From Gemmatimonadota bacterium (lineage in GTDB: Bacteria > Gemmatimonadota > Gemmatimonadetes > Gemmatimonadales > Gemmatimonadaceae): a stretch of 64,000 nucleotides of DNA. Shown piece after piece: positions 1 through 64,000 of this stretch (positions within the stretch are counted from its first letter, which is position 1; each line of letters starts with the position of its first letter). The stretch spans positions 186,001-250,000 of the forward strand of contig BJHH01000002.1 of NCBI GenBank assembly GCA_014192065.1, written 5' to 3'. The translations under genes and the position numbers were made by a program. The notes under the pieces were generated by a model, which saw only the letters and a program-made list of their open reading frames with translations, was not told the origin of the DNA and made no database searches.

Positions 1-515
1 AGGTGTCGCGCGTTGTGGAGTTCTACGGCCGTTTCCTACGGACCTTTCCGACTCTCGAGCGGATCGCCGCAGCACCGGCACGCAAAGTCATGGAATCGTG
101 GGAAGGGCTAGGCTACTACGCGCGCGCACGGAACCTGCATACCCTTTCGCGTACGGTCCGCGACACCCACAACGGCGAACTCCCTTCAGATATCGCCAGC
201 CTGAGGGAGCTCCCGGGTGTCGGCGCCTATACGGCGGGCGCCGTGGCGAGCTTCGCGTTCGAACGCCGCGCGGCACTCGTCGACACGAACGTCGCGCGGG
301 TGATTGCGCGGGTGTTCGCCCCGCGACTGAACCCCAAGCGGTCCCGCGACCTGAGCCGCATCTGGACGCTCGCCGAATCGTTGCTCCCACGGACGGGGAA
401 GGCGACGTGGGCACACAACCAAGCGCTCATGGAACTCGGTGCGTTAGTCTGCACCGCCCGGATCAAGCGGTGCGGAGTCTGCCCGGTGAGCACGCTCTGC
501 AAGTCGGTGGAGTAG
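1..515 (+). CDS. mutY: A/G-specific adenine glycosylase, 5' truncated by window edge
   Basis: This is the C-terminal ~171 residues of a HhH-GPD base-excision glycosylase that removes adenine mispaired with 8-oxoguanine. The first two bases are the tail of a codon, so the gene begins upstream of the window. Visible are the helix-hairpin-helix segment LPGVGAYTAGA, the catalytic Asp in VDTNVARV, and the [4Fe-4S] ligands in the C-x6-C-x2-C-x5-C spacing (CTARIKRCGVCPVSTLC). The lack of the lysine of endonuclease III in the hairpin (GVGAYT rather than GVGRKT) points to MutY rather than Nth. The protein stops four residues after the cluster, so the usual C-terminal NUDIX-like 8-oxoG-recognition domain is absent. 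It is convergent with citrate synthase across 12 bases. Confidence 0.88.
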   Translation, partial: VSRVVEFYGRFLRTFPTLERIAAAPARKVMESWEGLGYYARARNLHTLSRTVRDTHNGELPSDIASLRELPGVGAYTAGAVASFAFERRAALVDTNVARVIARVFAPRLNPKRSRDLSRIWTLAESLLPRTGKATWAHNQALMELGALVCTARIKRCGVCPVSTLCKSVE

Positions 516-527
516 ACCGCCCACGAT

Positions 528-1862
<1,335 letters not shown>

Positions 1863-1902
1863 GGTTCGTGTCCGATGCTCCTGAGGTTGTAGGAATCTGA
1901 CT

Positions 1903-1929
1903 CCCGAATGACCGCAATCGGAATTCGGG
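1903..1929. promoter_or_regulatory. Inverted repeat in the gltA / TauE divergent region (possible operator)
   Basis: CCCGAAT at 1903-1909 and its exact reverse complement ATTCGGG at 1923-1929 have centres 20 nt apart, about two helical turns. This geometry suits a dimeric repressor or activator. It lies 41 bp from the gltA start and 29 bp from the TauE start. It could instead be a hairpin in the gltA leader. No known operator consensus is recognised. Confidence 0.3.
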
Positions 1930-1957
1930 CGTTCCCGCGAGTAAACTTAACATTACC

Positions 1958-2731
1958 TTGTCGCTCACAAAACTTCTTCTGGTTGCGCTCGCTGCCATGG
2001 GTGGTGGAATGATCAATTCCATTGCCGGCGGGGGTACGCTCCTGACCTTCCCCGCCCTGATCGCGCTCGGGGTCCCTTCGGTGGTGGCCAACGCCACGAG
2101 CACGGTCGCGCTCTGGCCAGGCAGCCTCACCAGCTTCTGGGGCTACCGGGAGGCCATCCGGCCGATCCGCCCATGGTGGCTCCACTGGGCAATACCCAGC
2201 CTAGCGGGCGGAATCACCGGCGCCCTGCTCCTGATTCGGACCCCGGAAGCACGGTTCAACGCCTTGGTGCCCTGGCTGATCTGGGGGGCTACGGCCCTGT
2301 TTGTCCTGCAGCGGCCGATGATGCGATGGATCGGCGGGCATAGCCGGACGCACACGGAAGTCGAGAGCGAGGCACCGCCCAGGCGCTACCTATTGTACCA
2401 GTTCGGCGTCTCCGTCTACGGCGGGTATTTCGGCGCCGGCGCCGGCATCCTGATGCTGGCCGCCTTCGAAATGATGGGACTGCGAAACATCCACACGATG
2501 AACGGCCTCAAGAACTGGTGTGGACTCAACATCAATGCGATCGCCGTCGCCGTCTTCGTCGTCAGCGGGATCATCATCTGGCCCATGGCGCTCGCCATGG
2601 CGGTCGGGGCGATGGCTGGCGGGGCGATCGGCTCGCGGATGGCGCAGCGAGTCGGCCAGGTCTGGGTGCGACGCGCCGTCGTGGCGATCGGCATCGGCAG
2701 CGGTGTCACGATGTTCCTCAAGGGGGCATAG
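1958..2731 (+). CDS. TauE/SafE (TSUP) family membrane transporter
   Basis: A 257-residue polytopic inner-membrane protein with the two-repeat TSUP architecture. An N-terminal helix is followed by GGGMINSIAGGGTLLTFPAL, and the second repeat has YGGYFGAGAGILML. Family members export sulfite, sulfoacetate or other organic anions, and substrate cannot be assigned here. The chosen start is TTG at 1958, which keeps the whole first membrane helix; ATG at 1997 would cut it. No Shine-Dalgarno sequence is visible before the TTG. A half-size member of the same family lies at 35971-36330. Confidence 0.85.
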   Translation: MSLTKLLLVALAAMGGGMINSIAGGGTLLTFPALIALGVPSVVANATSTVALWPGSLTSFWGYREAIRPIRPWWLHWAIPSLAGGITGALLLIRTPEARFNALVPWLIWGATALFVLQRPMMRWIGGHSRTHTEVESEAPPRRYLLYQFGVSVYGGYFGAGAGILMLAAFEMMGLRNIHTMNGLKNWCGLNINAIAVAVFVVSGIIIWPMALAMAVGAMAGGAIGSRMAQRVGQVWVRRAVVAIGIGSGVTMFLKGA

Positions 2732-2800
2732 TCCCGACCGCCGTTATCGCCAACCAGCAGGCGGGCAGAACCGAAACCCCGGCCGACTGACCACTCAATA

Positions 2801-2838
2801 CACAGAGCACACAGACCAACCGATCCGTGTGCTCTGTG
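2801..2838. terminator. Perfect 12-bp inverted repeat between convergent genes
   Basis: CACAGAGCACAC (2801-2812) is followed by a 14-nt spacer and its exact complement GTGTGCTCTGTG (2827-2838). It lies between the stop codons of the TauE gene and the convergent tricorn-type protease gene, as expected of a bidirectional terminator. There is no T-tract on either side, so it may instead be a dispersed palindromic repeat or an mRNA 3'-end stabiliser. Confidence 0.45.
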
Positions 2839-2862
2839 CATTCAACGGAGCAGTGGATTCGC

Positions 2863-5800
2863 CTACGGCACGATCTTGCCGCGCTTACCCCAGATGGGTG
2901 ATGCAGGCTCGGTGACCGCGCGATCCACTGGCTTGGTCTGCAGCAGGCGCAGGGCTTCCTGCACTGACCGCTCCAGCTGCATATCCCGCCCCGCGGCAAC
3001 ATCCTTCGGCCAGTTTTCCACGTCGATATCCGGGGCGGTGCCTTCGTTCTCGACGTGCCACTTGTTGTCGCGACCAAAGAACCCGCCGCGCGGTGCAATC
3101 ATCGAGCCGCCATCCACGAACCCCGGCGTATCGGCCGTGTGGACCAGACCGCCCCAGGTCCGCTTGCCGACGAGCGGGCCGATTTTCCGGCTTCTGAACA
3201 TCCAGGGCATCAGATCTCCACCGGAACCGGCCATCTCGTTCACGATCATGACCTTTGGTCCCCAGATGCCTGCTGCTGGAGAAGTAAACGGCATCCGGTC
3301 GCCGGCCACGTTGTTGAAGTAGCCGTCGAAGTCGCGTTGCAGCACGTCAATGATGTAATCCGCGGCCTGACCGCCGCCGTTGTAGCGCTCGTCGATCACC
3401 GCGCCTTTCTTGTCCTGCTGGGCGAAGTAGTAGCGGTTGAAGTAGGTGTACCCCGGCTGTCCCGTGTTGGGGAGGTACACGTAGGCGATCTGACCTTTCG
3501 ACAGTGAGTCCACCACGCGCCGATTGTGCTCCACCCAAGCGCGCGAGCGAAGCGCCTGGTCGCTCGCGACCGGGATGACCGTGAGTCGCCTCGCGCCATC
3601 AGCCACCGGCTTGTCGTTCAGGGTCAGCACGGTCTGCCGGTTTGCAGTTCCATCGAGCAGGCGGAACAGGTTGTCCGGCGCCTTGAGTTCTTCACCGTTC
3701 ACCGCGATGACATAGTCACCGACGCGGACATCGAGACCGGGCTGCGACAACGGTGCACGGAGATCGGGATTCCAGCTTTCACCGTCGTAGATCCGCGTGA
3801 TACGGTACCGGCCCTGATCGACCACCAGATCAGCGCCGAGCTGGCCACCAGACACCTGCGGGACCTCCGGCATGTCGCCGCCACGAACATACGAGTGTCC
3901 AATCGCGATTTCCGCACCCATCTGGTCCATCAGATAGTTCAGGTCGGCCCGATGTTTCACGTGCGGAAGCAGCGCTCCGTACATCTGCTTCACGCGCGGC
4001 CAGTCGGACCCGTGCTGGTTGGGCACATAGAGATAATCGCGCTGGTTGCGCCACCCTTCGTGGAACATCTGCGCGAACTCAAGCTTCGGATCCACATATG
4101 AGCGCAGCGTTGCGTCCAGGCGGCCTGCACCGGCCGGCGGCGACTGCCGATCGGCATCTACAATGAACAGGTTTGCTCCCGCCGGCGCGGCGCCGCGGCC
4201 ACCGGCACCACCGCCCGTCCGATACAACAGCTTGTGTCCGTCGAGGCTGACGTCGTAGTCCGCGACACCGGAGACAAACGGAATCGCGCGGCGGTCGCGC
4301 AACTGGTAGCGATGCAGCGTGTTGCCCGCGGCCGCTCCTCCGCGCCCTCCACCACCGCCGCCCGTACCGGTCGCCGGAACCGGCTCGAGGAAATAGACTG
4401 TGCCGGCGATGCCGGCCTTGAGCCTCGAGTACTGACGCTCGGCGATGCCGGGCACCGGAATGATCCGCCTCTGGATACCGTCAAAATCGATGTCCACGGT
4501 CACGGCCGAACGCGGTGCAACCGGGCGGTCGACGGCGCCACCGCCGCCGCCATTCACTGGCGGCGCGACACTCTGCTCCTCGTCGCTCTCAAAGACGAAG
4601 GGCGTTGGCTCACTCTTTTTCAGGATCGTCAGGTACAGGGCGAAATTTTCATTGTGATCGTAATTCGACATGTCGAGCCACTGCGTCTTGAGCCCGAAGT
4701 CCGTTGACGCCAGGAACCAGAGATACTTGCCGCTCGCATCCCACGCCGGCGCGGTCGCATCGGCGAGACCGTCGGTGATTTGCTGCGTCTTTCCCGTTTC
4801 GACGTTGACGACGGCGATCGTCTTGTAGAGCGAGTTCAGGTGTTTCGCATAGGCGATCCACCGCGAGTCGGGACTCCAGACAGGGTTCATCGTGCGCGTC
4901 GGAACCATCCAGGGATCGTTCCCCATGACCTTCGCCGTTCCCGCCGCCACGTCGAGCACCCAGAGTTTCAGGTCGGTATCGTGATACAGAATCTTCTTCC
5001 CGTCGGGGGACCACGACGGCGTGTAGTAGTGTTTCGTGTTCGCCAGCGCGATTTCGCGCGGCGCGGTCAGTCCGTCCTCGGATTCGATGACGAGGCGGTA
5101 TTCGCCGCTCTTGTCGCTGAAGTACGAGATCAATCGCCCATCCGGACTCCAGGCCGGATCCCGCTCGGCCGACCCGCTCGCGTTGGTCAGGTTGCGCACG
5201 TCGCCCTTTTCAGCTGGCACGGTGAAGATCTCGCCACGTGCCTCGACCACTGCTCGCTTCCCGGTCGGCGACAGCGCCATGCCGGCCACCCGGGCGGAAA
5301 CGTCCTTCCACTGCGGCATCATCCACGGGAAATCGCCATTGGCCGTGATCGGCACGATGTGCTCCCGACCGCTCTTCACGTCGAGCTCGTGGATATATCC
5401 ACCCTGCTCAAACACGACGGCCCCTGCGCCCGCGTCCAGAGCCTTGACGTCGTAGTCGGCGAAGTCGGTCGCCTGCGCGACCTTCTTCGACTTCGTGTCG
5501 TACGACCAGACGTTCGCGACGCCGTCCCGGTCATCGATGTAGTAGACGACATCGCCGAGCCAGGCCGGGTCCATCTGCTTCGAGTCCTTCCACCCCGGCG
5601 GTGATTCGAGATCGAGCGTCTTGAGGTCGACGATCCAGATCGGCCGGTTTTGTCCACCACGATAGTTGCGGCGTTCCTCGTCCCATGAGCCGTTCATCCG
5701 ATAGGCGGCGCGGCGGCCGTCGGCACTGATCTTGCCCTGATATGCGCGGCTGAACGGAAGCCGTTCCTCCGGCCCACCGGTCACCGGAACGGTGAAGAAC

Positions 5801-6231
5801 TTCGCTTGGGCGTTGGGACCGTCCGTATCGCGAGTGGACGCAAACAGCACGCGCGAGCCGTCGGGCGTCCATCCCTGCACGGCGTCCGGCGAATTGTGCC
5901 AGGTCAACCGGCGGGGCTCACCGCCTTCGATCGGCGCGACGTATACGTCGATGTTGCCGCCGTACTCAGCGCTGAACGCGACGAGCTTCCCGTCTGGCGA
6001 GATTTTCGGGTTCTCCGTAGCGCCCTGAAAGCTGGTGAACCGACGGGCGGCACCACCCTTTCGGTCTACGACCCAGATGTTCTGCGCGTAGGCAAACGCG
6101 ATATGGTCAGCGCTCACCGACGGAGTGCGGAGCATCCGCGTCCAGGCCGGATCGGGTGCACGAAACGATGCGAACGCGAGGGCGCCGATGGCCGCCAAGG
6201 CGGGAACGGCGAACAGACGGAGTTTTGGCAT
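2863..6231 (-). CDS. Tricorn-type S41 protease with N-terminal propellers and PDZ domain, exported
   Basis: A 1122-residue exported peptidase. Residues 1-25 form a signal peptide. About 30-550 are WD40/PD40 propeller repeats (repeated SPDGK, SPDSRW and WSPDG motifs), then glycine-rich linkers. A PDZ-like domain is near 790-880 and an S41 protease core follows. Catalytic candidates are Ser1003 in NEMAGSGGD and Glu1061 in HVENEG, 58 residues apart as in archaeal tricorn (Ser965/Glu1023), plus His779 in IGHSYVRGGD. The residue before that His is Gly where tricorn has Ser745. The family trims oligopeptides in the cytosol in archaea; bacterial homologues with signal peptides presumably act in the periplasm. 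The gene stands alone, followed by the inverted repeat at 2801. Confidence 0.9.
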   Translation of the reverse strand: MPKLRLFAVPALAAIGALAFASFRAPDPAWTRMLRTPSVSADHIAFAYAQNIWVVDRKGGAARRFTSFQGATENPKISPDGKLVAFSAEYGGNIDVYVAPIEGGEPRRLTWHNSPDAVQGWTPDGSRVLFASTRDTDGPNAQAKFFTVPVTGGPEERLPFSRAYQGKISADGRRAAYRMNGSWDEERRNYRGGQNRPIWIVDLKTLDLESPPGWKDSKQMDPAWLGDVVYYIDDRDGVANVWSYDTKSKKVAQATDFADYDVKALDAGAGAVVFEQGGYIHELDVKSGREHIVPITANGDFPWMMPQWKDVSARVAGMALSPTGKRAVVEARGEIFTVPAEKGDVRNLTNASGSAERDPAWSPDGRLISYFSDKSGEYRLVIESEDGLTAPREIALANTKHYYTPSWSPDGKKILYHDTDLKLWVLDVAAGTAKVMGNDPWMVPTRTMNPVWSPDSRWIAYAKHLNSLYKTIAVVNVETGKTQQITDGLADATAPAWDASGKYLWFLASTDFGLKTQWLDMSNYDHNENFALYLTILKKSEPTPFVFESDEEQSVAPPVNGGGGGAVDRPVAPRSAVTVDIDFDGIQRRIIPVPGIAERQYSRLKAGIAGTVYFLEPVPATGTGGGGGGRGGAAAGNTLHRYQLRDRRAIPFVSGVADYDVSLDGHKLLYRTGGGAGGRGAAPAGANLFIVDADRQSPPAGAGRLDATLRSYVDPKLEFAQMFHEGWRNQRDYLYVPNQHGSDWPRVKQMYGALLPHVKHRADLNYLMDQMGAEIAIGHSYVRGGDMPEVPQVSGGQLGADLVVDQGRYRITRIYDGESWNPDLRAPLSQPGLDVRVGDYVIAVNGEELKAPDNLFRLLDGTANRQTVLTLNDKPVADGARRLTVIPVASDQALRSRAWVEHNRRVVDSLSKGQIAYVYLPNTGQPGYTYFNRYYFAQQDKKGAVIDERYNGGGQAADYIIDVLQRDFDGYFNNVAGDRMPFTSPAAGIWGPKVMIVNEMAGSGGDLMPWMFRSRKIGPLVGKRTWGGLVHTADTPGFVDGGSMIAPRGGFFGRDNKWHVENEGTAPDIDVENWPKDVAAGRDMQLERSVQEALRLLQTKPVDRAVTEPASPIWGKRGKIVP

Positions 6232-6444
6232 AGATCGAACCGGTGGGAGTTAACCAGTACGATCGTGCAGCGGGCCCGCTTCGGCTAGGGCCGCATAGGG
6301 TGTACCCGCTCGTGGTGCACCCAGGATTCGATCAGCCCACCATTCACCGGATGCGGACGATTCCGGCTATCCACCTGCGAGTGGCGACGGTCCCGCGGCG
6401 ACGAAGTTCGCTTCCGCCGATCGCCGCGGTCCCGCTAACGCGAC

Positions 6445-6894
6445 CTACTTCGGCATCGCCGCGATGCACTCGATTTCGAGCTTCGCACTCGCGACCACCA
6501 GGGCCGACACCACGACCGTCGAACGCGCCGGTGGCGGGTTCTCCGGCGACCAGAACTTCGCGTACGACGCGTTCATCCCCTGAAAGTCGGCCAGGTTGAC
6601 GAGGAACACCGTGCACTTGACCGCATTGTTCATCGACGTACCCGACGCCTCGAACAAGTTTTTGATGTTGTTCAGCGTGCTCGTCGTCTGCGTTTCGATC
6701 GTCGAGTCGCCCCGCGCCGGGAGTTGGCCACTGGCGAAGACAAGCCCGCCGACCCGTACGGCTGGCGAAAGCGTCGCGCTTCCGCGGCCGCCTGTGGGCA
6801 CGATCACTTCTCGGCCCTGTGCGCGGACCGCGGTCGGTGCGACCGCGGCGGCCACCACGCAGGCAAGTGCGACGAAACGAACGGATTTCCGCAT
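6445..6894 (-). CDS. RidA/YjgF family protein with signal peptide
   Basis: A 149-residue RidA-fold protein. The family hydrolyses reactive enamine/imine intermediates released by PLP enzymes, or has other roles in the wider YjgF family. The start is set at the ATG at 6894 because the longer open frame upstream has no family similarity. The N-terminus MRKSVRFVALACVV...AVRAQ is a Sec signal peptide ending near residue 26. Conserved Arg124 (PPARSTV) and Glu140/Glu142 (LEIEC) suggest a catalytic rather than decayed site. It is divergent from an exported PLP-fold protein at 7045, sharing a 150-bp intergenic region. Confidence 0.88.
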   Translation of the reverse strand: MRKSVRFVALACVVAAAVAPTAVRAQGREVIVPTGGRGSATLSPAVRVGGLVFASGQLPARGDSTIETQTTSTLNNIKNLFEASGTSMNNAVKCTVFLVNLADFQGMNASYAKFWSPENPPPARSTVVVSALVVASAKLEIECIAAMPK

Positions 6895-7044
6895 GGGATA
6901 CTCTATGGAAGAAGTGGCGTGTTCTCGCCCCAGGATCGCCCGGAGCCTCGTCGGAGAATATGGCGCGTAGCGGCTGCGAGGCGGTAGGTTCAAACCATTA
7001 TTGGACTCCCCCACGCAGCAGCAGCTGTAACCTTCGGAGGCCGT

Positions 7045-8349
7045 ATGGCCGTATCGCGCCGCGACTTTACCAGGCTCCTCGCCGTTGGCGGATCGAGCGC
7101 TTTCCTCGCCAAACCCGCGTTCGCCCAACAGGCACAGGCACTCGAAGCACTGGGGTTCAGCGCCGCGCCGCTGCCCCGCACTCCGACTGAACCGGACGAG
7201 AAATTCTGGAGCGAAGTCCGGTCGCGGTTCCTCATGCCGCGCGACCTCGCCTTCCTGAATGCGGCCAACCTCTGCCCGACATCGCTGCCAGCTATCGAGA
7301 CGATGGAGAAGAACCTCCGCCACTACGAGGTCAATCCGTCGCCCGAGGTGCGCGCGGTGTTGCTGCGCGCTCGCGAGGACTCACGCCAGCTCCTCGCCGA
7401 CGCGATGCGCGTCACGCCTGAAGAGATCGTCCTCACACGCAACACAACTGAGGGCAACAACTTCGTCTCGAACGGATTGGCGCTCGGACCCGGTGATGAA
7501 ATCGTCGTCTGGGCCGACAATCATCCGAGCAACCTTGGCGCGTGGACCACGAAGGCCAAGCGATTCGGATTCTCCGTCGTCACCGTGCCCGTGCTCCCGA
7601 CGCATCCAGGCACGCAGGGCTATGTGGACCTCTTCGCGAAAGCGTTCACGCCGCGGACGAAGCTCGTCGCGATCTCGCACGTGAGCAGCAACTCGGGCGA
7701 TCTCCTGCCGGCCAAGGAGATCTGCGCCATGGCGCGCGAGCGCGGCGTCCTCTCCCTGATTGACGGCGCGCAGGCGTTCGGCGTGATGGACCTCGACCTT
7801 GGCTCAATGCAGCCGGACTTCTACACGGGCTCGATGCACAAGTGGCCCTGCGGCCCAAAGGAAACGGGAATGTTCTACCTGAACAAGGCCGTACACGAGA
7901 AGATCCACCCATCGGTGATCGGCGTCTACGGGGGCGCCGTCGGCATCTCGAAAACGTTCGAGGCCGAAGGCCAACGGGACGACGCGTCGATCGCGGCCGT
8001 CGCCGAGGCGCTCAGATTTCAGGGTTCGATCGGGCGCGCCGTCATCGAGACGCGCGCGCGTTCTCTCGCCAATCACTTAATTACCGAGCTCGGAACGCTG
8101 AACGGCGTGAAGATGTGGACGCACACCGACCCCGATCGCCACGCCGCGATCGTGATCTTCCAGCCCGGCTCGCTCGACCCGCGCAAACTGGTCGCGGCGC
8201 TTGCGGAAAAAGAGAAGATCGTCGTCACCGGCCGAAGCAACGCCCAGGACCGGCCCGGCATCCGACTCGCCCCGCACTTTTACAACACCATGGCCGATGT
8301 GGATCGGACGGTGGGTGCGATCAAGCGGTATCTCGCGAACGGGGTGTAG
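7045..8349 (+). CDS. Tat-exported class V aminotransferase-fold protein
   Basis: A 434-residue PLP-dependent fold-type I protein of the isopenicillin-N-epimerase/cysteine-desulfurase-like branch. Residues 4-27 carry a twin-arginine signal (SRRDFTRLL, then a hydrophobic stretch ending AFA). The PLP lysine is Lys266 in GSMHKWPCG, and the cofactor-binding Asp is in LIDGAQAFG. A strong ribosome binding site, CGGAGG, lies 6 nt before the ATG. The substrate is unknown; epimerase, desulfurase or lyase activity is possible. A paralogue lies at 14651-15949. It is divergent from the exported RidA gene. Confidence 0.87.
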   Translation: MAVSRRDFTRLLAVGGSSAFLAKPAFAQQAQALEALGFSAAPLPRTPTEPDEKFWSEVRSRFLMPRDLAFLNAANLCPTSLPAIETMEKNLRHYEVNPSPEVRAVLLRAREDSRQLLADAMRVTPEEIVLTRNTTEGNNFVSNGLALGPGDEIVVWADNHPSNLGAWTTKAKRFGFSVVTVPVLPTHPGTQGYVDLFAKAFTPRTKLVAISHVSSNSGDLLPAKEICAMARERGVLSLIDGAQAFGVMDLDLGSMQPDFYTGSMHKWPCGPKETGMFYLNKAVHEKIHPSVIGVYGGAVGISKTFEAEGQRDDASIAAVAEALRFQGSIGRAVIETRARSLANHLITELGTLNGVKMWTHTDPDRHAAIVIFQPGSLDPRKLVAALAEKEKIVVTGRSNAQDRPGIRLAPHFYNTMADVDRTVGAIKRYLANGV

Positions 8350-8475
8350 TGGCCGGAGGCCGAATCCGCTAAATCGGCAACCTTTCGGGGGTCACATACG
8401 TTTAATAGGTGTGGCACGGCGATCTTTCGTTTGCCGGCTTTGCCGCACCGACCCCTCCCGACAACCGCCTCACCC

Positions 8476-11400
8476 GTGAAACTGCGCGTTTCGTTCCTGA
8501 CCTTGTCCTGCCTCGTCGCCGCCTTCGCGGCGCCGGCCGCCGCCCAAACCGTTGATGTCATCCGCGGCCGGGTGACCGGCCCCGAAAACCAGGCGCTCGA
8601 GGGGGCGCAGGTCACCGTCTCGACGCTCGCTGGCGCCGTGAACCGATCGGCCCGTACCGACGCCAATGGGCGCTTTACCGTGACTTTCCCCGGCGGCGAT
8701 GGCGACTACTTCGTCACCTTCAACGCGATTGGTTACGCCCAGCGGCGTTTCGAAATCAAGCGGGTCGCTGACGAGGACATCCTGATCGCCGACGCCAGGC
8801 TATCGCGCACCGCCACGGCACTTGGTGAGGTGCGGGTGCAGACGCAGGCCGATCGCACGCGGGCCAATCGCAACGACGTCTCGCCCGACATCAGCGGCAC
8901 AGAACGGCAAGTCAACGCGGCGGCCCTCACGGCGGCGCAGCAGGGCGACCTCGCGGCAATGGCCGCGTCGCTTCCCGGCGTGCTCCTCGTTCCAGGCGCC
9001 GACGGCGATCCGTCCGGCTTCTCGGTGCTCGGGCTCGATCCGAGCCAGAACTCCAACACGCTCAACGGCCAGAACTTCGGAGGCAGCGACCTCCCGCGCG
9101 ATGCGGCGATCGGCAGCGCACTCACGACCTCACCGTACGACGTGTCACGCGGTGGATTCAGCGGCGCCAACTTCAACCTGCGCACGCAAAGCGGCACGAA
9201 CTTCATCATTCGCACCAACAGCCTGAACGTCGACTCGCCGACCATGCAGTGGACGGACAACGCAGCCCGTGCGCTCGGCCAGCAGTACAGCAACCTCTCG
9301 CTCGGCGGCCGCGTGTCGGGGCCGATCAAATACAACCAATCGTTCTACAACGTGTCGTATCAGCTCGGGCAGCGGTCCAACGACCTGCACACGCTGCTGA
9401 ACACCAATCCCATCGGCCTCCAAGCCAGCGGCATCGCGGCGGACTCCGTCACCCGTCTCCTCAACATCGCGCAGCAACTATCGGTCCCGCACGTGATTGG
9501 ACGGCTGCCCAATGACCGCCTCAGCGACCAGGGTTCGATGATCGGCTCCTTCGATCTCGCTCCGTCATCGTCGCGCGCCGGCTCAGCCTACAACCTCACG
9601 GTCAGCGGATCGTGGAACAAGATGTCGCCGGTCTCAAACCTGACCACCGAGCTGCCGGCGCACAGTGGAGACCGGACCAGCTGGAACGCGGGTGCGCAGG
9701 TCCGGCACTCGACCTATTTCGGGATCGGCATCCTGAGTGAGACGACCGTGGGACTCAGTGGGTCCGACGCGGCGAGCACTCCGTACCTGCTGATGCCGAG
9801 CGGGTCCGTGCGCGTCAACTCCACATTCGCGGACGGGACCAACGGCGTGAAGTCACTGCAGTTCGGCGGCAACGCGGCGCTCGCGACGAGCATGACAAAC
9901 CAGAACGTCGCGTTCACCAACCTGATGTCGTGGTTCAGCGAGAACAACAAGCACCGGCTCAAGCTGTCCACCGAACTCCGCCGCGATTCGTACGGGCTCG
10001 ACCAGAGCGGCAACCGACTGGGCACCTACTACTTCAATTCACTCGCGGATCTTCAGGCCGGCAGCGCGGCGCTGTTCTCACGCCAGTTGCAGCCGCGGCT
10101 GCGCGACGGCAGCGCGGTCACTGGAGCGATCGCGCTCGGTGATTCGTATCGCCGGAGCAATACGTTCCAGATTCAATACGGCGTGCGCGTCGACGGCAGC
10201 GCGTTCGGCGAAACGCCGAGCCGCAACACGCAGCTGGAACAGTTATTCGGCGTCCGCAACGACCTGGTACCCAACCGGGTGTATGTCAGCCCGCGTATCG
10301 GCTTCTCGTGGAGCTACGGCACGGCAGCGCAGATCGCCGGGTTCGAGGGCGCGTTCCGCGGCCCGCGTGCCACGATCCGTGGCGGGCTCGGCGTCTTTCA
10401 AGGCACGCCAGGGGCGCAGTCGCTCGGCGGTGCGATCGACAACACGGGCTTGCCGTCGGCGATCCAGCAGGTGCAGTGCACGGGACTCGCGGTGCCTGCG
10501 CCGAGTTGGGCGTCGTATGCCAACGGCGGCGCTATTCCGACGCAATGCGCCAACGGCACCGCGGGATCGGTGTTCTCGAACACCGTGCCGAACGTTACGC
10601 TCTTCGAGGAACAGTTCGGCTCGCCGCGCAGCGTGCGCTCCAACCTGCAGTGGAACGGCGCCATCCTCGGCAACCGCTTCAACGGCAATTTCGAAGTCAC
10701 CTATTCGCTCAACCTGGACCAGCCGGGATCGGTGGACCTCAACTTCACGCCGACGCAACGGTTCACACTGGCCGACGAGGGCAACCGGCCCGTGTATGTG
10801 CAGGCGACGAGCATCGACCCACGCACCGGCGGGATTGCATCGCGTGACTCACGGCTGTCTGCGCTCTACAACCGCGTCACGGAACAAAAGTCCGACCTAC
10901 GCTCCGAGAGCAAACAGTTCCGTGCGTCGATCTCGCCCATCAGCTTCAACAGCTCGCGGTCGTGGAGCCTCTCGTACGTGTTCACGAACGTGCGTGAACG
11001 GGTGCGCGGCTTCGGCTCGAACACGGTGGGCAACCCGTTCGACATTCAGTGGGCACGATCGAACATGGACTCGCGGCACCAGGTCCAGTATTCATTGTTC
11101 TACAACGCCTGGGACCTCGTACGCCTGAGCTGGAACGGGAGCTTCCGTTCCGGGATGCCGTTCACGCCGCTCGTCGCAGCCGACCTGAATGGCGATGGCT
11201 ATCAAAACGATCGCGCGTTCATCTATGGCGCAGCGGCGGCGGATCCAGCACTGGCGTCTTCGATGGCTACGCTCCTGGCCAACCTGCCGTCCTACGCGAA
11301 GCACTGCCTCGAACAGCAGGCCGGCACGCTTGCCGACCGTAACAGCTGCCAAGGTCCGTGGACAGCTCAGGCGAACATGTCCATCTCGTTCAATCCGGTG

Positions 11401-12201
11401 AAGCTGCGCCTACCACAACGCGCCACGCTCACCTTCTCGGTAGCCAACCCGCTCGGCGCGGCAGACCTGCTGTTTCACGGCGAGAACAAGCTGCATGGCT
11501 GGGGCCAGCAGTCCGCGCCGGACCAGAGCCTGCTGTACGTGCGCGGATTCGACCCCGCGACGAAACGGTTCAAGTATGACGTCAACCAGCGGTTCGGCTC
11601 ATCGAATCCCGCCTTCACACCGTTCCGCACACCCGTCGTCGTGACGGCGATGTTCCGATTCGATATCGGGCCGACCCGCGAAGCGCAGTCGCTACTGCAG
11701 CAACTCAACGTTGGCCGGCGAAATGACGGCACCAAGCTCAACGAAGGGGTCATCAAGGCGATCTACGCGAATGGCGGCCTGCAGAACCCGATGGCGCAGG
11801 TCCTCCGCCAGTCCGATTCGCTGAGGCTCACGAGTACACAAGCCGACAGTCTCGCGACCATGAATCGATGGTATCTGATCCGGCTCGACTCGGTCTGGTC
11901 ACCGATCGCGAAGAGTCTGGCGGCACTGCCAGATCGTTACAACGAAGGCGCGGCGTACGTGGAGTACAAGCGCGGACGCGAGGCCACGGTTGACCTGCTC
12001 AAGCATCTGGCGCCCATGGTGAAGGGGCTTCTCACCGACGCCCAGCGGCGGAAATTGCCAGCCATCGTCACGAGCTATCTCGACAGCCGGTATCTCTCGG
12101 CCATCCGTTCAGGTACCGCGGGCGCCGGCGGCACCAGCATTGGCGGGGGCGGTCCTATCGCCATGCCGGGCGGCGGCCAGACCATCACCATCATCCGTTA
12201 G
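8476..12201 (+). CDS. TonB-dependent receptor with carboxypeptidase-regulatory-like domain and C-terminal LTxxQ extension
   Basis: A 1241-residue outer-membrane protein. The GTG at 8476 is preferred over the TTG at 8431 because it gives a clean signal peptide (VKLRVSFLTL...AAAQ). A carboxypeptidase-regulatory-like Ig domain follows (about 25-110, GRVTGPENQALEGAQV), then a plug region and a beta-barrel rich in alternating aromatic strands. The last recognisable strand, VVVTAMFRFDIG, is at about 1053-1065. Around 175 more residues follow, predicted helical, containing LTSTQ (1118-1122) and LTDAQ (1186-1190), as in Spy/CpxP proteins, and a Gly-rich tail. Receptors of this class import large or scarce ligands using TonB; the ligand is unknown. 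A secreted propeller-like protein follows after 44 bp. Confidence 0.88.
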   Translation: MKLRVSFLTLSCLVAAFAAPAAAQTVDVIRGRVTGPENQALEGAQVTVSTLAGAVNRSARTDANGRFTVTFPGGDGDYFVTFNAIGYAQRRFEIKRVADEDILIADARLSRTATALGEVRVQTQADRTRANRNDVSPDISGTERQVNAAALTAAQQGDLAAMAASLPGVLLVPGADGDPSGFSVLGLDPSQNSNTLNGQNFGGSDLPRDAAIGSALTTSPYDVSRGGFSGANFNLRTQSGTNFIIRTNSLNVDSPTMQWTDNAARALGQQYSNLSLGGRVSGPIKYNQSFYNVSYQLGQRSNDLHTLLNTNPIGLQASGIAADSVTRLLNIAQQLSVPHVIGRLPNDRLSDQGSMIGSFDLAPSSSRAGSAYNLTVSGSWNKMSPVSNLTTELPAHSGDRTSWNAGAQVRHSTYFGIGILSETTVGLSGSDAASTPYLLMPSGSVRVNSTFADGTNGVKSLQFGGNAALATSMTNQNVAFTNLMSWFSENNKHRLKLSTELRRDSYGLDQSGNRLGTYYFNSLADLQAGSAALFSRQLQPRLRDGSAVTGAIALGDSYRRSNTFQIQYGVRVDGSAFGETPSRNTQLEQLFGVRNDLVPNRVYVSPRIGFSWSYGTAAQIAGFEGAFRGPRATIRGGLGVFQGTPGAQSLGGAIDNTGLPSAIQQVQCTGLAVPAPSWASYANGGAIPTQCANGTAGSVFSNTVPNVTLFEEQFGSPRSVRSNLQWNGAILGNRFNGNFEVTYSLNLDQPGSVDLNFTPTQRFTLADEGNRPVYVQATSIDPRTGGIASRDSRLSALYNRVTEQKSDLRSESKQFRASISPISFNSSRSWSLSYVFTNVRERVRGFGSNTVGNPFDIQWARSNMDSRHQVQYSLFYNAWDLVRLSWNGSFRSGMPFTPLVAADLNGDGYQNDRAFIYGAAAADPALASSMATLLANLPSYAKHCLEQQAGTLADRNSCQGPWTAQANMSISFNPVKLRLPQRATLTFSVANPLGAADLLFHGENKLHGWGQQSAPDQSLLYVRGFDPATKRFKYDVNQRFGSSNPAFTPFRTPVVVTAMFRFDIGPTREAQSLLQQLNVGRRNDGTKLNEGVIKAIYANGGLQNPMAQVLRQSDSLRLTSTQADSLATMNRWYLIRLDSVWSPIAKSLAALPDRYNEGAAYVEYKRGREATVDLLKHLAPMVKGLLTDAQRRKLPAIVTSYLDSRYLSAIRSGTAGAGGTSIGGGGPIAMPGGGQTITIIR

Positions 12202-12245
12202 TCGACACTCCAGAGATTCTCACTCACACTTCACCAGTGAAGCCC

Positions 12246-13646
12246 ATGTCCACAGCTCGCAACTCGCTCGCGCTCATCCTCGTCGCGCTCGCCGCGACCG
12301 GCGCTGCAGGGCAGCAGACCGCTTCGACGGCGCTCCCGCCCATTCGCCCACTCGGCAAGGCGACGGCCACGTCGACCGATCTCATGGGCGCGGTCTCGCA
12401 AGTGCGCGCGCTCCCCGGCGGCCGCATCCTCGTCAACGACAACCTCGGCCGCAAGGTCGTGCTGTTCGAGCCAGGACTCTCGGCATCCAAGGTCGTCGCC
12501 GACACAACGAGCGCCACCGCCAACGCGTACAGCTCGCGCGCCGGCGGCCTGATCGCCTACAAGGGTGATTCGACGCTGTTCGTCGACCCGATCTCGCTCG
12601 CGATGTTGGTCATCGACGGCAAAGGCAATGTCACGCGGGTGATCTCGGTACCGCGGCCCAATGAAGCGAACGCCCTGATCGGCGGCCCCAACGGCACGCC
12701 GGGATTCGACGCGCAGGGCCGGCTCGTGTACCGCGCGCCCCCGAACTTTCGCATCGTGCCGCCGCCCGGTGGCGACATGTCGAAGATGCAGATTCCGCAG
12801 ATGCCGGATTCAGTCGCCGTGGTCCGCATCGCGCTGGACACGCGCGTCGTGGATACCGTCGCGTTCCTCAAGATTGCGAAGACGAACATGACGGTCACAC
12901 AGACGCCGAACGGCGGAATGAGCGTCACGTCCACCATCAATCCGATGCAGGTCGTGGATGATTGGGCGGTCACGGCCGATGGGCGCGTCGCGGTCGTGCG
13001 CGGCCAGGAGTACAAGATCGAATGGGTGGACGGGAAGGGCGCGATCGCGGCATCGAACAAGATCCCGTTTGCATGGCGTCGCCTCGACGATTCGACGAAA
13101 ACGGCCTTCATCGATTCGACGAAAGCAGCGATGGAAACGCTGCGCCAGCAGGCCGTCACGCGAGCGCAGGCCGGCGGCGCAGGCAACATGCCGATCGCGT
13201 TCGGTCCGGGCGGAGCGGGCGGAGCGATGGACATGGGTGCGATGGGCGGTATGAGGATCGAAATCAACATGCGTGGTGGCGATGGGCCGCGTGGCGCGGC
13301 CCCCGGGGCATCGAACGGCGCACCGCCGACTGGCGGGCCGACCAACATCCAGATTCCGCCGCTCAACTTTGTGAACCCCTCGGAGCTGCCCGACTACGCG
13401 CCGCCATTCACAGCGGGCGCGGTGCGCGCCGACCTCGACGGCAACGTGTGGATCCGCACGTCGAACGTGTACGGTGGCGGTTCCGTGTACGACATCGTCA
13501 ACGCGAAGGGTGAACTCACCGACCGCGTGTTGCTGCCGACAGGACGCGTGATCGCCGGCTTCGGACCGGGCGTGGTGTACATGGGGTTCCGTGACGGCGC
13601 AGGCGTGCGTATCGAGATGGCCCCGATCCGCAGCGCGACGCCGTAA
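12246..13646 (+). CDS. Secreted propeller-like protein of unknown function
   Basis: A 466-residue exported protein starting at ATG 12246 (a GTG three codons upstream is possible). A signal peptide is followed by a processed N-terminus near GAAGQQT. Repeats such as GGRILVND, DAQGRLVYR, TADGRVAVVR and DLDGNVWIRTSN resemble the blade strands of six-bladed NHL/BF3-type propellers. A low-complexity Met/Gly/Pro-rich stretch interrupts it at about 315-370. It lies 44 bp downstream of the TonB-dependent receptor, so it may be its surface or periplasmic partner, but no function can be assigned. Confidence 0.75.
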   Translation: MSTARNSLALILVALAATGAAGQQTASTALPPIRPLGKATATSTDLMGAVSQVRALPGGRILVNDNLGRKVVLFEPGLSASKVVADTTSATANAYSSRAGGLIAYKGDSTLFVDPISLAMLVIDGKGNVTRVISVPRPNEANALIGGPNGTPGFDAQGRLVYRAPPNFRIVPPPGGDMSKMQIPQMPDSVAVVRIALDTRVVDTVAFLKIAKTNMTVTQTPNGGMSVTSTINPMQVVDDWAVTADGRVAVVRGQEYKIEWVDGKGAIAASNKIPFAWRRLDDSTKTAFIDSTKAAMETLRQQAVTRAQAGGAGNMPIAFGPGGAGGAMDMGAMGGMRIEINMRGGDGPRGAAPGASNGAPPTGGPTNIQIPPLNFVNPSELPDYAPPFTAGAVRADLDGNVWIRTSNVYGGGSVYDIVNAKGELTDRVLLPTGRVIAGFGPGVVYMGFRDGAGVRIEMAPIRSATP

Positions 13647-13665
13647 CGATTCTCACTGAATTCCG

Positions 13666-13703
13666 CCGGGCGGGTCGCCACACGCGGCCCGCCCGGTTTC
13701 GTT
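13666..13703 (+). terminator. Intrinsic terminator after the propeller-like gene
   Basis: A perfect 9-bp stem CCGGGCGGG (13666-13674) / CCCGCCCGG (13688-13696) with a 13-nt loop is followed immediately by TTTCGTTT. It sits 20 bp after the stop at 13646 and would end the receptor/propeller transcript. Confidence 0.8.
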
Positions 13704-13731
13704 TCCGGTCCTCGCGCCACGAACGATTCGG

Positions 13732-13925
13732 GTTACCCGCGTTTCGACGCCATCGCCAACGTGATCGACCAGAACGTCGCACAGGCTCGCGCCGTGAGCG
13801 GGTCGCGGATCGGCGGGCGATACGTCATCCGTGTTGCCTGCTCAAACCACCGCTGCACCTGGGACGATTTCGAAGTGTTTTTGGCTGGCGTCGAGCGAAT
13901 GCGCGACAAGGTGCTGCGCGGGTAG
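13732..13925 (+). pseudogene. Probable C-terminal remnant of a PLP-dependent (aromatic amino acid-type) decarboxylase gene
   Basis: In one plus-strand frame the last ~55 codons before a TAG read like the end of a group II pyridoxal-dependent decarboxylase: a helix (FDAIANVIDQN), then GSRIGGRYVIRV, CSNHRCTWDD and FEVFLAGVERM. This matches that family's usual ending of GRY-x-LR, N-x-RTT and a final helix. No start codon, PLP lysine or upstream domain is present, and the segment follows a terminator. I read it as a leftover of a deleted gene, from pattern recognition only. Chance resemblance is possible. Confidence 0.35.
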
Positions 13926-13998
13926 CGCCCGCACGAAGTCGCCGCTGCCGGCTGCGTTGATTCGGGGACCGCCGAAGAACCGTCCCCCGTTGCCGACC

Positions 13999-14643
13999 CT
14001 AGCGCTCGCCCGCCATCCCCCGAATCACCTTGTACTCCTTCTCGGTCACGGGCGTCACCGATAGCCGGCCGATCCTGATGAGCGCCATCTCCTTGAGGGT
14101 CGCCTTGAGCTTCATCTGGGCGAGCGTCACTGGTTTGGTAAACTGCGCGACGGCGCGCAGGTCTACCATGTACCACTGCGGGTCGCCCTGTTTCGAGTCC
14201 GGGTCGTAGTGGCGGTGCTTGATGTCGAAGGCGGTGTGGTCCACGTAGCCCTCACGCGCGACTTCGCACTCACCCACGATCACCTGTGGATCGATGCTTG
14301 AGTGATAGAAGAAGACGCGGTCACCCATCCGCATTCCATCACGCAGGAAATTGCGCGCGGCAAAGTTGCGCACGCCGTCCCAGCAGGTGGTGCGGCCGTG
14401 CCGGCGAAGCAGGTCGTCGAACGAGAAGGCGTCCGGCTCGCTCTTGGCAAGCCAATACCGCATCTCCCCCGGCTCGCGCTTGAACACCCACGCCCATTTT
14501 CCCTTCTCGTACGGGGCGTTTGCCGCGGCCGTGTCCATCTCATCACCGGGGGCCTCCTTCGGCGCCCTCGGTGCGGCAGAACCTTTCTTCGTCTTCGCGG
14601 CTGCTGCCGGAACGTGCTTGGTTGTTTTTTTCTTTGCTGCCAC
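13999..14643 (-). CDS. EVE-domain protein with Lys/Ala-rich N-terminal tail
   Basis: A 214-residue protein whose residues ~65-214 form a complete EVE (PUA-like) domain: YWLAKSEPDAFSFDDL, TCWDGVRNFAARNFLR, GDRVFFYHSS and DPQWYMVDL. EVE domains bind modified bases in DNA or RNA in several characterised proteins. The GTG at 14643 is chosen because AGAGGG precedes it closely and the sequence then begins VAAKKKTTK. The first ~35 residues are a basic Ala/Lys tail, presumably disordered and possibly nucleic-acid binding. It starts 8 nt after the stop of the upstream aminotransferase gene, so it is probably cotranscribed and translationally coupled. Confidence 0.85.
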   Translation of the reverse strand: MAAKKKTTKHVPAAAAKTKKGSAAPRAPKEAPGDEMDTAAANAPYEKGKWAWVFKREPGEMRYWLAKSEPDAFSFDDLLRRHGRTTCWDGVRNFAARNFLRDGMRMGDRVFFYHSSIDPQVIVGECEVAREGYVDHTAFDIKHRHYDPDSKQGDPQWYMVDLRAVAQFTKPVTLAQMKLKATLKEMALIRIGRLSVTPVTEKEYKVIRGMAGER

Positions 14644-14650
14644 AATCCCT

Positions 14651-15949
14651 CTAGGAGGCAATGCCAGTTTTGATCGCCTGGAGCACGGCGTCGGAAAACG
14701 TATCGATCTCGTTCACCGACGTGTACACGCTTGGCGTAATACGAATACCACTGAACTCAGGGTGCACGATCGGCGTGTTGACGATGTGGTGCTTACTGAG
14801 CAGCCACCCGCCGAGCTTCACGGGGTCCAATCCATCCACATGGAAGAGACAAATCGCACCCGACTTGTCGGGACCGATCTGCGTCAGCACATGGACGCGA
14901 TCGCTTTCCGTCATCAGCCGTTTGGCCCAGCGATCACGCAGGTAACGGAGGCGTGCGATCTTGCGGTCGAATCCCATACCCTGCGAGAACGCGAGCGCCG
15001 CCGAGACGGCGTTGAAGTTCGCCTGCGGGTGTGTGCCGATCTCCTCGTACTTCCGGATGTCGTTCACCTGCCCCTCGCCCGCCGCCATCAGCGGCCAGAG
15101 CTTCGGAATCTTGTCCTGGCGCACGTAAAGGAAGCCCGCGCCGATCGGCGCGTGCAGCCATTTGTGCAGCGAGGTGCCGTAATAATCCACGTCAAGTTCG
15201 TCGCGCTTCATCGGCCAGTGGCCAAAGGCGTGCGCGCCATCGACCATCACCTCGATGCCGAGCGGACGCGCCATCTTGACGATCTCGCGAATCGGCATGA
15301 TCTGGCCGGTGAGGTTCGTGATATGCGGAACCTCGATGACCTTCGTGCGCGGCGTGATCGCGGCCTTGAACTGGTCGACGATGTACTGGTCCGACGGCGG
15401 CGGCACCTTGAACGAGATCTGCTTGAGGACAATTCCCTCACGGCGCTCGCGCTGCTGCCAGGTGGCGATCATCCGGCCATAGTTCTGGTTCGTCACCAAC
15501 ACTTCGTCACCGCGCTTGAGATCGATGCCGTAAATCATGATCTCGTTCGCTTCGCTGGCGTTGCGAACGACGGCCATTTCCTCGGTGCTGCAACCGAATT
15601 CCTTGGCGAGCTCGCGCCGCGTCGTTTCCATCCGCGGCTGCAGGATGCGCCACATATGCTCGACGGGCAGCTCGTTCGTGAACTTGAGGTCGCGGATCAT
15701 CTGCTCGAGCACATGGGTCGGCGTCGGCGAGATCCCACCGTTATTCAGGTTGATCATCGTCCGATCGGCGTCGAACGCGCGTTGAATCTGCGCCCAGTAC
15801 AGCTCGTCCTCGGCCACGGCCAGCGCGGGCTTGGTGCCGGCGATGGTGTTAGCGCGGAAGAGGTGCGCAAACGCGTCTTCCCGGAACATCGGGATCGTGA
15901 CACCAGCTGCTGCGAGGCCGCGAACGAACGTGCGTCGGGAGGTCTGCAT
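14651..15949 (-). CDS. Tat-exported class V aminotransferase-fold protein (paralogue of 7045)
   Basis: A 432-residue PLP-dependent fold-type I protein in the isopenicillin-N-epimerase-like branch. The N-terminus TSRRTFVRGLAAAG is a twin-arginine signal. Lys263 in GTSLHKWLH is the expected Schiff-base lysine, and VDGAHAFGHW holds the cofactor Asp. It is clearly homologous to the protein at 7045 but diverged throughout, so the two probably have different substrates. The downstream EVE gene is very closely spaced. Actual reaction unknown. Confidence 0.87.
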   Translation of the reverse strand: MQTSRRTFVRGLAAAGVTIPMFREDAFAHLFRANTIAGTKPALAVAEDELYWAQIQRAFDADRTMINLNNGGISPTPTHVLEQMIRDLKFTNELPVEHMWRILQPRMETTRRELAKEFGCSTEEMAVVRNASEANEIMIYGIDLKRGDEVLVTNQNYGRMIATWQQRERREGIVLKQISFKVPPPSDQYIVDQFKAAITPRTKVIEVPHITNLTGQIMPIREIVKMARPLGIEVMVDGAHAFGHWPMKRDELDVDYYGTSLHKWLHAPIGAGFLYVRQDKIPKLWPLMAAGEGQVNDIRKYEEIGTHPQANFNAVSAALAFSQGMGFDRKIARLRYLRDRWAKRLMTESDRVHVLTQIGPDKSGAICLFHVDGLDPVKLGGWLLSKHHIVNTPIVHPEFSGIRITPSVYTSVNEIDTFSDAVLQAIKTGIAS

Positions 15950-16407
15950 AGGAAAACCCTCGGTCAGACGACGAACTGAGGAAAAAGCTGGCGGTGAGCC
16001 GCTCTGTAATTACGGCTGTTCCGCAGCCGTTCGCCAGCGGCTACGGCACAACAATTAGCCCAACTTCCCCACCGATTTCCCGCCGTTTCCCGAGATTGGC
16101 CAGCGCCCGCCAGACACCATCGTCCACCCGGTACGCCATCCGGTGGCGCCATCCGGTGGCGCCCAGTCGGTATCGCAGATAGGAGAACTCCACTATCCGA
16201 ATAAACGCCTGCTCGTCGCCGTGCTTGGCACCGATGGGGAGTGTCAAGTCGAAATCGCTCACGGGCTCGCGAATGATTGCAAAGGCGTGCGACAGATTAC
16301 CCCCCCCCAGACCGCCAGTTGGCTATCGTGTACCGTCTACCTCTACCTGCATCTATGATTATCCAGACGTCCATGGCCACGTCACGCCAGCCCAACAGCG
16401 CCGAGTG
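15950..16407. other. 458-bp intergenic stretch, divergent promoters presumed
   Basis: It lies between the start of the minus-strand aminotransferase and the start of the plus-strand aldehyde dehydrogenase. A 13-bp unit is repeated exactly in tandem at 16135-16160 (GCCATCCGGTGGC twice), and a C9 homopolymer lies near 16302. A minus-strand frame at 16041-16262 (73 residues from GTG) has protein-like composition but no ribosome binding site or recognisable family; I do not call it a gene. No clear promoter hexamers were recognised. Confidence 0.5.
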
Positions 16408-17985
16408 ATGGAGATCGCAACGGGCCAATCGGCTCCTCGCCCACGGCCGGTCGAGTCTCGTCAGCCCTCCACCGGCGAGGTCTGGCGAACCTTCACGGCC
16501 GCATCGTCCGATGAGGTCCAGCGGGTGGTCGCAGCTGCGCGCGCCGCCCAGCCAGGCTGGGTCGCGCTGCCGCTTGGCGTGCGACTGCAGATGCTGCGTC
16601 GCTTTCACGAACTCGTGTACCTCCGCCGCGCCGAGATTGCCGACTTGCTCACGCGCGAAGTCGACAAGCCGGCGGCCGAGGCGCTCTCCACCGAGGTGGC
16701 CTTCGTGCTGGACCAAGTACGGTTTCTCATCAAAGCCGTGCCGCGCCTCATCCGTTCGCCCTGGTTCGGCTCCGCCAGCCTCGGCCTCTCTCGAAAACGA
16801 TTGCGTATCACGCACGAGCCCTACGGCGTGGTGGGCATCATTTCGCCGTGGAACTACCCGTTCATGCTCGCCTGCTCGCGCATCCTCCCCGCGCTCGCGA
16901 CGGGCAACGCGGTCGTATTCAAGCCGAGTGAACTGACGCCGTCGATCGGCGAACTCACGCATCAGTTGCTGCTCGATGCCGGCGTGCCTGGCGACGTGAT
17001 CGGTCTAGTGCAGGGTGATGGCCATGTCGGCGCGACCCTCGCGGCTGCGCCCGTCGACAAGGTTTTTTTCACGGGCAGCGTGGCGAGCGGTCGCTCCGTC
17101 GCCATGGCGTGTGCCACACGGCTCGTACCGTGTGGTCTGGAACTCGGAGGCAGCGATGCCGCGATCGTGCTCGCCGACGCCGATCTGGCCCTCGCCGCGT
17201 CGGGACTCGCGTGGGGACGGTTCACCAATGCCGGACAGTCCTGCGTCGCACCGAAGCGCCTCTTCGTCGAAGACGCCGTGTACGACGCGTTCCTGTCAGC
17301 CCTCGTCGGCGTAGTCCAGAAACTTCGCACCGGATCTGGCACCGACGACGCGACCGACGCCGGCGCGGTGATCCGGCCAGAGTTTCGCGCGGTACTCGAG
17401 TCGCAGCGCGACGACGCGATCGCCCGCGGCGCGAGGGTCGTCGCGACGGCACCCGCCAGCAATGCGAACGTCTTTCCGCCGACGGTCCTGGTGGACGTCC
17501 CGTCTGACTCCCGCGCACTGACCGAAGAAACGTTTGGGCCGCTCATGGCGGTGATCCGCGTCCGCGATGCCGATGAGGCCATCACGCGTGCCAATGCGAG
17601 TGATTTCGGGCTGTCGGCCAGCATCTGGAGCCGCGACGTACTGCGCGCGGGAAGGCTTGCCGAACGTCTCGAGTGCGGGACGGTCGCGATCAACGACGTG
17701 CTGCTCACCGCAGGGACTCCCGAACTGCCGCACGGCGGCGTGAAGCACTCCGGCATCGGTCGCGCCCAAGGCATGGAGGGACTCGCCGAATGCGTGCGCA
17801 CGAAGGGGATCATCGCGGACCGACTGTCGTCGTGGCGTCAGGGATGGTGGTTCGGATATTCCCGCGCGCATCGTGAACGCGTCGACGCGTTCTTGACGCT
17901 CGCCCACAGCACCAACGTGGTAGCTCGGATCGCCGCCATTCCAAACGTGCTGCGGATGCTGTTCCGTCCCGAACGGCCGCTGTAG
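16408..17985 (+). CDS. NAD(P)-dependent aldehyde dehydrogenase
   Basis: A 525-residue aldehyde dehydrogenase oxidising an aldehyde to the acid. Conserved parts are ISPWNYPF (cofactor binding, Asn), FTGSVASGR, the general-base Glu in LELGGSDA, the catalytic Cys in NAGQSCVAPKR, and EETFGPL. The sequence resembles the succinate-semialdehyde/benzaldehyde group, but substrate cannot be fixed. ATG 16408 is chosen because the preceding 61 codons of open frame do not look like the family. The C-terminus has an extra basic/hydrophobic tail (about 40 residues, ending MLFRPERPL), possibly membrane-associating. A YggT gene starts 9 bp later. Confidence 0.9.
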   Translation: MEIATGQSAPRPRPVESRQPSTGEVWRTFTAASSDEVQRVVAAARAAQPGWVALPLGVRLQMLRRFHELVYLRRAEIADLLTREVDKPAAEALSTEVAFVLDQVRFLIKAVPRLIRSPWFGSASLGLSRKRLRITHEPYGVVGIISPWNYPFMLACSRILPALATGNAVVFKPSELTPSIGELTHQLLLDAGVPGDVIGLVQGDGHVGATLAAAPVDKVFFTGSVASGRSVAMACATRLVPCGLELGGSDAAIVLADADLALAASGLAWGRFTNAGQSCVAPKRLFVEDAVYDAFLSALVGVVQKLRTGSGTDDATDAGAVIRPEFRAVLESQRDDAIARGARVVATAPASNANVFPPTVLVDVPSDSRALTEETFGPLMAVIRVRDADEAITRANASDFGLSASIWSRDVLRAGRLAERLECGTVAINDVLLTAGTPELPHGGVKHSGIGRAQGMEGLAECVRTKGIIADRLSSWRQGWWFGYSRAHRERVDAFLTLAHSTNVVARIAAIPNVLRMLFRPERPL

Positions 17986-17994
17986 GCCAGGCCA

Positions 17995-18582
17995 ATGCCG
18001 ATCCTTCACGCGCTCGATGTCGTCCTCGAACTGCTTCGCCCCGGTCTGCTCTGGCTGTTCGTCATGCTTGCGGTGGTGGCCGGCGTGGACTGGGCCGTGC
18101 GGACGCGCCGCATCAATCCGTTCGGACGCATTGCGCGCGTGGTTCGCACAAACGTCGACCCGCTACTGATGCCGATCGAACGCATCGTCGTTCGCTCGGG
18201 CGGGCTGCCATCGAACGCCCCGCTGTGGTCACTCGTGTTCGTTGCGGTCGGCGGCGTCTTGCTTATCGCGACGCTCGGCTTCATTCGCGAACAGCTGGAC
18301 CTCGTGCTTGCAGCGCTCGGCGGCGGCGCGAAGGGCGTCTATCGCCTGCTGGTGTCGTGGATCTTCATGATTCTGCAGATCGCCATCCTCGTGCGCGTCG
18401 TCCAATCGTGGGTCCACTTCAGACTGGGCGCCTGGTATTCGCGATGGGCATTCAAGATCAGCGAACCGGTCTTGCGGCCGATCCGTAATCTGATTCCGCT
18501 CTTCGGAGGAATGGATCTGTCGCCAATCGTGGCCTGGTTCCTCTTGGGATTCGTGGAGACCGCCCTACTCCGGGCCTGGTAA
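17995..18582 (+). CDS. YggT family integral membrane protein
   Basis: A 195-residue protein with two YggT repeats. Each has a hydrophobic helix pair, and the C-terminal half contains the family signature PVLRPIRNLIPLFGGMDLSP followed by IVAWFLLG. YggT proteins act in osmotic tolerance, cell division or cytochrome assembly, depending on the lineage; the role here is not known. It is 9 bp downstream of the aldehyde dehydrogenase, so probably one operon. No terminator is seen before the metF promoter. Confidence 0.85.
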   Translation: MPILHALDVVLELLRPGLLWLFVMLAVVAGVDWAVRTRRINPFGRIARVVRTNVDPLLMPIERIVVRSGGLPSNAPLWSLVFVAVGGVLLIATLGFIREQLDLVLAALGGGAKGVYRLLVSWIFMILQIAILVRVVQSWVHFRLGAWYSRWAFKISEPVLRPIRNLIPLFGGMDLSPIVAWFLLGFVETALLRAW

Positions 18583-18614
18583 CCAGACTGGGGAGGAGGC
18601 CGATTCTCGCCGAC

Positions 18615-18643
18615 TTGACACCATCCGTTCATCCGGATAGACT
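18615..18643 (+). promoter_or_regulatory. Sigma-70-type promoter for metF-metH
   Basis: A perfect -35 hexamer TTGACA (18615-18620), a 17-bp spacer and TAGACT (18638-18643, 4 of 6 consensus bases) place the transcription start near 18650. That is about 14 nt upstream of the first riboswitch stem, as expected of a leader that begins just before the aptamer. Confidence 0.65.
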
Positions 18644-18663
18644 GATGGAAGACAATTGATACC

Positions 18664-18717
18664 CGTGGCGATTTGGAGGCAAATTGCGGCCACGTAAAAT
18701 ATTCAGCTAAAGCGCCT
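18664..18717 (+). ncRNA. SAM-II riboswitch aptamer upstream of metF
   Basis: The segment matches the compact SAM-II pseudoknot fold. Stem P1 is CGTGGC (18664-18669) with GCCACG (18689-18694). The loop begins GATTT and ends with a conserved TTGC. After P1 comes an A/T-rich linker and the hallmark GCTAAA (18706-18711). A second pairing AGGC (18677-18680) with GCCT (18714-18717) can close the pseudoknot. SAM-II binds S-adenosylmethionine and lowers expression of methionine/SAM genes; metF and metH follow directly. The resemblance is to the well-known metX aptamer from memory; a covariance-model search was not possible. Confidence 0.88.
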
Positions 18718-18719
18718 GT

Positions 18720-18751
18720 ACCCGGTGCGCCTCGTCGCCCCGGGTTTTTTT
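18720..18751 (+). terminator. Intrinsic terminator in the metF leader (riboswitch expression platform)
   Basis: Stem ACCCGG (18720-18725) pairs with CCGGGT (18740-18745). One mismatch and three inner pairs (GCG/CGC) extend it, the loop is 6 nt and a run of seven Ts follows (18745-18751). It lies 2 nt after the aptamer and ~70 nt before the metF start, so read-through must be conditional. GCGCC at 18712-18716 could alternatively pair with GGTGC at 18724-18728 as an antiterminator that excludes both the aptamer pseudoknot and the terminator. Confidence 0.82.
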
Positions 18752-18822
18752 GTATCCCAGTCGTCCCGTCCCAGCACCGTTCAGCTCCCTCGTCGCTCAC
18801 TCCACACCGGCACCAACAAGCG

Positions 18823-19677
18823 TTGCCTTCCCCGTTTTCGGTCTCCTTCGAGTTCTTCCCCCCCAAGACCCCTGAGTCCGAGGAGGCGCTCTGGCGTGCC
18901 ATCACCCGTCTTGCCCCGCTCAGCCCGAAGTTCGTTTCGGTGACCTACGGCGCCGGCGGCAGCACGCGTGAGCGCACGCACCGGACGGTCAAACGGATCC
19001 TCGCCGAAACAGAACTCGTCCCAGCGGCGCACCTCACCTGCGTTGGTTCGACACAGTCCGAGATCCACGAGATCGCTGATGCATACTGGGAGAGCGGCGT
19101 GCGACACATCGTCGCGCTGCGCGGTGATCCGTCGACTGCCGGCGCCGGCTACGAACCGACACCAGATGGCTACGCCTGGGCATCAGATCTCGTCGCCAGC
19201 CTCAAGGCACGTCACGACTTTGACATCAGCGTCGCGACCTTCCCCGAAGGTCATCCTGAGGCGCGCTCACTCGACGCCGAACTCGACAACCTCAAACGCA
19301 AGATCGACGCAGGCGCCACGCGGGCGATCTCGCAGTTCTTCTTCGACCACGGGACCTTTCTCCGGTTCGTTGACCGCGCGCGGAAGGCCGGCATCACCGT
19401 GCCGATCATCCCCGGCATTATGCCCGTCACGAACTTCGGGCAGATGACGAAGTTCGCGGAGATGGCCGGTGCCACCGTACCGAGCGCTATGGCGCTGATG
19501 TTCGATGGGCTGGAGAACGACGTCGAGACGCGCAAACTGGTCGCGGTCACGATTGCTGCCGACCTGTGCCAGAAACTCGCCGACGCTGGTGTGAAAGAAT
19601 TCCATTTCTACACGCTCAATCGCGCCGACCTGACGTACGCGCTCTGTCACATTCTTGGACTCCGACCGGTCAGGTGA
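18823..19677 (+). CDS. metF: 5,10-methylenetetrahydrofolate reductase
   Basis: A 284-residue flavoprotein reducing methylene-THF to methyl-THF, the methyl donor for MetH. Motifs are SFEFFPPKT at the N-terminus, [25 protein letters not shown] and SQFFFD. The start is taken as the TTG at 18823, because the open frame extending back to 18673 runs through the terminator and riboswitch and has no similarity to the family; the chosen N-terminus matches normal MetF length. It is immediately followed by metH, whose ribosome binding site overlaps the metF stop. Expression is expected to fall when SAM is high, through the leader riboswitch. Confidence 0.93.
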
Positions 19678-19685
19678 ATAGGTCC

Positions 19686-23435
<3,750 letters not shown>

Positions 23436-23517
23436 TCGAAACACCGATCAACGCGTCGTGCACGGCGTACCCCACCATGGTCGGCCCCACGCCAACCAGT
23501 TACCACGGAGCTTATCG

Positions 23518-23835
23518 ATGGAACTACCGCCTATCCAGGAATTATCGGAAACAACGGCAACGCCCTTCGTGCGACCCGGGCTGCTCTCTTTTGGGCCAAG
23601 CGCGTTTATTTCCCATGTGCCGGACGAGCCTGACGTACCCGACGCGGAACCGCTCCTGCCGTTGTCGAAAGAAGACCAATTGGCGGGCCTGTTGAGCGCG
23701 GTGGACCAGTTGTGCGCGGTGAATGACGATCTCTACGATATGAAAAGCGTCCTCGAAGAGCAGACCCGAGTGTTGGATGACCTCCAAAACCGCGTACTCG
23801 ACGTGATGTTCGCACTTGAACGAAACAGCAAATAG
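23518..23835 (+). CDS. Small acidic coiled-coil protein of unknown function
   Basis: A 105-residue acidic protein starting at an ATG preceded by CGGAG 7 nt upstream. The N-terminal half is Pro-rich and probably disordered (ETTATPFVRPGLL, HVPDEPDVPDAEPLL). Residues ~50-105 form heptad-like helices (LSKEDQLAGLLSAVDQLC..., LEEQTRVLDDLQNRVLDVMFALE), suggesting a coiled-coil dimer. There is no signal peptide or membrane segment. It has no recognised family. A frameshifted copy of its 5' end lies at 23929-23977. Confidence 0.6.
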   Translation: MELPPIQELSETTATPFVRPGLLSFGPSAFISHVPDEPDVPDAEPLLPLSKEDQLAGLLSAVDQLCAVNDDLYDMKSVLEEQTRVLDDLQNRVLDVMFALERNSK

Positions 23836-23928
23836 AACAGACGTTTCCTGATCGGCCTCAGCACCGGCTTGAACGGCAACTCCCATAGCGTGTTGCCGAT
23901 TTCCCCAACGACTCTGCCACCAAGATTA

Positions 23929-23977
23929 GAATTATCGAAACAACACCTACGCCCTTTGTGAAGCCAGGCGTGGTCTC
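23929..23977 (+). pseudogene. Frameshifted partial duplicate of the 5' end of the small gene at 23518
   Basis: The 49 nt here align with 23539-23588 at roughly 80% identity, with one base missing (GAATTATCG versus GAATTATCGG). After the indel, the frame encodes ETTPTPFVKPGVV compared with ETTATPFVRPGLL in the intact gene. The copy is 390 bp downstream and runs in frame into the acyl-CoA dehydrogenase start region. It looks like the remnant of a tandem paralogue. Confidence 0.5.
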
Positions 23978-24005
23978 ATCGTCGCGAATCCCGAATACAG
24001 CCAAC

Positions 24006-25151
24006 ATGCCAACGCCCCTTTCCATACTGACCGATGACGAGCGCGCGTTCCGCGACGCCGTCGCCGAGTTCGCGCGGGGTGAAGTCGCTCCGCGCGTGGG
24101 CGCGATGGAACGGGCCGCCGCGCTCGATCCGGAGCTAATCCCGAAGTATTTCGAGATGGGCCTGATGGGGCTCCAGGTACCCGAGCAGTACGGCGGGTCG
24201 GCAGGCTCGGTCATGATGGTCACTATCGCCGTCGAAGAGCTGAGCAAGGTGGACGCCTCGGCCGCGATCATGGTGGATGTGCAGAACACCCTCGTCGCGT
24301 ACCCCTTGCTCACCGTGGCGACGGAAGAACAGAAGCAGCGTTTTCTCCCCGCACTGTGCCAATCGAAGATCGGCGCCTACGCGTTGAGCGAGGCGAGGAG
24401 CGGATCCGACGCCTTCGCACTGGAGACGCGCGCCGTGCAGCACGGCGACGACTGGGCCCTCACGGGGCGTAAGCTCTGGATCACCAACGCCGCCGAAGCC
24501 GACCTCTTCATCGTCTTTGCGAACACCGATCCCTCGAAGGGCTACAAGGGAATCACGGCGTTCATCGTGGAGCGCACGACGCCGGGATTCAGCGTCGGTA
24601 AGAAGGAAGACAAGCTCGGCATCCGCGCGTCGAGCACCTGCGAACTGATCCTCGACGATGTCAAGGTTTCCGCGCGCAACGTGCTCGGCACTGTCGGTCA
24701 GGGATACAAGATTGCGATCGAGACGCTGAACGAAGGACGGATCGGGATCGGCGCGCAGATGATTGGCGTCGCCCATGGCGCGCTCGCCGCGGCGACCGCG
24801 TACATCAAAGAGCGCAACCAGTTCGGCCGCGCCATTGCCGACAACCAAGGCGTGCAGTTCCAGCTCGCGCAGGCCGCGACCGAACTCGAGGCGGCGCGGC
24901 TGATGGTGTACAACGCATCGAGGCTCAAGGACGCAGGCCACGACATCGCCCAGGCGGGCGCGATGGCCAAGCTGTTCGCGTCACAGGTGTGCGAGCGCGT
25001 GACCTCGCTCGCGGTGGAACTCTTCGGCGGCTACGGCTACACGAAGGACTATCCGGTCGAGAAGTTCTACCGCGACGCCAAGATCGGTACGATCTACGAG
25101 GGCACGAGCAACATGCAGCTCCAAACCATCGCCAAGGGTTTGCTGAAGTAG
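24006..25151 (+). CDS. Acyl-CoA dehydrogenase (short/branched-chain type)
   Basis: A 381-residue FAD enzyme introducing the alpha-beta double bond into acyl-CoA and passing electrons to ETF. Signatures are YALSEARSGSDA (signature 1), KLWITNAAEADLF, the second signature (QVCERVTSLAVELFGGYGYTKD, read in parts) and the catalytic Glu in YEGTSNMQLQTIAK. The motif and length fit the butyryl/2-methylbutyryl (SBCAD/ACADS) group. ATG 24006 is chosen; an in-frame GTG at 23958 lies inside the duplicated fragment and would add residues absent from the family. Confidence 0.93.
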   Translation: MPTPLSILTDDERAFRDAVAEFARGEVAPRVGAMERAAALDPELIPKYFEMGLMGLQVPEQYGGSAGSVMMVTIAVEELSKVDASAAIMVDVQNTLVAYPLLTVATEEQKQRFLPALCQSKIGAYALSEARSGSDAFALETRAVQHGDDWALTGRKLWITNAAEADLFIVFANTDPSKGYKGITAFIVERTTPGFSVGKKEDKLGIRASSTCELILDDVKVSARNVLGTVGQGYKIAIETLNEGRIGIGAQMIGVAHGALAAATAYIKERNQFGRAIADNQGVQFQLAQAATELEAARLMVYNASRLKDAGHDIAQAGAMAKLFASQVCERVTSLAVELFGGYGYTKDYPVEKFYRDAKIGTIYEGTSNMQLQTIAKGLLK

Positions 25152-25245
25152 TCGCGTGTAGTAGCACAGTGGGCAACCCACGCCGGCTTTCGCGAATTCT
25201 GCGCCATTGCTTGCAACCCGCTCAGCGCATACCCAACGTTCTCCC

Positions 25246-26232
25246 ATGACACGTACCGTCCTCCGGCTCTTCCCGCTTCCCGTCGTTGCGGCAACGCTTC
25301 TCGTGGCCTGCGGCAGTGAGCCGCCGCCGCTCCCACTGGTGGACGTCACCATACACCGCGATTCGATCGAGCAATGGCACGCGTTTAGGAAGAATGCCGT
25401 GTACGGGCCGAGTGGATGGGCCACACTGCTCGGACTCTGGTGGATGAAGCCCGGCGAAACCTCGATCGGGTCCGACCTCAAGAACACGATTGCGCTGCCA
25501 CGCAACCGTTCGCCCAAATACCTAGGCTCAATCTGGATCAACGGCGACTCGGCGCGGCTCGTCGTCGGCAAGGGCGTGCAGGTCACGGTCGACACCATGC
25601 AGACGCTGGTCACCGATGTGTTGCTGCACAGCGACCTCGAACCAAAGGCCACGATTGTACGCGCCGGCCCGCTCACGCTGCATTACATCGTGCGTGAAGA
25701 CCGCGGCACCCTGATCTACGGAATCCGGATCAAGGACACACTCAGCGCGGCACGCACCACCTCACCGGCGCTGCGCTATTTCCCCACGGACATCTTGCTC
25801 CGCGTACAAGCGGAGTTTATCAAGTCACCGAAGCCGGACTCACTCAACATCATCAGCGTGCTCGGCATGGAGACGCGGATGGAGCATCCGGGCGACGTGC
25901 GATTCACGCTGAAGGGAAAGCCGTACTCGCTGATGGTCATTCGCGAGCCGGAAGACCACGGGCAGAATCTGTTTGTGATGTTCACGGACTCGACAAACCG
26001 GAAGGAAACGTATCCGGCAACGCGCTATGTCTGGGTCACGCCGGCCGATTCGCTGGGCCGCACGATCATCGACTTCAACAAGGCGTTCAACCCGCCCTGC
26101 GCCTTCACGAATTTCGCGACCTGCCCGTTCCCACCGAAGGGAAACCACCTACCGCTGCGCGTCGAAGGCGGCGAGTGGAATCCGCACTACGGTGAGCCGC
26201 ACGACTCGACTGGCAAGGCCACGAAGAAGTAG
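25246..26232 (+). CDS. DUF1684 family lipoprotein
   Basis: A 328-residue predicted lipoprotein: the signal peptide ends in the lipobox LLVACGS. The C-terminal half carries the DUF1684 hallmarks PATRYVWV, DFNKAFNPPCAF and NFATCPFPPKGNHLPLRVEGGE. The biochemical function of the family is not established. It follows the acyl-CoA dehydrogenase by 94 bp on the same strand. Confidence 0.85.
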   Translation: MTRTVLRLFPLPVVAATLLVACGSEPPPLPLVDVTIHRDSIEQWHAFRKNAVYGPSGWATLLGLWWMKPGETSIGSDLKNTIALPRNRSPKYLGSIWINGDSARLVVGKGVQVTVDTMQTLVTDVLLHSDLEPKATIVRAGPLTLHYIVREDRGTLIYGIRIKDTLSAARTTSPALRYFPTDILLRVQAEFIKSPKPDSLNIISVLGMETRMEHPGDVRFTLKGKPYSLMVIREPEDHGQNLFVMFTDSTNRKETYPATRYVWVTPADSLGRTIIDFNKAFNPPCAFTNFATCPFPPKGNHLPLRVEGGEWNPHYGEPHDSTGKATKK

Positions 26233-26237
26233 ACGCG

Positions 26238-27707
26238 TCAGGCTGGTCGTCGCGCACCAGTCAACGACACGACTGAGAAGACGCCCAACGCCGCCACCAG
26301 CGCCACCCCGCTCCACGGCACGCCGGCGGGAAGCCGGTACACTCCCGCAAAGCTCAGTGTTTCCCCGACGAGCGTCACGACGAGGCCCGTGATGATCGAG
26401 GCCACGGCACCACGGGCAGTCGCCGCGGGCCAGTTGAGACCAACCGCCAGCGCAGGTACGAGCGTCGACGCGAAGAGTCCGTAACCGAACACCCCTAGGA
26501 ACGCGACCTGCGCACCCGGTGCGTGCGCGACGAGCACAGCCACCACTGCCAGCGCCACGGTGGCCGCGCGGCCCCTAGCGAGTTCGTTCGACGGCTCGCG
26601 GCCGAACGCCATCGGCAGGTCGTGCATGATGGCAGCGGCACCAACGGACAGGAACGCATTGACGGTGCTCATAATCGCCGATGCGGCTCCCGCGAAGATG
26701 AGACCAGCCAGCGCGGCCGGCACCGCGGCCACGAGGAAGGCTGGCATCGCATCGTCGTTGCGCACGAGCGGCGGAATCACACCGCGCACCACCATCGCCT
26801 TTACTGCGACACCGACGGTGAGGTAGAGCAACAGCGCAAGGGTCATCGAGACCGTCATCACCATCGGGTACCACCGGAACCGGTCCACATCGCGCGCCAT
26901 CAGGTATTTGTGTGCGATATGTGGCTGTGCGAGCGATCCCACGCTGAACACGAAGAAAAAGGAAAGCGCCGTCATCGCGCCGCCCTTCCCCCAGGGCGAG
27001 AGAAAGTCCGCATCGTACGCCATGATCGTACGACTGATCTCGCCGAGCCCACCGCCGACCTTCATCGCGAACCAGCAGGCTGCGATCGAAGCCGCCGCCT
27101 TGACTGCTCCCTGAAACAGATCCGCATACACTCCCGCGAGCATGCCGCCGGCCGCTGTGTACGCGACGAGCACGAGCGCGCCGATCCAGATGCCGGCCGA
27201 GAGCCCGGTACCGAATACGGCATCGAGCACATAGCCGAGTGCGAGAAAGTTCGTCGCGATATAGCCGACCACCGCGACGAGGATCGCGACCGCCGACCAG
27301 CCTTGGGCGGCGCGCGAATCGTAACGGGCACCGAGGGCGCCAGGAATCGTGATGACTCCCCGTGTGCGCGCGAGGTCGTGGAGCGGGCGAGCGATGGCCC
27401 ACGCGCCAAGCGTGTTGGTCAACGACGCGGGGAGCACCAGAAAAAGCGCCGTCGCGCCCATCGAATAGAACAAGCCGGGCCCGCCGATCATCGCGAACCC
27501 CGAGAGCGTCGTGGCCATCGCCGCGACGCCGAGCACGATGGTACCGACTGACCGACCCGCGACAAAGAAGTCGGTTGGCGTGCGGGTACGCCGAACGGCC
27601 CAGAGGGAGATCACCGCGAGCACCGCGAAATACGCGACCATCGTCGCGACCGTGGTCTGCCCACCCACGCGCGGCAGTGCCGCGCTCTGCGCGAACGTCG
27701 CCAGCAT
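26238..27707 (-). CDS. Sodium:solute symporter (SSF) family permease
   Basis: A 489-residue inner-membrane transporter with about 13 helices, typical of SSS/SSF. TM1 is followed by TPTDFFVAGRSVG and the Na-binding-region sequence ATTLSGFAMIGGPG. GYIATNFLALGY, AGGMLAGVYADLFQG and FAGAASAIMSTVNAFL are further family blocks. The substrate is unknown. The ATG at 27707 is used; a GTG at 27722 would overlap the upstream stop by 4 nt (GTGA) and is an alternative. It is coexpressed with the small membrane protein gene upstream. Confidence 0.88.
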   Translation of the reverse strand: MLATFAQSAALPRVGGQTTVATMVAYFAVLAVISLWAVRRTRTPTDFFVAGRSVGTIVLGVAAMATTLSGFAMIGGPGLFYSMGATALFLVLPASLTNTLGAWAIARPLHDLARTRGVITIPGALGARYDSRAAQGWSAVAILVAVVGYIATNFLALGYVLDAVFGTGLSAGIWIGALVLVAYTAAGGMLAGVYADLFQGAVKAAASIAACWFAMKVGGGLGEISRTIMAYDADFLSPWGKGGAMTALSFFFVFSVGSLAQPHIAHKYLMARDVDRFRWYPMVMTVSMTLALLLYLTVGVAVKAMVVRGVIPPLVRNDDAMPAFLVAAVPAALAGLIFAGAASAIMSTVNAFLSVGAAAIMHDLPMAFGREPSNELARGRAATVALAVVAVLVAHAPGAQVAFLGVFGYGLFASTLVPALAVGLNWPAATARGAVASIITGLVVTLVGETLSFAGVYRLPAGVPWSGVALVAALGVFSVVSLTGARRPA

Positions 27708-27718
27708 GAATGATCCCG

Positions 27719-28177
27719 TCACGACGACCCGCCGTCCGCGCGAGGCGTGCGACCAAACGTGAGTCCGAATACCACCGGCAGCACGACGAGCGGCACAACG
27801 CCGACTCCATAAAACACGATCGCGAGCCGCACGGGTAGTCCGAACAGGAGTGGGCCACCGCTCGCTTCTCCCGGCGCCATTTCGAGTGCCGCGCCAAACG
27901 AAGCGAGGAGGAGGGCGAAGAGCCCAGTCAAGAAGATCGCGACGGGACGAGAGAGCGCTCGTCGCGTTGCCGCGCCAATCACGAACAGGCCGACGGTGGT
28001 CGCCGCGCTGCCGATCGCTAGGCACCAGGGGGCCCACGCCGGTGCTTGACCCTGCACGATTGCGGCGGCGTAGGCCACACCGATTGCGGAGGCACCAACA
28101 AGCAGGAGGGTGAGACCCACACGGGTCCCCATCGGAGTTTCCGCGCGCACCGTGGCGAACAACGGCGAATCATTCAT
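27719..28177 (-). CDS. Small four-helix membrane protein, probable partner of the SSF symporter
   Basis: A 152-residue protein with about four hydrophobic helices and no recognised domain. The last part (PLLFGLPVRLAIVFYGVGVVPL) resembles the short companion proteins, such as DUF3311 or DUF485 types, found next to SSF symporters, but the match is weak. Its stop overlaps or nearly abuts the symporter start, implying one operon and possibly one complex. Confidence 0.6.
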   Translation of the reverse strand: MNDSPLFATVRAETPMGTRVGLTLLLVGASAIGVAYAAAIVQGQAPAWAPWCLAIGSAATTVGLFVIGAATRRALSRPVAIFLTGLFALLLASFGAALEMAPGEASGGPLLFGLPVRLAIVFYGVGVVPLVVLPVVFGLTFGRTPRADGGSS

Positions 28178-28264
28178 ACGCGAAAGATACCGGCGGATTG
28201 GTGAGGTGGACCGGATTCCGCGAACCTGCGTGGCGTTCGATCAGCCGCGTCACATTAAACGAGA

Positions 28265-28290
28265 GCGGGCGCCCATCTCGGAGCGCCCGC
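28265..28290 (-). terminator. Hairpin after the M14 peptidase gene
   Basis: A perfect 8-bp stem GCGGGCGC (28265-28272) / GCGCCCGC (28283-28290) with a 10-nt loop lies ~30 bp beyond the stop of the minus-strand M14 gene. On the minus strand it is followed by CTCTCGTTTAAT, a weak U-rich tail, so termination is likely but may be inefficient. Confidence 0.55.
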
Positions 28291-28321
28291 CTGGTCTGCA
28301 CCATCGATCAACTACGCAGCG

Positions 28322-31171
28322 TTACGGGACAATATTGGGCTTCCCGTCGCCAACAATGGAATTGAAGAGGAGCTTGAAGGTCGCCGCAGGCTGCGCGCGA
28401 AAGGTGATTTCCGGTCCAAACATAAAGACCGTTCCTTGACCGTACTTGCCTTCGGCCATTGCGACACCACCGTCGAGATAGTTCTGGCCCCACGCCCAGC
28501 CGCTCTTGAGCGGAGCTGGGTTGTCGAACCAGGCGATCGGCTTCACGCCTTTGAGCGCCGCGTCGGGCCCAAGACGCATCACGGGGCTGTTGTCGTAGAA
28601 CACGGGGCCACGGGCATCCTGGCCTTTGGCGGACAACGCGGTGGTGTCGTAGGCGACTTCGAGGATTGAACCAGGCACATAGAACTTCTCTCCCGGCAGC
28701 GGCGTCGTGCCGGTACCGGTCGGCGTACGCTCCACGAGGTGGCTCGTCACCGGGAAGCCGAACTGCTGCGCCGCATTGATCGACGACGGTCCGATGGCAA
28801 CAAGCCGACCACCCGCCGAGACGAACTCCTTCAGTTTGACGATCGTTGCCGGCGACACATTGCCGACCATCGCGGAGAATTCCGATGAGATCTCGGCCGC
28901 GGCGCCACCGCGCTCGCCACCACCGCCGCCGCCACGTCCGCCACGTCCGCCAGCTGCACTGGCGACGGCAGGAATGGAGCCTTCAGGGAAGATTAGCACG
29001 TCGAACTTCGAACGCAGGTTGCCCGCATCGAGTTCGGCCGGATAGACGAGCTTGAACGGCATTTCATACTGCTCGAACAGCCAACGCATGTGCCCGCTCG
29101 GCATCGATCCGCCGTAACGATCCCAGAGACCGATGCGTACGGCCGGCACCTTCGACGAGGTGGCCGACAAATCGGTCGTCGACGCAAACGTGACGCCGAG
29201 GTCGACCGCGGACTTCTGCACGACCGGCGTGCTCTTGGCATTTGCCGGGATATAGAACGAGCCCGCTCCATACGACACACCGCCGATCGTCGTCGGCCGG
29301 TCAAGACGATACACATCGGCGCCGGCAGCCCAGAGGCGGGCGACCGCGTGGAAGGCATCGTTCACCTTGGATGACACAACCCATCCAGCACCCGTGGATG
29401 CGACCGTCGTGGGATCGGACTTGATGCGATTCGCCAGCGGGTCAAGACGCGTGAACGGTCCGTCGAATCCATCGAGCACGCGGTCGAATTTGACGCCCAT
29501 CTGAATCGCGAGCGTCCAGCCGGCGTTGTCGTACGGCCGCGTCGGCGGCGCACCGGGATATGCAAAGTCGTTCGGGTGATCCTGCGGCTCGAACATATCG
29601 AGCACGTGGGCGCGGAACGCCTGATTGGCTTTCACCACGTACGAGCCCGACGGATATTGCTTGCCGCCGGCCGTGAACGGTCCGGTGGCACGATGCACGA
29701 TGATGCCGGCCTTCTGGAGGGCCACGAGGAACTTCTCAGCCGTCAGAAAATCGGGCTGGTTGCTCGGCAGGATGAACCCACGCGGGACGCGCTTGGCCGG
29801 GTTACGGAAGTTCTCCGTGAACTGCTCCTTCGTGGCGCCACTGCCACCGCGGCCACCGAAATCGGCCGCAGCGAGTGCGTCAAGCGGAGCGTTGCCGCGA
29901 CCGCCACCACCACCACCAAGCTTCGCCTGTGCGTCGGCAAGCACCTTCGGCGTCGTAATCCAGTCGTCGCCCGACCCGCGCTCGATCATGTCGCGACCCA
30001 TGCGGTAGAAATTCCAGAGGAAGGTGTCGCGATTGCGCGACGCCAGATCGAGGATGGCCTTGTTCGCCGTCACGGAGTAGTCGATCGACTGCTTGAAGTG
30101 CCAGGTCTGGAACGGTTCGAGTACGTAGTTGTAGTCGGCAAACCGGAGCTGGCGTTGCGGCAGGAACGGAATCGTCTGCGGCGTCGGGTTGCCGATCGTC
30201 TCCGTGAGGATGCCGATCATGTTGTGGAAGTAGGCCATCGTGCGCAGGCCGCCGTTCCACCAGGTGGAGTACGACGACATCGAGCGCGACACCACGCCCG
30301 GCTTGTGCTCGGCCTCAGCGCGCGCGTGAATGGCGGCGCCCACGATGTCGATGCCGGTGATGATCGACTCGTGGAAGTAGTAGTTGGCCGGGTCGCGGAA
30401 CGGCGGCGCGAACATCACAGAGCCCGCGGGGCCGGTCTGGTGGTGGTTGTACATGATCTGGGGGAACCAGGTCAGGTACATCCACTTGTTCATATTGATC
30501 GATTCGTTCTGGTTCGCGATGTAGAAGTCGCGGTTATTGTCATGACCGACATACTTCTGATAAAGCGTCGGCACGTTCAGGTTCTTCTTGGCGTTGTCCG
30601 GTTCCTTGTTGTACCAATTGGCCTCGAGCTCCATGCCGTCCGGATTCGCGTGCACAAAGACAATGATCACGTCGTTCAGGATGCGCATCGTCTCGGCGTC
30701 CGTGCCCGAGATCATCTGGTAGCTCGTCTCGATGAGCTGGTTGGCGCCGAGCACTTCGCTGGCATGCAGGCCACCGTCGATCCAGATGATCGCCTTACCG
30801 TCACGCGCGAACTGCTTGGCCGTCGCCTCGTCGATCTCGGCGTACGCCAGCTTCTTCGACATCTCGCGGTACTTGGCGAGGTTCTTCATGTTGTCGGAGC
30901 TCGACACGATCATCGACAGCTGCGGCCGACCCTCGGCCGTGAGGCCGATGGTGTCGAGTTTGGTCCGCTGCGATTCGCGGGCGATCTTCTGCCAGTAGCC
31001 CGTGAATTGCGTGTAGTTGGGCAGCCAGTAATCGTCGCCGATGTTGTGGCCGAAGAACTCCTTCGGCGTGGTGATCTTCTGGCCCGAAGCGACCGGCGCG
31101 GCAGCCACGAAGGCGAGGAGGCCGGCGGCGAACAGCAGGGGCAGCCGTCGGTAGAGCGGGAATCGAAGCAT
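28322..31171 (-). CDS. Exported M14-family zinc carboxypeptidase
   Basis: A 949-residue secreted metallopeptidase. A signal peptide ends near residue 30 (APVASGQ). The M14 catalytic domain follows: zinc ligands HASE in GGLHASEVLG and a later His in MYNHHQTGP, and the catalytic Glu in GILTETIGNP. The large C-terminal region contains a Gly-rich linker and probably glutamine-amidotransferase-like/beta-sandwich segments (PEGSIPAVASAAGGRGG near the middle). Such long M14 proteins are common among exported peptidases of protein-degrading soil bacteria. It is divergent from an M24 peptidase gene. Confidence 0.9.
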   Translation of the reverse strand: MLRFPLYRRLPLLFAAGLLAFVAAAPVASGQKITTPKEFFGHNIGDDYWLPNYTQFTGYWQKIARESQRTKLDTIGLTAEGRPQLSMIVSSSDNMKNLAKYREMSKKLAYAEIDEATAKQFARDGKAIIWIDGGLHASEVLGANQLIETSYQMISGTDAETMRILNDVIIVFVHANPDGMELEANWYNKEPDNAKKNLNVPTLYQKYVGHDNNRDFYIANQNESINMNKWMYLTWFPQIMYNHHQTGPAGSVMFAPPFRDPANYYFHESIITGIDIVGAAIHARAEAEHKPGVVSRSMSSYSTWWNGGLRTMAYFHNMIGILTETIGNPTPQTIPFLPQRQLRFADYNYVLEPFQTWHFKQSIDYSVTANKAILDLASRNRDTFLWNFYRMGRDMIERGSGDDWITTPKVLADAQAKLGGGGGGRGNAPLDALAAADFGGRGGSGATKEQFTENFRNPAKRVPRGFILPSNQPDFLTAEKFLVALQKAGIIVHRATGPFTAGGKQYPSGSYVVKANQAFRAHVLDMFEPQDHPNDFAYPGAPPTRPYDNAGWTLAIQMGVKFDRVLDGFDGPFTRLDPLANRIKSDPTTVASTGAGWVVSSKVNDAFHAVARLWAAGADVYRLDRPTTIGGVSYGAGSFYIPANAKSTPVVQKSAVDLGVTFASTTDLSATSSKVPAVRIGLWDRYGGSMPSGHMRWLFEQYEMPFKLVYPAELDAGNLRSKFDVLIFPEGSIPAVASAAGGRGGRGGGGGGERGGAAAEISSEFSAMVGNVSPATIVKLKEFVSAGGRLVAIGPSSINAAQQFGFPVTSHLVERTPTGTGTTPLPGEKFYVPGSILEVAYDTTALSAKGQDARGPVFYDNSPVMRLGPDAALKGVKPIAWFDNPAPLKSGWAWGQNYLDGGVAMAEGKYGQGTVFMFGPEITFRAQPAATFKLLFNSIVGDGKPNIVP

Positions 31172-31270
31172 GATTTGGGTAACTCCGGTGATGTTGAAAG
31201 CGAACTACATTAGAATCTACGCCGCACCGTCGCCGTCCGCTGACCCGACCTAACCGTATTCGAGGTGTCC

Positions 31271-32782
31271 GTGACTAGGGATCGTCATCTTGCTCGCGCC
31301 GGATTGACTACTGCCCTCCTCGTCGGGCTTTCCGCAGCGCTTCCAGCGCAAATCACACAGACAGAGTATTCCGCGAGGCGCGCCGCGTTGACGGCGCGCG
31401 TGAACACCGACGGCGTCTACCTCGTGCTCGGCGCCCCAGAGCCGAAAGAGAACTACGAGAATTTCTGGCAGGCGCAGAACTTCCGATACCTGACGGGATT
31501 CCTTGAACCCGGCGCGGCGCTCGTGATCGTGCGCAAGAACGGCACAGATCACCAACTGCTCTTCGTCGAACCCAAGGACCCGGCGCTGGAGGTCTGGACC
31601 GGAGAACGGCTCGGCGTGCAGGGGGCGAAGTTGCTCGGCCTAGAGGGCCGCAACAGCGCCACGCTTCGCGCCGTACTCGATTCGGTGCTGAACGCCGGAT
31701 TCCCGGGCGGCGCGACGCTGCACACGGTCGGCGATTTCTCGCGAACGGGCGGCGTCGATGTGCCGGCCCAACGCACGCCCCGCACGGTGGACGACCAGTT
31801 CCTCGACGCGCTCAAGGAGCGTTTCCGGGAGATGAAGGTCGTGGACGCCACGCCCAGCGTGATGGCGCTCCGCGCCAAGAAGTCGGCCGCCGAACTCGCC
31901 CTGATCCGCATGGCCGCACGGGTGAGCGCCGCCGCGCACAAGGAAGTGCTTGGCGCCATCGCGCCCGGCATGAACGAGTTTGAGGTGCAGGCGCTCGCCG
32001 AGTACACGTTCCGCCGGAACGGCGGCGACCGGCCGTCGTACGGTTCGATCGTCGGTTCTGGGCCAAACTCCACAACGCTGCACTACAACCGCGATGACCG
32101 TTACATGAATGACGGCGAAGTCCTCAACATGGACATGGCCACCTATTACGGCGGCTACTCAGCCGACATCACGCGCACGGTGCCCGTGAACGGCAAGTTT
32201 TCCCCCGAGCAGCGGGCCATCTATCCGATCGTGCTCGAAGCCCAGATGGCCGCCGAGCGACAGATCAAACCGGGCGTGCAATTCTGGGTGCTCAATGACT
32301 CCGCGCTGCACGTGCTCAAGACGGGACTCGCGAAGATCGGGCTCATCGAGTCACCGGATGCGACGTACGAGGAGAACGGCCGCCAGGTGCCGCAGTATCG
32401 CCTCTACTATATGCACGGCCTCGGGCATCCCATCGGACTCGACGTGCACGATGTCGATCTGTACAGCTCGGGCGCGCTCGTGGACGGCAGCGTGTTCACG
32501 ATCGAACCCGGCGTCTACGTGCGCGCCAACACCGTAGACATCATTCCCGACACGCCGGCCAACACGGCATTCCGCTCGAAGATCGCGCCAGCCGTGAAGA
32601 AATACGCGAACATCGGCGTGCGCATTGAGGATGATTACGTGGTGACCGCGAGCGGCTTCGAACGGATCAGCGCCGACGCGCCGCGTGAGATGGACGCGAT
32701 CGAGCGTGAAATGGCGAAACCGCGCGGCCCGTCCGCCCGTGACGCGGGCACGGTGGAGGCCTACCGAAAGATTCGCCCATGA
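31271..32782 (+). CDS. Exported Xaa-Pro aminopeptidase (M24 family)
   Basis: A 503-residue metallopeptidase removing N-terminal residues ahead of proline. The GTG at 31271 is chosen because GAGG lies 5 nt before it; a GTG at 31265 would overlap that site. A signal peptide ends at ALPAQ. After an aminopeptidase-P-like N-terminal domain, the pita-bread fold has all five metal ligands: Asp in NMDMATYYGG, Asp in YSADITRT, His in MHGLGHPIG, Glu in FTIEPGVYV and Glu in GVRIEDD. It overlaps the next gene by 4 nt (ATGA). Confidence 0.92.
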   Translation: MTRDRHLARAGLTTALLVGLSAALPAQITQTEYSARRAALTARVNTDGVYLVLGAPEPKENYENFWQAQNFRYLTGFLEPGAALVIVRKNGTDHQLLFVEPKDPALEVWTGERLGVQGAKLLGLEGRNSATLRAVLDSVLNAGFPGGATLHTVGDFSRTGGVDVPAQRTPRTVDDQFLDALKERFREMKVVDATPSVMALRAKKSAAELALIRMAARVSAAAHKEVLGAIAPGMNEFEVQALAEYTFRRNGGDRPSYGSIVGSGPNSTTLHYNRDDRYMNDGEVLNMDMATYYGGYSADITRTVPVNGKFSPEQRAIYPIVLEAQMAAERQIKPGVQFWVLNDSALHVLKTGLAKIGLIESPDATYEENGRQVPQYRLYYMHGLGHPIGLDVHDVDLYSSGALVDGSVFTIEPGVYVRANTVDIIPDTPANTAFRSKIAPAVKKYANIGVRIEDDYVVTASGFERISADAPREMDAIEREMAKPRGPSARDAGTVEAYRKIRP

Positions 32783-33324
32783 CCGGTGCCGTTAGGCCCA
32801 CCCGCGCCAAATTTCCGGTTCCGCGCCGGCTCCAGTTCCTGCTTCGCGACGGCACGGCAGTTGATGGCGTCGTGAAGGTCGGTTCGGGACAGTCGCTCAT
32901 GGCATTCCTCAACAGCCGATCAGGTTGGATGAGCATGACGCAGGCCAAGCGATCCAGGAGCGGCGACGAGCCGGGCCATCTGCTGATCCAGACCGACCAG
33001 ATCATTATGGCGTCGGCTCCCGACGGCGATGTGCAGGTCGCATCAACACCGCTGGGCCTGACAGTGGATGAGCGAATCGTCGAACTGGTGCTGATGGGCG
33101 GACATGTGGTGCGCGGCTACTTGCCCGCCGCCGCAGGCCAGCGGATCAGCGACTGCATTGCCGCATCCGGCAAGTTCATGGGTGTGACGCTCGCTCGACT
33201 TTTTCCAGAACGCAAAGACGTAGGCGACGTAGCGATCGCCACCGCCGCGCTCACGATGGTCCGTGACCTTCGGGGCTCCGCCCCAGAACCAAAACCCGAA
33301 CCAAAACCAGAACCCGAACAGTGA
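32779..33324 (+). CDS. Hypothetical protein with two internal repeats
   Basis: A 181-residue cytoplasmic protein of unknown function. Residues ~18-80 and ~97-160 look like copies of one beta-rich unit: LQFLLRDGTAVDGVV with ...SGWMSMTQA and LLIQTDQIIMA, versus VELVLMGGHVVRGYL with ...KFMGVTLAR and VAIATAALTMV. The C-terminus is a short EPKPEPKPEPEQ tail. It is coupled to both neighbours by 4-nt overlaps (ATGA upstream, GTGA downstream), so it belongs to the peptidase/amidohydrolase operon. Confidence 0.7.
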   Translation: MTGAVRPTRAKFPVPRRLQFLLRDGTAVDGVVKVGSGQSLMAFLNSRSGWMSMTQAKRSRSGDEPGHLLIQTDQIIMASAPDGDVQVASTPLGLTVDERIVELVLMGGHVVRGYLPAAAGQRISDCIAASGKFMGVTLARLFPERKDVGDVAIATAALTMVRDLRGSAPEPKPEPKPEPEQ

Positions 33325-35060
33325 ACCGACTCGTGAATCGCCCCTTGGACCAGACTAATCGCCACACCCTCGCCGCGGTGACGCTTTCGATCGCGCTTTC
33401 GATCGCGATCGCGCCGCTCCACGCGCCGCTCCACGCGCAACCGTCAGCCGCGCCAGTCGACCTCATCATCACCAACGCCCGCATCTATACCGTGGATGAT
33501 TCCCGCCCGGTGGTATCGGCGCTCGCCGTGCGGGGCGGTCGCGTGGCGTTCGTCGGCGACGCACGCGGCGCGATGGCACTGCGCGGCGCGCAGACGCGCG
33601 TGATCGACCTGGGCGGTCGCACGGTGATTCCTGGCATGGTGGACGCGCACGGACATGTCGCCGGCCTAGGCGATGCGCTCGCCATTGTGGATCTCGTCGG
33701 CTCGACGAGCGTGGAGGATGTCGTCGCGCGGGTGGTGGCCAAATTCGACGGCAAGAGCGCCGGCCAATGGATCGCCGGGCGTGGCTGGGACCAGAATCGC
33801 TGGGGTGATACCCGATTCCCGGCGCACGACAAACTGAGCGCGGCGCTTCCGAACAATCCGGTGATTCTCACTCGTGTTGACGGACATGCAATTTTCGTCA
33901 ACAAGCAGGCGATGGCACTCGCCGGCATCACTGCGGCGACCAAGGATCCCGAGGGCGGCCAGATCATTCGTGACGCCGCAGGAAATCCCAGTGGCGTATT
34001 CGTGGACAACGCGATGGCACTCGTACGCCGCGTCGTGCCGGCGCAAACGCGCGACGAAGTGAAGGCCAACGTGGTGGCTGCCATCGCGGACGCACAGCAC
34101 TGGGGCCTCACAGGCGCGCACGATGCTGGCGCCAGCGAACAGGTGCTCGACATCTACGAGGAGTTGGGCCGCACCGACGAGATGCGCTTCCGGATGTACG
34201 CGATGATCTCGGGCGGACGCACCGAATCGGCGATGCTCGACCGTCTGATCGCGAAGGGGCCGCGCAGTGCGCTGTACGGCGGCACGCTCTGGATTCGCAG
34301 CATCAAATTGTATGCCGACGGCGCGATGGGCTCGCGGGGCGCGGCGCTCCTCGACCCCTACAGCGACGACGCGAAGAACAATGGCTTGCTCGTCAGCGAC
34401 CCGGCGTTCCTCAAGGCAATCTCGCTCAAGGCGCTCAAGACGGGATTTCAGCTGAACACGCACGCGATCGGCGACCGCGGTAACCGCGCGACGCTCGATG
34501 CGTTCGAGGCCGCCCTCAAGGAAGTGCCGGTCGCCGACCACCGTTTCCGCATCGAGCACGCGCAGATTCTCAACTATGCCGACATCCCGCGGTTCGCGCA
34601 GCTCGGTGTGATTCCCTCGATGCAGGCAAGTCACCAGACGAGCGACATGTACTGGGTGGGCTCGCGGCTCGGCGTGCACCGCCTGCCCGGCGCCTATGCG
34701 TGGCGCTCGCTCCTCAATACCGGTGTCGTCATCCCGAATGGCAGTGACTTCCCGGTCGAATACGTGAACCCGCTCATCTCGTTCCACTCGGCGATTTCGC
34801 GGCAGGACGCGAACGAGTTTCCTGCCGGCGGGTGGTACCCCGAGCAGGTCATGACGCGCGAGGAAGCGCTCAAGTCCATGACGATCTGGCCAGCGTACGC
34901 GGCGTTCCAGGAGAACGAACTCGGATCGCTGACACCGGGCAAATACGCGGACTTCACCGTGCTCGATCAGGACATTATGCGCGTTCCGACGTCGCTCGTG
35001 CTCAAGACGCGCGTGGTTTCCACCTGGGTTGGCGGCAAGGCGGTCTACGAGGCGAAGTAA
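33321..35060 (+). CDS. Exported YtcJ-like amidohydrolase (Amidohydro_3)
   Basis: A 579-residue metal-dependent hydrolase with a signal peptide. Metal-site motifs are HGH in GMVDAHGHVAG, His in NTHAIGDRGNRA, His in RIEHAQIL and Asp in NGSDFPVEY. Family members hydrolyse amides, formamides or lactams; substrate unknown. The signal-peptide region is built of two in-frame 12-bp tandem duplications (LSIALSIA, APLHAPLHA). The GTG start overlaps the preceding stop by 4 nt. Confidence 0.88.
   Translation: MNRLVNRPLDQTNRHTLAAVTLSIALSIAIAPLHAPLHAQPSAAPVDLIITNARIYTVDDSRPVVSALAVRGGRVAFVGDARGAMALRGAQTRVIDLGGRTVIPGMVDAHGHVAGLGDALAIVDLVGSTSVEDVVARVVAKFDGKSAGQWIAGRGWDQNRWGDTRFPAHDKLSAALPNNPVILTRVDGHAIFVNKQAMALAGITAATKDPEGGQIIRDAAGNPSGVFVDNAMALVRRVVPAQTRDEVKANVVAAIADAQHWGLTGAHDAGASEQVLDIYEELGRTDEMRFRMYAMISGGRTESAMLDRLIAKGPRSALYGGTLWIRSIKLYADGAMGSRGAALLDPYSDDAKNNGLLVSDPAFLKAISLKALKTGFQLNTHAIGDRGNRATLDAFEAALKEVPVADHRFRIEHAQILNYADIPRFAQLGVIPSMQASHQTSDMYWVGSRLGVHRLPGAYAWRSLLNTGVVIPNGSDFPVEYVNPLISFHSAISRQDANEFPAGGWYPEQVMTREEALKSMTIWPAYAAFQENELGSLTPGKYADFTVLDQDIMRVPTSLVLKTRVVSTWVGGKAVYEAK
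33383..33434 (+). repeat. Two adjacent 12-bp tandem duplications in a signal peptide
   Basis: GCTTTCGATCGC occurs twice in tandem (33383-33394, 33395-33406). GCGCCGCTCCAC occurs twice in tandem four bases later (33411-33422, 33423-33434). Both are in frame within the amidohydrolase signal peptide and lengthen its hydrophobic core and C-region. This is the pattern of replication slippage. Confidence 0.8.
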
Positions 35061-35093
35061 CGGGCCGGGTGGGCTGACGATTCGAGGCGGCGC

Positions 35094-35984
35094 GTGCGGA
35101 TAATCTCTCTCCTCCCCGGCGCCACTGACGCGCTGATTGCGCTCGGCGGCGTCAACCTGATCGTGGGTGTGTCGCACGCCTGCGACGCGCCGGCGGCGAT
35201 TCCCCGCGTGACGTCGCCCGCCATCGACCCGGCTGCGAGCAGCGGCGCGATTGATGCGGCGGTACGCACCGTCGCGTTCGCTGGCCAGCCGCTTTTCTCC
35301 CTTGATGCCGCGCGCATCGTCGCGCTTCATCCCGATCTGATCGTCACCCAGGCACTCTGCGACGTCTGTGCCGTGAACGAGGCCGATGTGCGCGCGCTTG
35401 CTGGCGCGATGGCCCCTTCGCCCCGGGTGCTTTCGGTGTCTGGCACGTCACTCGAGGGGGTGTTCACCGACATCCTGGCGATCGGATCAGCGGCCGAACT
35501 CGGCGCCGATGCGGACGAGCTGGTGCTGGGGCTTCGCCGACGAATGCGTTCAGTCCACGAAACACTCAAGGCCGCGCAGCCGCCGCGGCCGAGGGTCGCG
35601 ATGATTGAATGGACCGATCCGCTCTACGCCGGTGGACACTGGGTTCCCGAGCAGGTGAAGCGTGCCGGGGGCATCGATGTACTCGCCGTGGCCGGCGCAC
35701 ACTCGCTCACGGTCACGCCTGACCGCGTGCGCGACGCGAAGCCGGACATCGTGATCGTCGCTCCGTGCGGATTCTCGCTCGCCCGCGCCGCCGCAGAGGC
35801 CGCACAGCTGCGGGTCGCGCACCAGTGGCTCGATACCTGTCAGCTGTGGGCGATCGACGCGAACTCGCTCACGAGCCGGCCCGGACCGCACCTGGTCGAC
35901 GGCGTCGAAGTGATGGCACGGATTTTCGCACCCACAATCTTCGGGCCATCGTCGACCGGCCGAGCCGTGCTCAGGCTGCGGTGA
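35094..35984 (+). CDS. BtuF-like cobalamin/iron-siderophore binding-fold protein without a signal peptide
   Basis: A 296-residue class III periplasmic-binding-fold protein (Peripla_BP_2). The N-terminus is RIISLLPGATDALIALGG, the usual first strand of BtuF/FhuD proteins, and it lacks a Sec or lipoprotein signal. Later blocks are VALHPDLIVTQALCDVC, YAGGHWVPEQVKRAGG and IVIVAPCGFSL. GTG 35094 is preceded by GAGG at good spacing. No ABC permease or ATPase gene is nearby. A CDVC pair is present. Many genomes carry such cytosolic orphans, annotated as cobalamin-binding protein, function unproven. It converges with and overlaps the next gene by 14 nt. Confidence 0.8.
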   Translation: MRIISLLPGATDALIALGGVNLIVGVSHACDAPAAIPRVTSPAIDPAASSGAIDAAVRTVAFAGQPLFSLDAARIVALHPDLIVTQALCDVCAVNEADVRALAGAMAPSPRVLSVSGTSLEGVFTDILAIGSAAELGADADELVLGLRRRMRSVHETLKAAQPPRPRVAMIEWTDPLYAGGHWVPEQVKRAGGIDVLAVAGAHSLTVTPDRVRDAKPDIVIVAPCGFSLARAAAEAAQLRVAHQWLDTCQLWAIDANSLTSRPGPHLVDGVEVMARIFAPTIFGPSSTGRAVLRLR

Positions 35985-36330
35985 ACCACAACCGCGCGGC
36001 CACGGCGACCAGCAGCACGGCGAATCCGCGCTTGAGGATTGCGTCGCCCATCCCCAGCGAAAGCTGCGCGCCGAGGAAACTGCCAATGAACAACCCTCCC
36101 GCGATGAGCAGCGATGCCTTCACATTGACGTTTCCGGCACGGTAGTAGGACAGCGCTCCGAGCAGCGCCACCGGAAGCAGGAATACCCCGAGCGATGTGC
36201 CGGTCGCCATTTTTTGCGGAAAATTGGCGAAAAACACGAGCATCGGGACGATAATGATTCCGCCGCCGATGCCGAACACGCCGCTGCCGATGCCTGCCGC
36301 CAGCCCGATGCCGAAATAGACCAGGGTCAC
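35971..36330 (-). CDS. Half-size TauE/SafE (TSUP) membrane protein
   Basis: A 119-residue protein with about four helices, equivalent to one TSUP repeat: GLAAGIGSGVFGIGGGIIIVPML, then FANFPQKMATGTSLGV and IGSFLGAQLSLGMG. Full-size members have two repeats (see 1958-2731), so this one presumably dimerises. It uses a GTG start. Its 3' end overlaps the convergent BtuF-like gene by 14 nt. No frame continuation suggesting a broken full-length gene is seen. Confidence 0.8.
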   Translation of the reverse strand: MTLVYFGIGLAAGIGSGVFGIGGGIIIVPMLVFFANFPQKMATGTSLGVFLLPVALLGALSYYRAGNVNVKASLLIAGGLFIGSFLGAQLSLGMGDAILKRGFAVLLVAVAARLWFTAA

Positions 36331-36526
36331 GCACCCTCCGGTGTCGTCCTGTGAGTGGTACTGCTATCGCCCGCCTGCGCGACCACCGTTATCTAGGCGC
36401 GCCTCGACGACGGAAGCATCGAATCCGCGGGCGATCGCGTCGAACGAGAACGGCGTGTCGTAGGCGCCGATCGCGCGGGACTGGTGATCGAAACTGGTGC
36501 CGTTTCCAGCGCGCGGGTAAGATACA

Positions 36527-37885
36527 ATGAACTTCAGCTTGGTACCCACCGTCCCCGTGAAATTGGTCTTCGTTCGCTGCGCCTTCGTCGCGGCGTTGCT
36601 GCTCTCCGCCGCCTGCCGCACAGGTAGCAACCGCCCAACGGACCTCATTGGAAGCACCGCGATCCCGGATTCGGTAATGATCCGCCGCGACATCGAGACG
36701 CTCGCCTCTGAGCAGTTCGAGGGCCGCCGCACCGGCACGCCTGGCAACGACAGCGCCGCTGCATTCCTCGCTGGTCGCTACGCCGCACTCGGCCTGCTCC
36801 CAGCCCCCGACCTCGCGACCAACTGCGGCGCCGGCTGCGCTGCGGCGTACATCCGCCGGTTCACCGCCACCGAGCCAGTACGCGGCGGGCCGCCCAACCA
36901 GATGCCGACCCAGAACCTCGTCGGCCTCATCGCGGGCACGGACCCGCAGCTCCGAAACGAGTACGTGGTGATCGGCGCCCATTTCGACCACCTCGGTCGC
37001 TCCACGGTCGGCGCACTCGACCCCGAGCACGGATCCGAAATCCGCAACGGCGCCGATGACAACGCCAGCGGATCGGCGGCCGTACTCGCAGTCGCTCGCC
37101 GTTTCGCCAAATCGCCCGCAAAGCGCCCGATCCTCATCGCCCACTTCAGCGGCGAGGAAGAAGGCCTGCTCGGCTCGGCATACCTCACCGAGCACCCGCC
37201 GGTGCCGACTACCCAGATGGTCGCCATGCTCAACTTCGACATGGTCGGCCGGCTGCGCGACGACAAGCTGATCGTCTACGGTCTCGCGACGGCGAAGGAA
37301 ATGGAGAGCGTGCTGACCAAGGCCAACGAAACGATTGGACTCAAGCTGTCACTCGTGCCCGACGGCACGGGACCGTCCGACCACAGTTCGTTTTACCTCA
37401 AGGACGTTCCCGTCCTGCACTTCTTCACCGATGTGCACGCCGACTATCACCGCGCCAGCGACGATGCTGACAAGATCAACGTGGCGGGTGCAGTCCGCGT
37501 GGTCGATCTCGCCGAGCGCGCGGTACGCGCAATCGCCGACGCGCCCAACCGCCTGACGTTCACCAAGGCGCCGAGCACGACCGTCTCGCGCTCGCCATCG
37601 GCTGGTAACGGCGCCTATTTCGGCTCGATTCCCGACATGGGCGCTGGCGATGATACCGGGATGCGCCTTTCGGGTGTGAGCCCCGGCGGCCCGGCCGAAA
37701 AAGCGGGACTGATGGCCGGCGACCTGATCGTGGATTTCGGCGGCAAGCCGGTGAAGAACATCTACGACTATACGGACGTGCTCGGGTCCTTTAAGCCTGG
37801 CGATGCCGTGAGCGTGGTGGTCCTTCGCGGAGCGAACAAGGAGCGCATCACGCTGCAGGTCACGCTGAGCCGCCGCGGCGGCTGA
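36527..37885 (+). CDS. M28-family aminopeptidase lipoprotein with C-terminal PDZ domain
   Basis: A 452-residue predicted lipoprotein (lipobox LLSAAC). The M28 core has zinc-ligand motifs GAHFDHLG, NGADDNASG, HFSGEEEGLLGS, NFDMVGR and a late His in VHADYHRASD. A PDZ domain at ~365-450 (SPGGPAEKAGLMAGDLIVDFGG) probably binds peptide C-termini. Start uncertain: ATG 36527, or GTG 36557, which gives a more normal 20-residue signal. TACAAT at 36523-36528 overlaps the ATG and, if it is the promoter -10, would favour the GTG. Confidence 0.88.
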   Translation: MNFSLVPTVPVKLVFVRCAFVAALLLSAACRTGSNRPTDLIGSTAIPDSVMIRRDIETLASEQFEGRRTGTPGNDSAAAFLAGRYAALGLLPAPDLATNCGAGCAAAYIRRFTATEPVRGGPPNQMPTQNLVGLIAGTDPQLRNEYVVIGAHFDHLGRSTVGALDPEHGSEIRNGADDNASGSAAVLAVARRFAKSPAKRPILIAHFSGEEEGLLGSAYLTEHPPVPTTQMVAMLNFDMVGRLRDDKLIVYGLATAKEMESVLTKANETIGLKLSLVPDGTGPSDHSSFYLKDVPVLHFFTDVHADYHRASDDADKINVAGAVRVVDLAERAVRAIADAPNRLTFTKAPSTTVSRSPSAGNGAYFGSIPDMGAGDDTGMRLSGVSPGGPAEKAGLMAGDLIVDFGGKPVKNIYDYTDVLGSFKPGDAVSVVVLRGANKERITLQVTLSRRGG

Positions 37886-37943
37886 GCACCGTGTTGCCCT
37901 GTCGCGCGACGATCGCGAATCACCATCGGCCCGGCCTGGGCTG

Positions 37944-38834
37944 ATGCCGCCACTGCCGATTCCCGCGCCGCGGGTCGAGGGCATGACGGTGACCACGGGC
38001 GTGCCGCTGTACTGGTGCCGCTACGGGCGCGCGGGCGCGCCGCCTGTGTTGGTATTGCACGGCGGGCCGGGCGCGCACCACAACTACCTACTGCCACACT
38101 TTCTCGACCTCGCCGACGAGTTCGACCTGCTCTTTTACGACCAACGCGGCGGCGGGCGGTCGAAGACCGACGACCCAGCGTCGATCACGGCGCAGGTGCA
38201 GGTCGACGACCTCGAGCGCGTGATCGCTGAGCTGACCGAGGGTCCGCTGACGATTGTCGGGTACTCGTGGGGCGCATTGCTGGCACTGCTTTACTTGATC
38301 GATACAGCCGGCGGATCGCGCAGCCCGGTCCCCGCGCGACTCGCACTCGTCGATCCAGCCGCGGTGTCGCGGGCGCATCGCACCGTCTTCGAGGCGGCGT
38401 TCGCTCGGCGCGCGAATTCTGCCGAACTGCTGGCCATGCGCGCCGAACTGTCCGCGAGCGGCCTGCGTGACACCGACCCGGCGGCGCACAAGCAGCGCGT
38501 ATTCGAGTTGAGCGTCGCAGGATATTTCTTTGACCCGCGCCAAGCGGAGAACCTCACGCCATTTCGCGTCACCGGCCGCGTGCAGCAACAGGTGTGGGAG
38601 TCACTTGGGGAGTTCGATCTGGCACCGCAGCTCGGCGCGGTCCGATGCGATGCACTCGTCGTCCACGGACGCCAAGACCCGATCCCCCTGGCATCGTCCG
38701 AGGCAGTGGCCGAAGCGTTGCACGCCCAGCTGGTCGTTTTGGATGACTGCGGGCACGTACCCTACGTGGAACGACGAGACGCGCTGTTCGCGACGCTTCG
38801 CCCCTTCCTCCGGGCCGACCCGGCCGCGCAGTAG
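37944..38834 (+). CDS. Alpha/beta hydrolase, prolyl-iminopeptidase-like (S33)
   Basis: A 296-residue alpha/beta-hydrolase. The oxyanion motif HGGPG and YDQRGGGRS are those of proline iminopeptidases. The nucleophile Ser is in GYSWGA, the acid Asp in HGRQDPI and the His in CGHVPYVER. It might cleave N-terminal proline or be another esterase. No signal peptide. The nth gene begins 7 nt after its stop, with AGGA overlapping the stop codon. Confidence 0.85.
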   Translation: MPPLPIPAPRVEGMTVTTGVPLYWCRYGRAGAPPVLVLHGGPGAHHNYLLPHFLDLADEFDLLFYDQRGGGRSKTDDPASITAQVQVDDLERVIAELTEGPLTIVGYSWGALLALLYLIDTAGGSRSPVPARLALVDPAAVSRAHRTVFEAAFARRANSAELLAMRAELSASGLRDTDPAAHKQRVFELSVAGYFFDPRQAENLTPFRVTGRVQQQVWESLGEFDLAPQLGAVRCDALVVHGRQDPIPLASSEAVAEALHAQLVVLDDCGHVPYVERRDALFATLRPFLRADPAAQ

Positions 38835-38841
38835 GAACGCC

Positions 38842-39483
38842 GTGGACGAACTCACCTCCCGCGCCCGCAGGCTCTACCGGCGGCTCCTGAAGCAGTACCC
38901 CGACGCCACCTGCGAGCTCGACTATGAGACTCCGTTCCAGCTCGCCGTCGCGACCGTGCTCAGCGCACAGTGCACAGACAAGCGCGTCAACATGGTGACG
39001 CCGGTGCTGTTCGCCCGGTACCCGGACGCCGAGGCACTGGCTGACGCGCTGATCGGCGACGTCGAGGAAATCATCAAAAGCACCGGCTTCTTCCGAAACA
39101 AGGCCAAAAGCATCACTGGCCTGGCTATGGCCGTGGTCGCTCGCCACGAAGGCACGCTGCCGTCCACGATGGCCGAGCTCTTCGAGTTGCCCGGCGTGGG
39201 TCGAAAGACGGCGAACGTGATTCTCGGTAACGCCTTCAAGACCAATGAAGGGGTGGTCGTCGACACGCACATCGGACGGCTCTCCAACCGACTTGGCCTC
39301 ACGAAGCAGACCGACCCGGTCAAGGTCGAACAGGCGCTCATTGCCCTCTTTCCGCGGAAGCACTGGACCATGCTCGCGCACCTGCTGATCTGGCACGGCA
39401 GGCGGACCTGTGCCGCCCGGAAGCCCAAATGTGCCGAATGCGTCGTGGCGGACCTCTGCCCAAGCGCCGTCGAGTTCCGCTAA
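38842..39483 (+). CDS. nth: Endonuclease III
   Basis: A 213-residue bifunctional DNA glycosylase/AP-lyase for oxidised pyrimidines. Catalytic Lys122 ([11 protein letters not shown]) and Asp141 ([10 protein letters not shown]) are present. The [4Fe-4S] cluster ligands Cys190, Cys197, Cys200 and Cys206 have the canonical spacing. GTG at 38842 is the true start: the frame upstream overlaps the hydrolase gene and is not homologous, and AGGAA precedes the GTG. Confidence 0.95.
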
Positions 39484-39493
39484 CTTTCACCCT

Positions 39494-39955
39494 ATGCCAA
39501 AAACAGCCATATTCGAAACCAACATCGGCACGATCACTGCCGAACTGTACGAAACCGACGCGCCGCTCGCGGTCGCGAACCTCGAGAAGCTCGCGAACGA
39601 CAAGTTCTATGACGGGGTAAAGTTCCACCGCGTGATTCCGGATTTCGTGGTGCAAGGCGGCGACCCCCTTTCCCGCGATCTCCCGGCCGGCCACCCGCGC
39701 GTCGGCACCGGAGGCCCAGGCTGGACCATCCCGTGCGAAACCAAGGGCAACCCGCGCACCCACGAGGTGGGCTCACTCTCGATGGCGCACGCCGGCAAGG
39801 ATTCGGGTGGCAGCCAGTTCTTCATGGTACTGAGCGAGCAGAACACGAAGCATCTGAACGGCGTGCACACGGTGTTCGGCAAGATCACCGGCGGGCTCGA
39901 CGTGATGAAGAAGATCAAGCAGAACGACGTCATGAATACCGTGCGCGTCTCGTAG
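39494..39955 (+). CDS. Cyclophilin-type peptidyl-prolyl isomerase
   Basis: A 153-residue cytoplasmic single-domain cyclophilin. Motifs are [15 protein letters not shown] (catalytic Arg), [17 protein letters not shown] and LNGVHTVFG. No signal peptide or membrane anchor is seen. It starts 10 bp after nth, so it is probably cotranscribed with it. Confidence 0.94.
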
Positions 39956-39997
39956 GCCTCGCCTCTCGCGCACCGAACATTCTTCCAGGAACAGACC

Positions 39998-40153
39998 ATG
40001 TCCGGCCATCCCGCAGCAACCGACCGCAAGGCCGCCTTCGCCGGCCTGATCGTTGGCGTTATCGCGCTCATCATCGTCGTCGTCGTGGTGAGTAAGCTCA
40101 CGGCGAGGAAGTTCGCTGGCGAGCACGAGACGACCGCGAGCGCGGTGCGCTGA
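39998..40153 (+). CDS. 51-residue single-pass membrane protein
   Basis: A small ORF with ATG preceded by CCAGGA at 7-nt spacing. The product is a short polar N-terminus, one helix (FAGLIVGVIALIIVVVVV) and a positively charged KLTARKF segment, then an acidic tail. The pattern predicts an N-out or tail-type single-pass membrane protein. It has no recognised family. It lies 42 bp after the cyclophilin gene. Confidence 0.6.
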   Translation: MSGHPAATDRKAAFAGLIVGVIALIIVVVVVSKLTARKFAGEHETTASAVR

Positions 40154-40216
40154 CAAACCGCGACACCGTCGCGCTGACGGCAGATTTCTTCCGTCCAGTT
40201 CCAGCGGAGTATCTCC

Positions 40217-40375
40217 ATGGCCCGAATGACCGTGACGTTGATCGTCACGCGGTGCCTCATCCCGACCCTTGCCATCGCCCAGCGCGGTGGCGCGGGTGCG
40301 CAGGCTAAGGAATTGCTCAAGGAGCAGGACGAGGATTTCGCCAAAAAGGTTGGCGGCGGCCGAGGCGGCGCCTAA
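40217..40375 (+). CDS. 52-residue putative exported small protein
   Basis: A small ORF with ATG preceded by GGAG at 7-nt spacing. The N-terminus (MARMTVTLIVTRCLIPTLAIAQ) resembles a signal peptide with a predicted cut after AIA or AIAQ. That leaves a ~30-residue charged mature part with Gly-rich ends (AKELLKEQDEDFAKKVGGG). It stops 4 nt before the HD-protein start, which supports translation of both. Confidence 0.5.
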   Translation: MARMTVTLIVTRCLIPTLAIAQRGGAGAQAKELLKEQDEDFAKKVGGGRGGA

Positions 40376-40379
40376 GCCG

Positions 40380-40976
40380 ATGCCCACCTCGTTGCCGGTA
40401 CGCGCCGACGCCCTTGCCTTGATGCAAGACTGGACCCCGAGCGAGTCGCTCCGGGGCCATATGCTCTCTGTCGAGGGGGCCATGCGCGCCTACGCCGCGG
40501 AGTTCGGCGAGGACGTCGAGCGCTGGGGCCTCGCAGGACTGATGCATGACTTCGACTACGAACGCTTTCCGAACAACGCGCACGCCGCGGATGCTGAACA
40601 TCCGAGCGAGGGCGTCCGTCACCTGCGCGGACTGGCATATCCCGAGGACATTCTCGAAGCGATCCTCGGCCACGCCGACTACACCGGCGTGGCCCGCACG
40701 TCGCGCATGGCGAAAACGCTGTTTGCCGTCGACGAACTCTGCGGGCTGGTGACAGCCTGTGCGTTGGTGCGCCCATCGAAAAGCGTCAACGACCTCGAGC
40801 CGTCGAGTGTCAAAAAGAAGATGAAAGACAAGGCCTTCGCGCGTGGCGTCAGCCGAGACGACGTCGTCAACGGAGCCGCCGAACTCGGCGTGGAAATGGA
40901 CGCGCATATCGCGCTCGTGATCGCTTCCATGCGCGAGCGGGCAGCCCTGCTCGGGCTTGCAGGCGCCCAAGGCTAA
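40380..40976 (+). CDS. HD-domain metal-dependent phosphohydrolase
   Basis: A 198-residue HD-superfamily protein of the HDIG-related group. The histidine and HD motifs are GHMLSVEGAMRAYA, GLMHDFDYERFP (HD) and LGHADYTG. The sequence fits the stand-alone group annotated as HDIG-domain hydrolases. The substrate, often a nucleotide or phosphate ester, is unknown. ATG 40380 is used; the longer frame begins within the small ORF upstream. Confidence 0.85.
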   Translation: MPTSLPVRADALALMQDWTPSESLRGHMLSVEGAMRAYAAEFGEDVERWGLAGLMHDFDYERFPNNAHAADAEHPSEGVRHLRGLAYPEDILEAILGHADYTGVARTSRMAKTLFAVDELCGLVTACALVRPSKSVNDLEPSSVKKKMKDKAFARGVSRDDVVNGAAELGVEMDAHIALVIASMRERAALLGLAGAQG

Positions 40977-41152
40977 ACTGCCATTCAGGCGACCAGCACG
41001 ACCAGTAACTGACCAGGGCCCCGCGCGTCCAACGGACGAGCGCTTGGGCGCGTACGGGAGAGTGTGATTGATGAGCGAACCGCGTGACCAGCGCCGCCCT
41101 GCCGGTTTGGGGTTTGCCGGTCGCAACCGCGAGGCGGCGGAACCAGTGGACT

Positions 41153-41698
41153 GTGGCTGAACGTCCGGCGAACGAGCGTGAGCTCGTCCTGGCCGCACAG
41201 CGCGGTCAGTCGACGGCGTTTTCGGAACTCGTGCGGATGCACGAGCGGCGGGCCTATGCCGTGGCGCGCGCGATTGTCATCAATCACGAGGATGCGGAAG
41301 ACGCCGTGCAGGACGGGTTCCTGCATGCGTACCGCGCCCTCGATCGGTTTTTGCCGGACCAGGCGTTTGGAGCGTGGTTGCACCGGATCGTCGCCAACGC
41401 GGCGCTGGACATCACGCGCAGGCGCAAGGTGCGCGACGCGGACGAGTTGCCCGAGACAGTGGCATCTCCGTTTCGCGACCCGGCCGAAGGCAGTGAGTTG
41501 CGAAGCAGGCTGCGGGCGGCACTGGAGACCCTTCCGGCGCGTCAGCGGTCCGTGATCGTGTTGCACGATGTGGAAGGGTTCAAGCATTCGGAGATTGGCA
41601 AGATTCTGAGCATTCCTGAAGGCACCGCCCGGTCGGATCTGCACTACGCGCGCAGTCAGTTGCGCGCGATCCTTGGGGAAGTGAGGAAGTCACTATGA
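41153..41698 (+). CDS. ECF-family RNA polymerase sigma factor
   Basis: A 181-residue sigma-70 family factor with sigma-2 and sigma-4 only. Region 2 is AFSELVRMHERRAYAVARAIV...DAEDAVQDGFLHAYRALDRF, region 4 LPARQRSVIVLHDVEGFKHSEIGKIL, with SIPEGTARSDLHYARSQL as the recognition helix. GTG at 41153 gives a normal ECF N-terminus. The following gene overlaps by 4 nt (ATGA) and encodes a single-TM protein, the usual anti-sigma arrangement. It probably drives the efflux cluster that follows. Confidence 0.92.
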   Translation: MAERPANERELVLAAQRGQSTAFSELVRMHERRAYAVARAIVINHEDAEDAVQDGFLHAYRALDRFLPDQAFGAWLHRIVANAALDITRRRKVRDADELPETVASPFRDPAEGSELRSRLRAALETLPARQRSVIVLHDVEGFKHSEIGKILSIPEGTARSDLHYARSQLRAILGEVRKSL

Positions 41699-42072
41699 AC
41701 GAAGACATTCACGGTCCAGAAGCCGTAACCCTCGTGCGCGATGACACGCTGACGAACGAGCTGCGGGCGATCTATGCCCCGCCGTCGAACGAGGCGTACT
41801 GGGCGACGCTTGAACAGCGCATCGTGGCAGCACTGGACGCGGAAGACGCCTGGTGGACGGTACCGGACCACTGGCTGCGCACAGGACTGATTGCCGCGGC
41901 GGTGACGCTGATCGTCGCCGGCGGACTCTTCCTGCGCGCGCAGGCGAGCCTGGACCGCACGATGGTGTACGAAAATGTGATCGAGGTCGAGGGACTTGGG
42001 TCGGCGCTCGCACAGCGTGAGCCACTTTCGCAGGAGCAGGCCACGCTGCGGAAGCTCACGGGACATCAATAG
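41695..42072 (+). CDS. Putative single-pass anti-sigma factor
   Basis: A 125-residue protein: an acidic cytoplasmic N-terminal part of ~60 residues (NELRAIYAPPSNEAYWATLEQRI), one TM helix (LIAAAVTLIVAGGLFL), and a short outside tail. The His-x3-Cys-x2-Cys zinc motif of ZAS anti-sigmas is absent. Anti-sigma is inferred only from the 4-nt overlap with the ECF gene, topology and context. Confidence 0.65.
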   Translation: MNEDIHGPEAVTLVRDDTLTNELRAIYAPPSNEAYWATLEQRIVAALDAEDAWWTVPDHWLRTGLIAAAVTLIVAGGLFLRAQASLDRTMVYENVIEVEGLGSALAQREPLSQEQATLRKLTGHQ

Positions 42073-42081
42073 GGGGCTGAC

Positions 42082-42480
42082 GTGTCTCGAACCAAGAGTC
42101 TCGCGATCGCCATGTACCTGGGTGCGGCGCTGGCCGGGGCAGCCATCGCGCTCGCGGCGGACCGTGCGGTGGATCGGAAGGGCCGCGCGCCGGGCAACCG
42201 GTCGCCGCGGGTCTGGTTTTTCGACCAGCTGAAACTCACGCCAGCACAGCGTGACTCGTTGACGGTCGTTCTCGACGACCGGGACAAGAAGTTCAAAGCG
42301 CTCATGGAAACGAGGAAGGTCATCCTCGATCCGCTTCGGGCGTCGCAGGACTCGATTGATGCCGAGTGGCGTCAGCGTTTGACGCAGCTGCTCACTTCGG
42401 AGCAGAAGGCGATTTATGACCAGATGCAGCAGGCGCGCCGCGAGCGAGAGCGAACGGGGCGCGGGGGAGATCGGAGATGA
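42082..42480 (+). CDS. Periplasmic LTxxQ-motif (Spy/CpxP-like) protein
   Basis: A 132-residue protein with an N-terminal signal/anchor and a helical mature part holding LTPAQ (52-56) and LTSEQ (104-108), the paired motifs of Spy and CpxP, periplasmic chaperone or envelope-stress sensor proteins. The GTG start follows AGGGG. It sits between the putative anti-sigma and TolC genes, overlapping tolC by 4 nt (ATGA), so it is probably a stress-response component of this operon. Confidence 0.82.
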   Translation: MSRTKSLAIAMYLGAALAGAAIALAADRAVDRKGRAPGNRSPRVWFFDQLKLTPAQRDSLTVVLDDRDKKFKALMETRKVILDPLRASQDSIDAEWRQRLTQLLTSEQKAIYDQMQQARRERERTGRGGDRR

Positions 42481-43799
42481 AGATGGGAATTCGCACCTTG
42501 ATGGTCACGTTGGTATTCCTGCCCTTGGCGCTTTCGGCGCAGGTGGTCGGCGACGCGCGTCCAATTTCGATCGACGAAGCCGTGCGGCTCGCGCAGCTGA
42601 ACCAGCCGTCGACCGTTGCGGCCCGGAACCAGATCAAGCAGAGCGAAGCCTCGGTTCGCCGGAATTTTTTCAACTTGGGATTCATCCCGACCCTCGGCAT
42701 CGGTGCCGGTGCGAATCAACGTGGCGGCGACCGATACGCGGAGGGCGTCAAGTTGCCGAGTACGGCGACTCCCTGGTCCTACGGCCGAAGCCTCAACATC
42801 GGATCGCTCACGCTGTTCGATGGCGGCACCAAGTGGAACACCTGGCGTCAGTCGCAGGCAACGCTCATGTCGAACGAGGCGGGCCTGGTCACACAGCGCT
42901 ACAACGTGGCGTTGACCGTCAAGACCGCGTACTACAACGTCGTGACAGCGCGTGAGCAGCGCGCAGCCGCGCAACGCCAGCTGGATCAGGCGGTGCAGCA
43001 GCTCGCCGTGGCGACGGCAAAAATGAATGCCGGATCGGCCACACGCACCGACTCCCTGACAGCTGCGATCGCGGTCGGCACGGCGCGGCAAGCGATCCTG
43101 ACCGCCGACAACAGCATCGCGAACGCGAACGCCGCGCTCACGCGCTATGCGGCCACGCCGTTCACGGTCACGGCCGTTGGCGGCGATTCCTCCAGTGTGC
43201 CGAGCATCGACGTCAGCGACACCGAACTTGTGCGCATGGCGCTTGTCGGGCCGCTCGTCTCCCAGAACACGGCTCAGCTTCGGGTGGCGGAAGCGCAGCG
43301 CCGCGTCGCGAACGCCCCGTACCTGCCGCAACTCACAATGAGCCTCAGCTACGGCTGGACCATTGAGAACTCGCAGAAATTCCAGGTGGCGGACGGTCCA
43401 AACGGCAACAGCACCGGACTTGGCTTCAACTTCAGCTATCTCATCTGGGACAACTTTGCGCGCGAACAATCGGTCGTGCAGACACGGATCGGCCACGAGA
43501 ATGCCGAAGCGACGTTGAAGGACAATCAGTTTGTCGTGCAGCAGAACCTGACGCAGCAGCTCAACACCTTCCGCACGGCACTGGCGTCGATCGAGCTGAA
43601 CAACCTGCAGATCGCCTCCGCCGAGGAAAACCTCCGCGTGGTGCAGCAGCAGTACAACCTTGGCGCCAAGCAGTTGCTCGACCTCATCACCGCGCAGCGG
43701 TCGCTCGACGACGCGCGCGCACAGCTCATCACATCGCGCCAAAATGCCCGGATCGCCAAGGCCAATATCGAGTCCATTATCGGACGCGACCTGAAGTAG
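42477..43799 (+). CDS. TolC-family outer membrane efflux protein
   Basis: A 440-residue exported outer-membrane/tunnel protein. A signal peptide ends at ALSAQ. Two OEP repeats follow: long heptad-like helices (IDEAVRLAQLNQPSTVAARNQIKQ; VKTAYYNVVTAREQRAAAQRQ; later QQNLTQQLNTFRTALASIELNN) with AEENLRVVQQQYNLGAKQLLDLI as the usual OEP ending. It joins the adaptor and permease that follow in exporting an unknown substrate. Confidence 0.9.
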   Translation: MKMGIRTLMVTLVFLPLALSAQVVGDARPISIDEAVRLAQLNQPSTVAARNQIKQSEASVRRNFFNLGFIPTLGIGAGANQRGGDRYAEGVKLPSTATPWSYGRSLNIGSLTLFDGGTKWNTWRQSQATLMSNEAGLVTQRYNVALTVKTAYYNVVTAREQRAAAQRQLDQAVQQLAVATAKMNAGSATRTDSLTAAIAVGTARQAILTADNSIANANAALTRYAATPFTVTAVGGDSSSVPSIDVSDTELVRMALVGPLVSQNTAQLRVAEAQRRVANAPYLPQLTMSLSYGWTIENSQKFQVADGPNGNSTGLGFNFSYLIWDNFAREQSVVQTRIGHENAEATLKDNQFVVQQNLTQQLNTFRTALASIELNNLQIASAEENLRVVQQQYNLGAKQLLDLITAQRSLDDARAQLITSRQNARIAKANIESIIGRDLK

Positions 43800-43905
43800 C
43801 ACGACGACTCGGTACGCCGGCGAGGCCTGCGTACGAGCCGCACGACAGATCGCACCAAGCACCCATCTTCACTTACGACGTTTTCGTCCCTACCGGGAGT
43901 ACGCA

Positions 43906-45744
43906 GTGAACCGCAAGCTTTTCGCCATCATCCTCGCGAGCACCTTCGCCTGCAACAAGCCAACAGTCCAGTCTGTCCAGATCAGCACGGCAACCGTCCA
44001 GCGGCGCGACATCGTCGTGCAGGCCGAGGCCACCGGCGTGATCGAACCGATCACCGTCGTCGAGGTCAAGTCCAAGACGGCGTCTGGCCAGGTGATCGAC
44101 ATGAACATCGAGGTCGGCACCTACGTCCGCCCCGGTGACCTGATTGTGCAGATCGACACCACCGACCTGCACACGACGCTGCTCCAGAATCTTGCCGACC
44201 TCACGGCATCGCAGTCGTCATACAACGTCGCCAAGACGGTGCTGGAGCGGAATACGACCCTCTACTCGCAGCGCGTCATCACCAAGGACGTGCTCGAACA
44301 GTCACAGAACTCTGAGGCCAGCGCCAAGGCCTCGCTCCAGCGGTCGCAGACGCAGGTCACACTGCAGATGCAGCGGCTCAAGGATTCGCGTGTCACGGCA
44401 GCAGCCGAGGGCACCATCCTTACGCGGCCTGTCGCCAAGGGACAGGTCGTGCAGGCCGGGTCAGGCGGTGTGAGTGCCGGCACGGTAATCGCCACGATGG
44501 CAGACCTCTCCAAAATTCGTGCGCGCACACTCGTCAGTGAAACCGAAATCGGGCAGGTCCGGATTGGACAGAACGCCGTGGTGCTCGTAGACGCCTTTCC
44601 GGACCGGGCATTCAACGGCACGGTGGAGAAGGTCGAGCCATCGGCTGTCGTGCAGCAGAACGTCACGATGTTTCCAGTGCTCATCTCGCTCGACAACGCA
44701 GATGGCCTGCTCCGCCCCGGCATGAACGGCGAAGTCAGCGTTCGCACCGATGAGCGCACGCAGGTGATCACGGTTCCAAACGACGCCATTCGCTCGACGC
44801 GTGAATACGCAGACGCAGCCCTCGCACTCGGCCTGAACCCCGACAGCGTACGCGCAAAGGCGATGCCGAACGGTGGTGGCCGCGGCGGCGCGGGCGCAGG
44901 TGGCGGCCGTCAGAGTGGCGGTGGTGAGGCCCATACGAGTCGCGCGGAACTCGATGCCTCGCTCATGCAGCGCGGTGACCCGACACAGGGTGGCGCACAG
45001 GGCGGCGCACAGGGCGGCGCACAGGGCGGCGCACAGGGCGGCGCACAGGGCGGCGCACAGGACGGACGGCGCGGTGGTGGTGGTGGACGCGGGCAGATGG
45101 TCGAAGTGACCGACGCCGATTGCAAGACGATCGACGACGCGCTCAAGGCCAAGCCGGCGCTCGCCAAAAAGCTGACGGATATTCAGGAGCAGATGCGCGA
45201 CCAGAACGCCGATCGTCAAGCACTGCGGACGCAGATGGAATCCGTCTACAAGGAACTCGGCGCTGACGCGGCAAAGGTCGCCGCCTGCCGGTTCAGGAAT
45301 GGTGGTGGTCGTGGCGGACGGAGCGGCCCGCAGGGCGCAGGCGGCGCGACCGCGCAGGGCGGAGCCGCCGCCATGCCGGCCGGCGGAATGGGCAGTGGTG
45401 GCCGTAGTGGTGGGCGCGGCGGCCGGGGCGGCGCGCGCCGCCAGGACCCGAACGCCACCCCACGCTCTGGCCTCGTGTTCGTCCTGAAAGGCACGACCTG
45501 GGAGCCACGTCTCCTCCGTCTTGGTATCGCCAACTACGACTTCACCGAAGTGCGGTCGGGTGTCGAAGAAGGCGAACAAGTCGCGCTGATGAGCGCCGCG
45601 ATCCTCCAGCTGCGCCGTCAACAGCAAATGGATCGCGTCAAGGGAATGGCGAGCCCGCTTGGTGGAGCGTCAGGCGGGATGAGTGGCGGCAGCCGTGGTG
45701 GTAGCGGCTCTATGGGTGGTGGCGGTGGGCGTGGTGGCAACTAA
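43906..45744 (+). CDS. MacA/HlyD-type membrane-fusion lipoprotein with long low-complexity insertion
   Basis: A 612-residue periplasmic adaptor. The lipobox STFAC is at the N-terminus. A lipoyl/barrel-sandwich region (IVVQAEATGVIEPI, SGQVIDMNIEVGTYVRPGDLIVQID), a helical hairpin and a beta-barrel (LRPGMNGEVSV) follow, with VPNDAI at 290-295. Instead of continuing into the membrane-proximal domain (resuming at ~520, RSGLVFVL), a ~220-residue insert intervenes. It holds Gly-rich segments, (GGAQ)6 at 362-385 and a helical hairpin with LTDIQ between Cys406 and Cys461. The start GTG follows GGGAG. It is 24 bp before the permease gene. Confidence 0.87.
   Translation: MNRKLFAIILASTFACNKPTVQSVQISTATVQRRDIVVQAEATGVIEPITVVEVKSKTASGQVIDMNIEVGTYVRPGDLIVQIDTTDLHTTLLQNLADLTASQSSYNVAKTVLERNTTLYSQRVITKDVLEQSQNSEASAKASLQRSQTQVTLQMQRLKDSRVTAAAEGTILTRPVAKGQVVQAGSGGVSAGTVIATMADLSKIRARTLVSETEIGQVRIGQNAVVLVDAFPDRAFNGTVEKVEPSAVVQQNVTMFPVLISLDNADGLLRPGMNGEVSVRTDERTQVITVPNDAIRSTREYADAALALGLNPDSVRAKAMPNGGGRGGAGAGGGRQSGGGEAHTSRAELDASLMQRGDPTQGGAQGGAQGGAQGGAQGGAQGGAQDGRRGGGGGRGQMVEVTDADCKTIDDALKAKPALAKKLTDIQEQMRDQNADRQALRTQMESVYKELGADAAKVAACRFRNGGGRGGRSGPQGAGGATAQGGAAAMPAGGMGSGGRSGGRGGRGGARRQDPNATPRSGLVFVLKGTTWEPRLLRLGIANYDFTEVRSGVEEGEQVALMSAAILQLRRQQQMDRVKGMASPLGGASGGMSGGSRGGSGSMGGGGGRGGN
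44989..45060 (+). repeat. Six tandem 12-bp units encoding (GGAQ)6
   Basis: GGTGGCGCACAG (44989-45000) is followed by five exact GGCGGCGCACAG copies (45001-45060). The repeat length is a multiple of three, so copy-number change would keep the adaptor protein in frame and only alter the linker length. Slippage-prone. Confidence 0.95.
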
Positions 45745-45768
45745 GCTCTCTCACACGGAGACCGTCCC

Positions 45769-46992
45769 ATGCTGATCGGCGAAACGATTCGCGTCGCACT
45801 CGGCGCCCTCAGAGCGAACAAGATGCGCTCGCTGCTCACGATGCTCGGCATCGTGATCGGTGTGGCGGCAGTCATCGCCGTGGTGGCGCTCGGAAACGGC
45901 GCACAAAAACAGATCAACGACCGTATCACCGCGCTCGGCACCACGCTGCTCACGATCAACCCCGGCCAGGCACAGCAGGGCGGTGTCCGGACCGGCGGCG
46001 GCGGCGGCGCGCGCCTTACAACGGACGACGCACAAGCGCTGATCGATCGCGGCACACGCATCCTCGCAGTGCAGCCCGAGATGGCCGGAAACCTGCAGGT
46101 CGTGTTCGGCAACAAGAACACGAATACGTCGATTGTCGGCACATCAGCCAACTACCCCGAAGTGCGCAAGTACGAAATCGAGTACGGGCGCATGTTCACC
46201 CACTCGGAAGACCAGACGCGCCAGCGCGTGGCGGTCATCGGCCCGACGGTCGCTGAAAACCTCGGGCTCGGCACGGGCCTCGGACTCGTCGGCGAAACAA
46301 TTCGCATCCGCGGCATTCAGTTCACCGTGGTCGGTTCACTCAAGTCGAAGGGATCTGGCGGCGCGTTCGGCAACCCGGACGACCAGGTGCTCATCCCGGT
46401 GCAGACCGCGCGCTTCCGGGTGCTCGGCAATAACCGCGTGCGCTCGATCGGCATACTTGCCCCGAACGAGGCGGAGATTCCGGAAACGATGGCAGACGTG
46501 CAGCAGATCCTTCGCCGCGAACACCGCCTGCGCCTAGGCCGCGAAGACGATTTCCAGATCCGCAGCCAGTCCGACTTCCTCAATACCCTGTCCGAAACGA
46601 CGCAGACCTTCGGCCTACTGCTCGCTGGCATCGCTGCCGTTTCGCTGCTGGTCGGCGGCATCGGCATCATGAACATCATGCTGGTGTCGGTTACGGAACG
46701 CACGCGCGAAATCGGCGTGCGCAAGGCGCTCGGCGCAACGCGGCTCAATATCATGTTCCAGTTTCTGATCGAGGCCGTGGTCCTCTGCATCATCGGCGGC
46801 GCGATCGGCATCGCCTGTGGCACAGGCGGGGCCACGCTCTTCACCCGCAACTTCGGCTGGACCACGACGATCGGACTCGAGTCCATCCTGATCGCGTTTG
46901 GCTTCTCGGCATTCGTCGGCGTCGTGTTCGGAGTGTATCCGGCACGTCGCGCGGCGGTCATGGACCCGATCACAGCGCTGCGCTACGAATAG
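45769..46992 (+). CDS. MacB-like ABC transporter permease (no ATPase domain)
   Basis: A 407-residue permease with the MacB/FtsX layout: TM1 (MRSLLTMLGIVIGVAAVIAVVA), a ~230-residue periplasmic core domain, then three TM helices (LLLAGIAAVSLLVGGIGIMNIML, ...IEAVVLCIIGGAIGIACG, ...ILIAFGFSAFVGVVFG). RTREIGVRKALGA is the coupling-region signature. MacB normally has an N-terminal ATPase on the same chain or next to it; none is encoded here or elsewhere in the cluster. GGAGA precedes the ATG. The cluster ends at the terminator just after this gene. Confidence 0.9.
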   Translation: MLIGETIRVALGALRANKMRSLLTMLGIVIGVAAVIAVVALGNGAQKQINDRITALGTTLLTINPGQAQQGGVRTGGGGGARLTTDDAQALIDRGTRILAVQPEMAGNLQVVFGNKNTNTSIVGTSANYPEVRKYEIEYGRMFTHSEDQTRQRVAVIGPTVAENLGLGTGLGLVGETIRIRGIQFTVVGSLKSKGSGGAFGNPDDQVLIPVQTARFRVLGNNRVRSIGILAPNEAEIPETMADVQQILRREHRLRLGREDDFQIRSQSDFLNTLSETTQTFGLLLAGIAAVSLLVGGIGIMNIMLVSVTERTREIGVRKALGATRLNIMFQFLIEAVVLCIIGGAIGIACGTGGATLFTRNFGWTTTIGLESILIAFGFSAFVGVVFGVYPARRAAVMDPITALRYE

Positions 46993-47007
46993 CACCGCCG
47001 ATCTACG

Positions 47008-47051
47008 AAAAAGAGAACGGCCCGGACTCGAGTCCAGGCCGTTCTCTTTTT
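47008..47051. terminator. Strong bidirectional intrinsic terminator
   Basis: A perfect 15-bp stem AAAAAGAGAACGGCC (47008-47022) / GGCCGTTCTCTTTTT (47037-47051) has an inner GGACTCGAGTCC palindrome in its loop. Each arm ends in five Ts when read as the 3' side, on both strands. It separates the plus-strand efflux cluster from the convergent tonB gene. Confidence 0.95.
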
Positions 47052-47065
47052 CCTCCTGGCCCAGC

Positions 47066-47779
47066 CTAGGGTTTTGGAATACGCACCGTGGCGGCCGGTT
47101 TCCTGATCTCAAACTTGAACACCTGCTCGCCAAGCTGACGCACGGCGTTCGCACCCATTTTCGCCGGTCGGAACCGCATGCCTGGCATCGCCTCCTGCAC
47201 CGCCTTCGCGAACATCGGGTGCGTCGCCTCGATTAGCCTGATCGTGCTCAGGTCGATTAGCCCCGTCGAGTCGACCACGAACCGGAGCGTCGCGTAGCCC
47301 TCGACATTCTTCGCCAGTAATTCCATGGGGTACGCTGGGGCGGAACTCAACGGGTCGCGCTCGGCCGCTGAGTCGACGTCGATGATGCTGAAGGCGCCGA
47401 CGGCCTGCGCCGCTTCGGCAAGCTGCATCACGCCATTGAGCTGAGCCTGTTCCGCTGCCTGTTGAGGAACGACCGCTTCACCGTCCGTGTTCTTCTCGTC
47501 GACCTTGACGGGCTGCCCCTGCAGCTGGCCGCGTGGTGACCCCGTCGCGCCGACGCCAACGTAGGCGAGCTGCTCCTCGCCAGGCTTGTTCACGCGGTCC
47601 GGCGGGAAGAGGAACTGGATGAAGCTGTTGAGCTCCTCACGCACGTCGTCGTTCGTGGCCACTGCCGTCGTTCCCACGATGATGGCGATGACGGCACCGT
47701 GCACGACAATGCTGACGACCGCCTGAATGAGTGGTCGCGGCGGCCGTAGCTGCTTGGATTCGAGGAGGACGTCGAACAT
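47066..47779 (-). CDS. tonB: TonB family energy transducer
   Basis: A 237-residue protein starting at the ATG at 47779, preceded by AAGGTG; the frame extending further upstream has no family similarity. It has an N-terminal cytoplasmic patch, one TM helix (AVVSIVVHGAVIAIIVG), a periplasmic linker and a C-terminal TonB domain (YPMELLAKNVEGYATLRFVV, then VQEAMPGMRFRPAK). It would couple the proton motive force of ExbBD, not in this window, to TonB-dependent receptors such as the one at 8476. Confidence 0.9.
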   Translation of the reverse strand: MFDVLLESKQLRPPRPLIQAVVSIVVHGAVIAIIVGTTAVATNDDVREELNSFIQFLFPPDRVNKPGEEQLAYVGVGATGSPRGQLQGQPVKVDEKNTDGEAVVPQQAAEQAQLNGVMQLAEAAQAVGAFSIIDVDSAAERDPLSSAPAYPMELLAKNVEGYATLRFVVDSTGLIDLSTIRLIEATHPMFAKAVQEAMPGMRFRPAKMGANAVRQLGEQVFKFEIRKPAATVRIPKP

Positions 47780-48073
47780 GTGCACCTTGAAGCGATTCAA
47801 ACTCTTGATGGCAATATCCAATCCCCATTGGTCGCACGCCAGCGTCAGCTGGTACAGGAACTCCCCGTGCCAGTTTGCCAGCACCACCAACCGCCTGACC
47901 GTATACAGACCGAAAGGTCTATGCGATCACTGACCAGGGCCGGCCGAACGCGACAGCCGTGCTACCACGCCCGAGGCGACGGTAACCGACATCGCTTTAC
48001 GACTCAGGCGACCCCTATAGATTCCACGATGGATCGCGGATTGTCCGCGACGCGTTGTGTCGTTTTTCGCCCC

Positions 48074-50155
48074 ATGGACTCCGACTCCAGCTCGACCGAC
48101 TCTCCGGCTGATTTTCCGCCGGCTTCTGTACCCCAGCCACCGGCCGCCCACACGACGCCGGTGAGCGAGTCCGCTGGCACCCCTTCGGCTGCCGGTCGCG
48201 CCACGCCGCTTGGCGGCGTCACCGCGAAGCATGTCTCGCCCCTGCCAACGCCCCACGTCGATACCAACCCAACAGGGAAGCGTCTCGCCGTGCTCACGCT
48301 AATGGCCCTCGGCGTCGTGTATGGCGACATCGGTACGAGCCCGCTCTACGCGTTTCGCGAGTGCTTCAAGCCAGAGTACGGCATCGCGGCCACGGCCGCG
48401 AACGTGAACGGCATCCTCTCGCTGATTGTCTGGGCGCTGACGCTGATCGTCTCGGTGAAGTACCTGCTGTTCGTCTTGCGCGCCGACAATCACGGCGAGG
48501 GCGGCATCCTCGCCATGCTGGCGCTCATCATCGGCAAGGACACATCACGCATCTATCGGCGCGCCGTGATCGTCATGCTGGGCTTGTTCGGCGCGGCGCT
48601 CCTTTATGGCGAAGGCATTATCACGCCGGCCATCTCCGTGCTCGGCGCGATGGAGGGTCTCAATGTCGTGTCGCCCGCCTTCTCGCCCGTGGTCGTGCCA
48701 GCGACGCTCGTCGTCCTGATCGGTCTCTTCGTGGTGCAGCGGTTCGGTACGCACGCCGTTGGCAGATTCTTCGGCCCGTTGATGCTGATCTGGTTCGCGG
48801 CGATCGCCGCGCTCGGCGTGAAGGAGATCCTGCGCACTCCCGAAGTCCTCGCTGCCGTCAACCCGATGTACGCCGTCGCGTTCATTGCCGAGCATGGCCT
48901 CGGCGCGTTCTTCATACTTGGCGCCGTCGTGCTGGCGGTGACCGGCGCCGAAGCGCTCTATGCCGACATGGGCCACTTCGGCAAAAAGCCGATCCGCCTC
49001 GCCTGGTTCTGGCTCGTCTTCCCCTGCCTCCTGCTCAACTACTTCGGCCAGGGCGCGTTGGTGTTGCGCGACCCAACGGCAGTGGCGAATCCGTTCTACC
49101 TGCTTGCACCGAGAGAACTGCTCTATCCCCTCATCGGCATTGCGACGCTGGCCGCGGTGATCGCCTCTCAGGCGCTTATTTCCGGCGCCTTCTCGCTCAC
49201 GCAGCAGTGCGTGCAGCTGGGCTACTCCCCCCGAGTGACCATCGTGCATACGTCGGCGCGCGAGTACGGCCAGATCTACATCCCCGAGGTCAACTCGGCA
49301 CTCGCATTGGGCTGCTTCCTTGTCGTGCTCGGATTCCAGAGCTCTACGGCGCTCGGCGCGGCGTACGGCATCGCAGTCACCGGAACGATGGCGATCAACA
49401 CGGTCCTCTTCGGCGTAGTCGCTGCCGCGCGCTGGAACTGGCCGCGGTCCACCGTGTTGATTCTCGTTGCGGCGTTCTTGGCGATCGACGTTGCACTCAT
49501 AGGTGCAAACGTGATTAAGGTCGCGCATGGCGGATGGGTTCCGCTCGTCCTGGCCATGGCACTATTCACGCTGATGACCACCTGGAAGCGCGGGCGGGCG
49601 ATCCTCCGAGAGCGACTCAAGGAGATCACGATGCCGTTGCCAGCGTTCCTCGAGAGCATTACCACGAGCTCGATTCCGCGTGTCTCCGGCACGGCGGTGT
49701 TCATGACGTCGGAACCGGACGGTGCGCCCGTGGTGCTCCTCCATCACCTCAAGCACAACAAGGTGTTGCACGAGCAGGTCATCCTGCTCTCGCTCCAGAC
49801 CGCTTCGGTCCCTGAACTCGCGCCAAGCCAACGGATCTTCACACTTGAGCGTCTCGAGAGCGGGTTTGTTCGCGTGGTCGCGCGTTATGGGTTCATGCAG
49901 TCGCCCGACGTCAAGGAAGTACTCGCTGTGCTCCGGACGCAGGGCATCAAGACGCGGCCGCTCGACACGAGCTATTACCTCGGACGCGAAGATCTGATCC
50001 CCGCCGACAAGCCGTGGAAGAAAGGCGGCCTGACGATGAACATCTGGCGCAAGCGACTGTTCGCCATCATGTCAAAGAACGCGCGCAGCGCCGCGGCGTT
50101 CTTCAACCTGCCGCCCAACCGGGTGGTTGAGCTCGGCACGCAGATCGAGTTCTAG
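48074..50155 (+). CDS. kup: Kup-family potassium uptake permease
   Basis: A 693-residue K+:H+ symporter of the KUP/HAK family. The N-terminal signature GVVYGDIGTSPLYAFRE is followed by about 12 membrane helices and a ~150-residue cytoplasmic C-terminal domain. ATG 48074 is chosen; the first ~70 residues before the conserved region are a Pro/Ser/Thr-rich extension (SSTDSPADFPPASVPQPPAA) that may be disordered. The 294-bp region before it contains a short AGACC-GAAA-GGTCT hairpin of unknown meaning. Confidence 0.92.
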   Translation: MDSDSSSTDSPADFPPASVPQPPAAHTTPVSESAGTPSAAGRATPLGGVTAKHVSPLPTPHVDTNPTGKRLAVLTLMALGVVYGDIGTSPLYAFRECFKPEYGIAATAANVNGILSLIVWALTLIVSVKYLLFVLRADNHGEGGILAMLALIIGKDTSRIYRRAVIVMLGLFGAALLYGEGIITPAISVLGAMEGLNVVSPAFSPVVVPATLVVLIGLFVVQRFGTHAVGRFFGPLMLIWFAAIAALGVKEILRTPEVLAAVNPMYAVAFIAEHGLGAFFILGAVVLAVTGAEALYADMGHFGKKPIRLAWFWLVFPCLLLNYFGQGALVLRDPTAVANPFYLLAPRELLYPLIGIATLAAVIASQALISGAFSLTQQCVQLGYSPRVTIVHTSAREYGQIYIPEVNSALALGCFLVVLGFQSSTALGAAYGIAVTGTMAINTVLFGVVAAARWNWPRSTVLILVAAFLAIDVALIGANVIKVAHGGWVPLVLAMALFTLMTTWKRGRAILRERLKEITMPLPAFLESITTSSIPRVSGTAVFMTSEPDGAPVVLLHHLKHNKVLHEQVILLSLQTASVPELAPSQRIFTLERLESGFVRVVARYGFMQSPDVKEVLAVLRTQGIKTRPLDTSYYLGREDLIPADKPWKKGGLTMNIWRKRLFAIMSKNARSAAAFFNLPPNRVVELGTQIEF

Positions 50156-50261
50156 CGTTCGGCACGACCCAATCTGAATCGGGAGCGCTGCGCGCTGGCG
50201 GTGCTGCGAACCACAAAACGCGTGGATCGCATTCCCGGTTCGCTAGCTTCCAGACACCAAC

Positions 50262-51383
50262 ATGACTTCAACGACATCGCTCGAGACATTCAAGCACCAC
50301 TGGCAGGACGAAGCCGATGCGGCGTACCTCTACCGCATCCTCGCATCGCTCGAGCCCGATCCGGCGCGGCGCAGCGTCTACCAACGGCTGGCTGAGGTCG
50401 AAGACAAACACACCGTCATCTGGGCTGGCCTGATCCGTGGCAACGGCGGCACGGTCGCCGAGCATCGCATCACCGGACGCACGCGTCTGCTGGCGTTCCT
50501 CGGTCGGCGCTTCGGACCGAACTTTCTCCTGCCGATGCTACTCGCCGAGGAAGGGCGCGAGGTGAAGGGCTACCTCGACATGCATCGCGAAACACCTAAG
50601 GACGCCGCGGGCTCGTCGGAGTCGCTGCAGCTCGCGAAGGAATCCAAGGAACACGCGCACGAGATCGCGGGGCTCGCTGGACGCGAGGGCGAGCCGTGGC
50701 ACCAGACCGGCGCGGGCGGCATGCTTCGCAATGTCGTGTACGGCTTCAACGATGGGCTGACCGCGAACTTCGGCTTAGTGGCCGGTGTACTGGGCGCCAC
50801 CGCGGGCGACCAGCACCAGATGATCATCGTCGCCGGCGTCGCGGGCGTGATCGCCGACGCGCTGTCGATGGGCTCGTCGGGCTACCTAGCCGCGAAAAGC
50901 GAGCAGGAAGTGTACGCGAACGAGATCGCGATGGAACGCGACGAAATCGCCCTCATGCCGGAGATCGAGCGCGACGAACTCGCGCTCATTTACGAAGCGC
51001 GTGGCATGGCGGCCCCGGAGGCACGGGCGCGCGCCGCCGAGCTGATGAAGGACCCCGAGCGCATGCTCGCGGAGAAGGTGAAGGAGGAGCTGAAGATCGG
51101 CGGGCACGAACAGTCGCCGATGCGTGAGGCCTGGATCACGGGCTCGGCCACCGCGGTGGGCGCACTGATTCCCGTGGCTCCGTTCTTCTTTGCCTCGGGA
51201 ATGACCGCTATCGCGCTATCGTTCACCCTTGCCATGGCAAGCCACTTTCTGGTGGGCGCCGGGCGCAGCGTGTTTACCGGGCGCAGCGTGTTCCGCTCCG
51301 GCCTCGACATGTTCCTCGTCGGGCTTGGCGTGGCGATCATCGGGTACTACGTCGGCGACTGGATCGGTAGGCTGATCGCCTAG
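50262..51383 (+). CDS. MbfA-like ferritin/VIT1 fusion, putative iron (or manganese) exporter
   Basis: A 373-residue protein. An N-terminal ferritin/rubrerythrin-like domain (~1-145) carries Glu/His-rich helices (DEADAAYLYRILASLE, EVEDKHTVIW, LLAEEGREVKGY, SKEHAHEIAG). A CCC1/VIT1 membrane domain (~155-373) begins NVVYGFNDGLTANFGLVAGV. This is the MbfA architecture known from Agrobacterium and Bradyrhizobium, an iron efflux and peroxide-resistance protein. The metal is inferred from the family. Confidence 0.87.
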   Translation: MTSTTSLETFKHHWQDEADAAYLYRILASLEPDPARRSVYQRLAEVEDKHTVIWAGLIRGNGGTVAEHRITGRTRLLAFLGRRFGPNFLLPMLLAEEGREVKGYLDMHRETPKDAAGSSESLQLAKESKEHAHEIAGLAGREGEPWHQTGAGGMLRNVVYGFNDGLTANFGLVAGVLGATAGDQHQMIIVAGVAGVIADALSMGSSGYLAAKSEQEVYANEIAMERDEIALMPEIERDELALIYEARGMAAPEARARAAELMKDPERMLAEKVKEELKIGGHEQSPMREAWITGSATAVGALIPVAPFFFASGMTAIALSFTLAMASHFLVGAGRSVFTGRSVFRSGLDMFLVGLGVAIIGYYVGDWIGRLIA

Positions 51384-51443
51384 ACCGGCGCGCTGCGACG
51401 ACGGTCGTGGCGTGCCGGCGACCACGGGCAACTCAGCGACGGT

Positions 51444-52448
51444 TTACGGCTGACGGCTCGTCCGTGGGATCGGCTCGCCAAGCTTGGCTTCCTTGCGGGC
51501 GTACTCTGCGGCCTCGCCGTGCGTGGCATACCACACCTTGTCGCCGCCCTTGGCCTTGATGTGGTCGAGTAGCATCTCGAGCGCAACGATCCGCGACCGG
51601 TGACCGATGATATGCGGATGCATCGTCAGCAGGAACATCGTGCCCTCTGCATACGCCTTGTCGAACTCGTCCATCCAGACCCGCGCGACTTCGCGCGGAG
51701 GGCTGTACCGCTCACCTCTCGGGTCGAAGAGCGGCGCATCGTCGAGAATCCATTCCACCGGCAACTCGACCATGCCGGTGCGCTTCCCGTCCTGCATCAG
51801 CTCATATGGGCGATCGTCGGCCATCAAAGAACTCTCGTAGCGGAAGCCGAGGTCGCGGAGGATCGAGAGCGTGTTCGGGCTGAAGTTCCACGACGGCGCG
51901 CGATAGCCGGTCGGCTTCTTTCCCGTCATCCGCGTCAGCTCGGCCGTCGCCGTAACGAGCAGCGCGCGCTCATCTGCCTCCGCCAAGGTGGTGTTCATCT
52001 CGTGCACCCACCCGTGCACGCCCCATTCGTGCTTGCCACTCGTGTTGACGAGGGTGGCCATCTCGGGATGCAGCGCGAGCGACACCGACGGAACGAAAAA
52101 CGACGCAGGGATCTGCCGCGCATCAAGCAGTTTCACGATTCGCTCGAGGCCGACACGCGCCCCGTACTGGCCCATCGACAGCGCACCCACGGATGTCTCG
52201 CCGAACCGGAGCGTGACCGTCTCGTTGTCTGCGTCGAACGAGAGTAAGACCGCGACCTTCTTCCCGCCCGGCCAACTCTTCGGATTGAGGTCGCGGCCCG
52301 CGCGGACAGCATCCACCGTCTTGGTGATGCTGTCCATCGACCATTTCCACCCCGGAATGGCGCTGGTGACGGGGACCGGCTGAGCCTGCGCGACAAGCCA
52401 TGCAGGGACAGCAGCGATCGAAGCGGCAATGATGAAGGCGTGGCGCAT
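51444..52448 (-). CDS. Exported polysaccharide deacetylase (NodB domain)
   Basis: A 334-residue CE4-family enzyme with a signal peptide (MRHAFIIAASIAAVPAWLVAQ). The NodB motifs are SFDADNET (metal Asp pair), the HGWVH motif in WGVHGWVHEMN and PTGYRAPSWNFS (motif 3), then LTMHPHIIGH. Substrate polymer unknown; family members deacetylate chitin or peptidoglycan, and some act on other amides. The ATG at 52448 is preceded by CGGAG. It lies 14 bp downstream of leuS on the same strand, so they probably share a transcript. Confidence 0.88.
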   Translation of the reverse strand: MRHAFIIAASIAAVPAWLVAQAQPVPVTSAIPGWKWSMDSITKTVDAVRAGRDLNPKSWPGGKKVAVLLSFDADNETVTLRFGETSVGALSMGQYGARVGLERIVKLLDARQIPASFFVPSVSLALHPEMATLVNTSGKHEWGVHGWVHEMNTTLAEADERALLVTATAELTRMTGKKPTGYRAPSWNFSPNTLSILRDLGFRYESSLMADDRPYELMQDGKRTGMVELPVEWILDDAPLFDPRGERYSPPREVARVWMDEFDKAYAEGTMFLLTMHPHIIGHRSRIVALEMLLDHIKAKGGDKVWYATHGEAAEYARKEAKLGEPIPRTSRQP

Positions 52449-52462
52449 GGTTGGCTCCGGAG

Positions 52463-54973
52463 CTAGAGGACGAGACTGAGAAGGCGGCCAGCGACGAAGA
52501 CCCGCTTCGTCGGCTCGCCGGTGACGAACTTGGCGATACCGGCGTCGGCGAGGGCCGCAGCGTACACCGTACTTTCGTCCGCCCCTTCGGCCACCACCAC
52601 CATGCCACGCGTCTTGCCGTTCACCTGGACCGCGATCTTGACCGTTCCGCCGGCGAGGCGCGCCGCATCGAATGCCGGCCAGCCGCTGTCGAACACGCTG
52701 ATGTCGTGGCCGAGCATCTGCCAGAGTTCCTCGGCGATGTGCGGCGCGAATGGCGCCATCAACTGGACCAGCGGCTCGACTTCCGCACGGCGCGGCTTGC
52801 GCTCGCCGCTGCGCAACACGTTCACATATTCCATCATCGCGGCGATCGCCGTGTTGTAGGCGAGCACCGGGACATCGTCGCCCACCTTCTTGATTGTCTG
52901 GTGGAGCTTGCGCATCACGGCCTGATCCGGCTCGTCCGTGGCGCTTGCATCGCGCACCGACGCCCAGACACGATCGAGAAACCGCTTCACGCCACTGATG
53001 CCGGCGTCGCGGAAATCGCCACCCTCCTCGAACGGGCCGAGGAACATCAGGTAGGTGCGGAAGGTGTCCGCGCCCCACTCTTCGATGTACTCGTCGGGAT
53101 TGACGACGTTGCCCTTGGACTTCGACATCTTCGCGCCATCGCGGATGATCAGACCATGCGCGCGGAACGTCGTGAACGGCTCCTCGAAGTGCACGTGCCC
53201 AGCGTCGTACATCACCATCGTCAGGAAACGCGAATAGAGCAGGTGTAGCACCGCATGCTCGTTGCCGCCGATGTACGAATTAACCGGCAGCCACTTCTTG
53301 GTGATCGTCGCATCGAACGGCACATCGTCGTGGCCGACGCTCGGATACCGGAGGAAATACCATCCGCTGTCGAGGAAGGTGTCGCTGACATCGGTTTCGC
53401 GCCGTGCCTTCTTGCCGCACGACGGGCACGGGACGCGATACCACTCCTCGTGGCGCGCCAGCGGTGACACGCCGGAATCGTCCGGCGTAAAGTCAGCGAT
53501 GTTGGGCAGCACGACCGGCAGGTCCTTCTCGGGCACGGCCACCGGACCACAATCGTCGCAGTAGATGATCGGGATCGGCGGTCCCCAATACCGCTGCCGT
53601 GAGATGCACCAGTCGTGCAGCCGGTAGTTGACCACCGCCTTGCCCGCGTGCTTTTCCTCGAGCCAGGCGGCGATGGCAGCCTTGGCCTCGTCAACGGGAA
53701 AGCCGTCGAACCGCTCGCTGTTGCAGAGCACGGCGCCGGCGTCATCGGTGAAGGCTTCGGTCAGCGGCGTACGCGCCGTCTGGTCCGGGCCGGCCACCAC
53801 CCGCTCGATCGGTAATTCGAACTTCGCCGCAAATGCGAAGTCACGCTCGTCGTGGCCCGGCACGGCCATGATGGCGCCCGTACCGTACTCCATCAGCACA
53901 TAGTCGGCAGTGCAGACCGGAATCAGACCGCCCGTCGCAGGATTCGTAGCATAGGCGCCGGTGAACGCACCCGTCTTCTCCTTATTCGTCTTCCGCGTGA
54001 CGATATCCTGATGCGCCGATCGCGTGCGGTAGGCGTCAACGGCGGCTTGCTGGTCGGCACTGGTTATCAGGTCGAGCAACGGATGCTCAGGAGCAAGCAC
54101 GAGATAGGTCGCACCGAAGATCGTGTCGGGGCGCGTGGTGAATACCGTCACCTCGCTTATCCCCGAGGCGACTTCGGAGGTCGCGTGGACGGCCGCGCTC
54201 CCTGCGTCCTCGAGCGGATTGAGGATCCGGAACCGGATCTCGGCGCCGTCCGAGCGCCCGATCCAGTTGCGCTGTGCCGCCTTCGTGGACGCCGACCAAT
54301 CGAGGGTGTCGAGGTTGGCGAGCAGGCGCGGGGCGTAGTCTGTAATACGAAAGAACCATTGCTCCATCGCGCGCTGTTCGACCAGCGTGGTGCACCGCTC
54401 GCAATGACCGCCCTCAACCTGCTCATTCGAGAGCACCGTCTTGCAGCTGGGGCACCAATTGACGGCCGCCTTCTTGCGATACGCCAGCCCGCGCTTGAAA
54501 AGCTGCAGGAAGACCCACTGTGTCCACTTGTAGTACGACGGGTGCGTCGTATCGACCGTGCGCGACCAGTCCACCATCAGACCGGCCCGGGTGAGCTGCC
54601 GCGTGAAGTTGGCGATGTTTTTCGGGATCAGCTCCATCGGGTGCGCGCCAACTTTCAGCGCATAATTCTCCGAGTGGATCCCGAACGCATCGAACCCAAT
54701 GGGCTCAAACACCGTGTGCCCGATGAGTCGCTGAAAGCGGGCGAAGATGTCGTTGCCGGTGAAGGCAAAAAGGTTTCCGACATGCAGCCCCTCGGCTGAG
54801 GGGTACGGAAACATCATGAGCGCGTAGTACGGGCGGGCGCAGCCGGCGATGTCAGGTTGGTTCGAGGCGCGCTGGGCCCACTTCTCGCGCCAGGTGCGCT
54901 CGACGAGCGCCGGATCGTAGCCGATTGGCTCGTCCGGGGCGGGCGTGTGAGGATGCTGGGTGGGTGAGGTCAT
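52463..54973 (-). CDS. leuS: Leucyl-tRNA synthetase
   Basis: An 836-residue class I aminoacyl-tRNA synthetase. The catalytic domain has MMFPYPSAEGLHVGN (HIGH-equivalent, here HVGN) and GAKMSKSKGNVV (KMSKS). The CP1 editing domain has the TRPDTIFGATYLVLAPEH segment, and the zinc-type motifs CPSCK and CERC are present. The C-terminal tRNA-binding domain ends VFVAGRLLSLVL. ATG at 54973 matches the family start; a longer frame extends to 55105 without similarity. The second residue of the HIGH box is atypical. Confidence 0.95.
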   Translation of the reverse strand: MTSPTQHPHTPAPDEPIGYDPALVERTWREKWAQRASNQPDIAGCARPYYALMMFPYPSAEGLHVGNLFAFTGNDIFARFQRLIGHTVFEPIGFDAFGIHSENYALKVGAHPMELIPKNIANFTRQLTRAGLMVDWSRTVDTTHPSYYKWTQWVFLQLFKRGLAYRKKAAVNWCPSCKTVLSNEQVEGGHCERCTTLVEQRAMEQWFFRITDYAPRLLANLDTLDWSASTKAAQRNWIGRSDGAEIRFRILNPLEDAGSAAVHATSEVASGISEVTVFTTRPDTIFGATYLVLAPEHPLLDLITSADQQAAVDAYRTRSAHQDIVTRKTNKEKTGAFTGAYATNPATGGLIPVCTADYVLMEYGTGAIMAVPGHDERDFAFAAKFELPIERVVAGPDQTARTPLTEAFTDDAGAVLCNSERFDGFPVDEAKAAIAAWLEEKHAGKAVVNYRLHDWCISRQRYWGPPIPIIYCDDCGPVAVPEKDLPVVLPNIADFTPDDSGVSPLARHEEWYRVPCPSCGKKARRETDVSDTFLDSGWYFLRYPSVGHDDVPFDATITKKWLPVNSYIGGNEHAVLHLLYSRFLTMVMYDAGHVHFEEPFTTFRAHGLIIRDGAKMSKSKGNVVNPDEYIEEWGADTFRTYLMFLGPFEEGGDFRDAGISGVKRFLDRVWASVRDASATDEPDQAVMRKLHQTIKKVGDDVPVLAYNTAIAAMMEYVNVLRSGERKPRRAEVEPLVQLMAPFAPHIAEELWQMLGHDISVFDSGWPAFDAARLAGGTVKIAVQVNGKTRGMVVVAEGADESTVYAAALADAGIAKFVTGEPTKRVFVAGRLLSLVL

Positions 54974-55114
54974 AAGACTCGAACGGGGCGGCTGGGGCCA
55001 GGAATCGCCCGCCGAGTCGCCCCCAAGGCCACACGGAGCTTTTTTCTGGGTCAGCAATGCGTCAGGCGGTTCGATCCAATCTAGCCGACACGCCACTCCG
55101 TACAAGGATGATGC

Positions 55115-56251
55115 TCATGCGCGGCGGGGCCGCTCCGACTGTTTGAACAGGTACGCACAGGTCTCGAGGCGTGGCCCCTTCTCGTCGCAGACGGCGTACC
55201 TCGCCCCCTCGTACGCGCAGGCGCCGGCGTACCGGCCGTCCTTGGTGAGCGCGTAAAATGTCAGATCGAAGAACGGCCGGCCCTTGTCGTCAAGCAGCCG
55301 TGTCTCGCTGTGCTCGATCACGCGTTGCATCACGTTGATAAGCGCCTGCTCGGCGGCGACGCCCTGCCGCATGTACTCCACGGCAAGGAACGCACCGCAC
55401 ACCATGATGTTCGACTCGCCACGCCCGGTGCTTCCCGCGGCGCCCACGGTGTTGTCGGTGTACTGGCCGGCACCAATGACGGGCGAATCGCCGACCCGGC
55501 CGGGCACCTTCCACGATATGCCGCTCGTGGTCGTGCACGAGCTCACATCACCAACGGCGTTCACGGCGTTCATGTTGATCGTGCCATGCGTCCACGGGAT
55601 GCCACGCTCGGCGTAGTAGTCCTCCTCGTCGAATCCGCCGCGCGGCGCCATCCGGGCCGGCGGCGCCTTCACCCATGGGGAATACCCTTTCGGGTCGGCC
55701 TTCCACTTCTCGAACGCAGCCTTCGACGCCGGCGTGAGCAGGTCCTGCTCCTTGAATCCCATCGCCAGCGCGAAGCGCTTCGCATCCAGTCCGACGAGAA
55801 AAATGTGGTCGGTGTAGTCCATCACCGCCTTCGCCACGAGCGACGGCGTGGCGATGCCCTCGAGCCCACCCACCGCACCCGCGCGCTTCGTCGGGCCGTG
55901 CATACAACTCGAGTCGAGTTGGACCACGCCCTCCGCGTTCGGCAGGCCACCATAGCCGACCGACATGTCATCCGGATCGAGCTCCTGCGTGTTCACCCCC
56001 GCGATGATCGCGTCGAGCGTGTCGTCGCCTTTCACGATCTTGTCGTAGGCGATCTTTACGCCCGACGGCCGATCGGTGTGAAACCCGTTCGCGGACCCCA
56101 CCACACAGGGCCGCGCCCGAAAACCAGCGGCCGGCACGGAGGTCATCATGCGCTCCGCCTCCCACTCCTCGACACTGATCGATCGGGGCGTGAAGCCGAG
56201 CGCGGCAAGCATCGCGCTGCGCTCCAGAAAATCGCGACGATTCGTGCTCAT
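55115..56251 (-). CDS. Tat-exported glycosylasparaginase-type Ntn hydrolase
   Basis: A 378-residue N-terminal-nucleophile hydrolase of the asparaginase 2 family. A twin-arginine signal (NRRDFLERS) is present. The autocleavage site is HGT-INM, with Thr224 as the expected nucleophile after processing. Downstream, VGDVSSCTTTSGISWKVPGRVGDSPVIGAG carries the substrate-binding Thr/Arg/Asp residues. It would release aspartate from glycosylasparagine or cleave isoaspartyl peptides. The Asp of human enzyme at the cleavage site is Gly here, as in isoaspartyl peptidases. Confidence 0.88.
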   Translation of the reverse strand: MSTNRRDFLERSAMLAALGFTPRSISVEEWEAERMMTSVPAAGFRARPCVVGSANGFHTDRPSGVKIAYDKIVKGDDTLDAIIAGVNTQELDPDDMSVGYGGLPNAEGVVQLDSSCMHGPTKRAGAVGGLEGIATPSLVAKAVMDYTDHIFLVGLDAKRFALAMGFKEQDLLTPASKAAFEKWKADPKGYSPWVKAPPARMAPRGGFDEEDYYAERGIPWTHGTINMNAVNAVGDVSSCTTTSGISWKVPGRVGDSPVIGAGQYTDNTVGAAGSTGRGESNIMVCGAFLAVEYMRQGVAAEQALINVMQRVIEHSETRLLDDKGRPFFDLTFYALTKDGRYAGACAYEGARYAVCDEKGPRLETCAYLFKQSERPRRA

Positions 56252-56306
56252 CAGTACTCCCCTGAATGGTGGTTGGCGTCGAATCTACGGCCGAGCCGCG
56301 GGACCG

Positions 56307-57023
56307 CTACAGTGAGGCGTACCCCTGGGCCGGGTACACCGTGAGCCAGAGGTCGAGGGTGCGCTCGATCGATGCGGCCGTGGCCGGGTGATCGAGGTCG
56401 GCTGGATGCAGCGCGATCCGCACGACCGACGCCCCACGCTGCAGCGTCCAGCGCATTCGGGCTTGGAGCAACGACCCGTACGCGCGGAACGCGCCCCGCG
56501 CACTCCAACGGATCACCGGCGAGCTGATCGTCCTGCGGGCTCGGAAGGCATGGATCCGCGCGTCGTCCTCGCTCACGGCGAGCCCCGCGTCGCGGACGGC
56601 CCGGTGGGTGTCGTCCTTCGCGAGCCATGCCGGTGGAACGAACCCGACTGGCGCGAGCCCGAGGGCGCGAAGCCGTGAAAGGCCACGGTCGATTCGCGCC
56701 CGCGCCGCGTCGTAACCCAGCGTCAGAAACTCCCCTTCTTTGTTGGTACGGCCCAGCGCGCGCACCTCGTCACGCCAGCTGCGCGGCGACCCCACCTCGT
56801 CGTGGCGTTCGCCATGCAGGAAAATCTCCGCCCCTTCGGCGGCGCGGGCGCGCACCCACGCCACGCACGCGGGATCGCCCTCAATGGGACTGCCGCCATG
56901 CCAGTCGGGCACGACGAGCAGTCCGGGTTTGACCCCTCGCTCGGCGCAGATTGCCCAGAGCCGTTCCACCTTCGGCATCAGCGGCGGCGCGACGTCGTGT
57001 ATCGTGATCAGCACGGATGGCAT
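56307..57023 (-). CDS. DUF2334 polysaccharide-deacetylase-like protein
   Basis: A 238-residue protein with the DUF2334/NodB-like TIM-barrel fold: LITIHDVAPPL (metal Asp), LVVPDWHGG, FLHGERHDEVG and VGFVPPAWL. It is cytoplasmic, since there is no signal peptide. It begins 4 bp after the glycosyltransferase stop, so they are one operon. A role in modifying or degrading a surface sugar made by the neighbour is suggested only by context. Confidence 0.82.
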   Translation of the reverse strand: MPSVLITIHDVAPPLMPKVERLWAICAERGVKPGLLVVPDWHGGSPIEGDPACVAWVRARAAEGAEIFLHGERHDEVGSPRSWRDEVRALGRTNKEGEFLTLGYDAARARIDRGLSRLRALGLAPVGFVPPAWLAKDDTHRAVRDAGLAVSEDDARIHAFRARRTISSPVIRWSARGAFRAYGSLLQARMRWTLQRGASVVRIALHPADLDHPATAASIERTLDLWLTVYPAQGYASL

Positions 57024-57026
57024 CGG

Positions 57027-58322
57027 CTACGCCCCGCCCGCGTGGTCCCGCACGATCTGGCGATAGAGCGCAAAGATCCGATCGAAGACCGAGCCCCACG
57101 AGTGGTTCGCCTCAGCGTGCGCGCGGCCGCGCGCGCCGAGCGCTTCGAGGTTGGTGCCGAGCAACCGAACCGCCGTTTCGGTCAGCGACCCCACGTCTCC
57201 CGAAACAAACCGCTCACCAGCCCCGGAGGTCTCGACCTGTTCGCTGATACCGCCACGATCTGCAGACAGCACCGGCGTGCCGCTGGCAAGCCCCTCGAGC
57301 GGTGCGAGCCCGAATGTCTCATTCGAGCTCGGCGCCACGAACAGGTCCCACGAAGCGAGCAGGTCGGCGAGCCGTTCGCGGTCGCGCTCATACGGAAGGA
57401 ACCGGATCCACGGCGCTCCCGCCGCCATCGCCTCGAGCATCGGACGCTCCGGACCGTCACCAACGAGCGCGAGCACCGCGCCGGTGTTGCGATACACCGC
57501 TGGCCAGGCGCGCAGGAGCAGGTCGAGTTCCTTCTCCGGAGCAAATCGCCCGACAAAACCGGCCACGAGCCCGGCTGGGAGTCCATAGCGGGCCCGGACC
57601 TCCTCACGTTTCGCCCGACGCCGGGGATGATACAGCGCGAGATCTACACCGAGGGGAATCTGGGAGACCCGGTCGATTCCGGCCTGATGCAGGTCGTCCA
57701 TCACGAAACGCGAACAGACGATGGTATGCGCGAAATGTCGGTCGATCCGGCGCGCGTACTTCCACGCGACGTCGTGAAGAGTGCGCTGCCACCAGGGCGC
57801 GCGCTCGGGCCAGGGCGAGAACAGGCGCGGAAAGTTGCTATGATAGAACGCCACCACGGGGATGTTCAGTCCACGGGCCGCCAATCGCACGATCCAGGGC
57901 ACGAGACCGGGGCTGCCGACCTCGATCAGGTTCGGCGCCTCATGCCTGACAATTCGCCGGTTGCTGCGGGTGGCCAGCATGAACCGGTACGGCGCCTGCT
58001 TCGGCACGACCGGGCCTTTCAGCCGGTAGACCCGCACACCGTCGGATTGAGAAATGGCATCGCGCGAGCCAGGCAGCGCGAGTACCTGCCGGTACGCCGG
58101 GTGCGCTTCGACGTACGCCGCTTTCTCACGCAGATAGGTGCGCACGCCGCCGGTGGTGTCACCGTAGAACTCGGTGATGTCGAGGACGCCAATTTCAGCG
58201 CGCGGGCGGAGCTGCGGCGGGAGTACCGTCTGCGACAGGTCCAGTGCCGACGCGCGAAGCTGCGCATCCGAAAGGAAGAGCGCATCCCCAGCGGAAGGAA
58301 CGCCTGACGGCTGGTCGGTCAC
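57027..58322 (-). CDS. GT4-family glycosyltransferase
   Basis: A 431-residue GT-B fold enzyme. The N-terminal acceptor domain has EFYGDTTGGVRTYL. The C-terminal donor domain has VGRFAPEKELDLLLRAW, LVGDGPERP and the EX7E motif in NETFGLAPLEGLASG. It most likely transfers a hexose from an NDP-sugar to a lipid or polysaccharide. It uses a GTG start at 58322 and is divergent from the aspartase gene at 58416. Confidence 0.88.
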   Translation of the reverse strand: MTDQPSGVPSAGDALFLSDAQLRASALDLSQTVLPPQLRPRAEIGVLDITEFYGDTTGGVRTYLREKAAYVEAHPAYRQVLALPGSRDAISQSDGVRVYRLKGPVVPKQAPYRFMLATRSNRRIVRHEAPNLIEVGSPGLVPWIVRLAARGLNIPVVAFYHSNFPRLFSPWPERAPWWQRTLHDVAWKYARRIDRHFAHTIVCSRFVMDDLHQAGIDRVSQIPLGVDLALYHPRRRAKREEVRARYGLPAGLVAGFVGRFAPEKELDLLLRAWPAVYRNTGAVLALVGDGPERPMLEAMAAGAPWIRFLPYERDRERLADLLASWDLFVAPSSNETFGLAPLEGLASGTPVLSADRGGISEQVETSGAGERFVSGDVGSLTETAVRLLGTNLEALGARGRAHAEANHSWGSVFDRIFALYRQIVRDHAGGA

Positions 58323-58415
58323 TGGTGCCCGCTGATCTTTGCCTGCACGATGGGTGAACAGTAGCGGCCACCGCTCGGCATTCGCTACCAGCGCCAGTGC
58401 GCATCAATAACTTGG

Positions 58416-60290
58416 ATGATGACTTCGACCAGCGCCGGCGACGGCCTTCGCGGCATCGCCTTCTTTGACGGACTTCCTGACGCTCTCCTGTGGCACCTGG
58501 CCAAGATCGGCGAACAGGCCACCTTGGCGGTGGACGACCTCCTGTTTCGGGAGGGCGAGCATCGCGCCTTTTTCGCCGTCATCCTCGCTGGCAACGTCGC
58601 GATCGAGCGCGCCGAATCCGATCGGGACGGTGTCTCGTTGCGACTCGCGACGCTCGGCCCCGGCAACGTCCTCGCCGAAGGCGCACTACTGGACTCGGGG
58701 GCGCACGGTTCGTCGGCACGCGCCCTGCTCCCCACGACAGTCATCATCTTTCGCACCGAAGCGCTCGAACCGGTCCTGCGGGACCAGCCAGCGCTGCACG
58801 CGGCCCTCGTGTCCCGGTCCGCGCGCGCGATCGCCGAACGGCTCCGTGGCGCCGACGCGATCCTGTCCGGAGGACGGCGCGGCCCAGGCTTCGGCGGCCC
58901 GACCCGCAAGGAACACGATTTCCTCGGCGAGCGCCTCGTACCCGACGCCGCGCTCTACGGTGTGCAGACCCTGCGCGCGATGGAGAACTTTCCGATCACG
59001 GGCGTCCCGCTCGCCGATTTTCCGGAACTGATCATCGCGCACGCGCAGGTGAAAGAAGCGGCCGCGCGCGCGAACATGTCGCTCGGCCTGCTGGATAAGA
59101 CGGTCGGCGACGCCATCGTGCGCGCCGCGCGCGAGATCCAACAGGGCAGGCACCACGAGCACTTCCGCGTGGACATGATCCAGGGTGGCGCCGGCACCTC
59201 GACGAACATGAACGCCAACGAGGTCATCGCGAACCGCGCACTCGAGCTGCTCGGCTATGCCCGCGGCGCGTACGAGCAGGTGCATCCCAACGAGCACGTG
59301 AACCTGTCGCAGAGCACCAACGACGTGTACCCGACCGCGTTGAAGATCGCGCTGCATCGCGGCATTGCGAGCCTCAAGGAGGCGATGGCCGGTCTGGTTG
59401 GATCATTCCTCCGGAAGGGAGAGGCGTTCGCACCGCACCTGAAGATGGGCCGGACGCAGTTGCAGGACGCGGTGCCCATGACGCTCGGCCAAGAGTTCGC
59501 GGCATTTGGGCATACCATCCAGGAAGACATCGACCGGCTCGCCGAAGCGCAGGCGCTGATTCGCGAGATCAACATGGGCGCGACGGCGATCGGGACGGGC
59601 ATCACGGCGCCGCATGGATACGCGGAGCTGGTGCGGGCCACCCTCTCGGAGGTGACGGGCCTCGCGCTGATCACGGCGCCCGACCTCGTGGAGGCGACGG
59701 CCGACACCGGAGCGTTCGTGCAGCTCTCGGGCGTCCTCAAGCGGTGCGCGGTGAAGCTGTCGAAGATCTGCAACGACCTCCGGCTACTGTCGAGCGGGCC
59801 GCGGACCGGGTTCGGCGAGATCAACCTCCCACCGATGCAGCCCGGATCGAGCATCATGCCGGGCAAGGTGAACCCCGTCATCCCCGAGGTGGTGAACCAG
59901 GTGTGCTTCGATGTGATCGGGGGCGACATGACGGTCACGATGGCGGCCGAGGCCGGGCAGCTGCAGCTCAATGTCTTCGAACCGATTATCGCCTTCCGCC
60001 TACTGCGCAACATCCAGTCGCTCCGGAACGCCTGCGTTGTGCTCAGTGAGCGTTGCGTGGATGGAATCACCGCGAACCCCGACCGGATGCGCCAGCTGGT
60101 GGAGCATTCGATTGGCATCGTCACGGCGCTCGTCCCGATCCTCGGTTACGATAAATGCGCCCAAGTGGCGATGGAGGCGCTGCAGTCGGGACGCGGCGTG
60201 TATGAACTGGTGTTGGAACGAGGGTGGATGAAGCGCGCCGAACTGGAATGCGCACTGAATCCTGCAACGATGACGGGCGGAACCAGCTGA
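58416..60290 (+). CDS. Aspartate ammonia-lyase fused to an N-terminal cyclic-nucleotide-binding-like domain
   Basis: A 624-residue two-domain protein. Residues ~15-143 are a cNMP-binding-like beta-roll (DDLLFREGEHRAFFAVILAGNVAI, then AEGALLDSG). Residues ~165-624 are a complete aspartase/fumarase-II catalytic domain: LGERLVPDAALYGVQTLRAMENF, QGGAGTSTNMNANEV, the SS-loop signature GSSIMPGKVNP at 477-487. It converts aspartate to fumarate and ammonia. The cassette has Glu88, but its CRP Arg82-equivalent position is Gly98, so ligand binding may differ. The ATG begins ATGATG. Confidence 0.9.
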   Translation: MMTSTSAGDGLRGIAFFDGLPDALLWHLAKIGEQATLAVDDLLFREGEHRAFFAVILAGNVAIERAESDRDGVSLRLATLGPGNVLAEGALLDSGAHGSSARALLPTTVIIFRTEALEPVLRDQPALHAALVSRSARAIAERLRGADAILSGGRRGPGFGGPTRKEHDFLGERLVPDAALYGVQTLRAMENFPITGVPLADFPELIIAHAQVKEAAARANMSLGLLDKTVGDAIVRAAREIQQGRHHEHFRVDMIQGGAGTSTNMNANEVIANRALELLGYARGAYEQVHPNEHVNLSQSTNDVYPTALKIALHRGIASLKEAMAGLVGSFLRKGEAFAPHLKMGRTQLQDAVPMTLGQEFAAFGHTIQEDIDRLAEAQALIREINMGATAIGTGITAPHGYAELVRATLSEVTGLALITAPDLVEATADTGAFVQLSGVLKRCAVKLSKICNDLRLLSSGPRTGFGEINLPPMQPGSSIMPGKVNPVIPEVVNQVCFDVIGGDMTVTMAAEAGQLQLNVFEPIIAFRLLRNIQSLRNACVVLSERCVDGITANPDRMRQLVEHSIGIVTALVPILGYDKCAQVAMEALQSGRGVYELVLERGWMKRAELECALNPATMTGGTS

Positions 60291-60346
60291 TCGGGACACG
60301 CACGAACGCCACCACCGTTTTAGAGGAATCCCGACGCGGTTTTTTT
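60290..60346 (+). terminator. Possible terminator after the aspartase gene
   Basis: TCGGGA (60290-60295) can pair with TCCCGA (60329-60334) across a 33-nt loop, and seven Ts follow at 60340-60346 after CGCGG. The long loop and the five bases before the T-run make it a weak candidate. It would separate aspartase from the cytochrome oxidase genes. Confidence 0.35.
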
Positions 60347-60456
60347 GCCTCAGCACTTCCATAGAGTGGCGCCCAGTCCGTAATTTTGTGGGGCTGTCTA
60401 TCGCAGTGGCAGGGCCTGCCTCACCTTCCCGTCATCCCTACGGACAGGACCATTTC

Positions 60457-61758
60457 ATGACCCGTTTGCCTTACCGCCGGCTCGGCGCCGCGATGTGCAT
60501 CGCAGCCCTGACGCTGGCGCTCGCCGCCTGTGGAGGGCAGGAGTACCCCAACTCCACCTTCATCCACAACAGCGAGATCAACACCGACATCATCGCCCTG
60601 TGGGACCGCATCCTCTTTATGGGAACGCTGGTCTTCATCTTCGTCGAAGGGCTGCTGATTTACACGATCTTCAGGTTCCGCGCGAAGCCGAACGCGCCGC
60701 TGCCGAAGCCGGTTCACGGGAACCACACGCTCGAAATCGTCTGGACGCTGCTCCCGGTGCTGATTTTGATTCCGATCGCGGTGCCGACGGTCAAGACCAT
60801 CTTCAAGACGCAGGCGCCTGCCGCGGCTGACGCGCTGCAGGTCGAGGTCTACGGCCACCAGTGGTGGTGGGAGTTCCGCTACCCGCAGTACGGCGTGACC
60901 ACGGCCAACGAGCTCTACCTGCCGGCCGGCAAAACGGTCGCATTCACGCTCCGCACCGTGGACGTTCTCCATTCATTCTGGACGCCGGCCCTCGCGGGCA
61001 AGCGCGACCTGATTTCGAACAAGACGAACTACATGTGGTACACCCCCGACGCGAAGCTCGCCGAGGACGCGTTCAACGGGTTCTGCACCGAGTACTGCGG
61101 CTCGTCGCACGCGAACATGCGCTTCCGGGTGTACACAACGACGCCGGAGAACTTCGAGAGCTGGGCGGCGCATCAAAAGCTCGCCGCCGCCGGTTCGCCG
61201 GCCGCTCTCGCGGCGACGGCATCGGCCGACAGCGCCGCCAAGAAAGCGCCTGCCAGAGCCGCCATCATCCCGACACCGGCACCTGTGCCCGTTTCGAACG
61301 TCGGCTACATCTTCCCCGAATCGAAACTGAAGTCGCACAACGTGCCGCACACGCCGATTCCGGCGAGCCTCACGTTCGACGACGCGTTGCTCGCGTCTGC
61401 CGATGTGGCGGCGGGACACGCGCTCGTCACGAACATCGCAAACCTCGGCAAGGCGCCCTGCCTCACCTGTCATATCATCAAGGGTGAAGGCGCGATGCTG
61501 AACCTCAGCGACAATGGGGCCAAGGGTCCGAACCTGACGCACGTCGGCACGCGGCACACCTTCGCCGGCGGCCTGTTCCCCACCAACGCGGCCAACGTGG
61601 CGCGCTGGATCAAGAACGCGCAGGTGATGAAGCCCGGCGCCACGATGAACACGTTCGGCATCGGCGAGTACAGCGCGCTGATAAAAGCCAAGGTCACGGC
61701 CGGGCTCACCGACAAAGAAATCGCCGACATCGTGGCCTACCTGATGTCACTCAAGTAA
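60457..61758 (+). CDS. ctaC: Cytochrome c oxidase subunit II fused to cytochrome c
   Basis: A 433-residue lipoprotein (lipobox LAAC, Cys25) with two N-terminal TM helices and a cupredoxin domain. The CuA ligands are His172, Cys210, Cys214, His218 and Met221, with Glu212 between the cysteines. An Ala/Pro-rich linker leads to a cytochrome c domain with CLTCH (335-339) and a Met near 391-397 as axial ligand. It receives electrons from cytochrome c and passes them to heme a. ATG 60457 is preceded by ACAGGA. It is followed by subunit I after 19 bp. Confidence 0.95.
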   Translation: MTRLPYRRLGAAMCIAALTLALAACGGQEYPNSTFIHNSEINTDIIALWDRILFMGTLVFIFVEGLLIYTIFRFRAKPNAPLPKPVHGNHTLEIVWTLLPVLILIPIAVPTVKTIFKTQAPAAADALQVEVYGHQWWWEFRYPQYGVTTANELYLPAGKTVAFTLRTVDVLHSFWTPALAGKRDLISNKTNYMWYTPDAKLAEDAFNGFCTEYCGSSHANMRFRVYTTTPENFESWAAHQKLAAAGSPAALAATASADSAAKKAPARAAIIPTPAPVPVSNVGYIFPESKLKSHNVPHTPIPASLTFDDALLASADVAAGHALVTNIANLGKAPCLTCHIIKGEGAMLNLSDNGAKGPNLTHVGTRHTFAGGLFPTNAANVARWIKNAQVMKPGATMNTFGIGEYSALIKAKVTAGLTDKEIADIVAYLMSLK

Positions 61759-61777
61759 CGGCCGGAGACTCATACCC

Positions 61778-63706
61778 ATGGCAACGACCGCCGCCCCCGC
61801 CCCGATCAACACACCCGCCGGCACCAGCTATGCGCCAGGCGAGGCCACGGGCATCTGGAGCTGGCTCACCACGGTCGATCACAAGCGGATCGGCACGCTC
61901 TATCTCTGGACCGCACTGACCTTCTTCATCGTCGCTGGCATCGAGGCGTTCATCATCCGCCTCCAGCTGATGAAACCGAACAACCAACTCGTCTCGGCTG
62001 AGATGTACAATCAGCTCTTTACGATGCACGGCACGACGATGGTCTTCCTCGTCATCATGCCGCTCTCGGCCGCCTTCTTCAACTACCTGATTCCGCTGCA
62101 GATCGGTGCCCGCGACGTCGCCTTCCCGCGACTCAACGCGTTCAGCTACTGGGTCTACCTGTTCGGCGGCATCTTCATGACGGTGCCGATCTTCTTCAAT
62201 GTGGCGCCCAACGGCGGCTGGTTCGGCTACGCACCGCTCACCACGATGCAGTTCTCGGGCGGTCTGAACATCGATTTCTGGGTGATCGGCCTGCAGATCC
62301 TCGGCGTCAGTTCGCTCGCCGCGGCATTCAACTTCATCACGACGATCATCAACATGCGCGCACCGGGCATGAGCCTGATGCGCATGCCGATTTTCACCTG
62401 GATGTCGTTCGTCGTGCAGTTCCTGCTGATTCTGGCCTTCCCGGCCATCACGATCGCGCTCTTCTTCCTCCAGTTCGACCGGTTCTTCGGCACGCAGTTC
62501 TATGAAATCGCGGCCGGCGCCGACCCGCTCCTCTGGCAGCACCTCTTCTGGGTGTTCGGCCACCCCGAGGTGTACATCCTGATCCTGCCCGCCTTCGGCC
62601 TCGCGTCGGAGATTCTGCCGACCTTCTCGAAGAAGCCGCTCTTCGGCTACAACGTAATGGTCTACTCGGGCATCATGATCGGCTTCCTCGGCTTCGGCGT
62701 GTGGGCCCACCACATGTTCGCCGTCGGCATGGGCGCCACGGCCGACACGATCTTCGCGATGGCCACGCTGCTCATCGGCATCCCGACCGGCGTGAAGATC
62801 TTCAACTGGGTGGCCACGATGTGGGGCGGCAACATCCGCTTCACCGTGGCGATGAAGTTCGCCATCTCACTCGTGGCTCTGTTCACCATCGGCGGCATCT
62901 CGGGCGTCATGCACTCGTCTCCGCCGACCGACCTCCAGCAGACCGACACCTATTTCATCGTCGCGCACTTCCATTACGTGCTGTTCGGCGGCTCGATCAT
63001 GGGCATTATGGGCGGTATCTACTTCTACTACCCGAAGATCTTCGGTCGCTATATGAGCGAGAAGCTCGGTAACTGGCACTTCTGGAGTTTCTTCGTCGGC
63101 ATGAACATGACGTTCTTCCCGATGCACTACGCCGGCATGCTCGGCATGCCGCGCCGCATCTACACCTATGACATCGGCCAGGGCTGGGAGCAGTTCAACC
63201 TCTGGTCGACAGTCGGCGCGCTCTTGCAGGGCGTCGGCCTGATCTGCTTCGTCTACAACTTCGTGAAGAGCCGGAAGCGCGGCGAAGTGGCGCCGAACGA
63301 CGCGTGGGGCGCAGGGACGCTCGAGTGGTCTATTCCGTCGCCGCCGCCGGACTACAACTTTGCCAAAATCCCGTACGTGACGTCGCGCTATCCGCTCTGG
63401 GACATCAAGCAGCCCGAGATGACGGCCGAACTCACGCACACGGCGCCCGACGCCGGCGTGATCGCTGATGCACACGCGGTGCCGATGCACGAGGAGACCC
63501 AGTACTACACGGCCAAGTCGCTCGGCATCCCGATGCCGTTCCCGACGATCAAGCCGTTCTTCGCCGCACTGTTCATGGTGCTGATGATGGCCGGCCTCGT
63601 GTTCATCCACCTCGACCTGTTCTGGGTGGCGATCTTCGTGATGATTGGTAGCGGAGCCGCCTTCGTGGGATCACTCTACGGCTGGCTCACCAGCCCCTTG
63701 GAATAA
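61778..63706 (+). CDS. ctaD: Cytochrome c oxidase subunit I
   Basis: A 642-residue, 12-helix-plus catalytic subunit reducing O2 to water and pumping protons. It has the heme a ligand in FTMHGTTMVF, the CuB site with the His-Tyr crosslink in WVFGHPEVYILILP, the HH pair in VWAHHMF, and the heme a/a3 His pair in VAHFHYVLFGG. The Glu in GHPE makes it an A1-type oxidase. The C-terminal ~100 residues extend beyond the usual length. GGAGA precedes the ATG, and subunit III starts 9 bp after the stop. Confidence 0.96.
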   Translation: MATTAAPAPINTPAGTSYAPGEATGIWSWLTTVDHKRIGTLYLWTALTFFIVAGIEAFIIRLQLMKPNNQLVSAEMYNQLFTMHGTTMVFLVIMPLSAAFFNYLIPLQIGARDVAFPRLNAFSYWVYLFGGIFMTVPIFFNVAPNGGWFGYAPLTTMQFSGGLNIDFWVIGLQILGVSSLAAAFNFITTIINMRAPGMSLMRMPIFTWMSFVVQFLLILAFPAITIALFFLQFDRFFGTQFYEIAAGADPLLWQHLFWVFGHPEVYILILPAFGLASEILPTFSKKPLFGYNVMVYSGIMIGFLGFGVWAHHMFAVGMGATADTIFAMATLLIGIPTGVKIFNWVATMWGGNIRFTVAMKFAISLVALFTIGGISGVMHSSPPTDLQQTDTYFIVAHFHYVLFGGSIMGIMGGIYFYYPKIFGRYMSEKLGNWHFWSFFVGMNMTFFPMHYAGMLGMPRRIYTYDIGQGWEQFNLWSTVGALLQGVGLICFVYNFVKSRKRGEVAPNDAWGAGTLEWSIPSPPPDYNFAKIPYVTSRYPLWDIKQPEMTAELTHTAPDAGVIADAHAVPMHEETQYYTAKSLGIPMPFPTIKPFFAALFMVLMMAGLVFIHLDLFWVAIFVMIGSGAAFVGSLYGWLTSPLE

Positions 63707-63715
63707 CCGGAGACC

Positions 63716-64000
63716 ATGACTGTGGCCACCGCCGACACACCTGCAGGGCACGAAGGGCATCACGAGCACGTGCACTACACGAGCACAGGGCTCGAGAACC
63801 GCAAGATCGCCATCTGGGCGCTCATTGGTTCCGAGTGCATGCTCTTTGCATCGCTCATCTCGACGTATCTGATCTACAAGGGCCGGTCCAAGGTCGGGCC
63901 GTTCCCGCACGAATGGTCGTGCAAGACGTCCAACGTCGTGGGCAAGACCGCCGAGCTGGTGGCGGGCTGCGCGCCGGCCGACGTGCTCAAGCCGATTCTC
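63716..64000 (+). CDS. ctaE: Cytochrome c oxidase subunit III, 3' end cut by window
   Basis: The first 95 codons of subunit III from ATG 63716, preceded by CCGGAG. The N-terminus is His-rich (AGHEGHHEHVHYTST), then comes TM1 (KIAIWALIGSECMLFASLISTYLIY), which matches the family start. A loop with two Cys follows (WSCKTSNVV... AGC) before the next helix. It continues past the window end. It is the third gene of the oxidase cluster. Confidence 0.9.
   Translation, partial: MTVATADTPAGHEGHHEHVHYTSTGLENRKIAIWALIGSECMLFASLISTYLIYKGRSKVGPFPHEWSCKTSNVVGKTAELVAGCAPADVLKPIL

Follow-up and report, generated by a model that had tools for sequence, protein, structure and literature searches.

A six-gene operon of Gemmatimonadaceae appears to encode an autoregulated, ECF-controlled tripartite exporter whose regulation resembles that of Cnr/Ncc, whose transport machinery resembles MacAB-TolC, and whose ATPase is probably borrowed from a second exporter cluster; this is the reading that we favor, with reasonable confidence. 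The operon lies in a 64-kb window (the whole stretch of DNA that was analyzed) of a genome of 2.45 Mb in 16 contigs, referred to below as the source genome. On this reading, the partner of a Cnr-type sensor/sigma module is not an RND pump but an ABC exporter that acts mechanically. The operon is conserved in Gemmatimonadota, a phylum that is common in soils and lakes and in which stress responses have hardly been studied.

Organization and promoter of the operon

ORF and Pfam analyses placed six genes on the + strand at 41084-46992, in the order ECF sigma factor, predicted anti-sigma factor, LTxxQ protein, TolC-type channel, adaptor, and permease (Table 1). These are the genes, and the order, named in a preliminary description of the same DNA. 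That description also had the first four genes joined by 4-nt overlaps, which proved correct for two of the three junctions: ATGA overlaps link the sigma gene to the anti-sigma gene (41695-41698) and the LTxxQ gene to that encoding TolC (42477-42480), but the anti-sigma stop codon, ending at 42072, and the GTG start of the LTxxQ gene, at 42082, are separated by a 9-nt gap. Further downstream, the intergenic gaps measure 106 nt (TolC-adaptor) and 24 nt (adaptor-permease). The strong terminator that had been proposed for the end of the operon was borne out by the folding energy of a hairpin at that position (Table 1). A pattern scan for terminators missed this hairpin, probably because its T-tract is part of the stem, and such a scan of 8.5 kb for internal terminators gave two weak matches, fewer than in shuffled sequence. 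The gene 3' of the hairpin is TonB-C-like and convergent with the operon, and the hairpin, lying between convergent genes, may therefore serve both strands.

Table 1. Features of the operon and of the second exporter cluster. Positions are those of the window, except where contig C1 of the source genome is named.
Feature	Position	Strand	Evidence or remarks
-35 element CCAACG, predicted ECF autopromoter	41029..41034	+	conserved CAAC-N17-CGTA 5' of sigma gene
-10 element CGTA, predicted ECF autopromoter	41051..41054	+	conserved CAAC-N17-CGTA
ECF sigma factor, 204 aa	41084..41698	+	PF04542 5.7e-18; PF08281 3.4e-15
Predicted anti-sigma factor, 125 aa, single-TM	41695..42072	+	ATGA overlap with sigma gene; AlphaFold; alignment
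Spy/CpxP/Metal_resist-like LTxxQ protein, 132 aa, membrane-anchored or secreted periplasmic, predicted co-sensor	42082..42480	+	profile; Pfam of orthologues
TolC-type outer-membrane efflux protein (OEP)	42477..43799	+	PF02321 7.2e-44
Periplasmic adaptor, MacA/HlyD/RND-mfp type, probable lipoprotein	43906..45744	+	PF16576 5.4e-18
Cys-paired helical insert of adaptor, flanked by Gly-rich linkers	45106..45291	+	V[TS]..C...CR; within Gly-rich 44870-45475
MacB-type (type VII) ABC permease without ATPase domain	45769..46992	+	PF12704 (MacB_PCD) 6.8e-50; PF02687 (FtsX) 2.2e-21
Cytosolic coupling-helix segment of permease, NIMLVSVTERTREIGVRKALGATRLNI	46672..46752	+	conserved in alignment
Terminator hairpin	47007-47052	+	-38.1 kcal/mol, z = -6.7; 0/200 shuffles equally stable
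Second cluster in source genome	C1:608000-624000 (L115)		TolC-adaptor-ATPase-4-permease
Small secreted Spy-like protein, 126 aa	C1:611568-611945 (L115 3566-4054)	-	PF13801 only at E 0.096

Ahead of the sigma gene, the window and the sampled loci of its genus carry the element CAAC-N17-CGTA (equivalent to CCAACG-N16-CGTA within the genus) in essentially every case for which the upstream region was extracted. Outside the genus, CAAC-N17-CGT precedes the sigma gene in 13 of 14 Gemmatimonadaceae loci, and the 17-nt spacing recurs without exception in the 17 loci from two further families within the order (designated f2 and f3; Gemmatimonadaceae are f1). When CAAC-CGT pairs were counted at spacings of 10-24 nt, any spacing other than 17 was represented by at most one locus in each group. 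The exact CCAACG-N16-CGTA occurs a single time in the 64-kb window. Typical ECF promoters have a -35 element with an AAC core and a -10 element with CGT. As CAAC-N17-CGTA is ECF-like and lies 5' of the sigma gene, it is most simply read as the promoter of sigma itself; a search for an ECF motif ahead of 41153, which had been suggested as a check, thus yielded one whose spacing is fixed across relatives. A sigma-70 promoter for the operon was also considered and was rejected, as none was found there.

The conserved gene order and the fixed-spacing ECF promoter together argue that the sigma factor, anti-sigma factor, and Spy-like sensor, along with TolC, adaptor, and permease, constitute a real, probably autoregulated unit. 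The joining of a regulatory to an export part, as first described, is upheld by this order, by the one ECF promoter, and by the single strong terminator at the end. The conserved promoter also provides an immediate handle on the regulon.

The sigma gene was originally taken to start at 41153, a codon that is indeed GTG in most of the genus, but an earlier start is likelier. The ORF is open from GTG 41084, 29 nt 3' of the conserved -10 element, and because an in-frame start is retained at this position in most genomes of the genus, we consider 41084 probably to be the start of the gene.

Conservation across Gemmatimonadota

A sigma orthologue, at 65-93% identity, was present in 35 of the 36 other Gemmatimonadaceae genomes searched. 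The closest named relatives are metagenome-assembled genomes of this family, the top sigma (93%) coming from Lake Pavin. Among 20 Gemmatimonadaceae neighborhoods, the six genes occur in order in 13 (one of which, L048, has a broken-looking permease frame), and the regulatory trio of sigma, anti-sigma, and LTxxQ genes occurs without adjoining export genes in six or seven, one of these contigs ending shortly after the trio. The order was kept in all 17 loci of f2 and f3, as far as the contigs extend, and a scan of genome contigs found that named Gemmatimonadota carry the same gene order, matches outside the phylum being to sigma only. Conservation of the order in relatives, another check suggested at the outset, therefore extends through three families of the order and beyond, and it is this retention across families that places the arrangement far beyond chance. 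In four genomes (G021, G032, G033, and G035), the exporter has been relocated as a block, and only two of these four blocks have a motif of the right spacing upstream. That several Gemmatimonadaceae have the trio without the exporter indicates that sensor and exporter are separable. Two contigs labelled Candidatus Kuenenia and Gammaproteobacteria (L147 and L182) carry a typical Gemmatimonadota operon and are probably misbinned.

The regulatory proteins

The sigma protein consists of sigma regions 2 and 4 only and, among solved structures, resembles SigE/SigW more than CnrH. Its partner, the single-TM protein, is plausibly an anti-sigma factor, as judged from gene position, topology, and an AlphaFold model. 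Binding through two helices is known from class II anti-sigma factors, CnrY among them (PMC7406223). In the model, which makes the protein a candidate for that class, two cytosolic helices (residues 17-27 and 33-49) precede one TM helix, the last being part of a long membrane helix (55-97) that is followed by a short C-terminal helix (113-121). Pfam matched none of 22 family members. The zinc motif Hx3Cx2C of class I anti-sigma factors, sought in the cytosolic part of the protein, is absent, and the window protein contains no Cys. The alignment shows a motif conserved within the family at the C-terminal tail (roughly [EQ]xATLRxL in Gemmatimonadaceae), where the LTxxQ protein or a protease might make contact.

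The LTxxQ protein of the window falls below the cut-off for both PF07813 and PF13801; among 25 orthologues, PF13801 was matched by 21 (E<=0.1, best 2.4e-10) and PF07813 by 15. Compared with solved structures, the LTxxQ profile found Spy (2.6e-6) and CpxP (0.011), and did not match CnrX. The model of the protein is all-helical. Searches with this model (Foldseek and VIA-align) returned no match beyond one meaningless viral one, and Foldseek returned none with the anti-sigma model, results that say little, because both models are small and helical. The window protein has neither His nor Cys, which indicates that a CnrX-type (His/Glu/Met) metal site is absent, though it may have a metal site of another kind, and the His found in the RRH region of the LTxxQ proteins of other families is not kept in Gemmatimonadaceae.

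The exporter and its missing ATPase

The adaptor scored 160.6 bits against TIGR01730 (cut-off, 94.9) and has a conserved N-terminal Cys at position 14-15. The V[TS]..C...CR segment is carried by the adaptors of most Gemmatimonadaceae but by no adaptor from f2 or f3; the adaptor's GGAQ repeats are encoded beside it, by a tandem repeat with a 12-nt unit (44984-45065). This Cys-paired insert arose on the same branch, that of Gemmatimonadaceae, as loss of the ATPase gene.

Neither an ATPase gene nor an ATPase domain (ABC_tran) was found by Pfam in the window operon, and no Gemmatimonadaceae operon examined, the window included, has an operonic ATPase gene. Wherever the contig extends far enough, f2 operons have a separate MacB/LolD-type ATPase gene between those for TolC and the adaptor; within f3, it is absent from one genus but present in others. 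Mapped on the permease tree, the presence or absence of this gene requires at least three changes, which are best read as separate, repeated losses, since the lineages lacking the gene are nested among lineages that have it. In the ATPase tree, operonic and cluster-2 ATPases are separated (98/95) and the ATPase of Gemmatimonadaceae falls within the cluster-2 clade. On this ground we rejected the possibility that the gene had merely moved out of the operon in Gemmatimonadaceae; the placement indicates that it was lost, not moved.

The second cluster encodes TolC, an adaptor, an ATPase, and permeases (typically four), and is conserved across the order. Its ATPase is, in the source genome, the one nearest to an operonic ATPase, at 69% identity compared with 45% for the next best, and a close cluster-2 ATPase is kept in every ATPase-less genome searched. 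In MacB, the coupling helix contacts the ATPase and transmits its movement (PMC5985334); the corresponding segment, NIMLVSVTERTREIGVRKALGAT, is nearly identical whether or not the operon of the permease includes an ATPase gene. With its own ATPase lost, the exporter probably borrows that of the second cluster: the close cluster-2 ATPase and the nearly unchanged coupling helix, both read from sequence, make it likely that this ATPase drives the operon permease. The preliminary description had considered the system possibly self-contained, a view that cannot be maintained for an exporter without an ATPase and a regulatory trio that several Gemmatimonadaceae carry without the exporter. Repeated loss of the operonic ATPase would amount to a natural test of ATPase sharing by type VII ABC permeases, and if there were indeed several independent losses, such sharing would become a recurrent, testable evolutionary state.

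A Spy-like gene beside the second cluster

A gene encoding a small secreted Spy-like protein is located directly 3' of the last permease gene of the second cluster in the source genome, and most genus genomes have this gene. In the source genome, an exact CCAACG-N16-CGTA lies ~75 nt 5' of the gene. Of 15 genomes of the genus, 11 have AAC-N17-CGT[AT] 5' of the gene, each other spacing being represented by 0-2. These observations are suggestive of a second target of the operon's sigma factor, and no stronger, because (i) the -35 context before the Spy-like gene varies, being CCAACG or CTAACG, and (ii) another ECF gene of the source genome has AAC-N16-CGTC upstream. Many ECF factors share a -35 of AAC type. 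Across the source genome, the exact motif has six matches, compared with three for a reversed control pattern, so that most genome matches are due to chance.

Comparison with described systems

The preliminary description knew of no described system with this exact set of genes; one with the same logic and a different inner-membrane pump does exist, namely CnrYXH-CnrCBA of Cupriavidus metallidurans, for which both the layout and the mechanism have been described (PMC4803752, PMC7689651). Like CnrYXH-CnrCBA(T)/Ncc, the Gemmatimonadota operon combines an ECF sigma factor, a single-TM protein (here a putative anti-sigma factor), and a periplasmic sensor of PF13801/LTxxQ type with a TolC-type channel, an adaptor, and an inner-membrane pump under the control (here probable) of sigma itself (PMC4803752, PMC7689651). 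However, CnrYXH-CnrCBA(T) has an RND pump, whereas the Gemmatimonadota operon has a MacB-type ABC permease; further, in the latter the sigma gene comes first, the sensor has no visible metal ligands, and the ATPase is absent in Gemmatimonadaceae. As neither the type of pump nor a CnrX-type metal site is shared, the operon falls outside the Cnr family. A literature search, in which few subscription journals were covered, found no described ECF / LTxxQ / MacB-type operon.

With MacAB-TolC and the type VII ABC exporters, the operon shares a TolC channel, an adaptor, and a permease with the MacB periplasmic core, FtsX domain, and coupling helix; it differs in being ECF-controlled and in that its ATPase is neither fused to the permease nor, in Gemmatimonadaceae, encoded in the operon. 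An ECF link exists also for YknWXYZ of Bacillus subtilis (adaptor, ATPase, permease), which is part of the regulon of the ECF factor SigW. By description, YknWXYZ likewise has a MacB-type permease with separate ATPase and adaptor, but it has no TolC and no Spy-like protein, its ATPase is encoded in the operon, and the sigma gene is located outside. Spy and CpxP resemble the LTxxQ protein in being helical periplasmic LTxxQ proteins, in line with the profile match. The window protein is shorter than Spy, ~28 residues being missing in the middle of the alignment, and possibly retains an N-terminal hydrophobic helix. Moreover, Spy and CpxP go with a two-component system, whereas the Gemmatimonadota LTxxQ gene is encoded with an ECF factor.

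Proposed mechanism and alternatives

We postulate that the single-TM protein would hold sigma at the membrane by its two N-terminal helices, and that its short periplasmic tail and the LTxxQ protein, which would lie near the membrane, would be read as a pair. A signal in the periplasm that altered this tail/LTxxQ pair, perhaps the envelope damage proposed in the preliminary description, would free sigma, either by conformational change or by proteolysis. Sigma would then transcribe its own operon from CAAC-N17-CGTA, a step for which the promoter comparison gives strong evidence, resulting in positive feedback as well as production of TolC, adaptor, and permease. In Gemmatimonadaceae, where the ATPase gene was lost, the permease, with its coupling helix intact, would be driven by the cluster-2 ATPase. 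Sigma would probably also drive the small secreted Spy-like protein beside the second cluster, as the promoter evidence suggests. A bolder version, in which the exporter permanently shares the ATPase of a paralogous exporter and the same sigma drives a Spy-like chaperone beside that second exporter, is offered tentatively, as a possibility that we place somewhat short of even. If true, one stress switch would coordinate two type VII exporters via a shared motor.

The same genes could be read otherwise. Regulatory trio and exporter might be mere neighbors, with sigma mainly controlling other genes and the exporter serving in housekeeping efflux; the trio without exporter in several Gemmatimonadaceae, the displacement of the exporter in four genomes, and the 106-nt TolC-adaptor gap in the window would be in keeping with this. 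We nevertheless consider it unlikely, given the tight spacing and the 4-nt overlap into the TolC gene in the window, the single promoter, and the retention of the order in nearly all other lineages. The chance is smaller again, in our estimation, that the operon is a metal-efflux system proper, that is, a Cnr/Ncc homologue in which the LTxxQ protein binds a transition metal and the pump exports metal. Such a role would explain why the gene logic is that of cnrYXH-cnrCBA and why most LTxxQ orthologues match PF13801 (Metal_resist), and the adaptor does match the CzcB/NccB subfamily, although at 106 bits this is far under the cut-off of 319. Against it stand a MacB-type pump in place of an RND pump, a profile that finds Spy and CpxP and not CnrX, the RRH-region His that Gemmatimonadaceae have not kept, and the want of any His or Cys in the window LTxxQ protein, the site in CnrX being one whose metal coordination includes Met123 (PMC7689651).

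It is also conceivable that the permease needs no ATPase or only senses, TolC, adaptor, and permease having turned passive or signalling after the ATPase was lost. That these three persist through at least three ATPase losses, and that the adaptor gained its Cys-paired insert on the Gemmatimonadaceae branch, could be understood in this way; however, the segment known for contacting the ATPase (PMC5985334) is unchanged, and a close cluster-2 ATPase accompanies the operon in every ATPase-less genome searched, so that we regard a permease working by itself as improbable, to about the same degree as metal efflux. The reading that we favor remains a sigma-controlled exporter driven by the ATPase of the second cluster.

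Additional observations

Several Gemmatimonadaceae (L138, L168, and L174) carry a TetR-TolC-HlyD-MFS-type (EmrAB-like) set just 5' of the sigma trio. In the genus of the source genome, a paralogous ECF sigma gene (~43% identity) was found ~1 kb from another MacB-type permease gene (L082 and L083). Elsewhere in the window, an Rfam match at 18655-18730 corresponds to a SAM_alpha riboswitch (44 bits).
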